Of a DNA stretch of 64,000 nucleotides, positions 1-64,000 are shown piece by piece; the first letter of the stretch is position 1, and every line of letters starts with the position of its first letter. The position numbers and the translations under genes were made by a program. The stretch comes from Kangiella sediminilitoris (GTDB lineage: Bacteria; Pseudomonadota; Gammaproteobacteria; Enterobacterales; Kangiellaceae): assembly GCF_001708405.1 (NCBI RefSeq), contig NZ_CP012418.1:2170001-2234000 (forward strand). Reading direction: 5' to 3'. The notes under the pieces were generated by a model, which was not told the origin of the DNA, did no database searches, and saw only the letters and a list, made by a program, of their open reading frames with translations.

Positions 1-21
1 CAACCTCATTTTTTAACTACT

Positions 22-1572
22 ATGATAAACCGTGACTACAAAGGTTTAAGCAGAGGGAAGCCTCTGTTTGCCAAGAAAAAGAGCCGACGAAAGAGCATGA
101 TCATTACGATCTCAGCGCTGTCGGTTGTGTTCGCGGCAGTATCCTATCTCGCAATGACTCCAGCAGAAGAGTCAACAGCTCAAGAAAACCCACAAGAAAC
201 GTTAACTCTTCAGATATCACAGGACGGAACAGAAGGCACTCTTACTGTTGACAGCCAGCAGTCAGCAACTGACAGCTCAAACTCAGTAAAGGGTGAACTT
301 GAGAGTAATGAGCAGATATCTGCCCAACAAGCTGAGCCTGAAGCCATTGATAGAGATAAAGCATCCCAAGAATTAACAAAAGCAACCGATGCGATTAAAA
401 ACTTTGTCAAAAACACTACTGGTCCAAGAATTGACTGGGAAAGTGTCACCGTTGCTAAAGGCGAAAGCTTAGCCAAAATATTCAAAAAAATGGGTTTCAG
501 CTCAAAAGATTTGCACTACATGATGCGAGCGGATGAGCAAGTTGAAATCCTAAAGAAGATTCGCCCTGGCCATAAGCTGGAATTTGCTAAAACTGATAAT
601 GGATTCTATGGCTTACGCTACCCGTTTAACTCCAGTGACACTCTTGTCATAACCAAAGCTGGCGATAAAGAGTTTGATGTTAAGCTGGATAAGAAACCCA
701 TCGAGTTCAAGCAGCGTTTCGCTACAGCAACCATTGATAGTAGCTTTTATATAGCAGGCAAAAATGCAGGCTTACCTGACGGCGTTATTATGGAACTGGC
801 TGGCGTTTTCGAATATGACATTGATTTCGCTCTTGAGATCCGTAAAGGAGACAGCTTTTCAGTACTCTATGAAGAGAAATATATTGATGGCGAGAAAGTA
901 GGCTACGGCAATATTCTTTCGGCAGAGTTTAACAATATGGGCGACCACTTTGCCGCAGTACGTTATACCGATACAAATAACCGTACAGCTTATTACACCC
1001 CAGAAGGTAAGGCGGTTCGTAAATCGTTCCTTCGTGCACCTTTGAAATTTAACTACGTCAGTTCAAATTTTAATCCGAAACGCTTCCACCCAATCCAAAA
1101 GCGGGTTAAGCCTCACAGAGGAACAGACTACCGAGCACCCATTGGCACTCCAGTAAGATCTGCAGGTGATGGACGCGTTGTAAAGTCAAGCTATAACCGC
1201 TTTAACGGTAACTATGTTTTCATCCAACACGGTGGCAACATTACGACTAAATATCTGCACTTCTCGAAGAGAGCCGTTAGAACGGGTGAGCGAGTGAAGC
1301 AGGGGCAAATCATTGGTTATGTCGGCTCAACCGGTATGTCACAGGCTCCTCATTTACATTATGAGTTTGTGGTTAACGGCGTGCATCGTAATCCACGCAC
1401 AGTTCAGCTTCCTCAAGCAGCTCCAGTGCCAAAAACTGAGATGGCTCGATTCCAGGAACACTCAAAACCTCTGATGAAGCGCTTAGAAACAGAACGTACA
1501 ACTTACTTCGCTCGATTGAATGAAGAAGAGTCTGTCGTCAATAGTGGTTCTTCAAGCAAACTACAAAAATAA
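22..1572 (+). CDS. M23 family murein DD-endopeptidase (MepM-like)
   Basis: Predicted membrane-anchored peptidoglycan endopeptidase that cuts cross-links to let the wall expand. One N-terminal membrane segment (about residues 28-46) follows a basic start. A LysM/OapA-like region (about 130-200, with ESLAKIF) precedes the C-terminal peptidase_M23 domain (about 345-450). The LytM zinc motifs are present: HRGTDY (first metal His with Asp) and HLHYEF (HxH). At 516 residues it has the size of MepM/YebA-type proteins. It is followed 18 bp later by anmK on the same strand, a common pairing in gammaproteobacteria that links wall cutting with wall recycling. Family is clear; the exact orthologue is inferred. 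Confidence 0.9.
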   Translation: MINRDYKGLSRGKPLFAKKKSRRKSMIITISALSVVFAAVSYLAMTPAEESTAQENPQETLTLQISQDGTEGTLTVDSQQSATDSSNSVKGELESNEQISAQQAEPEAIDRDKASQELTKATDAIKNFVKNTTGPRIDWESVTVAKGESLAKIFKKMGFSSKDLHYMMRADEQVEILKKIRPGHKLEFAKTDNGFYGLRYPFNSSDTLVITKAGDKEFDVKLDKKPIEFKQRFATATIDSSFYIAGKNAGLPDGVIMELAGVFEYDIDFALEIRKGDSFSVLYEEKYIDGEKVGYGNILSAEFNNMGDHFAAVRYTDTNNRTAYYTPEGKAVRKSFLRAPLKFNYVSSNFNPKRFHPIQKRVKPHRGTDYRAPIGTPVRSAGDGRVVKSSYNRFNGNYVFIQHGGNITTKYLHFSKRAVRTGERVKQGQIIGYVGSTGMSQAPHLHYEFVVNGVHRNPRTVQLPQAAPVPKTEMARFQEHSKPLMKRLETERTTYFARLNEEESVVNSGSSSKLQK

Positions 1573-1590
1573 TATTGGTCGAACCTTTAA

Positions 1591-2697
1591 GTGGCACTTT
1601 ATATTGGACTGATATCAGGGACCAGCGTCGATGCTATCGATGCTGTTCTCTGTGATATCAGCAGCTCATCCCGAAGGTCAATAAACCTACTGAATACCCT
1701 CAGTCTTCCGTATCCTCAGTCTCTACAAGATGAACTCCTTAAATTCGGCAAACTGCAATATCAAGGTGATAGCATTGATCAGCTTGGTCGACTTGATCAC
1801 CAGGTTGGACAGTATTTCGCTGAAGCGGTAAAGCTTTTATTAGAGAACAGTCCTTGTGAAGCCAGAGATATTGTAGGTATTGGGAGTCATGGCCAAACTG
1901 TTCGCCATCGCCCTAAGGCTGATCATCCCTTTACTCTTCAAATCGGTGACGCCAATATCATCGCTGCCCAGACTGGCATTACAACCGTTGCTGATTTTAG
2001 ACGTAAAGATATGGCATTCGGTGGTCAGGGAGCGCCATTTGCACCAGCCTTCCACCAGGCTTTTTTTGCTGATGAGAGTGAGTTAAGGGCCGTAGTTAAT
2101 CTGGGCGGGATAGCTAATGTTACTGTACTCAGACAAGGTAAAGATACTATTGGCTTTGACACGGGTCCCGCGAACACCCTGATGGATCAGTGGATTAACA
2201 AACATCAGGGACTTGCCTATGATAAGCAGGGGCAATGGGCTTTGACCGGGAGCATCATACAGCCGCTCCTCGATGACTTATTGAGTGAGGCTTACTTTGA
2301 TACACTGGCTCCGAAAAGCACTGGCTGTGAATATTTTAATCTGGATTGGCTAGAGCCCTATATAAAAGCAAGCTATGCTCCAGAAGATGTCCAAAGAACT
2401 TTGCTTGAGCTGACAGCCCTTACTGTCTACAAGGATATTACACGCTACATTTCGTTAGGTACTGTTTATATCTGCGGAGGTGGCGCCCATAACAAAGCCC
2501 TTCTTGGCCGTCTGCAAGAATTGTTACTGCCGATAAAAGTCGAAACAACAGATGTGCTGGGAATTAACCCTGACTGGGTTGAGGCTATGGCTTTTGCCTG
2601 GTTTGCTCGCCAAACCCTCAATCGTGAGACCGTAGATCTTAAGAGCATTACGGGAGCCAGAGAGAATACGATTATAGGCGGCATTTACCACCCCTGA
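1591..2697 (+). CDS. anmK: Anhydro-N-acetylmuramic acid kinase
   Basis: Phosphorylates and hydrolyses 1,6-anhydro-MurNAc to MurNAc-6-phosphate in cytoplasmic murein recycling. The N-terminus has the family signature YIGLISGTSVDAIDA (ATP-binding GTS). Also visible are GSHGQTVRHRP, a DFRRKD segment, NLGGIANVT with the following GFDTGPAN, and CGGGAHN near the C-terminus. Length of 368 residues is typical. The start is GTG, placed directly before ALYIGLISGTS, and no other start fits the conserved N-terminus. It probably shares a transcript with the upstream M23 peptidase gene. Confidence 0.95.
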   Translation: MALYIGLISGTSVDAIDAVLCDISSSSRRSINLLNTLSLPYPQSLQDELLKFGKLQYQGDSIDQLGRLDHQVGQYFAEAVKLLLENSPCEARDIVGIGSHGQTVRHRPKADHPFTLQIGDANIIAAQTGITTVADFRRKDMAFGGQGAPFAPAFHQAFFADESELRAVVNLGGIANVTVLRQGKDTIGFDTGPANTLMDQWINKHQGLAYDKQGQWALTGSIIQPLLDDLLSEAYFDTLAPKSTGCEYFNLDWLEPYIKASYAPEDVQRTLLELTALTVYKDITRYISLGTVYICGGGAHNKALLGRLQELLLPIKVETTDVLGINPDWVEAMAFAWFARQTLNRETVDLKSITGARENTIIGGIYHP

Positions 2698-2722
2698 TCA
2701 CCTTCCTGCTGTAAAATTGCTT

Positions 2723-2746
2723 ATTTAATGCACATTTGCATTAAAT
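2723..2746. promoter_or_regulatory. Perfect 10-bp palindrome in the promoter of the diguanylate cyclase gene
   Basis: ATTTAATGCA, a 4-nt spacer CATT, then TGCATTAAAT forms a perfect inverted repeat in the 65-bp gap between anmK and the cyclase gene. It overlaps a possible core promoter: TTGCTT at 2717-2722, an 18-nt spacer, then TTAAAT at 2741-2746. That position suits a repressor operator. It could also be a weak anmK terminator, but no T-run follows. Confidence 0.4.
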
Positions 2747-2762
2747 TTGGCATACTTGTTCA

Positions 2763-3875
2763 ATGAAACTGCTAAATGACATCAATCAAATAAGAGGATG
2801 GGAGCGTGTATTAGAACGATCCATCAATAAGATTTTAATTGTTTTAGCAGTATGCGCCATTCCCGCAGCCCTGGCTTCAGTTAGCCGGGTCACCATTTCG
2901 GGATTCCAACCAAGCATGGTGTTACATATCGCAGTCAGCGCCAGCTTAGTATTTTTCGCTCTTCGGCGTAGGCATTTCTCCATCAAACTAAAACTCAACT
3001 ATCTATTACTGCTATCACTATTGATTTCCACATTTGGCGTATACAACTGGGGGTTGATGGGCAATGGTTTTATATGGTCAGTATTGGGAATTATTTTTAT
3101 TACTCTGTACTATGGCAGTAAATTTGGGGCCATATCCGCAGTCCTGTTTTGTCTCTACTGCACTATCATTGGAGTCCTATATATTACTGGTAAACTGCAG
3201 CTTGCCGTAGAGCCTGGGAGCTATGTAACATCCATAGCTGGATGGGCAACCGCAATTATAGGAGCTTTACTTCCTTTATCACTGACCGTACTCGTAGTGG
3301 GTACACTCTATAACAGCGCTAGAAGTATGCTTCAAAAATTAGAAAAGCAGCAAATTGAGATAACCATTCTTGCGGAACAGGACAGCCTCACCGGCTTATA
3401 TAACACCCGTGTTTTTCAACAGCTGATTGAGCAGGCAATGGAGCGCTCAAAACGCCATGACTCCTGGGTATACTTGATTAATATTGACTTGAATTCATTC
3501 AAGCAGGTAAACGATAACTATGGACACCATGCAGGAGATCAGATTCTCAAGCATGTCGCAAACCAGTTACTCAGCATCACTCGAGGGGGAGATACTTTAT
3601 GTCGCGTTGGTGGCGATGAGTTTTTGATTTTACTGGAACATCCTAAACGATACTCCTCTCTGGAAATCATCCACTTAATTAAACGTTTAAAGCAAGCAGT
3701 CTCTTTCCCGTATGAATATGACGGAACCACTTTGAAAGTAAGCTGCAGTGCAGGATATGCAGAATATAATGCATTACACACACCTTATCTCGTAACCAAA
3801 GATGATATTTTAAAGGAAGCGGATCGGAAAATGTTTGAGGATAAAAAGAGTGCGCGCACTCAGCAGGCAAGCTAA
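2763..3875 (+). CDS. Membrane diguanylate cyclase with GGDEF domain
   Basis: Predicted to make cyclic di-GMP from two GTP. About six hydrophobic segments fill residues 20-185, followed by a short coiled linker (LQKLEKQQIEI) and a C-terminal GGDEF domain (about 205-365). The active site is an intact GGDEF at residues 283-287. An inhibitory I-site RxxD (RGGD) sits exactly five residues upstream, so product inhibition is likely. The Mg/GTP segment NIDLNSFKQVNDNYGHHAGD is also intact. The membrane domain resembles MASE-type sensors but I cannot assign a subtype. A palindrome lies in its promoter. The gene ends 12 bp from convergent erpA. Confidence 0.9.
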   Translation: MKLLNDINQIRGWERVLERSINKILIVLAVCAIPAALASVSRVTISGFQPSMVLHIAVSASLVFFALRRRHFSIKLKLNYLLLLSLLISTFGVYNWGLMGNGFIWSVLGIIFITLYYGSKFGAISAVLFCLYCTIIGVLYITGKLQLAVEPGSYVTSIAGWATAIIGALLPLSLTVLVVGTLYNSARSMLQKLEKQQIEITILAEQDSLTGLYNTRVFQQLIEQAMERSKRHDSWVYLINIDLNSFKQVNDNYGHHAGDQILKHVANQLLSITRGGDTLCRVGGDEFLILLEHPKRYSSLEIIHLIKRLKQAVSFPYEYDGTTLKVSCSAGYAEYNALHTPYLVTKDDILKEADRKMFEDKKSARTQQAS

Positions 3876-3887
3876 GTACGCTACTTT

Positions 3888-4214
3888 TTATATTGAGAAT
3901 GAAGAACCACAACCACAGGTAGTCTTTGCCTGTGGATTATTAATGATAAAACGGGATCCCTGCAACCCTTCGGTATAATCCACCTCAGAGCCCATTAGAT
4001 ACTGAAAGCTTAGCGAGTCGATCAGGATTTTAACGCCATCCTGCTCAATTGCCATATCATTTTCTTTCTGCTCTTCATCAAATGTGAAGCCATACTGAAA
4101 GCCTGAGCAGCCACCACCTGTGACAAACACACGCAATTTCAAGTCCTGGTTTTCTTCTTCCTGAATCAACTGTTGGACTTTTTTGCTTGCAGCTTCCGTT
4201 ACGGTAATTGACAT
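3888..4214 (-). CDS. erpA: Iron-sulfur cluster insertion protein ErpA
   Basis: A-type carrier that delivers Fe-S clusters to apoproteins, including the IspG/IspH isoprenoid enzymes in E. coli. The three cluster-binding cysteines are visible as [11 protein letters not shown] and TTCGCGSSF at the C-terminus. Length of 108 residues is right for ErpA/IscA (HesB domain over the whole protein). Choosing ErpA over IscA or SufA rests on the neighbours anmK and M23 peptidase and the absence of isc or suf genes nearby. Confidence 0.92.
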
Positions 4215-4291
4215 ACAGTCACCTATTTAATCGAACACCCTATTATTATACCCGAAGATGGGGGGCAGTTCGCAATATATCAAGTCCAGAC

Positions 4292-4753
4292 TTATGCTTT
4301 TGCTGGCTCAGCTTCCACTGACTGTTGTTCGTTTTCAGCCTGTGGTTCTTGCATTTCCTTATTCTGAGACTCTTCTGACTTATGTTCGAGAGCCTTAGGA
4401 TCACCAACAACGACCATTTTGCCGTTTACTTCTGCACCGGCATTCATCTCTATAACTTTGTAGTACAGGTCGCCATTGATTTTAGCGCCAGGCTTTAGAT
4501 CTATTTTCTCTGTGACGTATACATCACCGTCCACCTGACCAAAAATAACTGCATAAGGCGTTGAAATATTGCCTTTAATTTTGCCATGTACTCCAATAGA
4601 TAAGACAGACTGCTTGTCTGTATCACCTTTCACTTCACCGGTAATTTCACCATCCACAAATAGTGCACCGGAGAAGGTTAAATCTCCATTAATGCAGGTT
4701 CCATCAGCAATTAACGTATCCACATTATTAGATTTACGTTTGTTCTTTCGCAT
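4292..4753 (-). CDS. Bactofilin family cytoskeletal protein
   Basis: Polymer-forming scaffold protein of the bactofilin family (formerly DUF583). The core (about residues 10-115) is a run of beta-helix turns with the characteristic G-x-I/V-x-G-D/N pattern (INGDLTF, VDGEITGEV, GKIKGNIS, VDGDVYV, INGDLYY, VNGKMVV). An acidic, Gln/Glu-rich tail follows. There is no membrane segment. Its start lies 20 bp inside the end of the upstream DUF6776 gene, so the two are probably translated together. M23 endopeptidases often work with bactofilins in cell-shape control, and one is encoded nearby. Confidence 0.88.
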   Translation of the reverse strand: MRKNKRKSNNVDTLIADGTCINGDLTFSGALFVDGEITGEVKGDTDKQSVLSIGVHGKIKGNISTPYAVIFGQVDGDVYVTEKIDLKPGAKINGDLYYKVIEMNAGAEVNGKMVVVGDPKALEHKSEESQNKEMQEPQAENEQQSVEAEPAKA

Positions 4754-5480
4754 TCGTTACATCAACCTCATTGCTTGAATTAATAGGTTTCCAGGTAAAG
4801 TCCTGAAGAACCGACTGCGCATTTCGCCCCGCTGTGGCCACGACGACTCTGATAAAACTTGGTTTGAAACCATCCGGCACTTCAAAGCTTCCGGTATGGC
4901 TCGACACATAAGTAAAATCAAATTTACCGTTCTGACTGTCAGTCCCATTCAGGGCATCAAAGTCATAGCTTTTTCTCTCCCCAGCTTCCTCGCCAACTAT
5001 AGAGATTTTGATATTTCCTTTAAGGCTATCACTTTGTCGCTTGGCCTGAATTAGCATCAAGCGGTATTGAAATACATTAGATTGTGCTTCTTCCCAGTAC
5101 ATACTGGCGATTTGCAGACCCGAGTCTACCGCATCGGGATCAAAAATTCTTTGCAACGCTTCGCGCTCTTTTTCTAAACCTCGTTTTTGCCGATGCAGCT
5201 TGTCTAGCTCAGTTTTAAGTTGCTGAGTAATTTCGTGCTCTATCTGGTACTGTTGTTGCCAGTGGGTTTGACCGGCCTCAGCCTCTGTCAAACGTTCTTG
5301 CAATTCGTCAAAGCGTTCCTGGACAGTCACTGACATGCCATGCTGGCGCTTGTTCAACCAGTAGCCAAAGATCATTGCAGCAACTAATAAAAATAATATG
5401 ACGAGTGCCCAGGCCCAATACCAGGTGCCACTTCGCCTTTTTCGAATTATATAATCTGGTTGATTCGGATCTTTAGCCAT
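4734..5480 (-). CDS. DUF6776 family membrane protein with coiled coil
   Basis: A basic N-terminus with KRRSGTWYW leads into one transmembrane helix (about residues 20-42). A long heptad-like coiled coil follows (about 55-115, rich in Glu, Gln, Leu and Lys). The C-terminal globular part (about 125-235) is predicted periplasmic. This architecture and the overlap with a bactofilin gene match the gammaproteobacterial DUF6776 proteins. The biochemical function is unknown. I infer a membrane anchor or partner for the cytoskeletal bactofilin, because the stop codon lies within the bactofilin coding region. Confidence 0.7.
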   Translation of the reverse strand: MAKDPNQPDYIIRKRRSGTWYWAWALVILFLLVAAMIFGYWLNKRQHGMSVTVQERFDELQERLTEAEAGQTHWQQQYQIEHEITQQLKTELDKLHRQKRGLEKEREALQRIFDPDAVDSGLQIASMYWEEAQSNVFQYRLMLIQAKRQSDSLKGNIKISIVGEEAGERKSYDFDALNGTDSQNGKFDFTYVSSHTGSFEVPDGFKPSFIRVVVATAGRNAQSVLQDFTWKPINSSNEVDVTNAKEQT

Positions 5481-5637
5481 AAATCATTGAAATCGTTTGT
5501 TCTTTGAGTCACACTTTCTTATTATGTAAGTCGTTGATGACATTGGCTAATATTACTACCAAAGTCGGTACTTCTGTCGCATTAAAACAGAATTTGTAGC
5601 CGAAGGGAACAGAAGTATTCACAATACAGAGTGACGA

Positions 5638-7469
5638 ATGACACTGATTGACCGCCTTAGATTACGCCTTGGAGGCTTTGATGCGCTTGCATTGATGGCC
5701 GTTATTGGTTTGATCTGCGGTATTTTGGCCGGTGGTTCCAACATTCTTTTTCGCTATTTCACTGAAAGTTCCTACGTTCTTTGGGCAACCGATCAGTCCG
5801 GTACCAATGACTTCGAAAATGCCAGCTGGTTACTGAAATTACTCCTTCCATCTATAGGTGGCTTAATAGTGGGCCTACTGCTACAGCAGTTAAACCCAGA
5901 GACACGACGAGTCGGTGTATCGCACGTACTGGAGCGCATGGCTTACCACCAAGGACATTTACCACCGAAAAATGCCATTGTTCAGTTTTTTATCGGTGGA
6001 TTAACAATTGCCTCGGGTCAATCCGTAGGTCGTGAAGGCCCCGGGATACATCTCGGCTCAGCCACCGGCAGTTACATTGGCCAGAAAATTAAACTGCCAA
6101 ATAACAGTATTCGCATTCTGGTTGGCTGTGGTTGCGCAGCGGCTATCTCCGCAAACTTCAACACTCCCTTGGCCGGCGTCATCTTTGCCATGGAAGTGGT
6201 GATGATGGAATATGCTGTGGCCAGCTTTATTCCGATCATCTTGGCGTCGGTTTCAGGCGCCGTAATGAGTCGCATCTTTTTTGGCTCAGATCCCTCTTTC
6301 AGCGTCCCATCGGCAATGGACGTACAGTCTCTATGGGAGATGCCCTACTTTTTGCTGCTAGGTTTCATCAGTGGAATCGTTGCCAGCTTATTTATCTATT
6401 TCACTAGCCAGGTACGCAAACATTCGCGAGACTGGCCCGTCTGGATAAAGACCACTGTTGCTGGAACCAGCGTTGGCATTATCGCTTTAGGCGTTCCAGA
6501 AGTTATGGGTATTGGCTATGACACTGTTAATGCTTCGTTACACGGCGAACTGCTGCTCTCAATATTAGCACTGAGTCTTGCCGGAAAATTTTTGGCGACC
6601 ATAATCTGCTCCGGGTTATCATTACCGGGGGAGTACTAGGCCCTACTCTATTTATGGGCGCCATGCTTGGTGGCGCTATGGGAAATCTGGGTGGCGAAGT
6701 ATTCCCAGATCACGCTAGCTACGAAGGCTTTTATGCCATCATCGGCATGGCAACGCTGATGGGTGCGGTTCTTCAAGCTCCCCTGGCTGCACTGATGGCT
6801 TTACTAGAACTAACCAATAATCCCAATATTCTCTTGCCGGGGATGTTTTCAATCGTAATCAGCAACCTGGTCGTAAGTCAGCTGTTTAAACGTGAGTCCT
6901 ACTGGGAAACTCAAATGACCGATCGTGGAATGCGGCTTAAAGTCAGCCCAATGAAGCAGGTTTTGCGTAGTATTGGTGTTGCAGGGGTTATGACTCGCAG
7001 TATCACCTATTTAAAAACTAAGGCTACAGCTCAAGAAATCTCAATTGCATTACAAGAAAAACCCCGTTGGATTTTGATCAAAAATGATCAGGAGGAAGTT
7101 ATTTCTCTAATGGTTGCGAGTGACCTGGGTCGATACCTTATTGAAAAAGAAGAACAGACAGAAAAGAAAAGTGCTAAAAAGAAAACTCCGTCGGAAGAGT
7201 TTTCAGAGGAAATGGAAGAACAAAGCCAGCAGGTTGACAGTGAACCAGATGTCATTAACCTGATGGACATTCCAGCTAATCGCCAGGAGCTGGTAGCCAT
7301 CGACTTACAGGCAACGCTGGAAGAAGCCTACGATAAGATGGAACAACGTAAAATTTCAGCGGCTTATGTCTATCGCATCACACATAATAAAGAAGAGCGT
7401 ATTTACGGTATTATTACCCGAGATATGATTACAGATCAGTATATTTTCTCAAAAACACAGGTTGGTTAA
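5638..7469 (+). pseudogene. ClC-type chloride channel/transporter with CBS domains, broken by a 1-base frameshift
   Basis: Two consecutive frames make one ClC protein of about 610 residues. The first part (5638-6639) carries the signature GREGPGIHLG and most of the membrane helices. It runs into TAG at 6637-6639. The second part (open to 7469) continues with GPTLFMGAMLGGAMG and ends in a cytoplasmic CBS pair. The break is in a run of five G at 6627-6631. With six G the frame would read SLPGGVLGPTLF, the expected conserved ClC loop, so one G is missing. An indel in a homopolymer could be a sequencing error; otherwise the channel is inactivated. hemJ starts 3 bp after the end and may be translationally coupled. 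Confidence 0.85.
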
Positions 7470-7472
7470 CGC

Positions 7473-7892
7473 ATGCAGTGGGTCAAAACATTTCATTTAT
7501 TTTTTATGGTTGCCTGGTTCGCTGGAATTTTTTATTTGCCCAGAATCTTTGTGAATCTCGCCCAGACCGAAAATGATGGAGCCTTCAACCAACTGAATAT
7601 TATGGCGCGTAAATTGTATCGTTTCATCACTCCCTTTATGGTTCTGACAGTGATCTTCGGTCTATGGCTAGCCTCCTATAATTGGGAATATTATCTGAAA
7701 GCGGGATGGTTCCACGCAAAAATGGCCTTAATCATCCTTCTCATCATTTACCACTTTGTTTGCGGTATGTATCAGAAACAATTTGCCGATGGACGCTGTA
7801 ACAAAAGCCATACTTATTTCCGTGTATTCAATGAACTTCCTGTACTCATTTTGCTTGGCGCCATTATTCTGGCTGTAGTGAAGCCGTTTTAA
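7473..7892 (+). CDS. hemJ: HemJ-like protoporphyrinogen IX oxidase (CopD/UPF0093 family)
   Basis: Integral membrane protein of 139 residues with four hydrophobic helices. It shows the family signatures: an N-terminal conserved His in [20 protein letters not shown] and a helix with [10 protein letters not shown] and YH. HemJ oxidises protoporphyrinogen IX in the penultimate step of haem synthesis, with haem bound by the conserved His. Only 3 bp separate it from the broken ClC gene upstream. Its last 29 bp overlap the 3' end of the convergent DUF817 gene. Within the family, membership is sure; the enzymatic role follows from studied homologues. Confidence 0.82.
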
Positions 7893-8673
7893 TTACAGGT
7901 TCTCTTAAACCATTAACCAAAGTTACTAATACAAAACTTAATAACATCAACAGGTACCAGGACGATAGTTTAGCCAGCGGCACCATTTCCCAGCCCTGGC
8001 TCTGATTAGGATAGATCCAGATATTGGCGAAGGTCGCGATATTCTCCGCAAACCAGATAAAAAGAGAGACCAGAAACCAGCCAAACAACAAAGGCATGCT
8101 TCTGTGTGTTTTAATCACCTTAAAATGGATTCGCGTGCTGTGAAATAGAGCAGCTGCCAAGCCTAATAATAGCCAGCGAAAATCCCATATAAAATGATGG
8201 GAGAAGAAGTTGATATAAACCCCGACCACCAGTAAAACCGTTAAGGATACCTTGGGATAATTCGAATAGCGGAAATCAAAAATCCGCCATACGCGTGCCA
8301 GATAACTCCCCACAGCACTGTACATAAAACCGGTAAAGAGAGGAACGTTTTGAATACCAAAAATAAACTCTTCGGGATAGTGCCACGACTGGATAGCATC
8401 GGAGGTCTTAAAAAGTTCCATGACTGTTGCCACAACATGGAAAACAATAATAACCAGCGCTTCTTTGAAGGTTTCGAGTTTAAAGGCTAACAGTAGAAGC
8501 TGAAAAACGATGGCGGCTATAAATATAAAGTCGTAACGGTGCAGACTTTCCATTGGATACCAGTAGTGGGTCACCACCATGACCAATAATAAAAATCCGC
8601 CAAAGATACAGGCATAGGCCTGCTTAAGGCCGAACAGAATAAATTCGTATAAAAACTCTCTATACCGTTCCAT
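7864..8673 (-). CDS. DUF817 family integral membrane protein
   Basis: A 269-residue protein with about eight hydrophobic helices and aromatic-rich loops. The opening ([24 protein letters not shown]) and internal WHYPE and [12 protein letters not shown] segments are typical of DUF817, a family of unknown function. The fairly conserved Trp, His and Glu residues in membrane segments could suggest a cofactor or substrate site, but that is speculation. Convergent with and overlapping hemJ by 29 bp. It is separated by about 90 bp from the msrAB gene on the same strand. Confidence 0.75.
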
Positions 8674-8759
8674 GATGTTATTTAGTCAACTTTTATTTTA
8701 AATCATACTAAACAACAATTATGGCAAAGTCATAAATAAATCGAGAACAATTATGCCGA

Positions 8760-10097
8760 TCAGGATTTATCGCGAGGCACGAACTCCAGCACTGTTGCGT
8801 TAATGCAATATCTCGGCTGCCCGTTAGGACCATCATCAAAAACATGTCCCAAATGAATTCCAGAAGACTTGGATCGGATTTCAGTCCGCTTCAGGCCAAA
8901 GGCATTGTCTTCGTGGTAGGTGACAGAGCCATCGACAGGTTTAGTAAACGATAACCAACCGGTTCCTGAATTAAACCTGTCTTTAGTATCGAAAAGCGGT
9001 TGTCCACTGAGTTTATCGATAAACACACCGGGTGGCGTATCCTTAAAGATATCGTATTCTTTACAGAAGCGACTGTCGGTGCCCTGCTGAAACGCGACAT
9101 CGTATGCCTCGCTATCGCCTAACTTAAACTTACCTAATACCGCATAAAACTCTTGTGGCGTTAAATAACCCTGATGACCAAATACCTCTTCACCATCCTG
9201 TAAAAACAAAATGGTTGGCGTGGCCCAGGTTTCTGTTTCTATTTTTAAGCCATCAAGCTGGCTTCCAAAACGCCAGGTTACAGGAATAGTTCCTTTATAA
9301 TCATTGGTCACGTTTTCCTTAAACTTTTCGCAATAAGGGCAGAAGGACTGCGGCTCAATAACGACAATCTGCTTGCCTTGCTGTAACGCGCTATTATCCA
9401 CCTGAGGAGCCTTATCCTTTTCATTAAAGACAACGCCGGTGGAATGATCGGGACAATAGCCATTGGGATTTTTTACCAAATAATCCTGGTGGTACTCTTC
9501 GGCTGGATGGAATTGATCTAACGGCTTTATGATAGTCGCAATCTCCCCATATCCAGCATCTTTCATTAAGACCTGATATTCCGCTTTAACACGTTGCGCA
9601 ATATCCTGTTGTTCAGGTGAATTGGTAAGAATTGTTGAGCGGTACTGCGTACCGATGTCATTGCCCTGACGATTAACCTGAGTAGGGTCATGTCCTTCAA
9701 AATAGTTTTGCAGAATAGCTTCCAGACTGACCTGGTTCTTATTAAAGGTAACTTTAACTACTTCCGCATAGTTATTTGGATCCATGCGGTATTGTGGCTT
9801 AATAATTTCACGGTATTTTGGCTCTATACCACGTCCATCGGCATAACCTGATACTGCATCCATCACGCCGGGAATCGCTGCATAACGCTTTTCCGCACCC
9901 CAGAAGCATCCAGCACCAAGAACAATCGAATCAATGTGCTGAGTCACCTGCGATTTTTTATCGCTGCTATCAAGGACTTTGCCGAGCTGAGCACTGTCAA
10001 CGGCTCTCTGTTGGGGATTCTGAGAAAGAAAGGCTAAGTACACTAACCCCAGGGCCAGTGAACCCAAAGCAATTGTCTTGTATATCAATTTCACCAT
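8760..10097 (-). CDS. msrAB: Membrane-anchored MsrA - thioredoxin-like - MsrB methionine sulfoxide reductase fusion
   Basis: Repairs both stereoisomers of methionine sulfoxide, probably in the periplasm. A hydrophobic N-terminus (about residues 8-24) is a signal anchor. MsrA (about 55-220) has the catalytic GAGCFWGAE motif. A thioredoxin/glutaredoxin-like domain (about 235-325) has CPYC and a cis-Pro (ATPT). MsrB (about 330-445) has the catalytic RYCINA Cys and HLGHVF. The usual GCGWPSF segment reads GTGWLSF, so that cysteine is absent. A FCKEYDIF cysteine may resolve the intermediate instead. The order MsrA-Trx-MsrB differs from Neisseria PilB (Trx-MsrA-MsrB). I chose ATG at 10097; a TTG at 10112 would add five residues. 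Confidence 0.9.
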   Translation of the reverse strand: MVKLIYKTIALGSLALGLVYLAFLSQNPQQRAVDSAQLGKVLDSSDKKSQVTQHIDSIVLGAGCFWGAEKRYAAIPGVMDAVSGYADGRGIEPKYREIIKPQYRMDPNNYAEVVKVTFNKNQVSLEAILQNYFEGHDPTQVNRQGNDIGTQYRSTILTNSPEQQDIAQRVKAEYQVLMKDAGYGEIATIIKPLDQFHPAEEYHQDYLVKNPNGYCPDHSTGVVFNEKDKAPQVDNSALQQGKQIVVIEPQSFCPYCEKFKENVTNDYKGTIPVTWRFGSQLDGLKIETETWATPTILFLQDGEEVFGHQGYLTPQEFYAVLGKFKLGDSEAYDVAFQQGTDSRFCKEYDIFKDTPPGVFIDKLSGQPLFDTKDRFNSGTGWLSFTKPVDGSVTYHEDNAFGLKRTEIRSKSSGIHLGHVFDDGPNGQPRYCINATVLEFVPRDKS

Positions 10098-10189
10098 AAC
10101 ACCTGCTATCAATTAACTAATACAATTATTAGGCTTACGGTGTATAGATGATGTGAAGGCTGAAATGTTACAAAATCAGCCTGGCGAAA

Positions 10190-10522
10190 TTATTCTTTGA
10201 CTAATATCACAGCCGTTCCAAAGACTAAGAGCTCTGCAGCAGAGCTGGCAACCATGGAGGTAGAGAAACGCGCACCGATGACAGCATTGGCACCTAACGT
10301 TCTGGCTTCATCTAGCATACGGTCAATTGCCTGCTCACGGCTTTCTGCCATCAATTTGGTGTACTCGCTGACCTCACCACCGACGATATTTCGTAATCCG
10401 GCCAATATGTCTCGGCCGACGTGGCGAGCCCTGACTGTATTTCCTCGTACCAGCCCTAAAACTTTTTCTACTTTATACCCCGGGACTTCTTCTAAAGTGT
10501 AAAGCTCAATATCATGGCTCAT
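10190..10522 (-). CDS. YbjQ/UPF0145 family protein
   Basis: A 110-residue cytoplasmic protein of the YbjQ family (heavy-metal-binding domain, UPF0145). It has the hallmark GLVRGNTVRARHVGRDILAG segment, then SREQAIDRMLDEA and the ANAVIGARF strand. Members form pentamers; their function is unsettled. The start overlaps the end of the anti-sigma gene by 4 bp, so it belongs to the sigma/anti-sigma operon. Confidence 0.85.
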   Translation of the reverse strand: MSHDIELYTLEEVPGYKVEKVLGLVRGNTVRARHVGRDILAGLRNIVGGEVSEYTKLMAESREQAIDRMLDEARTLGANAVIGARFSTSMVASSAAELLVFGTAVILVKE

Positions 10523-10959
10523 AGTTTCACATTCCTGTATTTATCTGTTTTTCTGGCAATTAATCTTTGTCTTAAAACGCTGATGAATAATGATAAGACG
10601 CCAACTTCTATTAATAACACGCCAATTTTTACCCAGGTAACTATTCCAGGTTCCGTGTAAAAAACGAATAGCTGCCAGATCATAAAACCGAGCAGGCCGA
10701 TAGTTAGACACAGCCAACCAATAACACCGAACAGTTTCGACGTAGGCTCGTTCATTAACGCTTCTATCTTGCTTTCTTCACATTCCGGGTAACTTAGCTG
10801 CCCCATTTCCTGTCGAATAGCGATCAGATCATCATAAATTTTTCGGCAGCTGTCGCACTCTTTCAGATGTAACCTGACCTTCTGCGATTTTTGTTGAGTG
10901 AGCTCGTTATCAATATAGCCGCTCACTAGCTCTTGAATATGTTCACATTGATTCATCAC
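10519..10959 (-). CDS. Membrane anti-sigma factor with zinc-finger (ZAS) domain
   Basis: Cytoplasmic N-terminal domain (residues 1-60) with the zinc-binding anti-sigma pattern H-x3-C-x2-C (HLKECDSC). Two hydrophobic helices follow (about 72-92 and 100-120), and a basic C-terminus. Such proteins hold the partner ECF sigma factor at the membrane until a signal releases it. It starts immediately after the sigma gene stop and overlaps ybjQ, as expected for a co-translated pair. The sensed signal is unknown; the ZAS motif is compatible with redox sensing, and msrAB lies downstream. Confidence 0.85.
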   Translation of the reverse strand: MMNQCEHIQELVSGYIDNELTQQKSQKVRLHLKECDSCRKIYDDLIAIRQEMGQLSYPECEESKIEALMNEPTSKLFGVIGWLCLTIGLLGFMIWQLFVFYTEPGIVTWVKIGVLLIEVGVLSLFISVLRQRLIARKTDKYRNVKL

Positions 10960-11493
10960 TTACCTCGTCTCAAATGATGTATCTTTGGATTTATCACTTA
11001 GAGCTTCCCGTAACGCCAATCTCGCCCGGTGAAGTCGTGACATGACGGTACCTTTGGGTACCGATAATATTTCCGCGATATCATCATAGCTATGGCCATG
11101 ATAATCTCGCAACACCACCAGTTCTCGGTGATGTACAGGGAGCGTTTGTAATGCGCTTCTCAAGCGTTGCCTGATCTGCTCTCGCTCAAGCTGAACTTCT
11201 GGCGATATGGAGTCTGATGGCTCCAAAAGTGCACCCGTTTCATCTAAAGAAGTTTCTCGCGACTGCTGTCGGATTCGATCAATGGAAGCATTCCTGACCA
11301 CCCGGTAGAGCCACTTCTGAAGGTCAACACCACCTTTCGGTGCCTTGGGATGAGATAGAACCTTTTCGATACTGGCCTGTACCACATCCTCAGCCTCAGA
11401 CTGATTACCCAGTAGCTGCAACGCAAAAACCAGACTTTTACGGCCTAGCTCTTCAAGAAAAGGCGCATCAAGTTGTAAGCTGACCTGGGACAA
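10960..11493 (-). CDS. ECF-type RNA polymerase sigma factor
   Basis: Region 2 (about residues 10-80) contains GNQSEAEDVVQASIEKVL and the promoter-melting segment WLYRVVRNASIDRIR. Region 4 (about 110-165) contains LPVHHRELVVLRDYHGHSYDDIAEIL and the helix-turn-helix VPKGTVMSRLHRAR. No sigma 1.1 or region 3 is present, so this is an ECF (group 4) factor. I chose TTG at 11493 because AAAGGAG lies six bases upstream. The longer frame to TTG 11523 adds ten unconserved residues and contains this ribosome site. The anti-sigma gene follows without a gap. The promoter upstream looks self-recognised. Confidence 0.88.
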   Translation of the reverse strand: MSQVSLQLDAPFLEELGRKSLVFALQLLGNQSEAEDVVQASIEKVLSHPKAPKGGVDLQKWLYRVVRNASIDRIRQQSRETSLDETGALLEPSDSISPEVQLEREQIRQRLRSALQTLPVHHRELVVLRDYHGHSYDDIAEILSVPKGTVMSRLHRARLALREALSDKSKDTSFETR

Positions 11494-11538
11494 ATAAAAC
11501 TCCTTTAAACCACATAAAAACAACCGCTGTATTGATAT

Positions 11539-11563
11539 AACGAGGAAATCTTTTTTTTATTCC
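11539..11563 (-). promoter_or_regulatory. Candidate ECF autoregulatory promoter of the sigma operon
   Basis: On the minus strand GGAAT (11559-11563) is followed by exactly 16 nt and then CGTT (11539-11542). The spacer begins with eight A residues. This GGAAY-N16-CGTT layout is the classic form of ECF sigma promoters, and ECF operons are often autoregulated. Transcription would begin about 11530, leaving a leader of around 40 nt before the TTG start. Prediction by eye only. Confidence 0.45.
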
Positions 11564-11739
11564 ATTCAATGTTCTACTTTTGATCTGACTAGTTATAGCA
11601 TGATACAACCAAAAGCTATATTCTAAGCCGCTATTCATATCTTGTAACAGATGCTTATCACGGGGAAATTGAAGATAACCCCATTCGCAACTATACTCCC
11701 TACGACATAATTAATTGAACTATCGACAGGGAAGACACT

Positions 11740-12486
11740 ATGAATATAATCAAGGACCTTGGCAAAGGACTCTATACGTTACTCTTTATTGCACCATTGT
11801 TCTGGATCATCCCAGCACTGATAGAAGGTATACAACACTTTGTTGAAGTTCAATTAGGCATGTTTACCCTTGGTGATTCGGTTGAACCAGGAACAGAAAC
11901 CGTCATTAGGCTCGCTTTTGGTTTCTTAAAAGTCCTAGGTATCATCGTGCCATCACTGTTGATTCTGAAACTCTCCGCTCAGCACTGGGATAAGAGTAAG
12001 CTTTTCCCGCTCACTACTTTCGAGAGAAACTTGATATTGGTGACTGCGGTTCTCGTACTGGCGGCTCTTATTTTCGTAACTTACTTCGGGGCTAGCTTTA
12101 CAGCATGGTTAAGTACCAAAACTGATATCCCGGCCAGTATCGCCCCCTTTATCCCCTTACTCGTTTTACTCTTACCGATGTTTTTATTCAGAGATAGACT
12201 GGTAAAAGGTCTTCTAAAGCTTTGCGGGGTTCATCTTGAAGGGGAACTCTCTCCAAAATCGTATCTGTTTGAACTACTGTATACCGCTTTCCCAATCCTA
12301 CTCGTTGGAGCACCGATGGTTCTTCACTATAAACTCAATGGTTGGGCCATGGGCACACAAGGCTGGGAATTATTTGGTTTATTATCCGCGGACTCGGTAT
12401 TAGTCGGCTTGATGGCATTACTTATCGGCCTATCGTTCCGACTCGCCGTTACCTGCGTGTACTCAAAAGAATTAAAAAAGCCTTAA
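11740..12486 (+). CDS. Unrecognised multi-pass membrane protein
   Basis: 248 residues with about six hydrophobic helices (roughly 10-30, 60-82, 93-118, 128-150, 180-200, 215-238). There are no catalytic or binding motifs I recognise. Soluble loops are short; the C-terminus is basic (SKELKKP). It stands alone between the sigma operon, which is divergent, and yghU. GACAGGGAAGAC precedes the ATG. It might belong to the stress regulon of the neighbouring sigma factor, but I see no GGAAT-N16-CGTT element before it. Confidence 0.6.
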   Translation: MNIIKDLGKGLYTLLFIAPLFWIIPALIEGIQHFVEVQLGMFTLGDSVEPGTETVIRLAFGFLKVLGIIVPSLLILKLSAQHWDKSKLFPLTTFERNLILVTAVLVLAALIFVTYFGASFTAWLSTKTDIPASIAPFIPLLVLLLPMFLFRDRLVKGLLKLCGVHLEGELSPKSYLFELLYTAFPILLVGAPMVLHYKLNGWAMGTQGWELFGLLSADSVLVGLMALLIGLSFRLAVTCVYSKELKKP

Positions 12487-12495
12487 AAGTATTAA

Positions 12496-12527
12496 CATGT
12501 GAATGGCTAATAGTGGTTATTCACATG
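12496..12527. repeat. Inverted repeat between the membrane-protein gene and yghU
   Basis: CATGTGAAT and ATTCACATG form a perfect 9-bp stem with a 14-nt loop, 9 bp after the stop of the preceding gene. No T-run follows, so it is not a classical terminator. It may be an operator for yghU or a transcript-end hairpin. Confidence 0.4.
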
Positions 12528-12608
12528 CCTAAATTGACAACTCATATGTGTAGCGTTTCAATGGTTTCATCATCAAGCCAACATAGGCAGAACTTACGCT
12601 GATAAACC

Positions 12609-13472
12609 ATGAGCAACAATAATCAATATACACCTCCAAAAGTGTGGGAATGGAACCCTGGTAATGGTGGCGAGTGGGCCAGTATTAATCGTCCGACAGC
12701 TGGAGCCAGGCATGAGCACAAGCTCCCTGTGGGTAAGCATCCATTACAACTATATTCACTTGCGACGCCAAACGGTCAGAAAGTAACGATCATGCTGGAA
12801 GAACTCTTGGCTTCCGGTCATAAGGATGCCGAGTATGACGCACATCTGATAGATATTAGCGAAGGTGATCAGTTCGGCAGTGACTTTGTCGACATTAACC
12901 CCAACTCCAAGATTCCAGCATTAATGGATCATGCTCCAGCAAGCGGTCAGTCGACACAGCGAGTCTTTGAATCCGGTGCCATTCTGCTCTATCTGGCAGA
13001 AAAATTTGACGATCTGTTGCCGAAAGACAGTGCTAAACGCACCGAGGCACTATCATGGCTATTCTGGCAAATGGGTAGCGGGCCTTACGTCGGTGGCGGA
13101 TTCGGCCATTTCTATAAATACGCACCGGAGCCTATCGAGTATGCGATTGATCGATTTACCATGGAAACCAAACGTCAGCTGGATGTGCTGGATAAGCACC
13201 TTGCCGATAATGACTTCATGGCAGGTGATGAATATTCTATAGCGGATATAGCTATCTGGCCCTGGTACGGCAATCTGGTACTGGGGAATGTCTACGACGC
13301 TGTTGAGTTTTTACAGGCTGAGTCCTATAAGAATTTACTGCGCTGGGCCAGGCAGATAGGTGACAGAGAAGCTGTGAAGCGAGGTCGTCTGGTTAACCGA
13401 ACCTGGGGTGATGAAGATGAGCAACTACGAGAGCGTCACGACAGTTCGGATATCGATAAGGTTATAAAATAA
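12609..13472 (+). CDS. yghU: YghU-type glutathione transferase / GSH-dependent disulfide reductase
   Basis: 287 residues, as in E. coli YghU, a Nu-class glutathione transferase with disulfide-bond reductase activity. It shares the N-terminal extension (YTPPKVWEWN, then KLPVGKHPLQLYSLATPNGQKV). The thioredoxin-fold domain ends in IPALMDH and FESGAILLYLAEKF, followed by the helical GST C-domain with IADIAIWPW. A rho-independent terminator follows. It probably takes part in thiol stress defence, in keeping with nearby msrAB and rubredoxin. Confidence 0.93.
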   Translation: MSNNNQYTPPKVWEWNPGNGGEWASINRPTAGARHEHKLPVGKHPLQLYSLATPNGQKVTIMLEELLASGHKDAEYDAHLIDISEGDQFGSDFVDINPNSKIPALMDHAPASGQSTQRVFESGAILLYLAEKFDDLLPKDSAKRTEALSWLFWQMGSGPYVGGGFGHFYKYAPEPIEYAIDRFTMETKRQLDVLDKHLADNDFMAGDEYSIADIAIWPWYGNLVLGNVYDAVEFLQAESYKNLLRWARQIGDREAVKRGRLVNRTWGDEDEQLRERHDSSDIDKVIK

Positions 13473-13483
13473 TGTCTTCCAAT

Positions 13484-13512
13484 AAAAAAGCCTCCGTCAT
13501 GGAGGCTTTTTT
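13484..13512. terminator. Bidirectional rho-independent terminator
   Basis: AAAAAAGCCTCC (13484-13495), loop of five, GGAGGCTTTTTT (13501-13512). The A-run and T-run flank a GC stem, so it can end both yghU (plus strand) and rubredoxin (minus strand) transcripts. Confidence 0.9.
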
Positions 13513-13530
13513 CATAGAGAACCGATTAAA

Positions 13531-13719
13531 TTAAAGACTCTTTTTTAACTCATCAGTCATTAACTCAAAGTCTTCCTTGCCCACACCACAGTCCGGACAA
13601 TACCAGTCATCTGGAACATCTTCCCAGCGCGTACCGGGTGCAATACCGTCTTCTTCCCATCCCTGCTCTTCATCATAAATAAAATCACAGACTAAACAAC
13701 GATACTTTCTATATTCCAC
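13531..13719 (-). CDS. Rubredoxin
   Basis: Small electron carrier with one Fe(SCys)4 centre. The two CxxC knuckles are visible: YRCLVCDF and WYCPDCGVGKEDF, with the linking EEQGWEEDGIAPGTRWEDVPDD loop. I chose the GTG at 13719 (AGAGG five bases upstream), giving 62 residues, close to the usual 53-60. A longer frame from GTG 13788 would add 23 unconserved residues and lacks a ribosome site. The partner is unknown; it may serve an oxygenase, hydroxylase or peroxide reductase. It diverges from pyrB. Confidence 0.92.
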   Translation of the reverse strand: MEYRKYRCLVCDFIYDEEQGWEEDGIAPGTRWEDVPDDWYCPDCGVGKEDFELMTDELKKSL

Positions 13720-13804
13720 ATTGACCTCTAAATTTCGTACGTTCACCAATTTCGCGCCCATTTTAAGCATTTCTGAGCGAATTTCCACTTTCAGCGCATC
13801 AAAT

Positions 13805-13836
13805 TTGACAACATCTCTGATTGTTCGTGTTAGAAT
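13805..13836 (+). promoter_or_regulatory. Possible pyrB promoter
   Basis: A consensus -35 TTGACA (13805-13810) is followed by TGTTAGAAT (13828-13836). The best -10 reading, TAGAAT, gives a long 20-nt spacer; TGTTAG gives 17. It sits about 40 bp before the pyrB ATG. No pyrBI-type leader peptide or attenuator is visible. Confidence 0.35.
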
Positions 13837-13876
13837 TGCGTCCCAAGTAGCTTAGTAATAAGATTTGGACTAACGA

Positions 13877-14890
13877 ATGGTATTTCAAGGGCAACACATA
13901 CTTTCCATTGATCAACTGGACCGCGATGCGGTTGAGCGTATTATCCAGGTTGCCGATGATATGACGCCCTACGCCACTCGTGTTAAGTGCTGCAACGTGC
14001 TTGACGGAGCCATATTGGCCAATCTTTTCTTTGAACCCAGCACGCGAACCCGAATCAGCTTTGGTACGGCTTTCAACCTCCTTGGAGGCCATGTTCGCGA
14101 AACAGTAGGAATGACGACTTCCTCTTTGTCAAAAGGCGAATCCCTATATGATACAGCCCGCGTCACTGCGAACTATGCCGACGTTATTGCGGTTAGACAC
14201 CCGGAAATTGGTTCGGTAGCTGATTTTGCACGAGGCAGCAATGTTCCTGTCATCAATGGCGGTGACGGTGCCAATGAGCACCCGACCCAGGCACTGCTTG
14301 ACCTATACACTATTCATAATGAACTGGAAGCACTGGGTAAGGACAAGGGCACTATCAAAATTGCCATGATTGGCGACCTGAAGAACGGTAGAACGGTACA
14401 TTCGCTAACCAGACTGCTTTGCCTTTTCCCGAATATTCAGTTCACCTTTATCTCACCACAAGCCTTGGCTATGCCAGATAAGGTGCTGGAGGCGTGTGAT
14501 AATGCTGGTCTTAACTACAGTATTTCAGAGGACTTCCATTACGGTTTGAAAAACCAGGATGTCATCTACTTAACGCGGGTCCAGGAAGAGCGCTTTACCA
14601 CACAGGAAGAAGCTAATTTGTACCGAGGTAAATACTGCCTGAACCAAAGCTTATATCAACAGTATTGCGCGAAGGATACCATTATCATGCATCCGCTACC
14701 GCGTGACTCTCGCCCGGAAGCAAACGAGCTGAGTGAAGACATGAACGACAATCCAAACTTAGCAATTTTCCGCCAGACGCATTACGGAGTAAAAGTCCGT
14801 ATGGCACTTTTTGCTCTAGTACTTGGAGTTGAAGATAAGCTATCTCAATTTGAAAAGCCGATGAACTGGTACTCACCACGTCATTCTTAA
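13877..14890 (+). CDS. pyrB: Aspartate carbamoyltransferase catalytic subunit
   Basis: First committed step of pyrimidine synthesis: carbamoyl phosphate plus aspartate to carbamoyl aspartate. Carbamoyl-phosphate residues are visible in FFEPSTRTRISF, with the SLSKGES loop and HPLPRDS near the C-terminus. GDGANEHPTQALLDLYT is the other conserved block. The 337 residues are a little longer than E. coli PyrB (311). No pyrI regulatory gene follows; the next gene is hemL. The ATG is preceded by few bases after the predicted promoter. Confidence 0.95.
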   Translation: MVFQGQHILSIDQLDRDAVERIIQVADDMTPYATRVKCCNVLDGAILANLFFEPSTRTRISFGTAFNLLGGHVRETVGMTTSSLSKGESLYDTARVTANYADVIAVRHPEIGSVADFARGSNVPVINGGDGANEHPTQALLDLYTIHNELEALGKDKGTIKIAMIGDLKNGRTVHSLTRLLCLFPNIQFTFISPQALAMPDKVLEACDNAGLNYSISEDFHYGLKNQDVIYLTRVQEERFTTQEEANLYRGKYCLNQSLYQQYCAKDTIIMHPLPRDSRPEANELSEDMNDNPNLAIFRQTHYGVKVRMALFALVLGVEDKLSQFEKPMNWYSPRHS

Positions 14891-14935
14891 TCGACCATCG
14901 GTAACCATTCTCCTAATTTTAGAAGTGTGACCATT

Positions 14936-16213
14936 ATGACTATTTCTGAACAACTTTATACTCGAGCTCAGGAACATATTCCTGGCGGTGTGAACTCTCC
15001 TGTCAGAGCCTTTACTGGAGTGGGTGGCACCCCTGTTTTCATAAAGTCAGCTGACGGTGCTTACTTTACTTCAGCCGATAACAAGCAATATTTGGATTAT
15101 GTCGGATCCTGGGGACCCATGATACTGGGTCATAATAACCCTGCTGTATTAGAAGCAGTCATTGATGCAGCCAAACGCGGCCTTAGTTATGGTGCACCAA
15201 CAGAGATTGAAGCCGAGATGGCGGAGAAGATCTGTGAGCTCATTCCATCCATCGATATGGTTCGCATGGTTAACTCAGGTACCGAAGCGACAATGAGTGC
15301 GATCCGGTTAGCAAGGGGGTACACGGGTAAAGATAAGCTGATTAAATTTGAAGGGTGCTATCACGGCCATGCTGACTGCCTACTGGTAAAAGCAGGCTCC
15401 GGTGCCTTAACCCTTGGCGAACCGACCTCCCCGGGTGTGCCTGCCGACTTTGCGAAACATACACTGACAGCTGAGTTTAATAATTTAGACAGTGTCGAGG
15501 AGCTTTTAAAAGCTAATAAAGACGATGTCGCCTGTATTATTGTAGAACCTATCGCGGGCAACATGAACTGCATACCTCCAGCAGAAGGATTCCTCGAAGG
15601 ACTTCGCTCTTTATGTGATCAGTATGGTGCCGTATTAATTTTTGATGAGGTCATGACTGGTTTTCGCATGGGAGTAGATGGTGCTCAGGGCTACTACAAG
15701 GTCCAGCCGGATCTAACGACGCTGGGTAAAGTTATTGGCGGCGGCATGCCGGTCGGTGCTTTTGGTGGTAAAAAAGAGATCATGGACCACCTGGCTCCAG
15801 TTGGCCCGGTCTATCAGGCAGGAACCTTATCCGGTAATCCAGTTGCCATGGCTGCAGGTCTAACCGCATTGAATGAACTGTCTAAGCCAGGCTTTTACGA
15901 GCCGTTGTTCGCTTACACAGAAGCACTGGTTATAGGTATGCGAGAGATTGCTGATCAGAAAGGCATACCATTTACCACCAACCATGTAGGATCCATGTTC
16001 GGTTTCTTCTTTAACGATGCTGAGACTGTAACTAACTTTAAGCAGGTAACTAACGGTGATATGGACCGATTCAAAAAGTTCTATCACGCTATGCTGGATC
16101 AAGGAGTCTATTTATCACCCTCAGCCTTTGAAGCTGGCTTTGTATCAGCAGCTCACGGTGATAAAGAGCTTAAGCTAACGCTGGAAGCGTTTGAGCAAGC
16201 TTTAACGAAGTAA
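14936..16213 (+). CDS. hemL: Glutamate-1-semialdehyde 2,1-aminomutase
   Basis: PLP enzyme that makes 5-aminolevulinate, the first haem precursor in the C5 pathway. Family blocks are clear: [17 protein letters not shown] at the start, [45 protein letters not shown], and the PLP lysine in [17 protein letters not shown] 14936 gives 425 residues, in line with E. coli HemL. A GTG at 14927 would add three residues. With hemJ the window encodes two haem-synthesis steps. Confidence 0.96.
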
Positions 16214-16292
16214 TTTCACATATTTTTTGATATATTGGGCCTGAGGCACTTTAGAATCCTTAGCTTATAACATATAAGGAAAAGCTGAAGTA

Positions 16293-17981
16293 ATGAGCTT
16301 AGGCCCATTTTTTAAAAGTAAACGCTCCATCCTTTTCTGGATAGCTCTTATCAGTGCTGTTCTCTCCATCTTTTTTTATCAAAAATACAGTCAACTTGAT
16401 TCCCATTACAGTATTTTGCCTCAGCCGGGTAAAACGCCGTCCTATGCAGAAGACACTAATCGTTTACTCTTGAAACGACAGCACCCTGAGGGGTTTTTCG
16501 TCAATAATCCAGACCTGTTTGCAGAGCCATCTGTGCTTAACTTAGAGAGTCTGAGGCTTTCCCGATATGCAGTGGACACTTTAAATCTGCTTGGTGCTTT
16601 GGATAACATTGATCGAGAAAACTTAATCCAGTTTGTTCTGAAAAATCACAAGGCTCCGAGCAATGCAATTGGAAACTTAAAAGGCTTTTCTGCATTACCT
16701 AATAGCATCGTTAATATTCGAGCAACCATGGATTCGGTAATGATCTTAAAGCAGCTAAATGCACTCGACCGAGTTGACACCGATGCCATTGCAAACCTTA
16801 TCTTGGCTTATCAAAATGAAGATGGTGGCTTCTGGGATCCCGGCTATTCGGAGTTTGGGCAAAGGTCGACTGTACAGGCGACATCTTTTGCTATCAGGAC
16901 TTTGCTCCATCTGGATAAGATAAAGTTATTGAATAAGTAACAACAGCAGCAAATCAATCAATTCATACAAAGCTCCTGGTCTAAGGATGTAAAAGCTTTC
17001 TCTCACCTCCCCGGCCAGCCAGCAAACAGTAGTTACGATAACTATAGAGCCTGGATTAGTGTTCACTACCTTCCTCTAAACCAGGAAACTCCTGAAAAGG
17101 TTGCCGAGATTCTTCATCTACCAGAAATGATAAACACGCTAAATACGACTTTCCTAACCAACGATAAGGTATACAGCGAGCGTGGTGAGTCTCAGATAAA
17201 CTCTCTAAAAGCTTCATACCTGACAGTACGCATGTTTAGTGAGCTTGGAAAGCTGGATGCCATTCCATCGTGGGAAATTGTACAATTTATAAAAAATTAT
17301 AGAGACTTAAACGGTGGTTTTTCCGGCGATATCTATTCTGTCTACTCCGTGGTTAAAACTTTAACCTTTCTGTCACCCACCCATACCTCATCCAAACTGG
17401 TAACTTATCGACTATTAACTTACGTCACTCTGATTCTTACACTGGTATCCCTAGGTTTTCTATTTGTCATTCGCGGCAAAGTGCAAAAAATCAAACAGAC
17501 GGCTCTGGAGCGAAAAGCTCAAACTGATCGATTAACTGGATTGCATAATCGTGAATTCCTGGAACAACGTTACGTTAACTATCAAAGTGGAAAGGCGCAT
17601 ATTGCCCTTCTATTACTGGATGTCGATCATTTTAAGAGTATCAACGATAACTACGGCCATCTGGCAGGTGATGAGGTCCTCATCGAGCTGGCCAAGCTAC
17701 TAAGTGATAATATTAGAAAAACCGATACTCTAGCCCGCTGGGGAGGTGAGGAATTTGCCGTTCTCTGTCCCGCAACCGATCCAGAGCATGCCAATATTTT
17801 TGCAGAGAAGCTACGCAGTATGGTCGCCAGCCATTCCTTTTCAAAGCCCGAAACCATCACCTGCAGTATAGGACTTTCCTGCTCTCACCATAACGAACCT
17901 TTAAAAAGCTTATTTGCGCGTGCGGATAAAGCGCTATACGAATCTAAAAATAGTGGTCGTAATAAAGTGACCTATCTCTAA
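16293..17981 (+). pseudogene. Diguanylate cyclase with prenyltransferase/terpene-cyclase-like periplasmic domain, interrupted by in-frame TAA
   Basis: One reading frame of 562 codons is broken only by TAA at 16938-16940 (codon 216). The frame is open on both sides. Layout: membrane helix (about 12-28), predicted periplasmic region (30-370), second membrane helix (about 373-395), GGDEF domain (405-562). The periplasmic part has recurring helical units such as DGGFWDPGYSEFGQRSTVQATSFAIRTLLHL and DLNGGFSGDIYSVYSVVKTL, which resemble prenyltransferase/squalene-cyclase toroid repeats. GGEEF is intact at 484-488, with an I-site RKTD five residues upstream. The stop is followed by CAA CAG CAG CAA, so CAA to TAA is the simplest origin. 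The downstream part has ATG 17127 but no clear ribosome site. Confidence 0.75.
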
Positions 17982-18051
17982 ATATTTTGACCATTTCCGT
18001 CATGCCATAAATATGCTTAAATATTCCTTTTAGGCAACAAAAAGAAATACT

Positions 18052-18843
18052 ATGAATTTATCGCTAATTGGAAAAACCGCACTGGTTTGCGGCTCTAGCC
18101 AAGGTATGGGCAAAGCTATCGCTAAACAGCTATCAGAGCAGGGAGCCAATGTTGTGCTATTGGCCCGAAACAAAGAAAAACTAGAAGCGGTACATAAAGA
18201 ACTGGATCACTCACAAGGTCAGGACCACCATATTTTAGTGGCAGACTTCACCAAGCCAGAACAGGTTAAAGACGCGGTAGAGGGCTTTTTAAAGACTCCA
18301 GAGGCAGCCATACATATTCTGGTTAATAACACCGGTGGACCAGCTCCCGGTCCGGCAAATAGCGCTAATACCGAAGATTTCCTGGCAGCATTCCAGCAGC
18401 ATCTGGTTTGTAACCATGAGCTAATGAAATTAGCTTTGCCAAGTATGAAAGAAGACCACTTTGGTCGCATCATTAACGTCATCTCTACCTCAGTAAAACA
18501 ACCATTAAACGGATTAGGTGTTTCCAATACTGTCCGAGGTGCTGTTGCTAACTGGGCTAAAACGTTAGCTAATGAACTGGGTGAATTTAATATTACGGTA
18601 AACAATGTTTTACCGGGAGCTACTAATACCGTTCGATTAGAAGCGATTATCCAGAATAAAGCGGAGAAGAAAGGTGTTTCCATTGAAGAAATGGAGCAGG
18701 AAGAAAAATCGATTATACCAATGAAGCGCTTTGGCACAGCACAAGAGTTTGCTAACGCTGTGGGCTTTTTAGCGTCTCCAGCGGCAGGCTACATTACAGG
18801 TATCAACTTGCCGGTAGACGGTGGACGAACCAGCTGTCTATAG
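18052..18843 (+). CDS. SDR family oxidoreductase with non-canonical active site
   Basis: Rossmann-fold protein of 263 residues: cofactor loop CGSSQGMGKAIA, then LVNNTGGPAPGP in place of NNAG, and the closing ITGINLPVDGGRTS. The catalytic Ser lies in INVISTS. Where most members have YxxxK, this reads SNTVRGAV, so the Tyr and Lys are replaced by Ser and Arg. A recognised subgroup of 3-oxoacyl-ACP-reductase-like SDRs has this pattern, so it is not necessarily dead. It ends 18 bp before the aminomuconate-semialdehyde dehydrogenase gene, suggesting a shared transcript. Substrate unknown. Confidence 0.8.
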   Translation: MNLSLIGKTALVCGSSQGMGKAIAKQLSEQGANVVLLARNKEKLEAVHKELDHSQGQDHHILVADFTKPEQVKDAVEGFLKTPEAAIHILVNNTGGPAPGPANSANTEDFLAAFQQHLVCNHELMKLALPSMKEDHFGRIINVISTSVKQPLNGLGVSNTVRGAVANWAKTLANELGEFNITVNNVLPGATNTVRLEAIIQNKAEKKGVSIEEMEQEEKSIIPMKRFGTAQEFANAVGFLASPAAGYITGINLPVDGGRTSCL

Positions 18844-18861
18844 ATTAGCAAGGATCTCACC

Positions 18862-20307
18862 ATGCAGTTAATTAAAAACTATATAGCTGGCGAACTTAAA
18901 GAGCCTGCGAAGAAAAAGTATCTGGACAACGTAGAGCCAGCAACTGGTCAGGTCTACAGCCAAATCCCAAATTCCACCGCGGAAGATTTAGAGCTGGCAG
19001 TCGAAGCTGCTGAAAAAGTTCAGCCGTCATGGGCCGGCCTTTCTCTGGAGAAGCGTGCTGAAATCTTAATGAAGGTTGCTGATGCGATTGACGATCACTC
19101 CAATGAGTTAGCCAAAGCGGAAGCCATCGATAATGGGAAACCTTTTAGCCTGGCTAAAGCCGTTGATATTTATCGCGCCTCTGCCAACATTCGTTTTTTC
19201 GCACAGGCCATAACCCAGTTTTCCAGTGAAAGCCATGCTATGGGTGACGAAGCCATCAACTACACGCTCCGAGATCCTGTCGGTGTAGTCGGCTGTATCT
19301 CTCCCTGGAACCTGCCATTGTATTTATTCACCTGGAAAATCGCTCCGGCTTTAGCCGCGGGTAATGCGGTAATTGCAAAACCGTCAGAAGTAACGCCGAT
19401 GACAGCTTTCCTATTGTCCAAAATCTGTATTGAAGCAGGCTTGCCAGCTGGTGTACTCAATATACTGCATGGTGATGGTCCATCTATCGGAGATCCACTT
19501 ACGACTCATCCAAAAATCAAGGCCATCAGCTTTACCGGGGGCACTTCTACTGGCGCTCACATCAGTAAAGTTACTGCCGGTATGTTTAAAAAGTTGTCCT
19601 TGGAACTTGGCGGTAAAAATCCAACCCTGGTATTTGCCGATTGTGATTTTGAAGATACCGTAAGCAATGTTGTACGCGCAGCCTTCTCCAATCAGGGTCA
19701 AATCTGTCTTTGCGGATCACGTATTTATATTGAACGACCGATTTACGAAAAATTCAAACAGGCATTTATCCAAAAAGTACAAGCGTTGAAAGTTGGCGAC
19801 CCTCTTCAAGAGGACACGCAGCATGGCGCTCTTGTATCTAAGCCTCATATGGAAAAAGTTCTCTCCTATATTGAGCTCGCTCAAGAAGAAGGCGGTAATA
19901 TCCTGACCGGCGGTAAGCAGGTGACTCTTGAGGGGCGCTGCGAGAAAGGCTACTTTGTTGAGCCCACCGTCATCGAGGGTTTAGATAACGATTGTCGCAC
20001 CAACCAGGAAGAAATATTTGGACCAGTCTGTACCATCATGCCGTTTGATACTGACGAAGAAGCAGTGACTCTAGCAAACGGAACACAGTACGGCCTCGCT
20101 TCGAGCATATGGACCAATGACTTAAAACGTGCTCATCGCGTAGCAAAGCAAATTGAAGCTGGTATTGTCTGGGTGAATTGCTGGTTACTGCGTGATTTAA
20201 GAACTCCCTTTGGTGGCGTCAAAAACTCAGGCGTCGGTCGTGAAGGCGGCCTGGAAGCACTGCGTTTTTTCACCGAAACGAAAAACGTCTGTATCAAATA
20301 TAGTTAG
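18862..20307 (+). CDS. 2-aminomuconic 6-semialdehyde dehydrogenase (ALDH8-like)
   Basis: NAD-dependent aldehyde dehydrogenase of 481 residues. The catalytic Cys lies in QGQICLCGSRIY and the general-base Glu in LELGGKNPT. The cofactor block is SFTGGTSTG. SPWNLPLYLFTWK holds the Asn of the oxyanion hole. The closing FGGVKNSGVGREGG is typical of the hydroxymuconic/aminomuconic semialdehyde group. Kynurenine-pathway genes 3 kb downstream supply the substrate: ACMSD makes 2-aminomuconate semialdehyde, which this enzyme would oxidise to 2-aminomuconate. The subfamily is clear; the substrate is inferred from context. Confidence 0.85.
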   Translation: MQLIKNYIAGELKEPAKKKYLDNVEPATGQVYSQIPNSTAEDLELAVEAAEKVQPSWAGLSLEKRAEILMKVADAIDDHSNELAKAEAIDNGKPFSLAKAVDIYRASANIRFFAQAITQFSSESHAMGDEAINYTLRDPVGVVGCISPWNLPLYLFTWKIAPALAAGNAVIAKPSEVTPMTAFLLSKICIEAGLPAGVLNILHGDGPSIGDPLTTHPKIKAISFTGGTSTGAHISKVTAGMFKKLSLELGGKNPTLVFADCDFEDTVSNVVRAAFSNQGQICLCGSRIYIERPIYEKFKQAFIQKVQALKVGDPLQEDTQHGALVSKPHMEKVLSYIELAQEEGGNILTGGKQVTLEGRCEKGYFVEPTVIEGLDNDCRTNQEEIFGPVCTIMPFDTDEEAVTLANGTQYGLASSIWTNDLKRAHRVAKQIEAGIVWVNCWLLRDLRTPFGGVKNSGVGREGGLEALRFFTETKNVCIKYS

Positions 20308-20332
20308 TACGAGTAATTCGCCATTAGTTATA

Positions 20333-20359
20333 AAAAAGCCCCGATAATCGGGGCTTTTT
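20333..20359. terminator. Bidirectional rho-independent terminator
   Basis: AAAAAGCCCCGAT (20333-20345) and ATCGGGGCTTTTT (20347-20359) make a near-perfect hairpin with A and T runs on both sides. It can end the SDR/dehydrogenase transcript and the convergent DUF885 gene. Confidence 0.9.
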
Positions 20360-20371
20360 AGTTCCTAGCTG

Positions 20372-22285
20372 TTACTTCTTACTCTCTACCCATTTAGCAA
20401 TTTTTTCATTCAACACCGCCATGGGCACAGCACCACCAAGTAGCACTAAGTCATGAAACTCTTTGATATCAAACTTCTCGCCCAGCGCCTCTTTTGCTTT
20501 TGCACGCTGGTTAACAATGTTCAACATGCCAAGTTTATAACCCAACGCCTGTCCCGGCCAGACCATGTAACGCTCAATTTCTGAAACCACATCCGAGTGG
20601 GCTGTACCCGTAGTGCTTTCCATGTAATCAATGGCTTCTTCACGCGTCCACTTCTTGTGGTGAAGCCCAGTATCCACCACCAGACGAACCGCTCGGAATA
20701 GCTCGGCCTTCAGACGCCCTAAATCACCATACGGGTCATCCTTATACATGCCCATCTCCCAGGCAACTAACTCAGAATATAGCGCCCATCCTTCAACATA
20801 GGCATTATAGGGAGCTATACGGCGTAACATGGGCAGGCTTTCCTGTGCCATGTTAAGGGCAATCTGCCAGTGATGACCGGGGTTTGCTTCATGGTAGGTC
20901 AGTGTTTTTAGATCAAACTTGGCGTTGGCTTTCATATCACGCAGATTAATCCAATAAATGCCTGGCTCAGAGCCATCCAGTGGCGGTGGCGTGTATTGCC
21001 CACCGGGAGCCCCATCCTGACGCTCGACGGGAATGCGTCGAATTTCTACATCATAAGGTGGGATGGTCGCAAACTGTGTCTGCATGACCTGATTGATTTC
21101 ATCCAGCTTTTCATTGAGGTAGTCCAATAATTTCTGACGACCTTCAGCTGAATCTTCATAGATGAAACGTTCCTCTTCGTTGAGCGCCGCCATACGCTCA
21201 CCGACAGAACCTTCTTCATAGCCTTCAGACTTTAAAATGGCATCCATTTCAGTCGTAATTCTTTCGACTTCATCAAGCCCAATCTGATGAACTTCTTCTG
21301 GAGTCAGATTAGTGTCCCCTAACTGACGCACAGCATCACGATAAAACTTTGCTCCCTCAGGCTGAGCCCAGATACCTGACTCTTCTCGAGCTTGTTCCAT
21401 GAGTCCTTCCATAGTCGCCGCCAAAGTTTTGTAGGCCGGGTACACAGTGTCAGCAGTCAACTTAACGGCTTCAGCCACCATGCTGTCCTTCTTTTCCTGC
21501 GGCAATTCTAATTTTGCAAGTTTGTCACGCAAGTTATTCACCAGCGCATGCTGTTCAGGCTTAGCTTTTACAAAACCGTTCAGGAAATTGAGTGCTCCTT
21601 TAACGATAACCTTAGGAGGAACCCATCCCTTTTCAGCGTCAGCCTTGACCTTAATGTTCACGCTATTGATAAAATCACCAAACTGACTTAGTCGAGCCAG
21701 ATAGTCCTTGGCATTTTGTTCCGTTTTGATCGGATGGTTATTCTGTAATAAGTTGGGTACATCAATCGCCGGACCGTTGATCTGGCTGACTATGAAAGGA
21801 GTATGCCCCATCCATAAATCGATATAGCCAATATCAAAGTCGGGCTCGCCAGAATAATAGCGCGTCAGATCAGCGACGACCTTACGGTTTTCTTCGCCTT
21901 GCGCAGTATCAGATTTCAATTCCTGTAAGGTTTTTGTATGGATACGCAACGTCTCTCTAAGAGCAGCTTCGCTCTCAGGAGAAAAATCAGGAAGTTTGTC
22001 CTGGTAATAGCCCCCCGCCATCTCTTGGCTGACGCCATACATCGAAGCGTTCATAGGCCGCGCCTTAAACAGAGCGGTAGTCGCCTGATCAAAAACCGTT
22101 TCAGGCTTTATTTCTGCTTTTGTTTGCACTGGCTCGACAGTCTGAGCCACCTTCTCAGCTTCAGGAGTTTTCTCTGCTTGCTTACCCTGTGCCGACTCGT
22201 CCTGCTGACAGCCGACTACTAATAATGAAGTAGCCACCAGTAGGCTAGTGAGTGTTTTACGGAAACCATGTTCAAGTTGAGACAT
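20372..22285 (-). CDS. DUF885 family lipoprotein, putative metallopeptidase
   Basis: 637 residues. The lipobox LVVGC near residue 26 predicts a lipidated, envelope-located protein. The body is the DUF885 domain, with the zinc-binding motif HEANPGHHWQ (HExxxGHH). An upstream motif TRYYSGEPDFDIGY and the later GWALYSELVAWEMGMY (third metal-ligand region) are also typical. Family members are thought to be peptidases of the gluzincin type. A Gln/Glu/Lys-rich linker follows the signal. It stands between the two halves of the kynurenine genes, on the opposite strand. Confidence 0.85.
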   Translation of the reverse strand: MSQLEHGFRKTLTSLLVATSLLVVGCQQDESAQGKQAEKTPEAEKVAQTVEPVQTKAEIKPETVFDQATTALFKARPMNASMYGVSQEMAGGYYQDKLPDFSPESEAALRETLRIHTKTLQELKSDTAQGEENRKVVADLTRYYSGEPDFDIGYIDLWMGHTPFIVSQINGPAIDVPNLLQNNHPIKTEQNAKDYLARLSQFGDFINSVNIKVKADAEKGWVPPKVIVKGALNFLNGFVKAKPEQHALVNNLRDKLAKLELPQEKKDSMVAEAVKLTADTVYPAYKTLAATMEGLMEQAREESGIWAQPEGAKFYRDAVRQLGDTNLTPEEVHQIGLDEVERITTEMDAILKSEGYEEGSVGERMAALNEEERFIYEDSAEGRQKLLDYLNEKLDEINQVMQTQFATIPPYDVEIRRIPVERQDGAPGGQYTPPPLDGSEPGIYWINLRDMKANAKFDLKTLTYHEANPGHHWQIALNMAQESLPMLRRIAPYNAYVEGWALYSELVAWEMGMYKDDPYGDLGRLKAELFRAVRLVVDTGLHHKKWTREEAIDYMESTTGTAHSDVVSEIERYMVWPGQALGYKLGMLNIVNQRAKAKEALGEKFDIKEFHDLVLLGGAVPMAVLNEKIAKWVESKK

Positions 22286-22435
22286 ATACCTCTCCCCTGA
22301 TTATCGAATTTTCAGTTTATCGATTATTAACAATTCATCATCAAAAGTCACACCCTGACTTTGAAACTGACTAGCCTGTACGGTTTTTTTGCCTATAATA
22401 CGCTTATTATTCGCTATTAATTGAGAGCCCCTACT

Positions 22436-22921
22436 ATGCCTTCCTTTGATATTGTCTCTGAAGTCGACAAGCACGAAATCACCAATACCGTCGATAATGC
22501 CAACCGTGAGCTGAGCACCCGTTTTGACTTCCGTGGCGTGGATGCCAGTTTTGAGCAAACCGGCGATAGCATCAAGGTTACAGCCGAGGCTGACTTCCAG
22601 GTTGACCAGATGATCGATATTTTCTATCGCTGTTGCACCAAACGTAATATCGATACCAACGCACTCGATATTTCTGACGAAGCAACGCACTCCGGTAAAA
22701 CCTTTTATAAATCAGTGACTTTTAAGCAAGGTATCGAGAAAGATATCGCCAAGAAAATCGTCAAGCTGATTAAAGATTCTAAAATGAAAGTACAGGCTTC
22801 TATACAGGGTGAAGAAGTTCGAGTCACTGGCAAGAAGAGAGATGATTTACAGCAGGTCATGGCATTGGTCAGACAGGCAGAGCTTGGACAACCATTCCAG
22901 TTTAAGAATTTCAGAGATTAA
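22436..22921 (+). CDS. yajQ: YajQ family c-di-GMP-binding protein
   Basis: Nucleotide-binding protein of 161 residues that starts [17 protein letters not shown] and ends [11 protein letters not shown], nearly as in E. coli Yaj[28 protein letters not shown] is the conserved core. Xanthomonas homologues bind cyclic di-GMP, so it may respond to the cyclases in this window. The start is ATG 22436; an upstream in-frame TTG at 22421 lies within the ribosome-site region (GAGAG) and is rejected. Confidence 0.95.
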
Positions 22922-23252
22922 TCCTAGAGTATAAGGGCAGGCGTGCCAGCCTGTCCGACCTCTACCCCTTGCCTAACAAGGACTTTTCGGCTATAAAAGG
23001 GGCCATGCACTATTTCCCACACCAGAAAACATCAGGATTTATATTTGCCCACCAAGGTGGCTGCAAATGGATCCTCGATTGAGAACGCATACCTTTCTTT
23101 GCGCGGTTTGCGCGCGCCCGTAATTCCTAGTATTTTCATTATTAAATAACAGTATATTCTAGCTTTAACCGACGTTTATTACTTCATTTGAGTGAAAAGC
23201 GTTTTACCTTATTGAGTTTAAGAGTGAGCTAGTTGATTAGATAGAGGTTTAT
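22922..23252 (+). other. 331-bp non-coding region before the kynurenine operon
   Basis: No convincing ORF. It holds a hairpin just after yajQ (near 22937-22957, GGCAGGC and GCCTGTC arms with one mismatch or G-U, no T-run), the palindrome listed separately, a GC-rich patch at about 23100-23120, and AT-rich sequence with a TATATT (near 23153-23158) that could be a -10 box. The operon promoter and its regulatory site probably lie here. No riboswitch that I can recognise. Confidence 0.55.
23043..23068. promoter_or_regulatory. Palindrome upstream of the kynurenine operon
   Basis: ATTTGC-CCACC (23043-23053), AA, GGTGG-CT-GCAAAT (23056-23068): an 11-bp inverted repeat with a 2-nt bulge. About 185 bp before the first gene, so it may be an operator for an unidentified regulator (for example of the Lrp/KynR type) or an RNA hairpin. 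Confidence 0.4.
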
Positions 23253-23675
23253 ATGAGTCAGAAATTTGTTTCTTCGACCGCTCCAGAGCCAGTCGGTCTT
23301 TATCCTCATGCCCGTAGAGCAGGCAACTTATTATTTTTATCGGGTGTAGGTCCACGTCAGAAAGGCACTAAAGATATTCCGGGTGTAACCCTCGATAGTG
23401 AGGGTAATATCACAGACTACTGTATAGAAACCCAATGTCGCAGCGTTTTTGAGAACGTCCGTACTATTCTTAAAGATTCAGGTTCAAGCTGGGATCAGCT
23501 TGTCGACGTTCAGGTATTCCTGACCAATATGAAAGATGACTTTAAGACCTATAACAAAGTCTACGCTGAATACTTCGCGGACAATCAGCCCTGTCGAACT
23601 ACGATCGAGATCAGCTCACTTCCAACGCCAATTGCTATCGAGCTGAAGTGCATCGCAACCATTTACGACGATTAA
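23253..23675 (+). CDS. RidA-family 2-aminomuconate deaminase
   Basis: 140-residue Rid (YjgF/YER057c) protein: SGVGPRQKG, the [32 protein letters not shown] helix-strand unit, and [11 protein letters not shown]. It is the first gene of a tight kynurenine operon (11 bp before the 3-hydroxyanthranilate dioxygenase). In that setting the role is hydrolysis of 2-aminomuconate to 4-oxalocrotonate plus ammonia, as for Pseudomonas AmnD/NbaF. Family is sure, the substrate inferred from context; a general enamine deaminase is the alternative. Confidence 0.85.
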
Positions 23676-23685
23676 GGAGATCAGG

Positions 23686-24225
23686 ATGAGTTCAGATTCA
23701 GCAACTCTGCCCCCATTTAATCTACATCAGTGGATCGAAGAGCATCGACACCTGCTAAAACCACCGGTTTGTAATAAACAGGTTTTCGAACAGGACGACT
23801 TTATCGTCATGGTTGTTGGTGGTCCAAATGGACGCCGCGACTTTCACTATGATGAAGGACCGGAGTTTTTCTACCAGCTTGAAGGTGAGATGGAGCTTCG
23901 TACTATCCAGGATGGGAAGCGAGTTAACTACCCGATTAAAGCTGGTGAAGTATTTTTATTACCGCCAAAAGTTCCACACTCACCGGTTCGGTTCAAAGAC
24001 TCAATCGGCTTAGTCGTAGAGCGCAAACGCCTGCCTGATGAAAAAGACGGCCTGATGTGGTTCTGCGAGAACTGCGATAACAAGCTATACGAGGAATACT
24101 TTCCACTGACCAACGTTGAGAAAGATTTCCTGCCTGTCTTTGAGCGTTTCCTGGAAAGCGAAGAGCACAGAACCTGCAATAACTGTGGGACTGTAATGCC
24201 GAAAGAAAATAAATTGGACCTGTAG
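23686..24225 (+). CDS. 3-hydroxyanthranilate 3,4-dioxygenase
   Basis: Opens the ring of 3-hydroxyanthranilate to 2-amino-3-carboxymuconate semialdehyde. The cupin metal site is visible: [16 protein letters not shown] (His and Glu) and [10 protein letters not shown] (second His). The substrate Arg is in GPNGRRDF. Two CxxC pairs (FCENCDN, CNNCGT) make the rubredoxin-like second iron site of bacterial HAAO. 179 residues fits bacterial enzymes. It is 3 bp from the ACMSD gene. Confidence 0.95.
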
Positions 24226-24228
24226 TTT

Positions 24229-25248
24229 ATGAACCCACTAAAAATTGATATCCATACTCATATACTTCCCGAGAACTGGCCTGACTTAAAAGAGCGATAT
24301 GGTTATGGGGGGTTTGTTCAGCTCGACCACCATAAATGCGGCTGCGCTCGAATGATCGTTGATGGCAAGTTCTTTAGAGAAATTGAAGAAAATTGCTGGT
24401 CGCCAGAAGTTCGCATGAAAGAGTGCGATCATCATGGTGTACACGTTCAGGTATTATCAACGGTTCCAATTATGTTCAATTATTGGGCCAAAGCCGAAGA
24501 TACCCATGACCTGTCTCGTTTTCTTAACGACCATATCGCTGGGATAGTAGAAAAATACCCTAAGCGCTTTATCGGATTAGGAACACTACCAATGCAGGCT
24601 CCTGATCTTGCGGTTAAAGAGCTTGAGCGGTGTGTTAAAGAGATAGGGCTTGCCGGAGTGCAAATTGGCTCACACATTAACGACTGGAACCTCAACGATC
24701 CGGAATTAGCCGAGTTTTTTGCTGCTGCAGAAGAATTGGACGCTGCAATTTTTGTTCATCCATGGGATATGGTGGGCAAGGAAAAAATGCAAAAGTACTG
24801 GATGCCATGGCTTGTCGGTATGCCAGCTGAAACGTCCCTTGCCATAAACTCTATGATTTTTGGCGGCGTCCTGGAGCGTCACCCGAATCTTCGTGTCGCT
24901 TTTGCTCACGGTGGCGGAAGCTTCCCGGCGACAATCGGCCGTATTGAGCATGCTTACAATGTTCGCCCTGATTTAATGGCGGTAGATAACCCGCATAATC
25001 CACGTAAGTATCTTGAGCAAATTTATCTGGATACCTTGGTGCATGATAAAGGGATGCTTGATTATATTGTCAATTTGATGGGACCTGAAAAATTAGCTCT
25101 GGGTACTGACTACCCCTTCCCTCTGGGAGAGCTAGAGCCAGGTAAGTTAATCGAGTCCATGAACTATGATCGTTCTGTTGAAGATCGTCTGTTACATGGC
25201 ACGGCTCTGGAATGGCTAAAATTGAATAAGCAGGACTTTATGCCATGA
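24229..25248 (+). CDS. 2-amino-3-carboxymuconate-6-semialdehyde decarboxylase (ACMSD)
   Basis: Amidohydrolase-fold zinc decarboxylase of 339 residues. HTH near the N-terminus (IDIHTHILPENW) gives the first two metal ligands; FVHPWDM and FAHGGGSFPATIGR give the later His; GTDYPFPLGELEPG the metal Asp. It diverts carbon from spontaneous quinolinate formation toward 2-aminomuconate semialdehyde, so tryptophan is catabolised rather than used for NAD. Its end overlaps the next gene's start by 4 bp (ATGA). Confidence 0.95.
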   Translation: MNPLKIDIHTHILPENWPDLKERYGYGGFVQLDHHKCGCARMIVDGKFFREIEENCWSPEVRMKECDHHGVHVQVLSTVPIMFNYWAKAEDTHDLSRFLNDHIAGIVEKYPKRFIGLGTLPMQAPDLAVKELERCVKEIGLAGVQIGSHINDWNLNDPELAEFFAAAEELDAAIFVHPWDMVGKEKMQKYWMPWLVGMPAETSLAINSMIFGGVLERHPNLRVAFAHGGGSFPATIGRIEHAYNVRPDLMAVDNPHNPRKYLEQIYLDTLVHDKGMLDYIVNLMGPEKLALGTDYPFPLGELEPGKLIESMNYDRSVEDRLLHGTALEWLKLNKQDFMP

Positions 25249-26084
25249 GTACTTTCGTCGAGTTTGATGGACGAACGTATCAGCTGGAGCTGTCTCAGGC
25301 CAGCTCCATCGCGATCCCGCTAACTTTCGATAAGAATCAACCGAATCACTTTGGAGCCAACCGAGCGGAAAAAGAAATTTTGCAGGGGAGCGATTTTGTA
25401 GGCGACACCCGCCAGGGAGGTAGCTGCAATGTCAGTAGTATTAAAATGGTGCCACATTGCAATGGAACCCATACAGAAACCGTTCACCATATTACTGATG
25501 AGCCCGTATTGATTGGCGATTCTCTGAGTAGTTCGCTAACCAGCTGCTATCTGCTATCAGTGACACCGCAGCGTGCCAGTGAAACAGACGAGCACTACCA
25601 TCCTAATCTAGAGGACAGCGACCTGCTCATTACTCGACAGGCCCTGGAGCAGGAGTTATCGAGTCAGGATCTGGATCTGATGGGCGCTATTGCCGTTCGA
25701 ACGCTTCCAAATACCGAAGGCAAGTGTCGACGCGAGTATGGTGAATCCCAACAGCCCCCATTTTTCTCAACCGAGGCGATCGAGTGGCTCAGCCATTCTA
25801 ATATCCATCACCTTTTAGTCGACTTCCCTTCTATCGATAAGATGTTCGACCAAGGACAGTTGCATAATCATCATACCTTCTGGAATGTACCTCAAGGCAC
25901 CCATCAACTGACCGACACTACGTTGCTCCACCGGACTATTACCGAAATGATTTTCGTCGACGATGATATTACCGATGGCCTGTATTGGCTCAACCTGCAG
26001 CTACCCCACTTTCAGCTGGACGCGGCACCAAGCCGCCCAGTGTTATACCCGTTAACTGACATTACTGATGACAGTGATGACTAA
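25245..26084 (+). CDS. Cyclase-family protein, candidate kynurenine formamidase
   Basis: 279 residues with the cyclase (PF04199-type) motif HCNGTHTETVHHI, a variant of HxGTHxDxPxH in which Asp is Glu and Pro is Val. A second conserved part reads LLVDFPSIDKMFDQGQLHNHHTFWN. Known KynB enzymes hydrolyse N-formylkynurenine to kynurenine, and no other formamidase is present in this operon. It is longer than KynB (about 210) because of an N-terminal extension (about 60 residues). Translationally coupled on both sides. Function is inferred from family and position. Confidence 0.75.
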   Translation: MSTFVEFDGRTYQLELSQASSIAIPLTFDKNQPNHFGANRAEKEILQGSDFVGDTRQGGSCNVSSIKMVPHCNGTHTETVHHITDEPVLIGDSLSSSLTSCYLLSVTPQRASETDEHYHPNLEDSDLLITRQALEQELSSQDLDLMGAIAVRTLPNTEGKCRREYGESQQPPFFSTEAIEWLSHSNIHHLLVDFPSIDKMFDQGQLHNHHTFWNVPQGTHQLTDTTLLHRTITEMIFVDDDITDGLYWLNLQLPHFQLDAAPSRPVLYPLTDITDDSDD

Positions 26085-26099
26085 GTTTGGAACAAGAAC

Positions 26100-27389
26100 A
26101 TGAGTACAATTTTTAGTTTAGACCACGCAAAGGATCTGGATAACCAAGATCCCCTTAGAGAAATTCGTGAAGAATTTTCTATACCAAAACAAAGCAATGG
26201 CGAAGATGAAATTTACCTGTGCGGCAACTCTCTTGGATTACAGCCTCGCCTTGCCGCACAGTATGTGAATGATGAGTTAGGTCAGTGGCGGGCTCTGGGT
26301 GTTAAAGGCCATTTTTCCGGTGATTACCCATGGATGCCTTATCATGAGTTTTTAAGTCAGGGGTTTGCTGATCTGGTTGGTGCCAAAACCACCGAAGTCG
26401 TGAGTATGAATACACTAACAGCAAACCTACACTTTATGATGGTCAGCTTTTATCGCCCGACTAACCAACGTCATAAAATTATTATCGAAGACCATGCATT
26501 CCCTTCTGATCATTATGCTGTTGAGTCTCAAATCAAGTACCACGGCCATGATCCGAAAGAGAGCATGATTTTATTAAAGCCTCGTGATGGCGAGGAGACT
26601 CTGCGCGATGAAGATATAATTCAGGCTATCGAGGAGCACGGTGACACCACCTCTTTAATCTTATTGCCGGGAGTTCAGTACTATACCGGTCAGGTTCTGG
26701 ATATGGAGTCGATTACTAAGGCCGGCCACGCCAAAGGTTGTTATGTTGGTTTCGATCTGGCTCATGCTGCGGGTAATATTCCGATGGAACTGCATCAATG
26801 GGGACCAGATTTCGCTGCATGGTGTACTTATAAATACTTAAACTCAGGCCCCGGTTCTGTTGCGGGCTGCTTTGTCCACGAACGTCACCACAAGAACAAA
26901 GAGCTTCCTCGGTTTGCTGGCTGGTGGGGACATGACAAAGAGTCGCGCTTTAAAATGGAAAACAGTTTTGTTCCAACGGAAAGTGCCGAAGCATGGCAAT
27001 TATCCAACCCGCCGATTCTATCCCTGGCCTCAATACGCGGTTCTCTGGATACTGTGGCAAAAGCTGGTGGCATCCATAAGCTACGCGAAAAATCTCTGAA
27101 GCTGACAGCCTATCTTCGTCAGTTATTGGAAAGCGAACTGGCTGATGAAGTGAACATTCTGACACCGAAATCAGAAAAAGCATCTGGTGCGCAACTTTCG
27201 CTTACGATTAACTTGCACGGAACCGACGGCAAAACAATTTTTGATGCGATTGAAGCGGCAGGTGTTACCTGTGACTTCCGATATCCTAACGTGATTCGGG
27301 TTGCACCAGTTCCGCAGTACAACTCATTCGAAGACTGTTATCGTTTTGTGGTTATCCTCAAACAAGCTATCGAGGGAGCAGCATCATGA
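26100..27389 (+). CDS. kynU: Kynureninase
   Basis: PLP enzyme that cleaves kynurenine or 3-hydroxykynurenine to (hydroxy)anthranilate plus alanine. The 429 residues carry CGNSLGLQP near the N-terminus, the VVSMNTLTANLHFMM cofactor segment, VGFDLAHAAGNIPMELH, and the PLP lysine in WCTYKYLNSGPGS. GWWGHD is also conserved. Because KMO is coupled downstream, 3-hydroxykynurenine is the likely main substrate. Its last bases overlap the kmo start (ATGA). Confidence 0.97.
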   Translation: MSTIFSLDHAKDLDNQDPLREIREEFSIPKQSNGEDEIYLCGNSLGLQPRLAAQYVNDELGQWRALGVKGHFSGDYPWMPYHEFLSQGFADLVGAKTTEVVSMNTLTANLHFMMVSFYRPTNQRHKIIIEDHAFPSDHYAVESQIKYHGHDPKESMILLKPRDGEETLRDEDIIQAIEEHGDTTSLILLPGVQYYTGQVLDMESITKAGHAKGCYVGFDLAHAAGNIPMELHQWGPDFAAWCTYKYLNSGPGSVAGCFVHERHHKNKELPRFAGWWGHDKESRFKMENSFVPTESAEAWQLSNPPILSLASIRGSLDTVAKAGGIHKLREKSLKLTAYLRQLLESELADEVNILTPKSEKASGAQLSLTINLHGTDGKTIFDAIEAAGVTCDFRYPNVIRVAPVPQYNSFEDCYRFVVILKQAIEGAAS

Positions 27390-28759
27390 GCAGTAAAGAA
27401 GAAATTACGTTAATTGGTGCGGGTCTGGTTGGCTCACTGATGAGTATTTATTTAGGCCAACGCGGTTATCAGGTCAACGTCTATGAAAAGCTTCCTGATA
27501 TTCGCAAGACAACGATTCCTGCAGGTCGCTCAATAAACCTTGCTCTAGCTAACCGCGGTATTCGAGCACTGGAACAGGTTGGGATCATAGACAAGGTTAA
27601 TGAGTTACTGATTCCGATGAAAGGACGTATGTTGCATGATGTAAATGGTGAATTAACGCTGCAACCCTACGGCCGTAAGCCAGAAGAAGTTATTTACTCG
27701 GTTTCACGTGCAGGGCTGGTCAGTTTATTGCGTGACGAAGCAGAGTCTACAGGTAACGTGACGTTCTGCTTTGAGCAGGGATTGACCGACATCGATCCAG
27801 ATAACAAGACGTTTAGTATTAAACATACTCAGACTAATAATATTCAGACACTAGATTACGATATATTGTTAGGAGCAGACGGAGCCGGCTCTCAAACTCG
27901 TCAGGTACTAGAAAAGCTAGGTGTTGACGGATTCTCTTCAGAACTGCTCGAACATTCCTACAAAGAATTAACCATCCCAGCAGGAACTGCTGACGCTCCA
28001 TTCCAGATCGAAAAGGAAGCACTACATATTTGGCCTCGAGGGGGTTATATGCTCATTGCCCTACCCAACCTTGACGGATCATTTACTGTAACCCTGTTTA
28101 TGCCTAACGAAGGGCCTGTCAGCTTCGAAGCCTTCAAGAGTAAAGAAGAGGTTGAGGCATTCTTTAAAGAGCAGTTTTCTGATGTTCTGGAGTTAATTCC
28201 GAGCCTGGCTCAGGACTACTTCAATAATCCTACTGGGATATTGGGAACCGTCCGCTCAAAGAATTGGTCTTATAAAGACATTCTATTGTTCGGTGATGCT
28301 TCTCATGCCATCGTTCCTTTTCATGGGCAGGGCATGAACTGCGGCTTCGAGGACTGCTCTGAGTTACACCGTTTGCTAAATCAGTACTCGGATGACTGGT
28401 CCCCAGTAATGCAGGCATTTGCAGATGCTAGAAAAGATAATGCCAACGCTATCGCAGACATGGCGCTAGAAAATTACATTGAAATGCGGGACTCTGTTCG
28501 TGATCCAAAATTCCAGTTAAAGAAACAAATAGCCTTTAAGCTGGAAGAGCTGTACCCAACCACGTTCATACCTCGCTACTCTATGGTGATGTTCCACCAT
28601 ATGCCTTATGCTGAGGCGTATCGTCGCGGAAAAGTCCAAAACGATATCTTAAATCAGTTAACAGAGAACAGTGATAGTATCGAACATATAGACTGGGATC
28701 AGGCTCGCCAGTTGGTCGAGCAAAATCTTGAACCATTTTCTAAGGAGTTTCTACATTGA
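27386..28759 (+). CDS. kmo: Kynurenine 3-monooxygenase
   Basis: FAD and NADPH-dependent hydroxylase that makes 3-hydroxykynurenine. It has GAGLVGSLMSIYLGQRG (dinucleotide loop), RSINLALANRGIRAL (substrate and flavin residues), DYDILLGADGAGS and LFGDASHAIVPFHGQGMNCGFED (second flavin motif). The 457 residues end in the hydrophobic/aromatic region typical of KMO (TFIPRYSMVMFHHMPY). Its stop overlaps the TTG start of the M28 peptidase gene. Confidence 0.97.
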   Translation: MSSKEEITLIGAGLVGSLMSIYLGQRGYQVNVYEKLPDIRKTTIPAGRSINLALANRGIRALEQVGIIDKVNELLIPMKGRMLHDVNGELTLQPYGRKPEEVIYSVSRAGLVSLLRDEAESTGNVTFCFEQGLTDIDPDNKTFSIKHTQTNNIQTLDYDILLGADGAGSQTRQVLEKLGVDGFSSELLEHSYKELTIPAGTADAPFQIEKEALHIWPRGGYMLIALPNLDGSFTVTLFMPNEGPVSFEAFKSKEEVEAFFKEQFSDVLELIPSLAQDYFNNPTGILGTVRSKNWSYKDILLFGDASHAIVPFHGQGMNCGFEDCSELHRLLNQYSDDWSPVMQAFADARKDNANAIADMALENYIEMRDSVRDPKFQLKKQIAFKLEELYPTTFIPRYSMVMFHHMPYAEAYRRGKVQNDILNQLTENSDSIEHIDWDQARQLVEQNLEPFSKEFLH

Positions 28760-29793
28760 AATCTATTATCTTGAACTTGCTGGTGCTTATTGGACTGGGT
28801 ACACCATCAGTAACTCTGGCATCTGAGAAATCCGAAAATAAAGATAATCAGCTGGCTCAACAGTGGATAAACTATCTGGCCCATGATGATCGTCAAGGTC
28901 GCCTTACTGGTAGCGAAGAAAACCTAGAGGTCCAGGATTGGCTCGTGGAGCGTTTTAAAGAGCTCGGCATTAAAACTCTGCCAGGTAAAGATACTTACCG
29001 ACAACCATTCACAGCTACCGACCGCCAGGGTGAACCACGTCAGGCTGCTAATATCATTGGTTACATTCCATGCCAGTGTGAAAATGATCGTTATTTCATG
29101 ATTGGCGCACATTATGATCACGTCGGAACCAATCCAAAACTGGATGGTGATACCATCTTCAATGGCGCAGATGATGATGCCAGTGGAGTTGTTGCAACCT
29201 TGGTGCTGGCAAAATCACTTCAACAATACGACAGCCTTCCCTTCAACATCATCGTTGCAGCATGGGATGCAGAAGAGATGGGGCTTCAGGGCTCGGATTA
29301 TTTTGCAAATAACCCATGGGTAGAGCTCAGCAAAATAGAAAGTGGTTTTATGTTCGAGCTGGTAGGTGTACCACTGGAAGATAAGCTCAATAGTGCATGG
29401 ATGACGGGAGATCAATACTCAAGCCTTTATCCTGTATTGAAAGATGCTCTGGGAAAGCAGGGCTGGGAACTTGATCCGGTATTGGATCCGAAAATGGGTT
29501 TATTTTTCCGCTCTGATAATGCGCCCTTCGCATTACTGGATGCGGGTAGTGATGCCATAAAAAAAGCTTTTGAAGGTAAAGGAAAAGTTTCTGTTACAGG
29601 TATCCCCATGCATGCCATCTCTGTGTGGCGTGGGCAAGGCCACTATCACCAGACTCATGATGAAGCAGAATTAATCAATATCCCTAATTTAGTTTCATTG
29701 GCGCAGGCTCTTGCAGCAGCTCTTAGCGAGTTACCACAGGACACTAAGATCAATTGGCACGACAACCCGCAGTTTGAGTTCTCGCGCCCTTAA
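28756..29793 (+). CDS. Secreted M28 family metallopeptidase
   Basis: Predicted signal peptide (about residues 1-22) and a two-zinc aminopeptidase domain. Metal ligands are visible: GAHYDHVG (His), NGADDDASGV (bridging Asp), WDAEEMGLQGS (catalytic Glu pair), and a final HAISVWRGQGHYHQTHD. The start is TTG at 28756, overlapping the kmo TGA, with AAGGAG eight bases upstream. It is thus translationally coupled to kynurenine catabolism, and may supply amino acids by releasing N-terminal residues from peptides. Substrate unknown. Confidence 0.9.
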   Translation: MKSIILNLLVLIGLGTPSVTLASEKSENKDNQLAQQWINYLAHDDRQGRLTGSEENLEVQDWLVERFKELGIKTLPGKDTYRQPFTATDRQGEPRQAANIIGYIPCQCENDRYFMIGAHYDHVGTNPKLDGDTIFNGADDDASGVVATLVLAKSLQQYDSLPFNIIVAAWDAEEMGLQGSDYFANNPWVELSKIESGFMFELVGVPLEDKLNSAWMTGDQYSSLYPVLKDALGKQGWELDPVLDPKMGLFFRSDNAPFALLDAGSDAIKKAFEGKGKVSVTGIPMHAISVWRGQGHYHQTHDEAELINIPNLVSLAQALAAALSELPQDTKINWHDNPQFEFSRP

Positions 29794-29806
29794 GATAGGT
29801 AAGCTA

Positions 29807-30235
29807 TTACAGAGGCTGATATGAAGAGTGGTGGCTGAATGCTTTATGTAAGTCAGCCACCATTTGTTGTAAGGCCTGTTCGGAGTATTTCTTCGGCGTA
29901 ACTTTCCCCCATATGGGAGCAGGCCAGGCAGCATCATCATGGAAACGAGCAACATGGTGAATATGCAGTTGCGGAACCATGTTTCCAAGCGCAGCCTGGT
30001 TCATTTTATCCGCCTTAAACGTCTCACTCATGGCTTTCAACACGAACGTTGATTCCTCTGCCAGTATCGTCTGTTGCGACTGACTCAGCTCAAAAACTTC
30101 CGATATCTCTGCAACCATAGGGACGAGGATCACCCAGGGGTAATGCTCGTCATTCATCAATAGCACTTGAGATAATTGAAACTCTCCAATTACGATGCAA
30201 TCGTTAGCCAGTACTGGATGAAGTTTAAAACTCAA
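29807..30235 (-). CDS. HIT domain protein
   Basis: Histidine-triad protein of 142 residues: the signature QLHIHHVAR follows NMVPQ and is close to HxHxHxx. It probably hydrolyses or transfers nucleotidyl groups. I chose TTG at 30235 because GAGGAGGGG lies four bases upstream and the product begins SFKLHPVLAND, the usual HIT start. This overlaps the 3' end of mrcB by 11 bp. The frame open to 30337 would add 34 residues inside mrcB. Confidence 0.85.
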   Translation of the reverse strand: MSFKLHPVLANDCIVIGEFQLSQVLLMNDEHYPWVILVPMVAEISEVFELSQSQQTILAEESTFVLKAMSETFKADKMNQAALGNMVPQLHIHHVARFHDDAAWPAPIWGKVTPKKYSEQALQQMVADLHKAFSHHSSYQPL

Positions 30236-32537
30236 GGAACCCCTCCTCTTCATCCGCATTACAATCCACGACATCCTCCGGCGCTGTGCCTCGGATAAAT
30301 GGAATCTCGATAGCTTCAATGCAGCCATCACCAGCAATTAAGCCCGACTCTGGATCAATCAGCTTCCACTCGATCTCGTCGTAATATCCCAGCCTTAAAG
30401 ACTCTGTTGGCACGCCATTAAAAATGTCGGTAAACACAGGTAGTGCTGCTGAAGAGCCGGTTATATTTGCTTCTTTGTTATCATCACGGCCAACCCAGAC
30501 TACTGCCAAATGCTCACCTGAGAAACCCGCGAACCAGGAGTCCTTAAGGTCATTGGTGGTTCCCGTTTTACCCGCAAAGTTCGTAAACGGGTTTTGTTGA
30601 TGAAGGTAACGGGCGGTTCCTTTCTCAACGACTAGCTGCATACCAGCTTTCACCAGATAGGTATTTAATTCAGAGGCAATACGCTCAGACTCAATTGGAT
30701 AGCGCTCGAGTAAACTTCCTTCATTATCAGTCACTGCGGTAATCGCAGAAGGCTTAATCTTCAGGCCACCGCTGGCCAGAGACTGGTATAGACCCGCAAG
30801 TTCTATAGGAGTCAGTTCTAACACACCCAAAGGTAATGCATCCAGGGCTCGAACTTCTTCTTCTACACCCGCCTGCTCAATAAACTCCGCTACCGTATCG
30901 ATGCCTACCAGCTGGCCCAAACGAGCCATGGCAATATTGTAGGACTCCATGAGGGCTACAAACAGCGGTACTTCACCGTGAAAGCGGCGGTCATAATTCC
31001 TAGGAACCCATAAGGTACCGTCACGCTGCTTAATTGATAACTCCTCATCACTCACAATGGTCGCCAGATTATAATCATCTGTTTTTTCCAGGGCAGCCAA
31101 TACGACATATGGCTTAATCACAGAACCAATCTGACGTTTCGCATCAATAGCACGGTTAAAGCCCGCCTTATCGGAATAACGATCGCCAACCAGGGCCAGA
31201 ATATTACCTGTTTCACTTGAAGTAATGATTACAGCAGTCTGTAGGGAATCTTCTTCGATCCCTTTCATCAGCTCGATACGCTCCAATGTTGTCTGTACTT
31301 TTTCTTCGGTATAACGCTGCATCACCGGATCAAGTGTAGTAAAAATTCTCAAACCTTCCGATCTCAGCTCTTCTTCCGAATAAGACTTCTGCAACTGTCG
31401 ACGTACCAGATCCATGAATGCAGGGACTCTAGATAACTTCAGTGAGGGTTTGGAAACCACCGACAAAGTCGTCTGGCGCTGCTGTTTATATTCTTGCTCA
31501 GTCAAAATTTTCTGTTGGTACATTATTTTCAGTACCTGATTTCGACGCTGCAGCGATGCTTCTTTATTTCTTCTTGGGTTATAACCGGTTGGGCTCTTTA
31601 ACATTCCGACCAATAATGCCGATTGTGCTGGAGTCAGATCTCTCGCTCGTTTGTCAAAGAAATACTGGCTGGCTAACCCAACACCATGAATAGCACGACC
31701 ACCATCTTGCCCAAAATATACCTCGTTAAAATAGGCCTGTAGGATGTCCTCTTTTTCATAGCGAACTTCTAAGATAACGGACATTATGGCTTCCTTAAAT
31801 TTTCGCCATAGAGTCCGCTCATTGGTTAAAAAGTAGTTTTTAACCAGCTGTTGAGTAATGGTGCTTCCGCCCTGGGCTCGGCCATCACTAGTCACGTTGT
31901 GCCACAGAGCTCTCGCCACGGCTTTTACTGACACCCCACTGTGCTCATAGAAATCTCTGTCCTCAACTGCCAGTAACGCCTGTTTCAAATGATCAGGAAC
32001 GCGATCAAGGTGCACCAGAATTCTGTCCTCTAAACGATTGGGGTGAAACTGACCTATTAGCAACGGATCGAGTCGAGCCATCTGCAGGGACTCACCGGTA
32101 TCTCGATTTTTGAGGTCCTTGATACGTCCCGACTTAATATTGAAAGAGACCGGTAGCGCTGGCTGTGTACTATCCCAGAACTGGAACTCACGGATATAGA
32201 TGAAAAAAGAATTCTGATAGTTCTCATAATCACCCTGCCGAGTAGCCTTAACGACTTTACGATAGCCCAGCAACTCCAGTTCCTGGCGTAAGCGTGTCGG
32301 TGTCATCGGCTTACCGTTCGCCAGATCAAGAGACTGAGCATACACTCGAGCGGGTAACTCCCAACGATTCTCTTTAAATTTACTCTGGATGATAGAATCG
32401 AGATAAATCGTAAAGCCGGCAAATACAACTATAAAAATTAAGGCCAACTTCCAAAATAATGAACGTAACTTCTTTCGACGCGCCAGTTTCGCTTCATTCT
32501 TTTTATTACTGGTTTTCTTTCGAGTCTTTTTTGACAT
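30225..32537 (-). CDS. mrcB: Penicillin-binding protein 1B (bifunctional glycosyltransferase/transpeptidase)
   Basis: 770-residue class A PBP. A basic tail (KKTRKKTSNKK) and one membrane helix (about 28-50) are followed by a UB2H-like domain (about 75-160), the GT51 glycosyltransferase (about 165-340; VEDRDFYEHSGVS and GGSTITQQLVKNYF) and the transpeptidase (about 400-730). Active-site motifs: SVIK (SxxK), SYN and KTGT. It polymerises glycan and cross-links peptides, probably with LpoB-type activation. Orthology to PBP1B rather than 1A rests on UB2H and length. The HIT gene overlaps its end. Confidence 0.93.
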   Translation of the reverse strand: MSKKTRKKTSNKKNEAKLARRKKLRSLFWKLALIFIVVFAGFTIYLDSIIQSKFKENRWELPARVYAQSLDLANGKPMTPTRLRQELELLGYRKVVKATRQGDYENYQNSFFIYIREFQFWDSTQPALPVSFNIKSGRIKDLKNRDTGESLQMARLDPLLIGQFHPNRLEDRILVHLDRVPDHLKQALLAVEDRDFYEHSGVSVKAVARALWHNVTSDGRAQGGSTITQQLVKNYFLTNERTLWRKFKEAIMSVILEVRYEKEDILQAYFNEVYFGQDGGRAIHGVGLASQYFFDKRARDLTPAQSALLVGMLKSPTGYNPRRNKEASLQRRNQVLKIMYQQKILTEQEYKQQRQTTLSVVSKPSLKLSRVPAFMDLVRRQLQKSYSEEELRSEGLRIFTTLDPVMQRYTEEKVQTTLERIELMKGIEEDSLQTAVIITSSETGNILALVGDRYSDKAGFNRAIDAKRQIGSVIKPYVVLAALEKTDDYNLATIVSDEELSIKQRDGTLWVPRNYDRRFHGEVPLFVALMESYNIAMARLGQLVGIDTVAEFIEQAGVEEEVRALDALPLGVLELTPIELAGLYQSLASGGLKIKPSAITAVTDNEGSLLERYPIESERIASELNTYLVKAGMQLVVEKGTARYLHQQNPFTNFAGKTGTTNDLKDSWFAGFSGEHLAVVWVGRDDNKEANITGSSAALPVFTDIFNGVPTESLRLGYYDEIEWKLIDPESGLIAGDGCIEAIEIPFIRGTAPEDVVDCNADEEEGFLEF

Positions 32538-32595
32538 ATTATCGGATTATTGGTTTCTATCCGTTTATACTAACAAATTAAAGCTCAATAATTAT

Positions 32596-33183
32596 ATGTC
32601 TTCTATAGCAAATTCTGGTAAAAATATGGCGAGACTGTTTTTTGCCATTGATTTACCGCAACATCTCAAGAATAAACTCGAGTTATTACAGCAGACGAAC
32701 CCTGCTTTCATGGGTCGTGCAGTTAACCCTCACAACTTTCATATCACACTTCAATTTTTAGGCTCAGTCGCCCCAGATACTGTGGATGAAATCATTGAAG
32801 CCGTTTCTATCCCCGGAATCAGGCCTTTCTCCACCAGCATTGAACGTTACGCCTATTACCCAAAAAATGAGGTCGGTTGCGTTGAAGTAAGTCAGGGCAA
32901 TCTTAAACTAAAGGACCTGAAGAACCATATAAGCCGCTGCCTGGCGGACGCTGGACTTCATTTCGCCAAAGACAGACATTCATTCAGGCCACACGTTACT
33001 TTATTCAGGGAGTGTCAGGCGTTATCTGAAATTGAACAAGCGCTGGATTTAAGCTTTACGGTCGACCATTTCTGTCTGATGCAGTCACATCAAAATCATA
33101 AAGGAGTGTATTACGAAGTAATTGAGGAATGGGATACTTACGAGCCCACTGTCAAAGAGCAGTTTTTCGGAATAAAAGATTAG
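32596..33183 (+). CDS. thpR: RNA 2',3'-cyclic phosphodiesterase
   Basis: 2H phosphoesterase of 195 residues with the two HxTx motifs HITLQFLG and HVTLFREC. LFFAIDLP opens the domain. Members open RNA 2',3'-cyclic phosphates and were long called 2'-5' RNA ligases. ATG 32596 has no clear ribosome site; ATG 32626 (MARLFFAIDLP) would give 185 residues, nearer to E. coli, and is equally possible. It ends close to the REP-like palindrome. Confidence 0.87.
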   Translation: MSSIANSGKNMARLFFAIDLPQHLKNKLELLQQTNPAFMGRAVNPHNFHITLQFLGSVAPDTVDEIIEAVSIPGIRPFSTSIERYAYYPKNEVGCVEVSQGNLKLKDLKNHISRCLADAGLHFAKDRHSFRPHVTLFRECQALSEIEQALDLSFTVDHFCLMQSHQNHKGVYYEVIEEWDTYEPTVKEQFFGIKD

Positions 33184-33191
33184 AGGATAAA

Positions 33192-33217
33192 GTCATTCCC
33201 GCGAACACGGGAATGAC
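33192..33217. repeat. REP-like extragenic palindrome
   Basis: GTCATTCCCG (33192-33201), six-base loop CGAACA, CGGGAATGAC (33208-33217): a perfect 10-bp stem, flanked by GATAA and TTATC that extend it. It lies between convergent thpR and pepB. This GTCATTCCCG core is the common REP-type palindrome of gammaproteobacteria, often moved by RAYT transposases. It may also end transcription. Confidence 0.75.
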
Positions 33218-33225
33218 CATTATCT

Positions 33226-34497
33226 TTAGCTACGTAATAGCTTAGCAGCGATCGTTCTAAAACCAAGACCAGTGCCGCCAGCAGCCCACTTTGATGTTGG
33301 GCTATCATTGTAAGCTGATGCCAAATCAATATGCAGCCAGCCTTTACCATCATTAGGTACGAAACGTGATAAGAACCCTGCCGCGTTACTCGCACCACCG
33401 GGACCACCACCCTTAACGGCCTTACTGTTTGCAGTATCGGCAAACTGAGACGGGCAACGATGCGCATGAAACGGTTCAAGCGGCAAAGGCCAGTGCTTTT
33501 CCTGCTCATCAGTAGCAATGCTCAGGTACTCCGTGCTCGCTTCCTGATCCAATGCGAATACACCGTTATAATCGTTACCCAGAGCCGTTACAGCGGCTCC
33601 TGTTAGTGTTGCCGCATCAATAATGACGTCAGCCCCAGACTCGCCAGCCAGTAATAAACCATCAGCCAGTACAACACGACCTTCAGCATCAGTATTATGA
33701 ATTTCAACAGTCAGGCCATTAGGATACGTTAAAATATCTCCCAACTTGTATGCATGGCCACTGATCAAGTTTTCAGCGCAGCACAGATACAAGTTCACCG
33801 GCTTATCAAGGCCTCGCAAAATCGCTAGAGCCAGACCACCGGTTACGGTAGCCGCGCCACCCATATCTGCTTTCATGTGCAACATGCCAGCGCTTGGCTT
33901 AATACTGTAGCCACCACTATCAAAAGTAATGCCTTTACCCACCAGCGCCGCAGCTGGTTTATCGCCATTACCCTTTGGATCAAACTTTAATTTTAACAAT
34001 GCTGGTGGGCGCTTTGAGCCGCGACCAACTTCCCAGGTACCGATATGGCCCTGCTTCTCCAGGTCTTCGCCAGAAACAATTTCATAGCTGACATGATCTG
34101 GAGACAGGCTTTGTACAAACTGCGCCGCTTCTTGAGCCAGTACTTCCGGAGCTAACACTTCCGGAGTTTCATTAACCATTGAGCGCATCCAGCGGCTCAC
34201 CTGAATTCGTGCATCAAGTTCGGCGCTATCTTTTTCGCTCAAATCAGCAAAATCAATCTGAACGTCAACTTTTGGTTCATAAGCACCTTGGAAAAAGGCC
34301 CATTGCTGCTCAAGCGACCAGTCGCCTTTTAATGCAAAAAAGGACAAGCCCTGAGCCATTAAACGTCGTGCTGCAACCTGAACCATCTCCGCATCATCAG
34401 TGTGGATCGTCGCACTATCTTCTTTAAAACTGAGTAGCGCACCTTCACCCCATTGTGCTGGCGCACTATCGCTTGATAGATAAATATCTAAAGTCAT
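33226..34497 (-). CDS. pepB: PepB-type leucyl aminopeptidase (M17)
   Basis: Cytosolic two-metal aminopeptidase of 423 residues. The metal and catalytic blocks are GKGITFDSGGYSIK, the MKADMGGAATV segment and NTDAEGRVVLADGL; then DAATLTGAAVTALGND. It aligns best with E. coli PepB (427 residues) rather than PepA. I use ATG 34497 (AAGGA five bases upstream); the frame open to 34596 carries 33 unconserved residues. Cleaves N-terminal residues of peptides in amino-acid salvage. Confidence 0.92.
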   Translation of the reverse strand: MTLDIYLSSDSAPAQWGEGALLSFKEDSATIHTDDAEMVQVAARRLMAQGLSFFALKGDWSLEQQWAFFQGAYEPKVDVQIDFADLSEKDSAELDARIQVSRWMRSMVNETPEVLAPEVLAQEAAQFVQSLSPDHVSYEIVSGEDLEKQGHIGTWEVGRGSKRPPALLKLKFDPKGNGDKPAAALVGKGITFDSGGYSIKPSAGMLHMKADMGGAATVTGGLALAILRGLDKPVNLYLCCAENLISGHAYKLGDILTYPNGLTVEIHNTDAEGRVVLADGLLLAGESGADVIIDAATLTGAAVTALGNDYNGVFALDQEASTEYLSIATDEQEKHWPLPLEPFHAHRCPSQFADTANSKAVKGGGPGGASNAAGFLSRFVPNDGKGWLHIDLASAYNDSPTSKWAAGGTGLGFRTIAAKLLRS

Positions 34498-34528
34498 AAG
34501 AATCCTTACAGTATTGTATTGCAGGAGC

Positions 34529-35149
34529 CTAGAACAAATGCCCCAGTTTCGATTGCTTAGTCGACAGATACATGGCGTTATGAGGGTTTTGACCAAACTT
34601 CAGTGGTACGCGTTCGACCACATCGATCCCAGCGTCCTTCATCGAGCTGACTTTTCTAGGGTTATTGGTCATCAGGCGAATCTTTTTAATGCCTAACTGC
34701 TCCAAGGCATCCGAGGCAACTTTAAAGTCCCGCTCATCGGCACCAAAACCAAGATGCTCATTCGCCTGGACTGTATCCATTCCCTGATCCTGTAATGAAT
34801 AGGCTCGGATTTTGTTAGTCAAGCCAATGCCTCGCCCTTCCTGTCTCAGGTACAGCAAAACACCGGAGCCTTGCTCAGCAATTTTTTCCAGAGCTGCTCG
34901 CAACTGAAATCCACAGTCACAACGCAAGCTAAATAATGCATCGCCTGTTAAACATTCAGAATGAATTCGGGCCAATACAGGCTCCTCACCTTCCCAGTCA
35001 CCATACGTCATGGCAACATGTTCTTTACCATCATTCGTTTCTAAGGCGTGAATGACAAAATCTCCCCAAGGAGTAGGAAGTTTGGCCTGTAGGCTATCTT
35101 TTTGGTTCATTAGATCAGTTTTACCACTATCTGTCGGAAACCCCATCAT
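34529..35149 (-). CDS. ribA: GTP cyclohydrolase II
   Basis: First step of riboflavin synthesis. The zinc site is in [21 protein letters not shown] (three Cys), with [17 protein letters not shown] and LMTNNPRK. The 206 residues match stand-alone RibA such as that of E. coli, not the RibBA fusion. The stop is 31 bp from the pepB start, so they may be co-transcribed. Confidence 0.95.
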
Positions 35150-35185
35150 TTTACACTAACTGTCAAACCAGCAACAGCCTGCATC

Positions 35186-36004
35186 TTAAACTGCACGATT
35201 ATCCTCTAGCAGCTGAGCAACAACCACCCAGAACTCATGCCAGTTATCAGGTGTATCGGCATGACCGGTAGAGTAAATTTTGTGCTCGGCATCCTGCTTG
35301 GCGGCCAGTAACTTGGTTAGTGCATTAATCGGAACGGTTTTATCGGTTTTGCCATGAATCATGTACGCCATACCGTCATAATCCTTTAATGCTGAGACAT
35401 TATCAAACGGGTCCCTTACCAGAAAGTGCGGTAGCCAGCGTTGCCGAGCTAAGTCAGTGATGCTGGAGTAAGTTGACATCAATACCACTGCATAAGGATT
35501 TTTTTCTGATAATACACTGAGGACGGCACCACCACCCATGGAGCGGCCCATGAGGGATATATGCTTACTATCCAGCTGGGGTTGTTGTTCAATCCAGTTA
35601 TAGGCTTTCAGCATACATTCTTTAATGGTGTTATAACTGGGCTTACCGTCGGAACGTCCGTAACCGGGATACTCGACCAGCACGACCCCGAAACCTTTTT
35701 CCCGGACATAGTCGACTCGATTTGCCCAATCATCAATGATGTTGCCATTACCATGAGCAAACATAATCACCGGAGTCAGCTCTCCAAACCTTTGATTTAT
35801 CGGCGGCATATAAGCCAGTTCAAACTCACCTTGTGAGAATGGTAGACGAATTAACTCACCTCCAGCTTGAGTTATTAATTCGGCATCTGGCACGGGCAGT
35901 TCATGTGTAGGAAACAACATTCTGCGCTGCAAGAAATAGAACACCAGTATGTAGAGCAAGTAACTTGCCGACAGTCCAATAAGACCCCAGATCACTATAT
36001 GCAT
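35186..36004 (-). CDS. Alpha/beta hydrolase with N-terminal membrane anchor
   Basis: 272 residues, YfhR/Bem46-like. A hydrophobic N-terminus (about 3-22) is followed by the hydrolase fold: FAHGNGNIID, VEYPGYGRSDGKPS, and the nucleophile elbow MGRSMGGGAV (Ser in GRSMG). The acid is probably in IHGKTDKTVP, and the His in the GHADTPDNWH segment. Substrate is unknown; the group includes esterases and thioesterases. It diverges from the Rieske gene by 119 bp. Confidence 0.8.
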   Translation of the reverse strand: MHIVIWGLIGLSASYLLYILVFYFLQRRMLFPTHELPVPDAELITQAGGELIRLPFSQGEFELAYMPPINQRFGELTPVIMFAHGNGNIIDDWANRVDYVREKGFGVVLVEYPGYGRSDGKPSYNTIKECMLKAYNWIEQQPQLDSKHISLMGRSMGGGAVLSVLSEKNPYAVVLMSTYSSITDLARQRWLPHFLVRDPFDNVSALKDYDGMAYMIHGKTDKTVPINALTKLLAAKQDAEHKIYSTGHADTPDNWHEFWVVVAQLLEDNRAV

Positions 36005-36123
36005 ATCTCTTATATATTGCGTCTATTATTTATACTGTTAGAATTCTTTTATTCTAACACCAACTGAGCGTTCTTGCGTTATACTCTCGCTCGCATGGTA
36101 AGTAAAATAGTAACTATTTAACA

Positions 36124-36465
36124 ATGAGCTCCAATATGTCACATTTATGTTTAGTCACCGATATTAAAGACGGCCAAGCTAAAGCGTACCCGCACCCATC
36201 CGCGTCAGAAGACCGTGACATTATTATTGTCCGCCAGGGACTCAATGTGTATGGCTATATCAATCGCTGCCCTCATGCCGGAACCAATCTAAACTGGCAG
36301 GAAGACGAATTCATGACCGACGACGAGCAATTTATGATGTGCTTTACCCATGGCGCTCTTTTTGAACCCAATACAGGTAAGTGTGTGGCAGGCCCTTGTG
36401 CAGGCGCTCACCTTAGCGAAGTAAAACTGGAAGTGGAAAACGGAAAGGTTTTTTACGCGGGATAA
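36124..36465 (+). CDS. Rieske [2Fe-2S] domain protein
   Basis: 113-residue soluble ferredoxin-like protein. Cluster ligands are visible as CPHAG (CxH) and CFTHGALF (C-x2-H). An extra pair of cysteines (KCVAGPCAG) follows. It resembles stand-alone Rieske ferredoxins found with dioxygenases or in NirD-like proteins. There is no oxygenase gene beside it, so the partner is unknown. Confidence 0.88.
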   Translation: MSSNMSHLCLVTDIKDGQAKAYPHPSASEDRDIIIVRQGLNVYGYINRCPHAGTNLNWQEDEFMTDDEQFMMCFTHGALFEPNTGKCVAGPCAGAHLSEVKLEVENGKVFYAG

Positions 36466-36548
36466 GAAACTAACAAAATAAGTGACTTAAAAGATCAAGC
36501 AATCAAACGTAGCTTAAAACAGCGGTAGGGTATTTGAGCAATCTGCTC

Positions 36549-36863
36549 TTAATCTACACTTACTACTATTTTTACAGTTACATCCATGTAGTTATCTACT
36601 TTTTTGCTGCATTCAACTTCATATTCTTTGCTAGTGTATTCAGTTTTGACCTTCATATTCGTAGTGGTCTCAAACTCAGCGCTATGAACTTTAACATTAT
36701 TAGGCAGAGAGCCTGGCTTGGTTTTTTTAATAGCTTCTATAAAATCTTTGGCAACCTCACTACATTCCTTTTCTATATTTTCTATTTGGCTGCCTACAAC
36801 TGGCCCCGAAAAAAGTAAACCCAGTGTTATTAGCTTTTGTTTATAACTTTTGTTTTTAAACAT
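36549..36863 (-). CDS. Small predicted secreted protein, unrecognised
   Basis: 104 residues: a basic start (MFKNKSYKQK), a hydrophobic stretch (about 11-23, LITLGLLFSGPVVGS) that looks like a cleavable signal, then a Lys/Glu-rich mature part with two cysteines (IEKECSE, VECSKK) that may pair. The gene is AT-rich, unlike its neighbours, and lies next to an AT-rich non-coding stretch. No family recognised. Could be an envelope or secreted small protein acquired recently. Confidence is moderate that it is a real gene. Confidence 0.5.
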   Translation of the reverse strand: MFKNKSYKQKLITLGLLFSGPVVGSQIENIEKECSEVAKDFIEAIKKTKPGSLPNNVKVHSAEFETTTNMKVKTEYTSKEYEVECSKKVDNYMDVTVKIVVSVD

Positions 36864-37249
36864 CCTTTTATCCTGATAAGTAACTATTATTAAGGAGCCA
36901 GTCTACCCGTCACCCCAAACGTCCCTCTCAAGCCAAGTTCCTCATTAGAGATCTTCTATTAATCTAATCTCGCTCCATGTTTCTATGTCGAAATTACTTT
37001 AACTTAAACTCCTATTGAAGCATTTTAGCTATCTAAAAGACTAGCAAACAAAAAGAAAGTTACAATCATAAATTAGTATCGTTTTGTATCGGCTAATTTG
37101 CATTAAAAACAAAGCAGTTAAGCATTAAATTTTATCTATACATTTCTTTTTATTGCCCTGCTATATATAGTGCTTCAAATACAATTCTTGCATTAAATAT
37201 AAACCCCAATATCATAAGAAAAATTTATAAGGCACTAAGGTTTTTAATT
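36864..37249. other. 386-bp AT-rich intergenic stretch
   Basis: Very AT-rich non-coding sequence between the small secreted-protein gene and sfsA. A TATATATAG run lies at about 37162-37170, and a TTGCAT (37188-37193) with TCATAA about 18 bp on could be the sfsA promoter. I see no ORF, hairpin with T-run or repeat of note. Confidence 0.5.
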
Positions 37250-37972
37250 TTGAAGTTCTCGCCCCCTCTTATCAAAGCCACTCTTCTCAAACGCTACAAA
37301 CGTTTTTTAGCGGACGTTGTGAGCGACGAACATGGTGAGTTTACCGCTCATTGTCCCAACACAGGTTCAATGAAAAACTGCTGGCAGGAAGGTGATACTG
37401 CGTGGCTGCTGGACTCTCAAAATCCGAAACGAAAATATCGCTACACCTGGGTCCTTAACCATAACCTCAAGGGCGACTGGATATGTATTAACACTCACCT
37501 CGCCAACCAGATTGTGACCGAAGGAATTGAAAACGGTGTTTTAAAAGAATTGCAGGACTATGAGTCACTGCAGCAGGAAGTGAAGTATGGCGACGAAAAC
37601 AGCCGTATTGATCTGCTTCTGACAGATCCTGAGAAACCAGACTGCTATGTTGAAATCAAAACGGTTACGTTATTGGAGACAGGCGAGGAGTTTTCCGATG
37701 GAGCTGGTTTCTTTCCAGACGCCGTCAGCGCCCGTGGTCAAAAGCATTTAAGGGAGCTGATAGCTATGGTTGAGCAGGGTCAGCGAGCCGTTTTATTATT
37801 TCTGGTACAGCATTCCGGCATCCAAACTGTCAGTCCCGCAGCACACATTGATCCAAAATATGCTGAATTATTGAACAGTGCAGCACAAAAAGGGGTTGAA
37901 ATTTATGCATATAATACCCATATCAGTGCCGCAGAAATAACTTTGCAACAGGACTTACCAGTAATTTTTTAG
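37250..37972 (+). CDS. sfsA: SfsA (sugar fermentation stimulation protein homologue)
   Basis: 240 residues of the SfsA family, DNA/RNA-binding or nuclease-like, role unsettled. Conserved blocks: LLKRYKRFLADV, CPNTGSM, RKYRYTWVL, SRIDLLLTD and YVEIKTVTL, with a C-terminal ARGQKHLREL. EIKTV and RIDLLL look like the PD-(D/E)xK catalytic signature. The start is TTG at 37250 because KFSPPLIKAT matches the family N-terminus; no ATG is nearby. It precedes dksA, as in E. coli. Confidence 0.92.
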   Translation: MKFSPPLIKATLLKRYKRFLADVVSDEHGEFTAHCPNTGSMKNCWQEGDTAWLLDSQNPKRKYRYTWVLNHNLKGDWICINTHLANQIVTEGIENGVLKELQDYESLQQEVKYGDENSRIDLLLTDPEKPDCYVEIKTVTLLETGEEFSDGAGFFPDAVSARGQKHLRELIAMVEQGQRAVLLFLVQHSGIQTVSPAAHIDPKYAELLNSAAQKGVEIYAYNTHISAAEITLQQDLPVIF

Positions 37973-38066
37973 TAAATTCAATGGGTTGGTCAAAAAAAAC
38001 GCAAAATTTGCTTGTTTTTAGCAAATTCGGCTTTTCAATTGGTACTCATAGGGCTAATATCCCTCT

Positions 38067-38109
38067 TTCACTTTTTTAAAAGTTTGTCAATGCAAATGAA
38101 AAAAGTGAA
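38067..38109. promoter_or_regulatory. Long inverted repeat in the dksA leader
   Basis: TTCACTTTTTT (38067-38077) and AAAAAAGTGAA (38099-38109) are a perfect 11-bp pair around a 21-nt loop, 34 bp before the dksA ATG. A smaller repeat, AATTTGC and GCAAATT, lies at 38005-38027. It could be a regulatory leader hairpin or a protein site. It is AT-rich, so its stability would be modest. Confidence 0.4.
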
Positions 38110-38143
38110 CTGATTTACCATTAGTCATGGAGCATTAAATTCG

Positions 38144-38590
38144 ATGCCACGTAAAAAAACAGCTACAAACACAACGTTAGAAAAACTTGGAATTCAGCCT
38201 TATAAAGAAAAGAAAGGCGAAGAGTATATGAACGATGCTCAGTATGAGCACTTCCGTCATATCCTCAACGAATGGAAAAAACAGTTGATGGAAGAAGTTG
38301 ATCGTACTGTACACCATATGCAGGACGAAGCTGCGAACTTTCCCGATCCAGTGGATCGTGCATCACAGGAAGAAGAGTTCTCGCTTGAGTTACGCACACG
38401 CGATCGTGAACGCAAACTGTTAAAGAAAATTATTCAATCTATTGGCAAGATTGACGACGAAGAATACGGCTACTGCGAATCTTGTGGTATCGAAATTGGT
38501 ATTCGTCGCCTTGAAGCTCGCCCAACTGCAGAGCTTTGCATTGACTGCAAAACGTTAGACGAAATAAAAGAACGTCAATACGGCAGTTAA
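38144..38590 (+). CDS. dksA: RNA polymerase-binding transcription factor DksA
   Basis: 148 residues, with a coiled-coil hairpin (about 35-110) inserted in the secondary channel of RNA polymerase, and the tip motif DPVDRASQEE (DxxDxA). The C4 zinc finger is CESCG and CIDCK. Works with ppGpp to reset transcription in starvation. First gene of the conserved dksA-gluQ-pcnB-folK-panB-panC block. Its TAA overlaps the ATG of gluQ by one base. Confidence 0.97.
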   Translation: MPRKKTATNTTLEKLGIQPYKEKKGEEYMNDAQYEHFRHILNEWKKQLMEEVDRTVHHMQDEAANFPDPVDRASQEEEFSLELRTRDRERKLLKKIIQSIGKIDDEEYGYCESCGIEIGIRRLEARPTAELCIDCKTLDEIKERQYGS

Positions 38591-39555
38591 TGCCCCAAAA
38601 GCCACTAGATTTACAGACCTCCTCCCCGGCCGATACGTCTGAGTCTGGGGCGGAAAATGCTACCTCGCATATACACCTTATGCGGGGTCGCTTCGCTCCA
38701 TCTCCCTCAGGACCGCTCCATTTCGGCTCACTGATTGCCGCGGTTGGTAGTTACCTTATCGCCAAAACCCATAATGCAGAATGGCAGGTTCGGATCGAAG
38801 ATATCGATCCACCACGCGAGATTGCCGGCGCGACAGATACTATTCTCAGACAGCTGGAAGCTTTTGGTCTTCACTGGGATGGCCCTGTTATTTATCAGAG
38901 TGAACATATTCCGAGATTTCAGCAGATACTGGAGGAACTCAAAACCAAGGGGTTGCTCTACGCCTGTAATTGCACAAGAAAACAAATTAATAAAGTCAGT
39001 GATAATGGTCGCTACCCAAATATCTGTAGTGGCAAAAACCTCGGCTTTGATGGCGAAGTTGCCTGGAAGCTTCGTCATGGACAAGGTCAATATGACTTTA
39101 TGGATTTGATTCAGGGCGAATGCCAGTTTCCCCAGGACCTGTACCAAGAGGACTTCACCGTTCGTCGAAAAGATGGGCTAATGGCCTATCAGTTAGCCGT
39201 TGTAGTAGATGATATTGATGCAGGAATTGATCACGTGGTTCGAGGCAGTGATTTGCTGGACTCTACTCCGCGCCAATTACGTCTATATGAGGTTCTGAGC
39301 AAGGAACCCCCTCTTTGGTACCACTTACCGGTAGCCATAAACCAGGATGGCAATAAATTATCCAAGCAAAACCATGCCGAAGCGGTGAGCGAGGAGAAAG
39401 CTGGACCATTGTTGGTCGAAGCTCTGGATTTTCTTGGCCAGCAACCGCCTGCAGATTTAATTAACCAAAGTATTGAACTTATAATGGACTGGGCCTTAGA
39501 ACACTTTTCACTGCAAAAGATCCCGCAAAAGCAACAAATCCCTTATTTTGACTAA
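38590..39555 (+). CDS. gluQ: Glutamyl-queuosine tRNA(Asp) synthetase
   Basis: Attaches glutamate to the queuosine of tRNA(Asp) (paralogue of GluRS lacking the anticodon domain). HIGH-like motif in FAPSPSGPLHFGSL; KLSKQNH stands for KMSKS. A zinc site is suggested by YACNCTRKQI and CSGKNL. Total 321 residues, with a 30-residue N-terminal extension that other GluQ lack; ATG 38680 would remove it, but neither start has a strong ribosome site. One-base overlap with dksA favours 38590. Confidence 0.92.
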   Translation: MPQKPLDLQTSSPADTSESGAENATSHIHLMRGRFAPSPSGPLHFGSLIAAVGSYLIAKTHNAEWQVRIEDIDPPREIAGATDTILRQLEAFGLHWDGPVIYQSEHIPRFQQILEELKTKGLLYACNCTRKQINKVSDNGRYPNICSGKNLGFDGEVAWKLRHGQGQYDFMDLIQGECQFPQDLYQEDFTVRRKDGLMAYQLAVVVDDIDAGIDHVVRGSDLLDSTPRQLRLYEVLSKEPPLWYHLPVAINQDGNKLSKQNHAEAVSEEKAGPLLVEALDFLGQQPPADLINQSIELIMDWALEHFSLQKIPQKQQIPYFD

Positions 39556-39597
39556 GGTCTGTGATATTATTGCACCACACTACAAAACGTATGATGT

Positions 39598-40947
39598 ATG
39601 AGCGCTTTTTTATCAACAGTTAAACGATGGTTTTCAGGATCCGGTCATGATAATTCAAATCGAGATGATGCCCAATCAGCTATGACTGACTCCAGCCATA
39701 TTGTACCGCGCGATCACCATACGGTATCCCGAAAAGAAATCAGTGAGAATGCACTGAAAGTCCTCTACCGCCTCAGCAAGGCAGGCTATGAGGCGTTCCT
39801 TGTGGGTGGCGGAGTACGAGACATTCTGCTTGGCTTACATCCCAAGGACTTTGATATAGCTACAAACGCAACTCCAGAACAGGTTCGAAAGCTGTTCAGA
39901 AACAGCCGTATTATTGGTCGTCGCTTTAAGCTGGTACATATCCTATTTGGCCGGGATATGATTGAAGTTGCTACTTTCCGTGCTCACTGCGACCAAAAGA
40001 TCGAACAGGCATCCGAAGGAATGATTCTGCGGGATAATGTTTACGGTGATATTGAGGAGGACGCTGAGCGTCGTGACTTCACCATCAACGCGCTTTACTA
40101 CAATATTAAAGATTTCAGCGTTCATGACTACTGTGGTGGTTTAACCGATTTAAGAAAGCGCCAGCTTAGAATGATTGGCGATGCTGAAAAGCGCTACCGG
40201 GAAGACCCTGTTCGTATGTTAAGAGCAATACGTTTGTCTACAAAGTTAGAGCTTAGTATTGAGCCTGAAACAAAGGCTCCTATTTCTGATCTGGCGCCCT
40301 TATTAGAACAGGTTCCTGCAGCAAGACTATGGGAAGAGTACCGAAAAATGTTTCTGTCTGGCAAAGGCCAGGCAACGTTTCAGTCGTTACAGCAACACGA
40401 CCTGTTGTCCAAGTTATTCCCGGCAACTGACCACCTGATGCACGTTCATGCCGACTTTGAAGCTTTCATTCACTCAGCTCTGGAAAATACCGACCGCAGA
40501 ATTGCCGACGATAAAACCGTCAACCCAGCATTTTTGATCGCAGTTTTCTTATGGCAGCCTTTACTCGAAGAAGCCCATAAGATGGAAACCCGCGGTATGA
40601 ACTTTAATGACGCCTTTTTTAAAAGTATGGGGAAAGTACTGGCAAAACAAAGTCAGCATATTTCTATCCCTAGGCGCTACGGCATGGTTATCCGTGATAT
40701 CTGGGCGCTGCAAGTTCGCCTGCCACAACGGCATGGCAAAAAAGTGTGGTCTGTACTTGAGCACCCCCGTTTTAGAGCTGGTTATGACTTTCTGATGTTA
40801 CGTGCAGAAGCTGATCCTTCTCTTCGTGAGACTGCCGACTGGTGGACCAAGTTTCAGGATGCTGACAAAAGTACCCAGCACTCAATGTTACCGAAAAGTA
40901 AACGTCGCAAACCCAAGCGACGTAAGAAAAACAAGAATCAGCACTAG
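39598..40947 (+). CDS. pcnB: Poly(A) polymerase I
   Basis: Adds poly(A) tails to RNA and promotes decay. The nucleotidyltransferase head reads LVGGGVRDILLGLHPKDFDIATNATPEQV, with the two catalytic Asp in DFD and a later RRDFTINALYY. The RNA-binding part holds DPVRMLRAIRLSTKL. The 449-residue protein ends in a very basic tail (SKRRKPKRRKKN), typical of PcnB rather than CCA-adding enzymes. Confidence 0.95.
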   Translation: MSAFLSTVKRWFSGSGHDNSNRDDAQSAMTDSSHIVPRDHHTVSRKEISENALKVLYRLSKAGYEAFLVGGGVRDILLGLHPKDFDIATNATPEQVRKLFRNSRIIGRRFKLVHILFGRDMIEVATFRAHCDQKIEQASEGMILRDNVYGDIEEDAERRDFTINALYYNIKDFSVHDYCGGLTDLRKRQLRMIGDAEKRYREDPVRMLRAIRLSTKLELSIEPETKAPISDLAPLLEQVPAARLWEEYRKMFLSGKGQATFQSLQQHDLLSKLFPATDHLMHVHADFEAFIHSALENTDRRIADDKTVNPAFLIAVFLWQPLLEEAHKMETRGMNFNDAFFKSMGKVLAKQSQHISIPRRYGMVIRDIWALQVRLPQRHGKKVWSVLEHPRFRAGYDFLMLRAEADPSLRETADWWTKFQDADKSTQHSMLPKSKRRKPKRRKKNKNQH

Positions 40948-40959
40948 TGCGGGTCATCT

Positions 40960-41481
40960 ATGCAGTCCATCAGCTACATAGCTCTAGGCAGTAATCTAAA
41001 CCATCCCGAGCAGCAAATTATCCGGGCACTACAGGCCCTTGACGGACTACCTGGAAGCTATTTGCTGGCCTACTCTAGTTTCTATCAAAGCGCCCCCATG
41101 GGACCGCAGGATCAGCCATCCTATATTAATGCTGTAGCAAAGTTATCGACAGCTTTATCTCCCATCGAGCTTCTCGACGCGTTACAAAAGATTGAAGATA
41201 CCCAGGGGCGTAAGCGTGAAAAGCGGTGGGGTGCTCGAACAATTGATTTGGATATTATTCTCTACGATCATACAATCATGCAAACAGAGCGTTTAATACT
41301 TCCTCATTACGGAGCAAAAGAGCGCGACTTTGTGTTGTTACCTTTATCAGAAATATCGCCTCGCTTAACCTTCCCTGATGGCGAATCGGTTCAAGAAGCG
41401 TTGCAACACTGCCAGAACTATGGATTGCAGAAAATAACGATAGATAATGACCAGGAGACTATGAGTCGGCATGAATTATAA
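40960..41481 (+). CDS. folK: 6-hydroxymethyl-dihydropterin pyrophosphokinase
   Basis: Transfers pyrophosphate in folate synthesis. Signatures: YIALGSNLNHPEQQI, the YQSAPMGPQDQPSYINAV segment, EDTQGRKREKRWGARTIDLDIILYD (family signature with Arg and Asp metal ligands), and LPHYGAKERDFVLLPL. Length of 173 residues is close to E. coli FolK (159). The last 11 bp overlap the deoxynucleoside kinase gene. Confidence 0.96.
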   Translation: MQSISYIALGSNLNHPEQQIIRALQALDGLPGSYLLAYSSFYQSAPMGPQDQPSYINAVAKLSTALSPIELLDALQKIEDTQGRKREKRWGARTIDLDIILYDHTIMQTERLILPHYGAKERDFVLLPLSEISPRLTFPDGESVQEALQHCQNYGLQKITIDNDQETMSRHEL

Positions 41482-42121
41482 AATTCCACATAACTTTATC
41501 GCGGTAGAAGGCCCTATCGGGGTAGGCAAAACGACCTTAGCTCGCAAGCTATCAGAAGTTCTAGGCAGTGATCTCATTTTGGAAGAAGCAGAGGAAAACC
41601 CTTTCCTGGAGCGATTTTACCAAGATCCAAAAAACGGTGCGCTACCAACACAGCTATACTTTCTTTTTCAACGTGCACGACAGCTTCAGGAAGTCCGCCA
41701 ATCAGATATGTTTACCCCACTGAGAGTAGCAGACTATCTGATGGATAAGGACCGCCTGTTTGCGCGCTCAACGCTGGATGAGGAAGAACTGAGACTGTAT
41801 GAGCAGGTTTATGAAAACCTCACTATTGATGCACCCAAACCCGATTTAGTTATTTACCTGCAAGCAGATCCTTCAGTGCTGGCTGAGCGTATTAAAAAAC
41901 GCGGACGCCGAGAAGAGGCTCCTATCAGTCAGGAATACCTGAAAACTATTGGTGATGCCTACACTGACTTCTTCTATTATTATCAGGAGTCCCCGCTACT
42001 GATCGTCAATGCTTCAGGTATTGATCTGGTCGAGAATGAAAAAGATTTTGAAATGTTGCTGGAGCAGATCCATGCAACAACTTCTGGACGAAACTACTTT
42101 AACCCGCATCCAGCAGTATAA
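41471..42121 (+). CDS. Deoxynucleoside kinase
   Basis: Salvage kinase of the dNK family (216 residues). P-loop EGPIGVGKTTLA at residues 13-24, conserved EENPFLERFY, and the DKDRLFA segment. The lid is KKRGRREEAPIS. Substrate specificity (deoxyadenosine, deoxyguanosine or others) cannot be read by eye. Several gammaproteobacteria carry this gene between folK and panB, but E. coli does not. It is the only salvage enzyme in an operon of translation and vitamin genes. Confidence 0.88.
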   Translation: MNYKIPHNFIAVEGPIGVGKTTLARKLSEVLGSDLILEEAEENPFLERFYQDPKNGALPTQLYFLFQRARQLQEVRQSDMFTPLRVADYLMDKDRLFARSTLDEEELRLYEQVYENLTIDAPKPDLVIYLQADPSVLAERIKKRGRREEAPISQEYLKTIGDAYTDFFYYYQESPLLIVNASGIDLVENEKDFEMLLEQIHATTSGRNYFNPHPAV

Positions 42122-42144
42122 ATGCAACTGCCAAGAGAACTGCT

Positions 42145-42939
42145 ATGAAGTACACAAGCATAAGTCAAATTGAAAAACTAAAAGCCGAAGGTGAAAAATT
42201 CTCTTGTCTCACGGCCTATGACGCCACCTTTGCTGGTTTGATGTCAAAAGTCGGCATTGACGTCATTCTTATTGGTGATTCGTTAGGTAACGTTATTCAG
42301 GGACAACAAACGACGGTGCCTGTAACTCTAGAAGATATGGAATACCACATTGCCTGTGTCGCTCGAGGCAACAAAAGTTGCTTGCTCATTGGCGATATGC
42401 CCTACATGACATACAGCACTCCGGAAGAAGCTTACCAGACTGCTCGCCGGATTATGCAGGCAGGCGCGAAGATGGTAAAACTTGAAGGTGGAGCCTGGCT
42501 GGAAGACACAATACGGGGCCTGACCGACAGAGGCATTCCCGTCTGTACTCATCTTGGGCTTACTCCACAGTCCGTAGACTCCCTTGGGGGCTTTAAGGTT
42601 CAGGGACGCGACAGTAGCGCTGCCAAATCAATGCTAGCCGATGCAAAACGCCTTCAGGAAGCCGGTGCGCGCATGCTAGTACTTGAGTGTGTGCCAAGTG
42701 CATTAGCAAAAGAGATCGCTCAAACCCTGACCATTCCTGTCATGGGCATTGGTGCAGGAGTAGAGGTTGATGGGCAGGTTCTGGTGTTGCACGACATGTT
42801 GGGTATTTCACCCTTCCAGGCTAAGTTCGTTAAGAACTTCATGGCTGAAGCTCAAGGTGATATCACTGCAGCTATTCAGCAATTCCATGATGAGGTGAAA
42901 GCCAAGACTTTCCCTGCACCAGAACACTCGTTTGAATAA
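42145..42939 (+). CDS. panB: Ketopantoate hydroxymethyltransferase
   Basis: First step of pantothenate synthesis from 2-oxoisovalerate. Conserved ILIGDSLGNVIQG (metal-binding Asp), LEGGAWLEDTI, THLGLTPQSVDSLGGFKVQGR, and GIGAGVEVDGQVLVLHDML near the end. 264 residues, as in E. coli. It is 16 bp from panC and co-transcribed. Confidence 0.97.
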   Translation: MKYTSISQIEKLKAEGEKFSCLTAYDATFAGLMSKVGIDVILIGDSLGNVIQGQQTTVPVTLEDMEYHIACVARGNKSCLLIGDMPYMTYSTPEEAYQTARRIMQAGAKMVKLEGGAWLEDTIRGLTDRGIPVCTHLGLTPQSVDSLGGFKVQGRDSSAAKSMLADAKRLQEAGARMLVLECVPSALAKEIAQTLTIPVMGIGAGVEVDGQVLVLHDMLGISPFQAKFVKNFMAEAQGDITAAIQQFHDEVKAKTFPAPEHSFE

Positions 42940-42955
42940 GTAATGGATAAGTTCT

Positions 42956-43822
42956 GTGAAAATCGTTAATAAGATTTCCGAGCTTCAATCTGCTCTAGCA
43001 GATTACCGGAGTAATAACCAAACCATCGGCTTTGTACCCACCATGGGTAACCTGCACCAGGGTCACCTTAGCCTGGTAGACAAAGCCAAGGAAGAAGCGG
43101 ACTGTGTGGTTGTCAGCATTTTCGTTAACCCAACTCAGTTTGGGCCAAACGAAGATTTCGATGCCTACCCAAGAACTTTTGAAGCGGACTGCGACAAGCT
43201 TAATGAACAAGGTGCCGATATTGTATTTGCACCGTCGGTGGAAGAAGTCTATCCAGACTATATCAACAACCCTGATCGTCCTAATTTGACCACAGTCCAT
43301 GTAGCAGAGTTGGGCAATGATCATTGTGGAGAGTCACGTCCAACCCACTTCGATGGGGTCACCACCGTTGTCTGTAAATTATTTAACATGGTACGCCCCG
43401 ATTTGGCTGTGTTTGGTCAAAAAGACTTTCAGCAGCTGACCATTATCAAGCGTATGGTTCGAGATCTAAATATTCCTGTCACCATCCTTGGGGCCCCCAT
43501 AGTGCGTGAACCCAATGGTGTAGCGATGAGCTCGCGAAATGGATATTTGAGTCCAGCAGAACTTCAGCAAGCGGCGGGTTTACAGCAAACTTTGCAATGG
43601 GCTAAGTCCCAACTAGAAAACCACCTCCTTAACTTTGATCAGGTCGAGCAGGGAGCCTTGGAACGTCTTAATGAAAGAGACCTCCGCGTTGATTACTTTA
43701 ATATTGCCAACGCAACAACCCTTCAGGTTGCTGAAAGCTCTGATAAGGAAATCGTCATACTTGCTGCAGTCTTCCTGGGCAAAGTTAGATTAATTGATAA
43801 TCTTACATTGTCACTTCAATAG
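42956..43822 (+). CDS. panC: Pantothenate synthetase
   Basis: Joins pantoate and beta-alanine with ATP. Nucleotide motifs are FVPTMGNLHQGHLSLV (HxGH type) and MSSRNGYLSP (KMSKS-like). VSIFVNPTQFGPNEDFDAYPR and VFGQKDFQQL are conserved. The start is GTG at 42956. 288 residues. No panD in this window, so beta-alanine must come from elsewhere. Confidence 0.97.
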   Translation: MKIVNKISELQSALADYRSNNQTIGFVPTMGNLHQGHLSLVDKAKEEADCVVVSIFVNPTQFGPNEDFDAYPRTFEADCDKLNEQGADIVFAPSVEEVYPDYINNPDRPNLTTVHVAELGNDHCGESRPTHFDGVTTVVCKLFNMVRPDLAVFGQKDFQQLTIIKRMVRDLNIPVTILGAPIVREPNGVAMSSRNGYLSPAELQQAAGLQQTLQWAKSQLENHLLNFDQVEQGALERLNERDLRVDYFNIANATTLQVAESSDKEIVILAAVFLGKVRLIDNLTLSLQ

Positions 43823-43837
43823 AAACTTAAGAATGGT

Positions 43838-43859
43838 GGGCAATCCGGAGAGATTGTCC
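43838..43859 (+). terminator. Possible weak terminator hairpin after panC
   Basis: GGGCAATC and GATTGTCC pair over 8 bp (one G-U) with a six-base loop, 15 bp after the panC stop. A pyrimidine-rich stretch follows (GTCTTCAACTTTCC), not a clean T-run. Termination before acs is uncertain. Confidence 0.35.
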
Positions 43860-43938
43860 CGTCTTCAACTTTCCCCTGCTGAAAATTTGGTTTATGCTGA
43901 CATGATAATAAAAGATATTAGCTTTAGGAGTCAGCAGA

Positions 43939-45870
43939 ATGTCCGAGGTTAAAACCTATCCCATAATCAAAAGTCCCCAGCATAAGCCTCATATTGATGA
44001 GGAGATGTACCACCGCATGTATCAACAATCGATTCGTGATCCCGATAAATTTTGGGGACGGATGGCACACCAATTCATTGACTGGTTCGAACCTTGGGAT
44101 GAAGTCAGTAATGTCGACTTCAAAAAAGCAGAGATTAGCTGGTTTAAGGGAGGTAAGCTCAATGCCAGCTACAATTGCATTGATAGGCACCTAAAAGATA
44201 AAGCTGAGCATACCGCTATTATCTGGGAAGGCGATGAACCGGACCAGCAACGCTACATCAGCTATCAAGAATTGCATGACGAGGTTTGCCAGTTTGCGAA
44301 TGCGCTTAAAGAGCGAGGCGTAAAAAAAGGCGACCGTGTCTGTATCTACATGCCTATGATTCCAGAAGTAGGATTCGCCATGCTGGCCTGTGCGCGCATA
44401 GGAGCCGTGCATTCCGTTGTTTTTGGTGGCTTTTCTCCAGAAGCTCTCAAGAGCAGAATTCTGGACAGTGACTGCCAGGTATTAATTACCGCAGACGCCA
44501 GCGCCCGTGGTGGTAAGAAGGTTCCATTAAAAGCTAATGCAGATATAGCGCTGAAAGACTGTCCTGACGTCCATACCGTGATGGTAGTAAAAAGTCAGGA
44601 TTACGACATCAGCTGGAATGACGAGCGCGACGTTGACTATTTTGAGTTAAAAAAGGATATGCCTAAAGAGTGCAAACCTGAGGTTATGGATGCCGAAGAT
44701 CCTCTTTTCATCCTTTATACTTCAGGCTCTACAGGTAAGCCAAAGGGTGTGCTCCATACGACTGGCGGCTATCTCCTATACACCTCCATGACTCATAAAT
44801 ATGTATTTGATTACCACGAAGGTGAAATTTACTGGTGTACCGCCGATGCAGGCTGGATAACCGGACATTCTTACATCTTCTATGGCCCACTGGCTAATGG
44901 TGCGACTACCCTGGTATTTGAGGGTGTTCCAACCTACCCATCGACTTCGCGTTTTTGGGAAGTCATTGATAAACATAAAGTTTCTATCTTCTATACAGCT
45001 CCAACTGCAATCAGGGCTTTAATGGCAGGTGGTAATGAAGCCGTGACTAAATGCTCTCGTCAGTCTTTACGAATACTAGGCACGGTTGGCGAGCCTATTA
45101 ACCCAGAAGCTTGGGAGTGGTACTACAAAATCGTTGGTGAAGAACGCTGCCCCATCATTGATACCTGGTGGCAGACAGAAACTGGCGGCATCTTGATTAC
45201 ACCACTACCCGGGGCAACACCTCTTAAGCCGGGCTCCGCAACACGTCCTTTCTTTGGCGTTGAGCCCGCACTGTTAGATACCGATGCTAAGGAACTGGAT
45301 GGTGTAGCCAATGGCAGTCTGGTCATGAAAAACTCATGGCCTGGTCAGATGCGAAGTGTCTGGGGTGATCATCAACGATTCTATGATACTTACTTCTCGC
45401 AGTTCCCGGGTTACTACTTTTCTGGCGATGGAGCGCAACGTGATTCCGATGGTTATTACTGGATTACAGGTCGAATGGATGATGTTCTTAATGTTTCAGG
45501 CCATCGCATGGGTACAGCTGAAATTGAAAGTGCCTTAGTACTCCACCCAAAAGTTGCTGAGGCTGCTGTTGTCGGCTACCCACACGATATAAAAGGCCAG
45601 GGAATATACGTCTATGTAACCCTGATGAAAGGTCAGAAAGGCTCCGATGAGCTAAAAGATGAACTGGTGGCTCATGTTGCCAAAGAAATTGGTCCTATCG
45701 CAAAGCCTGACAAGTTACAATTCGCCGACGATCTCCCCAAAACCCGCTCTGGTAAAATTATGCGACGCATTTTACGCAAAATAGCGGCAGATGATGTTGA
45801 GCATATAGGGGACACCTCGACTCTGGCTGAACCAGCAGTGGTTGAAAAGCTGATTGAAGAAAAGCTGTAA
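43939..45870 (+). CDS. acs: Acetyl-CoA synthetase
   Basis: AMP-forming enzyme that activates acetate. The P-loop-like [19 protein letters not shown] and the C-terminal [16 protein letters not shown], which holds the acetylatable catalytic Lys, are intact. The 643 residues match E. coli Acs (652). AGGAG seven bases before ATG (in TTTAGGAGTCAGCAGA). Stands alone between panC and DUF1853; only 3 bp separate it from the convergent DUF1853 stop. Confidence 0.97.
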
Positions 45871-45873
45871 TTA

Positions 45874-46743
45874 TCAGGAAGGCTGAAGCACCCTGGCTTT
45901 AGCCTTCTCCAGCCAATCATCAGTCACTACAAACCCGCGCATTATCTCTTTGCCACTGCGAACCCCAATAATCTGCTGTATTTTCTGAAATGGGTATCCC
46001 TCGCTGTGACCATGAATTAAGAAAGTATTTTTATTAATAACTTTAAGCTCCTCCTGCTCCTCCGGGTCAACCTCAGATAACCAGTAGTCTTTAGGTAATA
46101 GTAACCACTGTATATCAGAACTCAGCTGGAGGTGAGCAAACTCCTCCCAGGTTGTCCAGAATCCCTTCAAGTGCCTTGGGCTTACTTCTTTAGGGTAAGC
46201 ATAATGTTCCTGCATAAAGGACTTTACCGGATAGAAAAGCCGCCCCCGAGTTAGTACTTTCTTTTCATCAATAAATATTTCTTTGTGGCGAAGCCATTGT
46301 TTTATCAAGGGCTGTTCAGACAGTTTTAACTGATGATTGAAAAGGCGTTCATATTTATTATCAAAGCGATCTCTTAGGTTTGGACCTACCCAGTCACTTA
46401 ATGCTTCCCCTTCTCCGACCTGGAGGTAAAACTTGACTGCCAGTTCACAATGAATCGTGCGTTCGAAGACCCTATCCTGGAGGATAGAGTCAAACTCACC
46501 ATAGGTATGGTTATCAATGATTACTTGTAGGTTATGAACTACAACATCCAGGCTGTCACAATACTTGGTCAAGTGTTGCCATAGTTGCTCAAAGTAAACC
46601 CCAAGTCGATGGGTTTGCTTGTAATCAAAAGTTCCGCCCGGTGACATCCTACTGACCAGCTCCATCGTATTCTGATGTCGCGGCAAAGCTAGTAATTCAG
46701 GGGTGTTGAGAAACCATGCCAAATCTTTTTGGTAGCGAGACAT
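45874..46743 (-). CDS. DUF1853 family protein
   Basis: 289 residues of unknown function. LGVYFEQLWQHL, YGEFDSILQDRVFERTIHCELAVKFYLQVG and WVGPNLRDRFDNKYERLFNHQL match DUF1853 blocks. The E/D...E-x-A-x-K layout resembles PD-(D/E)xK nuclease cores, which is only my inference. Soluble, no signal. The convergent acs gene ends 3 bp away. Confidence 0.75.
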   Translation of the reverse strand: MSRYQKDLAWFLNTPELLALPRHQNTMELVSRMSPGGTFDYKQTHRLGVYFEQLWQHLTKYCDSLDVVVHNLQVIIDNHTYGEFDSILQDRVFERTIHCELAVKFYLQVGEGEALSDWVGPNLRDRFDNKYERLFNHQLKLSEQPLIKQWLRHKEIFIDEKKVLTRGRLFYPVKSFMQEHYAYPKEVSPRHLKGFWTTWEEFAHLQLSSDIQWLLLPKDYWLSEVDPEEQEELKVINKNTFLIHGHSEGYPFQKIQQIIGVRSGKEIMRGFVVTDDWLEKAKARVLQPS

Positions 46744-46788
46744 GTAACTTCCAGTTTAGTCGTTCCATTCTGATTTCGATATCATAGC

Positions 46789-46826
46789 AAAAAAAGAAAA
46801 GGCCAGCTTGTTTTCAAGCTGGCCTT
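46789..46826 (-). terminator. Rho-independent terminator facing the minus strand
   Basis: AAGGCCAGCTTG, TTTT loop, CAAGCTGGCCTT (46799-46826): a perfect 12-bp stem. On the minus strand it is followed by TTTTCTTTTTTT (46789-46800). On the plus strand there is no T-run. It sits between the start of DUF1853 and cpxR, so it ends a separate minus-strand transcript. Confidence 0.85.
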
Positions 46827-46902
46827 ATTCACCAGGGGTATGAATTTTAGGGGTAGTTCTGTCAAAGGAGAGAAAATTCATACAAAGTTTGACGGATTTC
46901 AT
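46825..46902 (-). CDS. Possible 25-residue small ORF
   Basis: ATG at 46902 to TAA at 46825, within the candidate small RNA. The product starts MKSVKLCMNF and ends HTPGE; one cysteine, no clear signal or membrane helix. The coding part overlaps an 11-bp hairpin, which argues for RNA function rather than translation. Reported for completeness. Confidence 0.2.
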   Translation of the reverse strand: MKSVKLCMNFLSFDRTTPKIHTPGE

Positions 46903-46969
46903 AAAGTCAGCCACCAAACTTATGTTTAATACTATAGCGTACAAACCTGTTAAAATATTTCGGGTTTAC

Positions 46970-47043
46970 GTAAAAAGTCAGAAAATTTGTGTAAAGGACA
47001 CTGACTATTCTTTACACTTAGGATAAAAGGCGCATGCTATATT
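46970..47043 (+). promoter_or_regulatory. cpxR promoter region with GTAAA half-sites
   Basis: GTAAA occurs at 46970-46974 and 46991-46995 (21 bp apart, two helical turns) and in reverse (TTTAC) at 47011-47015. GTAAA is the CpxR half-site; E. coli uses a 10-bp period, so the spacing here differs. An extended -10, TGCTATATT, lies at 47035-47043. Autoregulation by CpxR is plausible, not shown. Confidence 0.35.
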
Positions 47044-47096
47044 CGCTATTATACTTAGATTAATACAATAACAGTGCGGTAATTTAAGGGATACCT

Positions 47097-47795
47097 ATGA
47101 CCAAATTATTAATAGCTGATGATGACACCGAGCTCTGCCAACTGCTGCAGGAATACCTGTCTCAGGAAGGCTTTGATATTACGGTTGCTCACGATGGTGC
47201 ATCGGCAGCACAACTGATTTTAAATGAGTCATTTGATCTTATGGTACTGGATGTCATGTTACCTAATATGAATGGATTCGATGTCTTGAAAGAAGTCAGA
47301 AAAGAGTCTCAGGTTCCTATCCTTATGCTCACCGCTCGCGGAGATGAAATTGATCGTATAGTAGGTCTTGAGCTTGGAGCCGATGATTACATTGGTAAGC
47401 CATGTAATCCGCGAGAATTAACCGCACGCATCCGTTCTATATTACGCCGTACCGAAACTGACTACAGCAGCAATAAAAAGAAACTTCGCTCGATTCATCT
47501 AGAAGATCTTTATATCAATCCTGGTTCTCGCGAAGCGTTGGTGAACAACGAAGCCATAAAGCTTACAGCAACTGAATTCGATATTTTATACCTTTTAGCA
47601 AGCCAGGCCGGTGAACTGGTGAAGCGCGATGACTTGTCAGAGAAGTGCCTGGGTCGCTCGTTAGAAGCTTATGACCGCAGCATCGACATGCACATCAGTA
47701 ACCTCCGCCGTAAATTAGGTACAGACTCTCACGGTGATGAGCGAATAAAAACAGTCCGAGGTGTTGGTTACCAATATGTTTCGCACGATACGTAA
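47097..47795 (+). CDS. cpxR: CpxR-like response regulator (OmpR/PhoB family)
   Basis: 232 residues: receiver domain (1-120) with the acidic pocket DDD at 8-10, phospho-acceptor Asp52 (LMVLDVML), Thr in MLTARG and Lys in YIGKPCN. The C-terminal winged helix (about 135-228) ends in RTVRGVGYQY. LGLELGADDY and the whole receiver resemble E. coli CpxR, an envelope-stress regulator. The histidine kinase gene overlaps its end by about 20 bp. Assignment to Cpx rests on sequence flavour and partner type. Confidence 0.82.
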   Translation: MTKLLIADDDTELCQLLQEYLSQEGFDITVAHDGASAAQLILNESFDLMVLDVMLPNMNGFDVLKEVRKESQVPILMLTARGDEIDRIVGLELGADDYIGKPCNPRELTARIRSILRRTETDYSSNKKKLRSIHLEDLYINPGSREALVNNEAIKLTATEFDILYLLASQAGELVKRDDLSEKCLGRSLEAYDRSIDMHISNLRRKLGTDSHGDERIKTVRGVGYQYVSHDT

Positions 47796-49179
47796 GCTAA
47801 CCAAACCCAGTCTATTTTGGAAAATCTTTTTATGGTTCTGGTTAGCAACCTTGCTAACCCTAACCTCTATTATCTTTCTGTACAGTATTACGTCTAAAGA
47901 TACTCGACTGGTACCCACCACCGTTGAAGAATCTGAGCTACTGCGACAAACGGCAATCACCGTACAGTTGCGCCATGTTATTGAAGAGTATCAAAACGGC
48001 TTACCGATTCAGCCAAGTGGCACATCTAAAGAGCTTGATAATACCTTCATTATCAATAACCAAGGCTATGAAATATCCGATAAGGAAGTCCCCGACGTTA
48101 TTTACCAGCTTCGAGCTTATTACAAACAACGTAATAGACCAGCAACGGTAACGATAAACAACTACTCCTACTCCGGCCCGGAAATTGTTTTTAGCCGTGG
48201 CCAGTACTATCTGCTTTTTATTAAGAAAAAGAGTCAGCAACACTTCAGTACACTGGTCACCGAGTTTTATCATTCAATCAGTATCTGGCATCTTCTGACA
48301 GCGCTGGGTATCAGTTTCCTCGTATGTTTCGCGTTAGCCTGGTACCTTACGCGCCCCATACATCAGCTACAGAAAGCCACCAAAGCACTGGCCAAAGGTA
48401 ACTTGGATGCTCGGGCCAAAGATTATGTAGGTAAGCGAGGCGATGAATTTTTTGATCTTGCCGAAGACTTCGACCTCATGGCTGATCGCATTAACCGTAT
48501 CATCATGTCTCAAAAACGACTGCTCAGCGATGTTTCTCATGAACTGCGTTCACCCTTAACTCGTATGCAAATTGCTGCCAGTCTTGCGCAAAAAAATAGT
48601 CACCCTGAATGTGCTACCCATATCGACCGTATTGAACTTGAGGTTGAGCGCCTTGATCAACTGATAGGTGAGTTGCTACAGGTTGCAGCTCTTGAGCGTG
48701 GCAACCAGTATGGCGATCCCGACATTTTTGTGGTTAACGATCTGCTTGATGTCATCATCAGTGATGCACAATTTGAAGCAACTGCCAATAACAAAGAAGT
48801 TTTACTACAGGAAAGTCCGACAATAAGTTTTAAGGGCTTTTATAATTTACTTGGACGCTCAATTGAAAACGTAATTCGCAATGCAATTCGTCATACACCT
48901 GATGGCACAAAGATCGTCGTCCAGCTTAAGGATGCGGGCCGCTATTTCAACATTGTTATTACCGATCAGGGGCAAGGAATTGACGAGGACCATCTGAATA
49001 AAATCTTCGAACCGTTTTATCGTCCAACCGAAGCGAGAGAAAGAAGCTCAGGCGGAACAGGCCTTGGACTAACAATTGCTAAGCGTGGTGTAGAAGTCAA
49101 CGGCGGAAGTATTAAAGCAGAAAACGCAGAATCGGGCGGGTTGCAGGTCACCATGACCTTACCAAAAACAGTTATATGA
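47776..49179 (+). CDS. cpxA: CpxA-like sensor histidine kinase
   Basis: 467 residues from ATG 47776 (a GTG at 47761 would add five). First membrane helix about 15-38, periplasmic sensor about 40-170, second helix about 175-197, HAMP about 200-250. The HisKA helix has SDVSHELRSPLTRM with the phospho-His; the ATPase has NVIRNAIRHTPDG (N-box), DQGQGIDED (G1) and GGTGLGLTIAKRG (G2). The periplasmic part is Cpx-like in size. It may respond to misfolded envelope proteins; this is inferred from family. Confidence 0.85.
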   Translation: MFRTIRKLTKPSLFWKIFLWFWLATLLTLTSIIFLYSITSKDTRLVPTTVEESELLRQTAITVQLRHVIEEYQNGLPIQPSGTSKELDNTFIINNQGYEISDKEVPDVIYQLRAYYKQRNRPATVTINNYSYSGPEIVFSRGQYYLLFIKKKSQQHFSTLVTEFYHSISIWHLLTALGISFLVCFALAWYLTRPIHQLQKATKALAKGNLDARAKDYVGKRGDEFFDLAEDFDLMADRINRIIMSQKRLLSDVSHELRSPLTRMQIAASLAQKNSHPECATHIDRIELEVERLDQLIGELLQVAALERGNQYGDPDIFVVNDLLDVIISDAQFEATANNKEVLLQESPTISFKGFYNLLGRSIENVIRNAIRHTPDGTKIVVQLKDAGRYFNIVITDQGQGIDEDHLNKIFEPFYRPTEARERSSGGTGLGLTIAKRGVEVNGGSIKAENAESGGLQVTMTLPKTVI

Positions 49180-49846
49180 AACGGCTGAGAATACTCCACA
49201 ACAGCAGCAGTGCTAAAGCGATTAGAAAGCCACCAAGGATTCTGTCAATCCAGTGACCAAACTTATTGAAAAAGCCTCTCACTTGTTTACTGGCCAGGAT
49301 ATAGGATAGAAAAGCAAACCAGGCTGCTGTCGCAAACGCCATCCAGACTCCATAAAACCCTTGCATCAACAAAGGTGTTTCAGGGCCAACCAGTGTGGTA
49401 AACAGCGATAAAAAGAACAGAGTTGCCTTCGGATTCAGTACATTCGTAATAAACCCCTGACGGAAGGCCTTACCATCAGTCATCACGGGCCGTTCCTGCT
49501 CCTGCTCAACCTTACCCAGAGTTTTATGAGCCTTTGAGCCAAGAGCACCCCAGCCTATATAAATCAAATAACTTGCCCCGGCTAACTGAATCAGCATAAA
49601 TAGCCAGTCGGTACTTTTTATTAAAAGACCAATACCTAGTACGGCATAGGTCACGTGAACGAAAATAGCAAGACCAATACCAAGGCTGGTGATAATAGCA
49701 AAACGTCGTCCAAATATTATCGACTGACGCATGACAATTGCAAAGTCTGGTCCAGGGCTCGCTACTGCTAGCGCATGAGCCGAAGCTATCAGCACAAACT
49801 GCTGCCAATATTCACCAAATAAAGTGCTGAACTCCTGCCACATCAT
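49172..49846 (-). CDS. LysE family amino-acid exporter
   Basis: 224 residues with about six helices. The conserved N-terminal motif ASPGPDFAIVMRQSIIFGRRFAI and FITNVLNPKATLFFLSLF are typical of LysE/RhtB exporters. Likely substrate is an amino acid or homoserine-type compound. Its 3' end overlaps cpxA by 8 bp (convergent); its start overlaps the dedA stop by 4 bp. Confidence 0.9.
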   Translation of the reverse strand: MMWQEFSTLFGEYWQQFVLIASAHALAVASPGPDFAIVMRQSIIFGRRFAIITSLGIGLAIFVHVTYAVLGIGLLIKSTDWLFMLIQLAGASYLIYIGWGALGSKAHKTLGKVEQEQERPVMTDGKAFRQGFITNVLNPKATLFFLSLFTTLVGPETPLLMQGFYGVWMAFATAAWFAFLSYILASKQVRGFFNKFGHWIDRILGGFLIALALLLLWSILSRFI

Positions 49847-50622
49847 TCGCCTATTACGACCAGTATTTTTTGTGATAATTCCAGCATCAGAGAGCCATAG
49901 GAGCTCACTACTAAAAACAGAATAACTGCTGTCATCACTGACATTGTGCTTATCATTTTAAGAGCAAAATGCCGAGTCATTTCGTACGACCTATCCGTCC
50001 GGTGAGCTCTTCTCCTGGCCCATAGCTGTCTTAAATAGCCTCCTAATAACCACAAGCATACTGCCATCGTTACCAGACAGCTCAGCAGAATAAAGATTTG
50101 ATTTTTTTCGAAGGTTAGTGCCGCGCCTAAAACTACTCCAGGCATAAGATATACTGGAGCCCAGATCATGCTGGCAATGAGTACGGCAACTAAAAACTTT
50201 TTAGCCGGCATATCAAGAATGCCAGCGATTAGGGAAATAACTGCACGAATTGGGCCAATGAACTGACCAATTAATATTCCGGCAAAGCCATGACGTCTAA
50301 AAAAGCTTTCTGCCCTGTGCAATAATTTTTGATGATTTTCGACCCACGGCCAATGATGCACGCGCTCCTTGAAAGCAACACCAACCAGAAATGAAAGAGC
50401 CTGGCCAGAAGCAGCTCCGGCAAAACTAAAAAATGCAATTGGCCAGAAACTCAGACTCCCCGAACCAATGAGACTGCCTACGCCAACTAACAGTAACCAG
50501 CCCGGCATAGCCAGACCGACAATCGCCAGAGACTCTAGAAATGCTATAGCAAATACAGCGATGCCCGCCCAGTGCGGGTTAGCACGTATCCACTCAATAA
50601 TGTTATTTACAAACTCTTCCAT
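49843..50622 (-). CDS. DedA family membrane protein
   Basis: 259 residues with the SNARE-associated/DedA domain. Visible are ESLAIVGLAMPGWLLLVGVGSLIG and the conserved FFRRHGFAGILIGQFIGPIRAVISLIAGILDMP. DedA proteins act as undecaprenyl-phosphate or phospholipid flippases and proton-dependent transporters; the exact role here is unknown. Co-translated with the LysE gene (4-bp overlap). Confidence 0.88.
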   Translation of the reverse strand: MEEFVNNIIEWIRANPHWAGIAVFAIAFLESLAIVGLAMPGWLLLVGVGSLIGSGSLSFWPIAFFSFAGAASGQALSFLVGVAFKERVHHWPWVENHQKLLHRAESFFRRHGFAGILIGQFIGPIRAVISLIAGILDMPAKKFLVAVLIASMIWAPVYLMPGVVLGAALTFEKNQIFILLSCLVTMAVCLWLLGGYLRQLWARRRAHRTDRSYEMTRHFALKMISTMSVMTAVILFLVVSSYGSLMLELSQKILVVIGE

Positions 50623-50773
50623 GGGAGCTAATAATGAATAAAGTTAAAGCAAAAGTCGACAACTATTTGTAAGCTTTTATATTTCAGGAGTGGTTACCTA
50701 ACCTTCTTGCTAATTTTCCTACCCTCGTTTATCGTTTTAATACTTTTAATACGGATAGATAACAGGTCGCCCC

Positions 50774-51220
50774 ATGAGTGATAAATACAAAACCATAATT
50801 CAACAACGTCAACCAAAGGATGTTGAAATTTTTCATAACGTACACCCTGATGTGAAGCCACCAAAAATGGATGTGGATCATCTCTACTCAGATCATGAGC
50901 GCATTAATGATTACCGTTCTTCGGGTGAATTGATAAGAAGTCTCGCCAATACCATCAAACAGTGGCGCAACAATATGCCAAAAGATGCCCAGCCCGTTAT
51001 CGTAGCTATGCTGAATGGTGGCCTTCAGATCAATGTATCAAGGCTTGCTCAGGAATCATTTCATGGTATCCGAATAGAAGGATCTGCCAATGGTAACCCT
51101 TGTATGGTATTAACCCACCAGAATAATGTAGAACTCTTATGCTATATCCAGCAAATCGCTGAGGAAGAGCATGAGACAAGAATTGGTTTTGTGGTTGACG
51201 GTAAAGAAACCGAAGAATAA
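50774..51220 (+). CDS. Unrecognised conserved-looking protein
   Basis: 148 residues, soluble, no signal. The N-terminus is charged and rich in Pro, Asp and His (HNVHPDVKPPKMDVDH). The middle contains WRNNMPKDAQPVIVAMLNGGLQINVSRLAQESFHGIRIEG, and the end is acidic. It looks like an alpha/beta domain without catalytic signature. It is convergent with the next gene. No function assigned. Confidence 0.6.
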   Translation: MSDKYKTIIQQRQPKDVEIFHNVHPDVKPPKMDVDHLYSDHERINDYRSSGELIRSLANTIKQWRNNMPKDAQPVIVAMLNGGLQINVSRLAQESFHGIRIEGSANGNPCMVLTHQNNVELLCYIQQIAEEEHETRIGFVVDGKETEE

Positions 51221-51235
51221 GGTTTAGATTTAATA

Positions 51236-51259
51236 GCAGGAAGTTAAATCGCTTCCTGC
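51236..51259. terminator. Possible bidirectional terminator hairpin
   Basis: GCAGGAAG (51236-51243) and CTTCCTGC (51252-51259) form a perfect 8-bp stem between two convergent genes. There is no long T-run, so termination is a guess. Confidence 0.4.
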
Positions 51260-51843
51260 AAATCTTCTTCATCAAAATTAAGGACCAAGTGAATATCCAG
51301 ATTCTCTGCAGTTAACAATAACTCCTCTTCTACTTCATCAAGGTCGATAATATAGTCTGTTGAGACTTTTAATCGAACTTTGTATAACTGCTGCCCCACT
51401 TTACTCATGTAGGGTTTACGGGTCATTTCATCGATAACCAGATGATTTCTGATCAATGCTCTCAGTAACTCAACATCAATAACATTGTCTCTTAAACCGT
51501 ATAGCTCAATTTCAAATCCCACTTTATCTTCCTGGGCGTTGATATTTTCATTGGCAGGAGTGAGATTAAACTGTAGTCGCTCGGAACTTAAACTATCCAG
51601 GCAGGCTCTGAATGAGCCAAAATAGACAGGGTTGATAGAAACACTGAGTAAGCCATTAAACGCATTTCCCATGCGGTTGAACCTTGAAGCCTGTAAACGA
51701 GCATTAAAGCGGTTTATTATCTCAGAGAGATTGACAATAATTTCTTCATTATCAGTACCAGTCACTGAAATAATGACTTCTATATCCTTATGGGATTGCA
51801 GCATATGCTGTAAACGTTCATCATCCACGATATCGCCTTCCAT
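51244..51843 (-). CDS. Unrecognised acidic protein
   Basis: 199 residues, strongly acidic, with no signal or membrane helix. An alternation of beta strands and helices (INPVYFGSFRACLDSL; LQFNLTPANENI; FEIELYGLRDN) suggests a compact cytoplasmic fold. The C-terminal LNFDEEDLQEAI is acidic. No known family recognised; convergent with the previous unrecognised gene. Confidence 0.55.
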   Translation of the reverse strand: MEGDIVDDERLQHMLQSHKDIEVIISVTGTDNEEIIVNLSEIINRFNARLQASRFNRMGNAFNGLLSVSINPVYFGSFRACLDSLSSERLQFNLTPANENINAQEDKVGFEIELYGLRDNVIDVELLRALIRNHLVIDEMTRKPYMSKVGQQLYKVRLKVSTDYIIDLDEVEEELLLTAENLDIHLVLNFDEEDLQEAI

Positions 51844-52002
51844 ATTATCCAGTCTCCATTCGACTTGGGCTGTTTAAAAAATACTCTATTTAGAAACTAT
51901 TTGCAACGGGACATTTGCTTTGTTAAATCTTTTCTATCAATGTTGCCTTAACCATCTGTACCTTCTACTATTATTACTAACTAGAAGGCAAGGAGTCTCA
52001 TT

Positions 52003-52806
52003 ATGAGAAAACCATATTTAGCAGGAATCACAGCATTACTTCTCACCGCTTGTGCAACTTCCCCAACAGGTCGTGACCAGGTTCTTATATTTTCTGAATC
52101 ACAAATGGCGGAAATGGGTGCGGCATCATTTACATCCATGAAGGAAAGTCAAAAAATTGATACGAATCGAGCCCATAACCGTTACGTTAACTGTGTAGTT
52201 GATGCCCTTATTCCAGAACTTAATCGAATAGACCCTAAAATGCGGTCTACCCGCTGGGAAACTCAGGTATTCGTTGATGATTCAGCAAATGCGTTCGCTC
52301 TGCCCGGAGGTAAGATTGGCGTACATACCGGCATGTTTAAGGTTGCTGAAAATTCAAGTCAACTGGCAGCAGTCATTGGGCATGAAATTGGTCATGTATG
52401 GGCTCGGCATGGTAATGCCCGTGTATCCAGCCAATTCATAACCTCAACTGGATTACAGCTGGCTGCTATTGCTGCTGGTGAGCCTACACAGGAAAAGAAG
52501 CAGCTGCTGGGACTACTAGGTGTGGGGGCTCAGGTCGGTGTACTTTTACCTTTTAGCCGTGGAGACGAGTCCGAAGCAGATGAAATTGGTATTGAGCTGA
52601 TGGCCAAAGCGGGCTTTGATCCTAGGGAAAGCGTAGAGTTATGGAAAAACATGGCTAAACAAGGCAGTGGAGGAGCACCGGAACTTCTTTCCACACACCC
52701 AGCTCCGCAGACACGAATTAGTAAACTTCAGGCTCTCATGGAAGACAGTATGTCAGATTATAGACAGGCTAGATCAGAAGGGAAAAATCCAAACTGTAGC
52801 TTATAA
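52003..52806 (+). CDS. M48 family metallopeptidase lipoprotein (LoiP-like)
   Basis: 267 residues with a lipobox LLTAC (about residue 17), so a lipidated envelope protease. The zinc motif is HEIGHVWARHG (HExxH), and the third ligand Glu is in GDESEADEIGIELMAKAGFDP. The closing STHPAPQTRISKLQALM is typical for M48B. Probably degrades misfolded outer-membrane proteins, in the way of LoiP/BepA. Confidence 0.92.
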   Translation: MRKPYLAGITALLLTACATSPTGRDQVLIFSESQMAEMGAASFTSMKESQKIDTNRAHNRYVNCVVDALIPELNRIDPKMRSTRWETQVFVDDSANAFALPGGKIGVHTGMFKVAENSSQLAAVIGHEIGHVWARHGNARVSSQFITSTGLQLAAIAAGEPTQEKKQLLGLLGVGAQVGVLLPFSRGDESEADEIGIELMAKAGFDPRESVELWKNMAKQGSGGAPELLSTHPAPQTRISKLQALMEDSMSDYRQARSEGKNPNCSL

Positions 52807-52817
52807 CGAAGGATTAC

Positions 52818-52847
52818 ATTTGGCGGATTGTTATTGATCCGCCAAAT
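52818..52847. terminator. Hairpin between convergent M48 and GST genes
   Basis: ATTTGGCGGAT (52818-52828) and ATCCGCCAAAT (52837-52847) pair perfectly over 11 bp with an 8-nt loop. The right arm lies within the end of the GST gene. No T-run, but the position suits a bidirectional terminator. Confidence 0.45.
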
Positions 52848-53493
52848 AGCCGCCTCTTTCATATATCCCTTCCATGTAAAGGTCTTCAAAATCCTTAACT
52901 ACAGATTTTTGTACTTCAGGAAGTGATAATAAGTTCTTACGCCATTTAGAGATTTTTTTATAGTCACTGACAGGATCAACGCCAATATTATCAGCCACAA
53001 TTTGCGAACGCATCAAAAATGGTGCAAATGCACTATCAACCAAACTGAAAGAGTCACCTTCAAAAAATCCCTGGTCACCAATTTTTCGTTCCAGAGGAGC
53101 AAGCTTTTTGGTTAGGTCTTCCTCAATTTTGTAATAGGTTTCTTCACGACGCGCCTGAGTTAACTGATGCTGGGCATTGAATAGACTGGTACTGAATTCA
53201 ATCCAAGCTCTGTGCTCGGCTCTTGCTAGAGGGTCCTCAGGTAGCATTCGCTCACCATGGGTTTCATCCAAGTACTCGTTAATGACTGCCGACTCAAATA
53301 AAACATGTTCCTTAACACGAAGTAATGGAACCTTTCCCAAAGGCGAGATTTCTAAAAACCAGTCCGGTTTTTTCCGAAGATTGATATACTCAATGGTGAA
53401 ATCAATTTTCTTATGCAATAGCGTAATAACCGATCGCTGAACGAAAGGGCATAACTTAAAGCTTATTAATATTGGTTGTTCTAAAGAAGCCAT
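52831..53493 (-). CDS. Glutathione S-transferase family protein
   Basis: 220 residues. The N-terminal thioredoxin fold has KLCPFVQRSVITLL (a Cys-type GST motif, omega-like) and GKVPLLRV and FESAVINEYLDE; the C-domain is helical (FSLVDSAFAPFL). It resembles stringent-starvation-like or omega-class GSTs. Substrate unknown. It is followed on the minus strand by the M48 gene's convergent end. Confidence 0.85.
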   Translation of the reverse strand: MASLEQPILISFKLCPFVQRSVITLLHKKIDFTIEYINLRKKPDWFLEISPLGKVPLLRVKEHVLFESAVINEYLDETHGERMLPEDPLARAEHRAWIEFSTSLFNAQHQLTQARREETYYKIEEDLTKKLAPLERKIGDQGFFEGDSFSLVDSAFAPFLMRSQIVADNIGVDPVSDYKKISKWRKNLLSLPEVQKSVVKDFEDLYMEGIYERGGYLADQ

Positions 53494-53579
53494 ATTCGCA
53501 ACTTAAAGTTAGTATCTAGAGGTAATGTAAAACGGATTTCATGGAAAAGCAACAATACTTTTCACGCTGAAACAGATAT

Positions 53580-53609
53580 AAAAAAGGCCTTCGAATGAAG
53601 GCCTTTTTA
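53580..53609 (-). terminator. Rho-independent terminator of slyD
   Basis: AAAAAGGCCTTC, GAAT loop, GAAGGCCTTTTTA (53581-53609), just after the slyD stop (53614). The minus strand carries the T-run, and the plus strand also has a T-run. Confidence 0.88.
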
Positions 53610-53613
53610 TTTT

Positions 53614-54096
53614 TTAGTGTTCGTGACCACCAGCGCCATGAACGTGACCATGAGAAAGTTCTTCCTCATTTGCATCGCGTACTTCGACAACTTTTACATC
53701 AAAGTTTAACGTTACACCCGCTAAAGGATGGTTGCCGTCTACTGTTACCGTATCACCATCAACCTTGGTCACAGTAATCAGCTGCGGTCCCTGTGGAGAC
53801 TCTGCATTAAACTGCATACCAGGCTCAACTTTATCAACGCCCTGAAAAGCTTGCATCGGAACTTCTTTGATTAGTTGCTCGTGACGCTCACCATAAGCTT
53901 CTTCTGGATTTACTGTAACAGACAGCTCATCATCAACCGCTTTACCAGCTAATGCATTTTCCAGACCAGGAATAATGTTTTTATGACCATGCAAATAGGC
54001 CAATGGCTCATTACCTTCTGATGTATCAACTAATACACCCTCATCTGTTTTGACAGTGTATTCAATCTTTACGACTTTGTTTTCTTCAATTTGCAT
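53614..54096 (-). CDS. slyD: SlyD-type FKBP peptidyl-prolyl isomerase
   Basis: 160 residues. The FKBP fold has EYTVKTDEGVLVDTSEG, PLAYLHGHKNIIPGLENALAG and the inserted chaperone flap (VTVNPEEAYGERHEQLIKEVPMQAFQG), then DGNHPLAG. The C-terminal tail has HGHVHGAGGHEH, a His-rich metal-binding end, shorter than E. coli SlyD. I use ATG 54096 because AGGTGAG lies six bases upstream; TTG 54102 would add two residues. Confidence 0.93.
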   Translation of the reverse strand: MQIEENKVVKIEYTVKTDEGVLVDTSEGNEPLAYLHGHKNIIPGLENALAGKAVDDELSVTVNPEEAYGERHEQLIKEVPMQAFQGVDKVEPGMQFNAESPQGPQLITVTKVDGDTVTVDGNHPLAGVTLNFDVKVVEVRDANEEELSHGHVHGAGGHEH

Positions 54097-54318
54097 AATC
54101 AACTCACCTACTTTCTATAAAATTTTATCCAGACGGAATGCAAACCATGCTGGATACGGAATACTAAACTCTGGGTAATAAAAGAATATGAAGTGGGTAT
54201 ATCGACAGGGAAACTCTTATACAGAGTAATCAAATTTTGGCTAGCTTAACACTAGTTATAAACATGGGGTTGGTTCATATAATTACAACCCCAGTTTATT
54301 AATCACTTGCCTACAGCC

Positions 54319-54340
54319 TGACTTTCGTAGAAGAAAGTCA
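54319..54340. repeat. Hairpin downstream of lipA
   Basis: TGACTTTC, GTAGAA, GAAAGTCA form a perfect 8-bp stem with six-base loop, 27 bp after the lipA stop. A second repeat, GGGGTTG and CAACCCC, lies in the same gap (about 54260-54295). Neither has a T-run. They may stabilise the lipA transcript end. Confidence 0.35.
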
Positions 54341-54366
54341 TTAATGCTCAAATCGAAAGTTTGCTT

Positions 54367-55365
54367 TTAGCTAACTTTCTCACCCGCAGCCTGTTGGTCT
54401 GCATGGTATGACGAGCGAACCATAGGCCCACTGGCTACATTGGTAAAACCTAGGTCTTCAGCGATCTTACCTAACTCATCAAATTCTTTCGGTGGCATAA
54501 AACGCATGACTGGATGGTGATACTTACTTGGCTGCAAGTATTGGCCCAGCGTTAACATGTCTACGCCATGTGCACGCAAGTCTTTCAAGACCTCAATGAT
54601 TTCCTCATTAGTCTCACCCAGGCCAACCATCAGACCTGACTTAGTTGGAATCCCCGGATAGCGCTCTTTAAACTGTTTCAACAAGTCTAATGACCACTGG
54701 TAATCAGCACCTGGGCGAGCCTGCTTGTACAAACGTGGCACCGTTTCCAGGTTGTGATTGAATACGTCAGGGAGACCAGCTTCCATCTTATCCAGGGCCA
54801 CTTCCATACGACCACGGAAGTCAGGAACAAGAACTTCCACCTTCAGCCCAGGGTTCTGCTCTTTCGCTACTCGTACACACTCACTGATATGTGCAGATCC
54901 ACCATCACGTAAATCGTCACGATCCACTGAGGTGATGACTACATAGTTCAACTTCATCGACTTTACCGAGTCAGCCAAGTGTTGTGGCTCTTCCGGATCA
55001 AGCGGCAATGGGCGACCATGCGCAACATCACAGAAAGGACAGCGTCGAGTACAGATATCACCCATTATCATAAAGGTTGCTGTACCGTGACCAAAACATT
55101 CTGGCAGGTTAGGACAGGAAGCCTCTTCACACACTGTGTGTAGCTTCTTGTCACGCAGCATATCCTTAATTTTGGTAATTTGGTTACCGTTCGGTAAACG
55201 CACACGTATCCAGTCCGGCTTACGAGGCATTTCTTCCGTTGGCATAATTTTCACTGGGATACGCGCCATTTTCTCTTCGGCACGCATTTTATGCCCTGGA
55301 ATCACTTTCCCGGTAACTTTTTTCTTACGAGGAGATGTCTGGGCAACAGACTCTGGTTTTGACAT
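54367..55365 (-). CDS. lipA: Lipoyl synthase
   Basis: Radical-SAM enzyme that inserts two sulfurs into octanoyl chains. Two 4Fe-4S sites are visible: [14 protein letters not shown] (auxiliary) and [10 protein letters not shown] (radical SAM CxxxCxxC). A further RSSYHAD serine motif closes it. ATG 55365 gives 332 residues; a GTG at 55374 would add three. It lies 25 bp from lipB and follows it in the operon. Confidence 0.96.
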
Positions 55366-55389
55366 AAAAAGCACTCAAACCTAACCCAA

Positions 55390-56043
55390 TTACTCAGGCA
55401 GGCCCTTCATTTCAAGACGGCTATTATAACCTAATTTGCTGCATAATTGATCCACTAAGTCTGGCTTAACTCTCTCCAGTGTCTCGGGACCACCACGCTC
55501 GGCGATTTGCGTCATCGCCATACCTTGATAACCACATGGGTTAATCCGCGCGAACGGCTCAAGGTCCATGTTAACATTCAGCGCTAAACCATGAAACGAC
55601 TTCCCTTTCCGGATTCTAAGGCCCAGAGAGCAAATTTTAGCTTCATCGGTATAAACGCCCGGCGCATCGGAACGGGGATAGGCCTCAATTCCATAGGTAC
55701 CTAAGGTATCCACCACGGCATTTTCTATCGCCGACACCAGATCCCTGGGGCCCATGCTTTTGCGCCTTAAATCAATCATAAAATAAGCGACCAGCTGACC
55801 CGGCCCATGATAGGTTACCTGGCCACCTCTATCGACCTGTACCACCGGTATATCACCCGGAAATAACAGGTGCTCTGGCTTACCGGCCTGTCCCTGAGTA
55901 AATACAGGGTCATGCTCCACAAGCCAAATCTCATCGGTAGTGCTTTCATCGCGCTCGTCAGTAAAGCGCTGCATTCGCTTCCAAACCGGAACATAGGTTT
56001 CATGCCCCAGTTCACGAATAATTACCGTATTTTCGATACTCAT
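55390..56043 (-). CDS. lipB: Octanoyltransferase LipB
   Basis: Transfers octanoate from ACP to the lipoyl domains of target enzymes. [21 protein letters not shown] and the catalytic Cys/Lys segments ([36 protein letters not shown]) are present. 217 residues. Preceded by ybeD at 16 bp and followed by lipA. Confidence 0.96.
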
Positions 56044-56059
56044 CGTCGCTTCTTTCTAA

Positions 56060-56326
56060 CTACAGGGTCATTTTTACGCCTTCAACGGTATAAACTTCTT
56101 TATACATCGCGTCTACCTGCTCACGGTTTTCTACCGTAACCATGAAAGACAAAGATATATAATTACCGTCACGACTCATTTTTGAGGTTGGTGAGTAGTC
56201 ACTAGGCGCGTGGCGATTGACTACCTCAGCCACCTCCATATCAATACCTTCTCGATGCACAGCCATGACCTTGAAGCAAATTTCACATGGAAACTCCCAT
56301 ACTTTATCTCGATCATATTGTGTCAT
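56060..56326 (-). CDS. ybeD: YbeD/DUF493 family protein
   Basis: 88-residue ACT-like protein of the UPF0250 family: YDRDKVWEFPCEICFKVMA, MSRDGNYISLSFMV, MYKEVYTVEGVKMTL. Function unknown, but always near lipB, probably a regulatory protein. Its start overlaps the preceding aminotransferase gene by 4 bp. Confidence 0.92.
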   Translation of the reverse strand: MTQYDRDKVWEFPCEICFKVMAVHREGIDMEVAEVVNRHAPSDYSPTSKMSRDGNYISLSFMVTVENREQVDAMYKEVYTVEGVKMTL

Positions 56327-57210
56327 AACTTAGCCTCACCACTAATTTCTCCCAAGTATAAACGTTCTTTTAATACTTGGTAATATTCATACATTTGTCG
56401 CCAGACCGAGCCTGGCTGACCACTACCAATTGTAACATCATTCACTTTGACGACTGGGCGGATTTCTTTGGTTGAGCTGGTTAGCCAGATTTCATCTGCA
56501 AGCTCCAGCTCATGTTCAGGGATCGGGCGCTCTTCATACGGAATGCCATGCTGATTAGCTAATAACAGAATAAACTCCCGAGTCACACCTGCCAATAGAT
56601 GCTCACTCAAAGGCGGCGTAATGATAACACCATCCCGAACAATAAACAGGTTACTAGATGTTGCCTCACTCGCCTCACCGTTGCGTACTAATATGGTGTC
56701 ATCCGCGCCAGATTCAAGCGCTTTCTGCTTCAGCATACAGTTAGCCAGCAACGTTATTGCCTTGATATCGCATCGTTGCCAGCGGATATCCTCAGCTGTT
56801 ATTACAGAATAACCTTTAATTTCAGTAGCTTGTGAAAGCTTTTGTACGGGAGGCAACGGTGAAATCATGGCGAAAACAGTCGCCTCACCCTGCTCTGGAA
56901 AGTCGTGATGCCTCTCAACATAGACCCCGCGGGTTATCTGCAGGTAAACGGAAGCATTATCGTAAGGATTTTTCTCAATTAAGGTACCAATGATAGTTTT
57001 CAACTCATCATCAGATTGTGGCAGGGACATGTAAATTGCAGCCAGGCTCTTACGTAGCCTATTAATATGACTGGTTAAACGAAAAGGATTTCCGGCATAA
57101 ACGGGAATGACTTCATAGATACCGTCACCAAACAAAAAGCCCCGGTCCAGGACCGGGACTTTAGCTTGTTCAAGGTCTACATAATGACCATTTAGATAGG
57201 CAACTGACAT
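56323..57210 (-). CDS. dat: D-amino-acid aminotransferase (D-alanine transaminase)
   Basis: Class IV PLP aminotransferase of 295 residues. YLNGHYVDLEQAKVPVLDRGFLFGDGIYEVIP is the N-terminal motif. The PLP lysine is in RCDIKAITLLANCMLKQKAL, and the C-terminal LTSSTKEIRPVVKVN is characteristic. It interconverts D-alanine and D-glutamate. Inserted between dacA and ybeD in an otherwise E. coli-like operon; it could recycle the D-alanine released by the carboxypeptidase. The 4-bp overlap with ybeD couples translation. Confidence 0.88.
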   Translation of the reverse strand: MSVAYLNGHYVDLEQAKVPVLDRGFLFGDGIYEVIPVYAGNPFRLTSHINRLRKSLAAIYMSLPQSDDELKTIIGTLIEKNPYDNASVYLQITRGVYVERHHDFPEQGEATVFAMISPLPPVQKLSQATEIKGYSVITAEDIRWQRCDIKAITLLANCMLKQKALESGADDTILVRNGEASEATSSNLFIVRDGVIITPPLSEHLLAGVTREFILLLANQHGIPYEERPIPEHELELADEIWLTSSTKEIRPVVKVNDVTIGSGQPGSVWRQMYEYYQVLKERLYLGEISGEAKL

Positions 57211-57269
57211 AATCTCACTATACTAATTGGCTACTGCCTATAATAGTTCGGTCTTGACTGTTGAGTTAG

Positions 57270-58454
57270 TTAGTCATTAAACCAAAGGGCAATAGAGTCC
57301 CACATACGGCCAAAGAAACCTGCTTCTTCTACATTATCCAATGCTACCATAGGTAAGCGTTTAACTACCTTGTCGCCAATACTGAAGGTGACTTCGCCAA
57401 CTACCTGACCTTTTTGGATCGGGGCGATCAGCTTACCACTCATGGTATAGTTTGCTTTTAACTGATCTTTCTCTGTTTTAAGAACGGATAGCACTGCGTC
57501 CTGCGCCAAGCCTACTCCAACCTGCTCTTTTTCGCCCTTCCATACCTCAGCCTGTTTAAGCGGCTTTCCTGCGGCAAATGCATTAATATTGGTGTAGAAG
57601 CGGAAACCGAAGTTCAACAATTTGCGGCTTTCACTGGCACGAGCACTCATGCTGTCGGTACCCATAACTACAGAGATAAGACGCATTCCTTTCTTTTCGG
57701 CAGAAGACACCAGACAAAAACCAGCGTCTTCTGTATGGCCTGTTTTAATTCCATCCACACCCAAAGTAGTATCTCCTAACAACTCATTTCTATTTTTCTG
57801 AGTAATGTTGTTGTAGGTAAATTCACGCTCTGAGTACATCGCATAGTCTTCAGGGAAGTCTGCTATTAAGGCTCTTGCCAGCTTAGCCAAGTCACGGGCA
57901 GTGGTCATATGCTGCTCATGTGGAAGGCCTGTACTATTCATGAAATGAGTATCACTCATTCCCAGTCGCTTGGCATACTGATTCATTAGATCAGCAAAAG
58001 CATCTTCGCTACCCGCAATGTGCTCTGCCATGGCAATACTTGCATCATTACCCGACTGAATCACGATTCCACGGTGTAAGTCCTCCACTGACACGTACTT
58101 GTTAACCTCAACAAACATCAAGGAGCTACCTTTCAGCTTAGGGTTCTGTGCCCAGGCGTTTTCGCTGATTAAGACTTTATCATCCTCACTGATGTTACCT
58201 TTGTGTAACTGGTCAGCAATGATATAGCTGGTCATCATCTTGGTCAGACTCGCTGGAGGCAACTTTTGTCTGGAGTTTTCCTCCATCAAAATCTGCCCGG
58301 TTTCATAGTCCATTATTAACCATGAGCTGGCGTCAACACTCGGCTTCCCTGGCTGTATAGCCTGCGCATTGCTGGCTACCATCAACAAAACCAAACTAAA
58401 AATCAGTACTTCAATGGAAAAAATTCGTTTCATCATGATTTCAACACTATTCAT
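57270..58454 (-). CDS. dacA: D-alanyl-D-alanine carboxypeptidase (PBP5/6 type)
   Basis: 394 residues with a signal peptide (about 1-33), transpeptidase fold (SLTKMM = SxxK, SGNDAS = SxN, KTGHTEDAG = KTG) and the C-terminal PBP5_C beta domain plus an amphipathic tail (FFGRMWDSIALWF) for membrane contact. Trims the fifth D-Ala from pentapeptides. ATG 58454 is used; Met 7 or 8 are alternatives. Confidence 0.94.
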   Translation of the reverse strand: MNSVEIMMKRIFSIEVLIFSLVLLMVASNAQAIQPGKPSVDASSWLIMDYETGQILMEENSRQKLPPASLTKMMTSYIIADQLHKGNISEDDKVLISENAWAQNPKLKGSSLMFVEVNKYVSVEDLHRGIVIQSGNDASIAMAEHIAGSEDAFADLMNQYAKRLGMSDTHFMNSTGLPHEQHMTTARDLAKLARALIADFPEDYAMYSEREFTYNNITQKNRNELLGDTTLGVDGIKTGHTEDAGFCLVSSAEKKGMRLISVVMGTDSMSARASESRKLLNFGFRFYTNINAFAAGKPLKQAEVWKGEKEQVGVGLAQDAVLSVLKTEKDQLKANYTMSGKLIAPIQKGQVVGEVTFSIGDKVVKRLPMVALDNVEEAGFFGRMWDSIALWFND

Positions 58455-58473
58455 TTAAGCCTAAAAATATAAA

Positions 58474-59355
58474 TTAATCTGCAACTACCCGTGGTGCGCC
58501 AAAACTATACTGTTTTAACTGCGCCAGGATAGCTTCTGCGGCGCGAGGACTTTCCAGAGGACCAATCCGTACTCTTTGTAATGTCTGACCGTTGACTTCC
58601 ACTGCCGTAAGACTGATAGGTTGACGGAAATGATCACGTAACCTGGAAGCTAGCGTGTCTGCCCTCATCTCATCAGCAAAAGCACCAACCTGAACATAAA
58701 GTTTGGCGTTATCGTGTTGCTGATCCATAGGTGCAATTTCTAACTTTCCATCAGATTCAACCATGCGGTTTGCACCCTTGGGTGACTTTAATACTGTCAC
58801 CTCTACCTGGGCCGTGCCTTTATCGTCATAGCCCAGCTTCTTTGCGGCAGCATAAGACAAATCAATCAAACGATTTTTTACAAAAGGGCCCCTATCATTA
58901 ATCTTTACGATCACTGATTTACCATTATTGATGTTTGTCACCCGCGCGTAACTTGGAAGCGGCAATGTTTTATGCGCAGCGCTGAACTGATACATATCGT
59001 AAACTTCGCCTGAGGATGTACGACGACCATGAAACTTTTGCCCATACCAACTGGCCGTCCCAACTTCTTTGTAATTATTGCCAGATGCCAGTACGTGATA
59101 AACCACTCCATCCACTTCATAGTAGGGAGGATTTCCAAAAGCACTCTTCTCTTCAACCCTCGGCGTCGGCTCGATTGCCGGACCGTCCTGGAAAGAGCTT
59201 GCAGTACCATCTGGTGCATAATCCGGGATCTTTCGATCGGCAGCACTACCATAGGCTGGCTGATCATCACGGCTCACCGTAGTGGTACAAGCACTCAATA
59301 CGCTTAAAGCCAGCAAGCTGCTAATTAATTGAATACTTCGTTTCGAATGTCTCAT
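58474..59355 (-). CDS. rlpA: RlpA septal ring lytic transglycosylase (SPOR)
   Basis: 293 residues: lipobox LSVLSAC, a linker, the double-psi beta-barrel (GTASWYGQKFHGRRTSSGEVYDMY; KVIVKINDRGPF, with the catalytic Asp), and a SPOR domain at the end (LYVQVGAFADEMRADTLASRLRD). Cleaves denuded glycan at the septum. It follows mltB and precedes dacA. Confidence 0.95.
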   Translation of the reverse strand: MRHSKRSIQLISSLLALSVLSACTTTVSRDDQPAYGSAADRKIPDYAPDGTASSFQDGPAIEPTPRVEEKSAFGNPPYYEVDGVVYHVLASGNNYKEVGTASWYGQKFHGRRTSSGEVYDMYQFSAAHKTLPLPSYARVTNINNGKSVIVKINDRGPFVKNRLIDLSYAAAKKLGYDDKGTAQVEVTVLKSPKGANRMVESDGKLEIAPMDQQHDNAKLYVQVGAFADEMRADTLASRLRDHFRQPISLTAVEVNGQTLQRVRIGPLESPRAAEAILAQLKQYSFGAPRVVAD

Positions 59356-59374
59356 GCTTTATCGTCTCACACTC

Positions 59375-60376
59375 TTAAGATTCACGATGTGTCTTTTCTT
59401 TTTGCTGATGTATAGCAAATTCTGCTTCTATTTCCTGACTTAACTGGTGAACCGCCATGGCATATAACGGGCTACGGTTATAGCGCGTAATGACATAAAA
59501 ATTATGGAACCCCAGCCAATAGTCATAATGATTTTTTTGCTTAAAGTGGTAAATTCCTGCAATGTCGCTATCCTCTGCGGCTCCTTTGTAATCAAGGCCC
59601 GCCTGTTTCATTTGACTGATCGTAAATTGTGGCTTTAATTGCTCGTTCTTAAAGCGTTTGGCCATCGGCTCATCAATATCTACAAACTCAGCCACCGGCT
59701 CGCCCAATTTCCAACCGTGAACACTAAAATAATTGGCGACACTACCAATCGCATCAGCCGTATTATTGAATAAATTTATTTTACCATCACCGTCAAAATC
59801 AACTGCATAGTGCCGGTAAGAGGTTGGGATAAACTGCCCCATTCCCATGGCGCCAGCATAAGACCCTTTTGGCTCACCAATTTCCCAGCCCTGCTCTCGG
59901 GCTAGTACGAAATATTGCTCAAGCTCTCCTGCGAAAAAACTTCCGCGCTTTGGGTAGTGAAAAGCTAATGTATTGAGGGCATCAATCACCGCGTCGCTAC
60001 CCTGGATGCGACCATATTTTGTTTCCACACCAATAATTGCAGTAATTACTTCTGCAGGAACCTGGTATTTCTCTTCAGCCTTTTTTAAAAGCTCATAGTT
60101 TTCTTTATAGAATTCTACGCCTTTCTTAATTCGATCCTGCTGAATGAATATGGGTCTATATTCAAACCAGTCTTTACTCTCGGCGGGACGAGTTATTAAT
60201 TTGATAATGCTGTCTTTTACTTTAGCTTTTGACAATACAGTTTTAACATAGCTGGCAGTAAAGCCATGTTTTTCTTGCATGTGTTGAGCGAAAGCTTCTG
60301 GCTCAGTTGGTGCGCTACCACCACTTGCTGCATAACTACTCAAACCCAGTAATGCTGCTACGATAATTTTTCTCAC
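59375..60376 (-). CDS. mltB: Lytic murein transglycosylase B
   Basis: 333 residues from GTG 60376 (GGAG seven bases upstream; the frame runs to 60400). A signal peptide (RKIIVAALLGLSSYAAS) is followed by the SLT_2 domain with ITAIIGVETKYGRIQG (catalytic Glu in GVETKYG) and AMGMGQFIPTSYRHYAVDFDGDGKINL (EF-hand-like segment). No clear lipobox, unlike E. coli MltB. It lies between rodA and rlpA, an arrangement common in gammaproteobacteria. Confidence 0.92.
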   Translation of the reverse strand: MRKIIVAALLGLSSYAASGGSAPTEPEAFAQHMQEKHGFTASYVKTVLSKAKVKDSIIKLITRPAESKDWFEYRPIFIQQDRIKKGVEFYKENYELLKKAEEKYQVPAEVITAIIGVETKYGRIQGSDAVIDALNTLAFHYPKRGSFFAGELEQYFVLAREQGWEIGEPKGSYAGAMGMGQFIPTSYRHYAVDFDGDGKINLFNNTADAIGSVANYFSVHGWKLGEPVAEFVDIDEPMAKRFKNEQLKPQFTISQMKQAGLDYKGAAEDSDIAGIYHFKQKNHYDYWLGFHNFYVITRYNRSPLYAMAVHQLSQEIEAEFAIHQQKEKTHRES

Positions 60377-60418
60377 ATTCTTCTCCCAGGATGAATCCAC
60401 ATTACCCTTGAATATAGG

Positions 60419-61543
60419 TTAAGCCGAGTGTAACCGTCGGTGCGTTTGAATGGACATTAAAATGCCAAAACTAGCCATCAATGTCACAATAGAAGTACCA
60501 CCGTAACTGATCAGTGGTAATGGTAACCCGACCACCGGTAACAAACCACTGACCATTCCAATATTTACAAACAAATATACAAAAAAGGTCAGGGTTAAAG
60601 CCGCACCCAACAAGCGGCTAAAAGTATCCTGCCCTTGTAGACTGATATACAGTCCTCGCCAGATTACAAACAAATACAAAGCAAGTAGTAATATGATACC
60701 AACCAGTCCAAACTCCTCGCCCAGTACAGCAAAAATAAAGTCGGTATGTCGCTCAGGCAAGAATTCTAGCTGAGACTGAGTCCCGTTAAGCCAGCCCTTG
60801 CCATAAATTCCTCCCGAACCAATCGCGATTTGAGACTGTATAATGTGATAGCCCGAACCCAGAGGATCACTCTCTGGGTTGAGGAATGTCAGAACTCGAC
60901 CTTTCTGGTAATCATGCATAACGAAGTACCACATGATTGGTGCCATAATGACACCAATCAGCCCAGCCCCTAAAATATAACGCCAGCGCAGCCCGGCAAA
61001 GAATATAACAAAAAGACCTGATGCTGCGATTAGTAACGAGGTTCCAAGGTCTGGTTGTAGCATGATCAGTATCATCGGAGTAAAAACCAAGACCAGGCTT
61101 ATCAAAAGATGTTTAAAGCTTGGAGGCAGAGCCTTATCGGCAAAATAAGATGCGACCATGATCGGAACCGCTAATTTCATAATTTCCGAAGGCTGGAAGC
61201 GAACCCCTATATTAATCCAACGCTGAGCGCCTTTACTGGACTCACCAAAAAACAGCACTGCAAGCAGAAACCCAATCCCAACAACAAAAAATAGTGGTGC
61301 CCATTCTTTTAGCGTTCGAGGCGACACTTGCGCCAACATAAACATTGCTACCAGTCCTGCTCCGAAGCGCACCACCTGCCTTTCCACCAGAGCTAGACTT
61401 TCACCCCCAGCGCTGTATACAACCAACAGGCTGAATGCCATTAATGCTAACAACCCCAACAACAGTGGCACATCAATATGCAACCGCCATAATAAGCTAC
61501 GGCGAGCTTTGTGCGAATTGGCTGCACTAGTTCGTATCGCCAC
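60419..61543 (-). CDS. rodA: RodA peptidoglycan polymerase (SEDS)
   Basis: 374 residues with about ten membrane helices. The SEDS blocks are RWINIGVRFQPSEIMKLAVP, QPDLGTSLLI (conserved D/E), and the LPLPLISYGGTSIVTLM end. Works with PBP2 in the elongasome. GTG 61543 (GAGGAG seven bases upstream) is preferred over ATG 61564, which would overlap mrdA further and has a weak site. Confidence 0.95.
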   Translation of the reverse strand: MAIRTSAANSHKARRSLLWRLHIDVPLLLGLLALMAFSLLVVYSAGGESLALVERQVVRFGAGLVAMFMLAQVSPRTLKEWAPLFFVVGIGFLLAVLFFGESSKGAQRWINIGVRFQPSEIMKLAVPIMVASYFADKALPPSFKHLLISLVLVFTPMILIMLQPDLGTSLLIAASGLFVIFFAGLRWRYILGAGLIGVIMAPIMWYFVMHDYQKGRVLTFLNPESDPLGSGYHIIQSQIAIGSGGIYGKGWLNGTQSQLEFLPERHTDFIFAVLGEEFGLVGIILLLALYLFVIWRGLYISLQGQDTFSRLLGAALTLTFFVYLFVNIGMVSGLLPVVGLPLPLISYGGTSIVTLMASFGILMSIQTHRRLHSA

Positions 61544-63476
61544 TGTTGCTCTCCTCACCGCCATCTTCAGATTGCTGGTTAATTTGTAAAACCTCTAATA
61601 AATAAAAATCCATAATTTCACGGGCCAAAGGTGCCGCATTCGAGCCGCCACCTCCGGCATTTTCCATCATTACCGCCAACGCTATTTTCGGTCGCTTAAA
61701 GGGAGCGTAACCGATAAATAGGGCATTATCATGGAATTTTTCTGCAATTTTGGTGGCATCGTACTCTTCATCCTGTGCAATACTCTTCACCTGTGCCGTA
61801 CCGGTCTTACCCGCTACCGTATATTCCGCACCCTCAAAAGCTGTTCGGGCCGTACCTCTAGGTGGCTCGGTTACTTCCTTCATGCTGTTCTTTACCAAAT
61901 CCAGCCAACTGCCATCACTGGTATCTATCTGGTGGTATGCCATCACTGGAGTGTTTGCTTCAAAACGGTTTGCCTCGGCAAACTCTTTAACCAGCTGTAG
62001 GTTATATCGAATCCCATCATTAGCTAGTACAGCAGTTGCGTTAGCCAGTTGCAGAGGTGTTACTGTCCAGAAGCCCTGTCCAATTCCTATATTAACGGTA
62101 TCACCATTGTACCAGGGTTCTTTTCGGGTGCTTTTTTTCCACTCTCTGGAAGGCATGATGCCCACCTTTTCTTCCACAATATCAATTCCGGTTTTTTGTC
62201 CGAAACCGAACTGTCGCATCCCTTCGTAAATTTGGTTGATCCCAAGTCTAACCGAAAGGTCGTAAAAGAAGGTATCACAGGATTCAACTATAGCTTGTGT
62301 CACATCTACCGTTTTACCATGTCCCCATGCTTTCCAGTCCCGATATCGATGGTTATTGTTAGGTAATGAAAACCAGCCGGGATCACGAATTCTGGTACTG
62401 GGAGTAATGACGCCCTCTTTCAAACCTAAGAAAGCCAAATGAGGCTTAATGGTTGAAGCCGGGGGATAAGTACCCTGTACCGCCCGGTTATATAAAGGAC
62501 GCTCAGGCGTTAGCAGCTTCTGATATTCTTTGCTCGAAATACCACCGGTAAACATATTCGGATCGTAAGCTGGCTGGCTAACCATTGCCAACACACCGCC
62601 AGTAGCCGGGTCAACGGCAACAACCGCCCCGCGCACACCCTTTTCCTGCATTGACTGAGTGATCTTTTGCTGTAAAGCCAAATTGAGGTAAAGATGTAAA
62701 TCTTTTCCAGTAACTGGCTCTTTGCGTTCTAAAACACGAACCACTCGCCCACGAGCATCTGTTTCAACTTTTTCACTACCCACGTCACCGTGTAGAATAT
62801 CTTCATAATATCGTTCTAAACCCAGCTTTCCCATTTTGCCCGTCGCTGCGTAGCGCTGTCGTGTCGTCCCTATCTCACGGTTATTTGCGACGTCTCGCTC
62901 ATCCATACGGATAAGATCATCTTCCGTAATCGCCCCCATTCTGCCGAGGACATGTACCAAGGTAGCACCATAAGGGTAGTATCGTTCCAATCTTGCTTCT
63001 ACACTGACACCGGGGAAAAAGTGCTGGTTAATTGAAAAGGTTGCCACTTCCTGTTCTGTAAGGTTGGTTTTAATAGCGTAGGAATTGAATTTGGGGCGGA
63101 ACTTGATCTGCTCTAAAAACTTTTCAATTTGCTCGTCTGAAATACTGAATATCTGCTTCAATCGCATGACCGTATCGGCCATGTTATCAACCTGCTCCGG
63201 TACCACCTCCAGTGCAAAGATCGAACGGTTTTGTGCCAGCAGCTTCCCGGTCTGGTCATAAATCAGACCGCGAACCGGTGCAATCGGCCGGACCTGAATT
63301 CTATTATTTTCCGACTGAGTCTGATATTTATCATGCTCCAGTACCTGGAGTTTAATTTCTCGAGCTAATAAAAAGCCCATCAAGCCGACCACTATGATCA
63401 AAGCTATAACGCAACGTATGTAGAATATGGACGTCTCTCGTCCTACATCCTTTGTAGCTTCACGCTTTTTTAACAT
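61527..63476 (-). CDS. mrdA: Penicillin-binding protein 2
   Basis: 649 residues: one membrane helix (about 20-40), a pedestal/dimerisation domain (about 60-260), and the transpeptidase (about 265-625) with ASTIKP (SxxK), SCD (SxN) and KTGTAQV (KTG). It is the elongation-specific cross-linking enzyme. Its stop is inside the rodA start region, so the two are translated together. The C-terminus is acidic. Confidence 0.96.
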   Translation of the reverse strand: MLKKREATKDVGRETSIFYIRCVIALIIVVGLMGFLLAREIKLQVLEHDKYQTQSENNRIQVRPIAPVRGLIYDQTGKLLAQNRSIFALEVVPEQVDNMADTVMRLKQIFSISDEQIEKFLEQIKFRPKFNSYAIKTNLTEQEVATFSINQHFFPGVSVEARLERYYPYGATLVHVLGRMGAITEDDLIRMDERDVANNREIGTTRQRYAATGKMGKLGLERYYEDILHGDVGSEKVETDARGRVVRVLERKEPVTGKDLHLYLNLALQQKITQSMQEKGVRGAVVAVDPATGGVLAMVSQPAYDPNMFTGGISSKEYQKLLTPERPLYNRAVQGTYPPASTIKPHLAFLGLKEGVITPSTRIRDPGWFSLPNNNHRYRDWKAWGHGKTVDVTQAIVESCDTFFYDLSVRLGINQIYEGMRQFGFGQKTGIDIVEEKVGIMPSREWKKSTRKEPWYNGDTVNIGIGQGFWTVTPLQLANATAVLANDGIRYNLQLVKEFAEANRFEANTPVMAYHQIDTSDGSWLDLVKNSMKEVTEPPRGTARTAFEGAEYTVAGKTGTAQVKSIAQDEEYDATKIAEKFHDNALFIGYAPFKRPKIALAVMMENAGGGGSNAAPLAREIMDFYLLEVLQINQQSEDGGEESNSGDTN

Positions 63477-63529
63477 GTTAAATGACTAGACCCTTCATGA
63501 GGTTCTTATGTGCACTGTATTACAAACGG

Positions 63530-64000
63530 TTATTCGCGGTGATACGGATGATTTACCGTAACCGACCAGGCTCGATACAACGCTTCCGCAATCAATACGC
63601 GAACTAAAGGATGCGGAAAAGTTAAATTTGATAATGAAATTTTCTGATTTGCTCTTTGCAAACAAGCCGGGGCCAGTCCTTCCGGACCGCCAACCAGCAA
63701 CACGACATTAGGGTGATTTAACTGCCAATGCTCTATTTGAGAAGCTAATTGCGACGTTGAGTATTGCTTACCCTTAACGTCCAGGGCTATGACCCAGTCG
63801 CCACTGGAAATATGTGACAACATAGCCTCACCTTCTTTATCAGTTAAACGCACTATGTCCGCGTTCTTGCCTCGTTTGACCGCTGGAACTTCAACGAGTT
63901 CCAATGCAAAATCTCTGGGGAATCGCCGCGCATATTCTTTATAGCCCTGCTCTACCCAGCCCGGCATCTTTTGACCAACGGTGATTAAGCGTAATTGCAT
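63530..64000 (-). CDS. rlmH: 23S rRNA (pseudouridine1915-N3)-methyltransferase
   Basis: 156 residues, complete, with the ATG ending at the last base of the window. A SPOUT-fold protein: [11 protein letters not shown] holds the SAM-binding trefoil loop, and [25 protein letters not shown] the knot, with YHRE at the C-terminus. First gene of the rod-shape operon; rsfS and nadD, usual neighbours, would lie outside the window. Confidence 0.97.

Follow-up and report, generated by a model that had tools for sequence, protein, structure and literature searches.

Membrane-bound diguanylate cyclases such as GcbC and YfiN/DgcN carry a sensor between two transmembrane helices, and in these proteins the sensor is CACHE- or PAS-like. 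Enzymes have also been turned to sensing at the cell surface, as in BlaR1, an enzyme-derived membrane sensor in which an enzyme fold is used extracytoplasmically. The alpha-alpha toroid, the third element of the comparison made here, is the fold of the protein prenyltransferase beta subunits. In RabGGTase, the zinc ligands are Asp238, Cys240 and His290, diphosphate is bound by Arg232 and Lys235, and the lipid pocket is lined with aromatics (PMC9141697).

The gene described here lies in a 64,000-nucleotide stretch of the Kangiella sediminilitoris genome (a single contig of 2,496,140 bases), referred to below as the window. Like GcbC and YfiN/DgcN, it has the layout of a sensor, here a putative one, between two transmembrane helices followed by a GGDEF domain, with a GGEEF motif and an I-site; unlike theirs, this putative sensor is a toroid. 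With BlaR1 it would share the use of an enzyme fold as an extracytoplasmic sensor, but fold, ligand and output differ and the likeness is one of analogy alone.

The gene is one frame of 215 codons, a TAA, 346 further codons and a terminal TAA (Table 1). The original prediction had described a single protein made of a membrane helix, a toroid, a second helix and an intact GGEEF domain with I-site, cut by one stop followed by CAA CAG CAG CAA. Both the order of the parts and the stop with its following codons were confirmed, the former by Pfam matches to both domains, by hydropathy and by stop-free relatives, the latter directly in the sequence. Hydropathy windows above 1.6 begin solely at residues 10–13 and 369–380, giving two membrane helices that flank the toroid. 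From the positive residues before the first helix and after the second only, we infer that the toroid lies on the periplasmic side.

Table 1. Features of the interrupted toroid-GGDEF gene, in window positions.
Feature	Position	Strand	Basis or remark
Whole gene frame, TM1 - toroid - TM2 - GGEEF	16293..17981	+	Interrupted at codon 216; stop-free in 14/19 other same-genus genomes
TM1 helix, residues 10-39; K8, K10, R11 N-terminal of TM1	16320..16409	+	Model helix and hydropathy
Predicted alpha-alpha toroid, residues 40-363, protein-prenyltransferase beta type	16410..17381	+	Pfam PF00432; alignment to 6o60_B
In-frame TAA, codon 216, private to the K. sediminilitoris genome	16938..16940	+	0/14 orthologues
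Ser304-Leu-Lys306, places of RabGGTase beta zinc ligands Asp238 and Cys240	17202..17210	+	Ser and Lys invariant in 22/22 rows
Tyr348-Ser349, place of RabGGTase beta zinc ligand His290, register-dependent; no His	17334..17339	+	Alignment
Long helix 364-412, TM2 and signalling helix	17382..17528	+	Model, hydropathy
GGDEF domain, residues 409-558, RKTD I-site and GGEEF	17517..17966	+	150.1 bits; motif in 21/21 rows reaching GGEEF

With codon 216 translated as an amino acid, the output domain matched the Pfam family GGDEF (PF00990) with an E value of 5.8e-44 (cut-off 23.8 bits), and the post-stop part on its own also passed (151.3 bits). The Cas10 palm family PF22335 was likewise above its cut-off on the same stretch (29.5 versus 27), far more weakly than GGDEF. 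The window frame retains both RWGGEEF and the I-site RKTD, and the spaced motif RxxD-x5-GGEEF occurs in 21 of 23 aligned rows; the other two, L048 and L059, end before it. When four of the proteins were compared with NCBIfam, the generic GGDEF model alone was above its cut-off and the cyclase equivalogs all fell below theirs. From its sequence, the gene is a predicted inner-membrane diguanylate cyclase of the GGDEF family. The genome holds sixteen further GGDEF matches, so that loss of this one gene could be tolerable.

The toroid was recognised both by sequence and by predicted structure. Pfam, run on the same read-through translation, placed Prenyltrans (PF00432) on the protein with an E value of 3.7e-15 (56.6 bits against a cut-off of 26.5; best stretch residues 86–246), and the pre-stop part alone still passed at 42.3 bits. 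An AlphaFold2 model of the read-through protein, made with 21 relatives as input, had a mean pLDDT of 89.9 and a pTM of 0.68, with 14 helices listed from residue 52 to residue 360. In a Foldseek search, ranks 1–22 were GGDEF proteins and a RabGGTase beta subunit appeared first at rank 23 (E 6.3e-10). Re-examination of Foldseek's own match list with VIA-align placed the RabGGTase/GGTase-III beta subunit at the top (6o60_B, Z 30.1, rmsd 2.4 over 279 residues, 16% identity, model residues 40–363), followed by the beta subunits of GGTase-I and FTase. The control fold of a stop-free homologue, L050, gave a pLDDT of 89.5, a pTM of 0.64 and the same Z of 30.1 to 6o60_B.

Squalene and terpene cyclases were not among the best 50 VIA-align rows, a list that was drawn from Foldseek matches and so excludes nothing. 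The sequence profile gave the same order, matching RabGGTase beta with an E value of 8.3e-10 and the terpene cyclase 8j5z_A with only 0.0024. By model and profile, the toroid fold is real, and its nearest relative is the protein-prenyltransferase beta subunit (RabGGTase) and not squalene cyclase. The proposed checks by structure prediction and fold search thus bore out the toroid, and of the description as prenyltransferase/squalene-cyclase-like the first half stood and the second gave way to RabGGTase beta. The likeness to the beta subunits extends across nearly the whole domain and is still visible in the sequence profile; the protein differs from them in being bacterial, membrane-anchored and fused to GGDEF, with no known alpha subunit. 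With squalene-hopene and other class II terpene cyclases it shares related toroid repeats, but it has a single toroid, besides the weaker match.

To place the gene in its family, 60 other related genomes were searched. A full-length protein without internal stop was found in 14 of the 19 other genomes of the genus at 35–73% identity; the window frame is therefore not a chance one. Among the matches listed from these 60 genomes, none outside the genus covers the toroid. Orthologue comparison, which had been put forward as a check, returned one gene and not two; with the homologues forming one frame, two ancestral genes were ruled out. The gene is missing from the remaining five Kangiella genomes (G003, which is just 86% complete, G006, G011, G013 and G019) and is therefore dispensable.

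Two peptide patterns from the toroid found at least 22 loci in a species-genome collection: 11 in Kangiella or Kangiellaceae, 10 in others and one in a Thorarchaeota MAG. This is a lower bound, because the gene-bearing same-genus genomes G005, G007 and G016 are not among them. The ten others are from Sedimenticola (two), Thiolapillus, Chromatiaceae, Thiotrichales, Candidatus Thiodiazotropha, a Ctena symbiont, two gammaproteobacteria and one MAG labelled Krumholzibacteriia, and the family thus reaches the sulfur-oxidiser lineages Sedimenticola, Thiolapillus and Thiodiazotropha. The whole protein is one frame in 20 of the 22 loci; L048 leaves its contig before the GGDEF domain, and L059 is a 150-residue fragment that matched no Pfam family. 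Both domains were above the Pfam cut-off in all seven full-length homologues tried. In a class-level sample, 5 of 369 genomes, K. sediminilitoris included, had a match at E ≤ 1e-10; in a phylum-level sample of 398 genomes, a threshold of E ≤ 0.001 yielded nothing beyond the K. sediminilitoris copy itself and two matches that were short and weak. The toroid-GGDEF family is a rare one of mostly marine bacterial signalling proteins.

Two members are of uncertain origin. The 150-residue frame in the region 5788–7684 of L059 (Thorarchaeota MAG) resembles the first membrane helix and first toroid repeat (38% over 64 residues) and is overlapped by a PAS-histidine-kinase frame; it may be relic or fusion, or else a chimera made in assembly. 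L057 is a full-length member binned as Candidatus Krumholzibacteriia that is gammaproteobacterial in the tree, by misbinning or by transfer.

The window and the 11 Kangiella loci share one arrangement (12/12), in which the gene is flanked on one side by pyrB and hemL and on the other by an SDR gene and an aldehyde dehydrogenase gene. The five gene-less Kangiella retain the SDR gene with the aldehyde dehydrogenase gene next to it, and the 1.5 kb before the SDR gene gave no toroid or GGDEF match in any of the five. For the two in which this flank reaches hemL (L070 and L071), about 1.26 kb separates hemL from the SDR gene. Other reading frames fill the pre-SDR flank in all five (L069–L073), and the site looks like a variable spot. 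L069 has an IS200-like (Y1) transposase there and L072 a frame resembling it, and L073 carries a HigB-like toxin together with an HTH protein. No cluster of neighbours is common to Kangiella and the other loci, three of which share a few neighbours among themselves; outside Kangiella the neighbourhood is variable and gives no hint of function.

The ten non-Kangiella rows group together in the tree (100/100), and a subgroup of six rows (the window gene and L038–L042) is split off by a long branch of 1.42 changes per column. Note that the root is a midpoint, so that the tree does not decide whether Kangiella forms a single clade. The long-branch subgroup sits at the same locus as the other Kangiella copies; its rate, or perhaps its ligand, may have shifted.

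The stop itself is a private feature of the K. sediminilitoris genome. The frame is broken in this strain and intact in its relatives, as in a pseudogene with a disrupted frame. The stop falls in a gapped, variable loop whose alignment column holds five different residues among the 14 orthologues, so the ancestral codon cannot be inferred; the suggestion of a CAA-to-TAA change is accordingly not upheld. After the stop, the branch leading to the window gene measures 0.268 and that of its nearest relative 0.192 (for the GGDEF part, 0.206 versus 0.134); before the stop, the values are 0.157 and 0.146. Private departures, window versus nearest relative, number 12 versus 6 in the 152 invariant columns that follow the stop and 4 versus 4 in the 120 that precede it. 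A clean dN/dS test is precluded by synonymous sites, which are saturated even in the comparison with this closest relative. From these comparisons, the post-stop sequence appears to be still largely constrained; the 12-versus-6 excess and the longer branch leave slight relaxation possible. Advanced decay was considered and is not supported, since the frame carries neither a second internal stop nor a frameshift and its branches are just modestly longer. The stop would thus be either a recent nonsense change, recent being measured against a divergence with saturated synonymous sites, or a base error.

One other gene of the window is in a comparable state. A ClC-type chloride channel with a CBS domain (5638–7469) lies in two frames and corresponds to one frame of 617 aa in K. 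geojedonensis (G007). Its break adjoins a run of five G and may be a frameshift or a sequence error, the same ambiguity as for the TAA.

The first alternative to weigh is that the TAA is an assembly base error and the gene is intact in the strain, all else being as in the reading that we favor below. The stop is a single private difference in a frame that is otherwise intact, and sequencing errors often fall beside homopolymer runs such as the five G at the second disrupted gene. The lesion in the cyclase gene, however, involves one codon and no indel. Of 62 G007 frames with a counterpart in the window, four appeared with a stop or split, two of these four proved by eye to be differing start sites, and 60 of the 62 are undisrupted in the window after inspection, which also speaks against a base error. 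We regard a base error as a possibility to be taken seriously, though the less probable course.

Invariant residues were then assigned to parts of the toroid, with inner and outer helices labelled by hand from the helix order in the AlphaFold2 model. Of 41 invariant toroid residues, 36 are at inner-helix N-ends (14 in 60 columns) or in loops (22 in 160 columns); the remainder are in other inner-helix columns (4 in 38) and outer-helix columns (1 in 68). The invariant charged residues are R62, D74, E78, R91, R143, D147, D177, D182 and K306, and R88, R252 and D346 are kept in 21 of 22 rows. This pattern seems to fit a pocket for a ligand at the mouth of the toroid, one that would be more polar than a prenyl pocket. 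The loop residues could instead belong to a surface on which a partner protein docks or through which the protein oligomerises, the toroid then being no small-molecule sensor. In solved relatives, the toroid is half of a heterodimer and the rim of the beta subunit binds the alpha subunit, and more than half of the invariant residues (22 of 41) are in loops; against this, no conserved partner gene adjoins the gene outside Kangiella, and the invariant residues at inner-helix N-ends suit a pocket. Docking is, in our estimation, unlikely.

For the catalytic residues, the letters at the zinc-ligand, diphosphate and aromatic places of RabGGTase were confirmed in chain 1dce_B, and RabGGTase was aligned to repeats 5–6 of the toroid family. 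Asp238 and Cys240 correspond to Ser304 and Lys306. His290 corresponds to Tyr348 (22/22) in the MAFFT register and to residue 349 (Ser, Thr or Asn) in the gap-free one, and never to His. The places of Arg232 and Lys235 are in a variable loop of the family, those of Tyr241 and Trp244 are the invariant Ala307 and Leu310, and several pocket aromatics are not kept. A profile of repeats 5–6 alone did not cover the zinc residues and gave just a short weak repeat-5 match in register. Note that at about 16% identity this residue mapping could be locally off, as the one-residue shift at His290 between registers illustrates. The terpene-cyclase motif DxDD was found in none of 23 toroid rows. The Asp-Cys-His zinc site is thus apparently missing from the toroid, and at the level of residues the prenyl-chain role that the original prediction had associated with such folds is not supported. 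That the toroid is still an enzyme acting on prenyl or terpene substrates, with a cyclase fused to it, would accord with its fold and Pfam family, both enzymatic; with zinc ligands, diphosphate-binding Arg and Lys, several aromatics and DxDD all wanting, we hold this to be very unlikely.

Use of the gene as it stands, either by readthrough of the TAA or by restart to yield a shorter membrane-bound or soluble cyclase, would account for the constraint after the stop and could draw on in-frame ATG or GTG codons at 17127, 17232, 17349 and 17481, but it is scarcely credible, as none of the 14 orthologues has a stop, the surrounding RNA folds like its shuffles (z 0.14), and all four internal starts lack AGGA, GGAG or GAGG in the preceding 20 bases while the true start has AAGGA. 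Readthrough had been offered as one explanation of the stop; as a conserved feature it was ruled out on the first two of these counts, and a reassigned stop codon was ruled out since TAA ends 31 of the 48 window frames of at least 200 aa.

We therefore return to the reading that we favor and consider probable: an inner-membrane cyclase in which a zinc-less toroid of the prenyltransferase-beta type serves as a periplasmic, ligand-binding pseudo-enzyme sensor, interrupted here by a nonsense codon of recent origin or by an erroneous base. Our confidence is tempered because the fold is more certain than either the topology or the zinc register. In this reading, a ligand of polar or anionic character would bind near the invariant R91, R143, D147, K306 and Y348 and shift the last toroid helix (residues 347–360), which in the AlphaFold2 model is followed by a short break, the continuous helix 364–412 and the GGDEF domain. 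This shift would pass into the long helix, with its membrane and signalling parts, and set the geometry of the GGDEF dimer and thereby the output of cyclic di-GMP, with the I-site giving product inhibition. Should the stop be real, the K. sediminilitoris gene would yield a membrane-anchored partial toroid without cyclase.

A more specific proposal is that what the zinc-less toroid senses in the periplasm is a phosphorylated isoprenoid, for example undecaprenyl phosphate, or else some other anionic amphiphile, and that the signal is passed on as cyclic di-GMP; the head group would be bound by the Arg, Lys and Asp residues that are invariant at the mouth of the toroid. We consider this improbable because the prenyl-diphosphate-binding residues of RabGGTase are not kept; if true, it would couple the state of an envelope lipid carrier to biofilm signalling.

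In the titles and abstract openings found by searching the open-access literature, subscription papers and preprints apart, the toroid-GGDEF architecture was not described. Fold and output domain are each known; we find the combination and the dead site to be new, and the combination may already sit in some domain-architecture database without discussion. The signals sensed by most diguanylate cyclases are an open problem. A conserved putative sensor with a clear enzyme fold and apparently no metal site offers a defined candidate pocket for testing, and because the same residues are invariant in 22 rows, ligand searches and mutagenesis can be targeted. If the sensor reading is true, the family would be a case of the protein-prenyltransferase fold serving signalling in bacteria.
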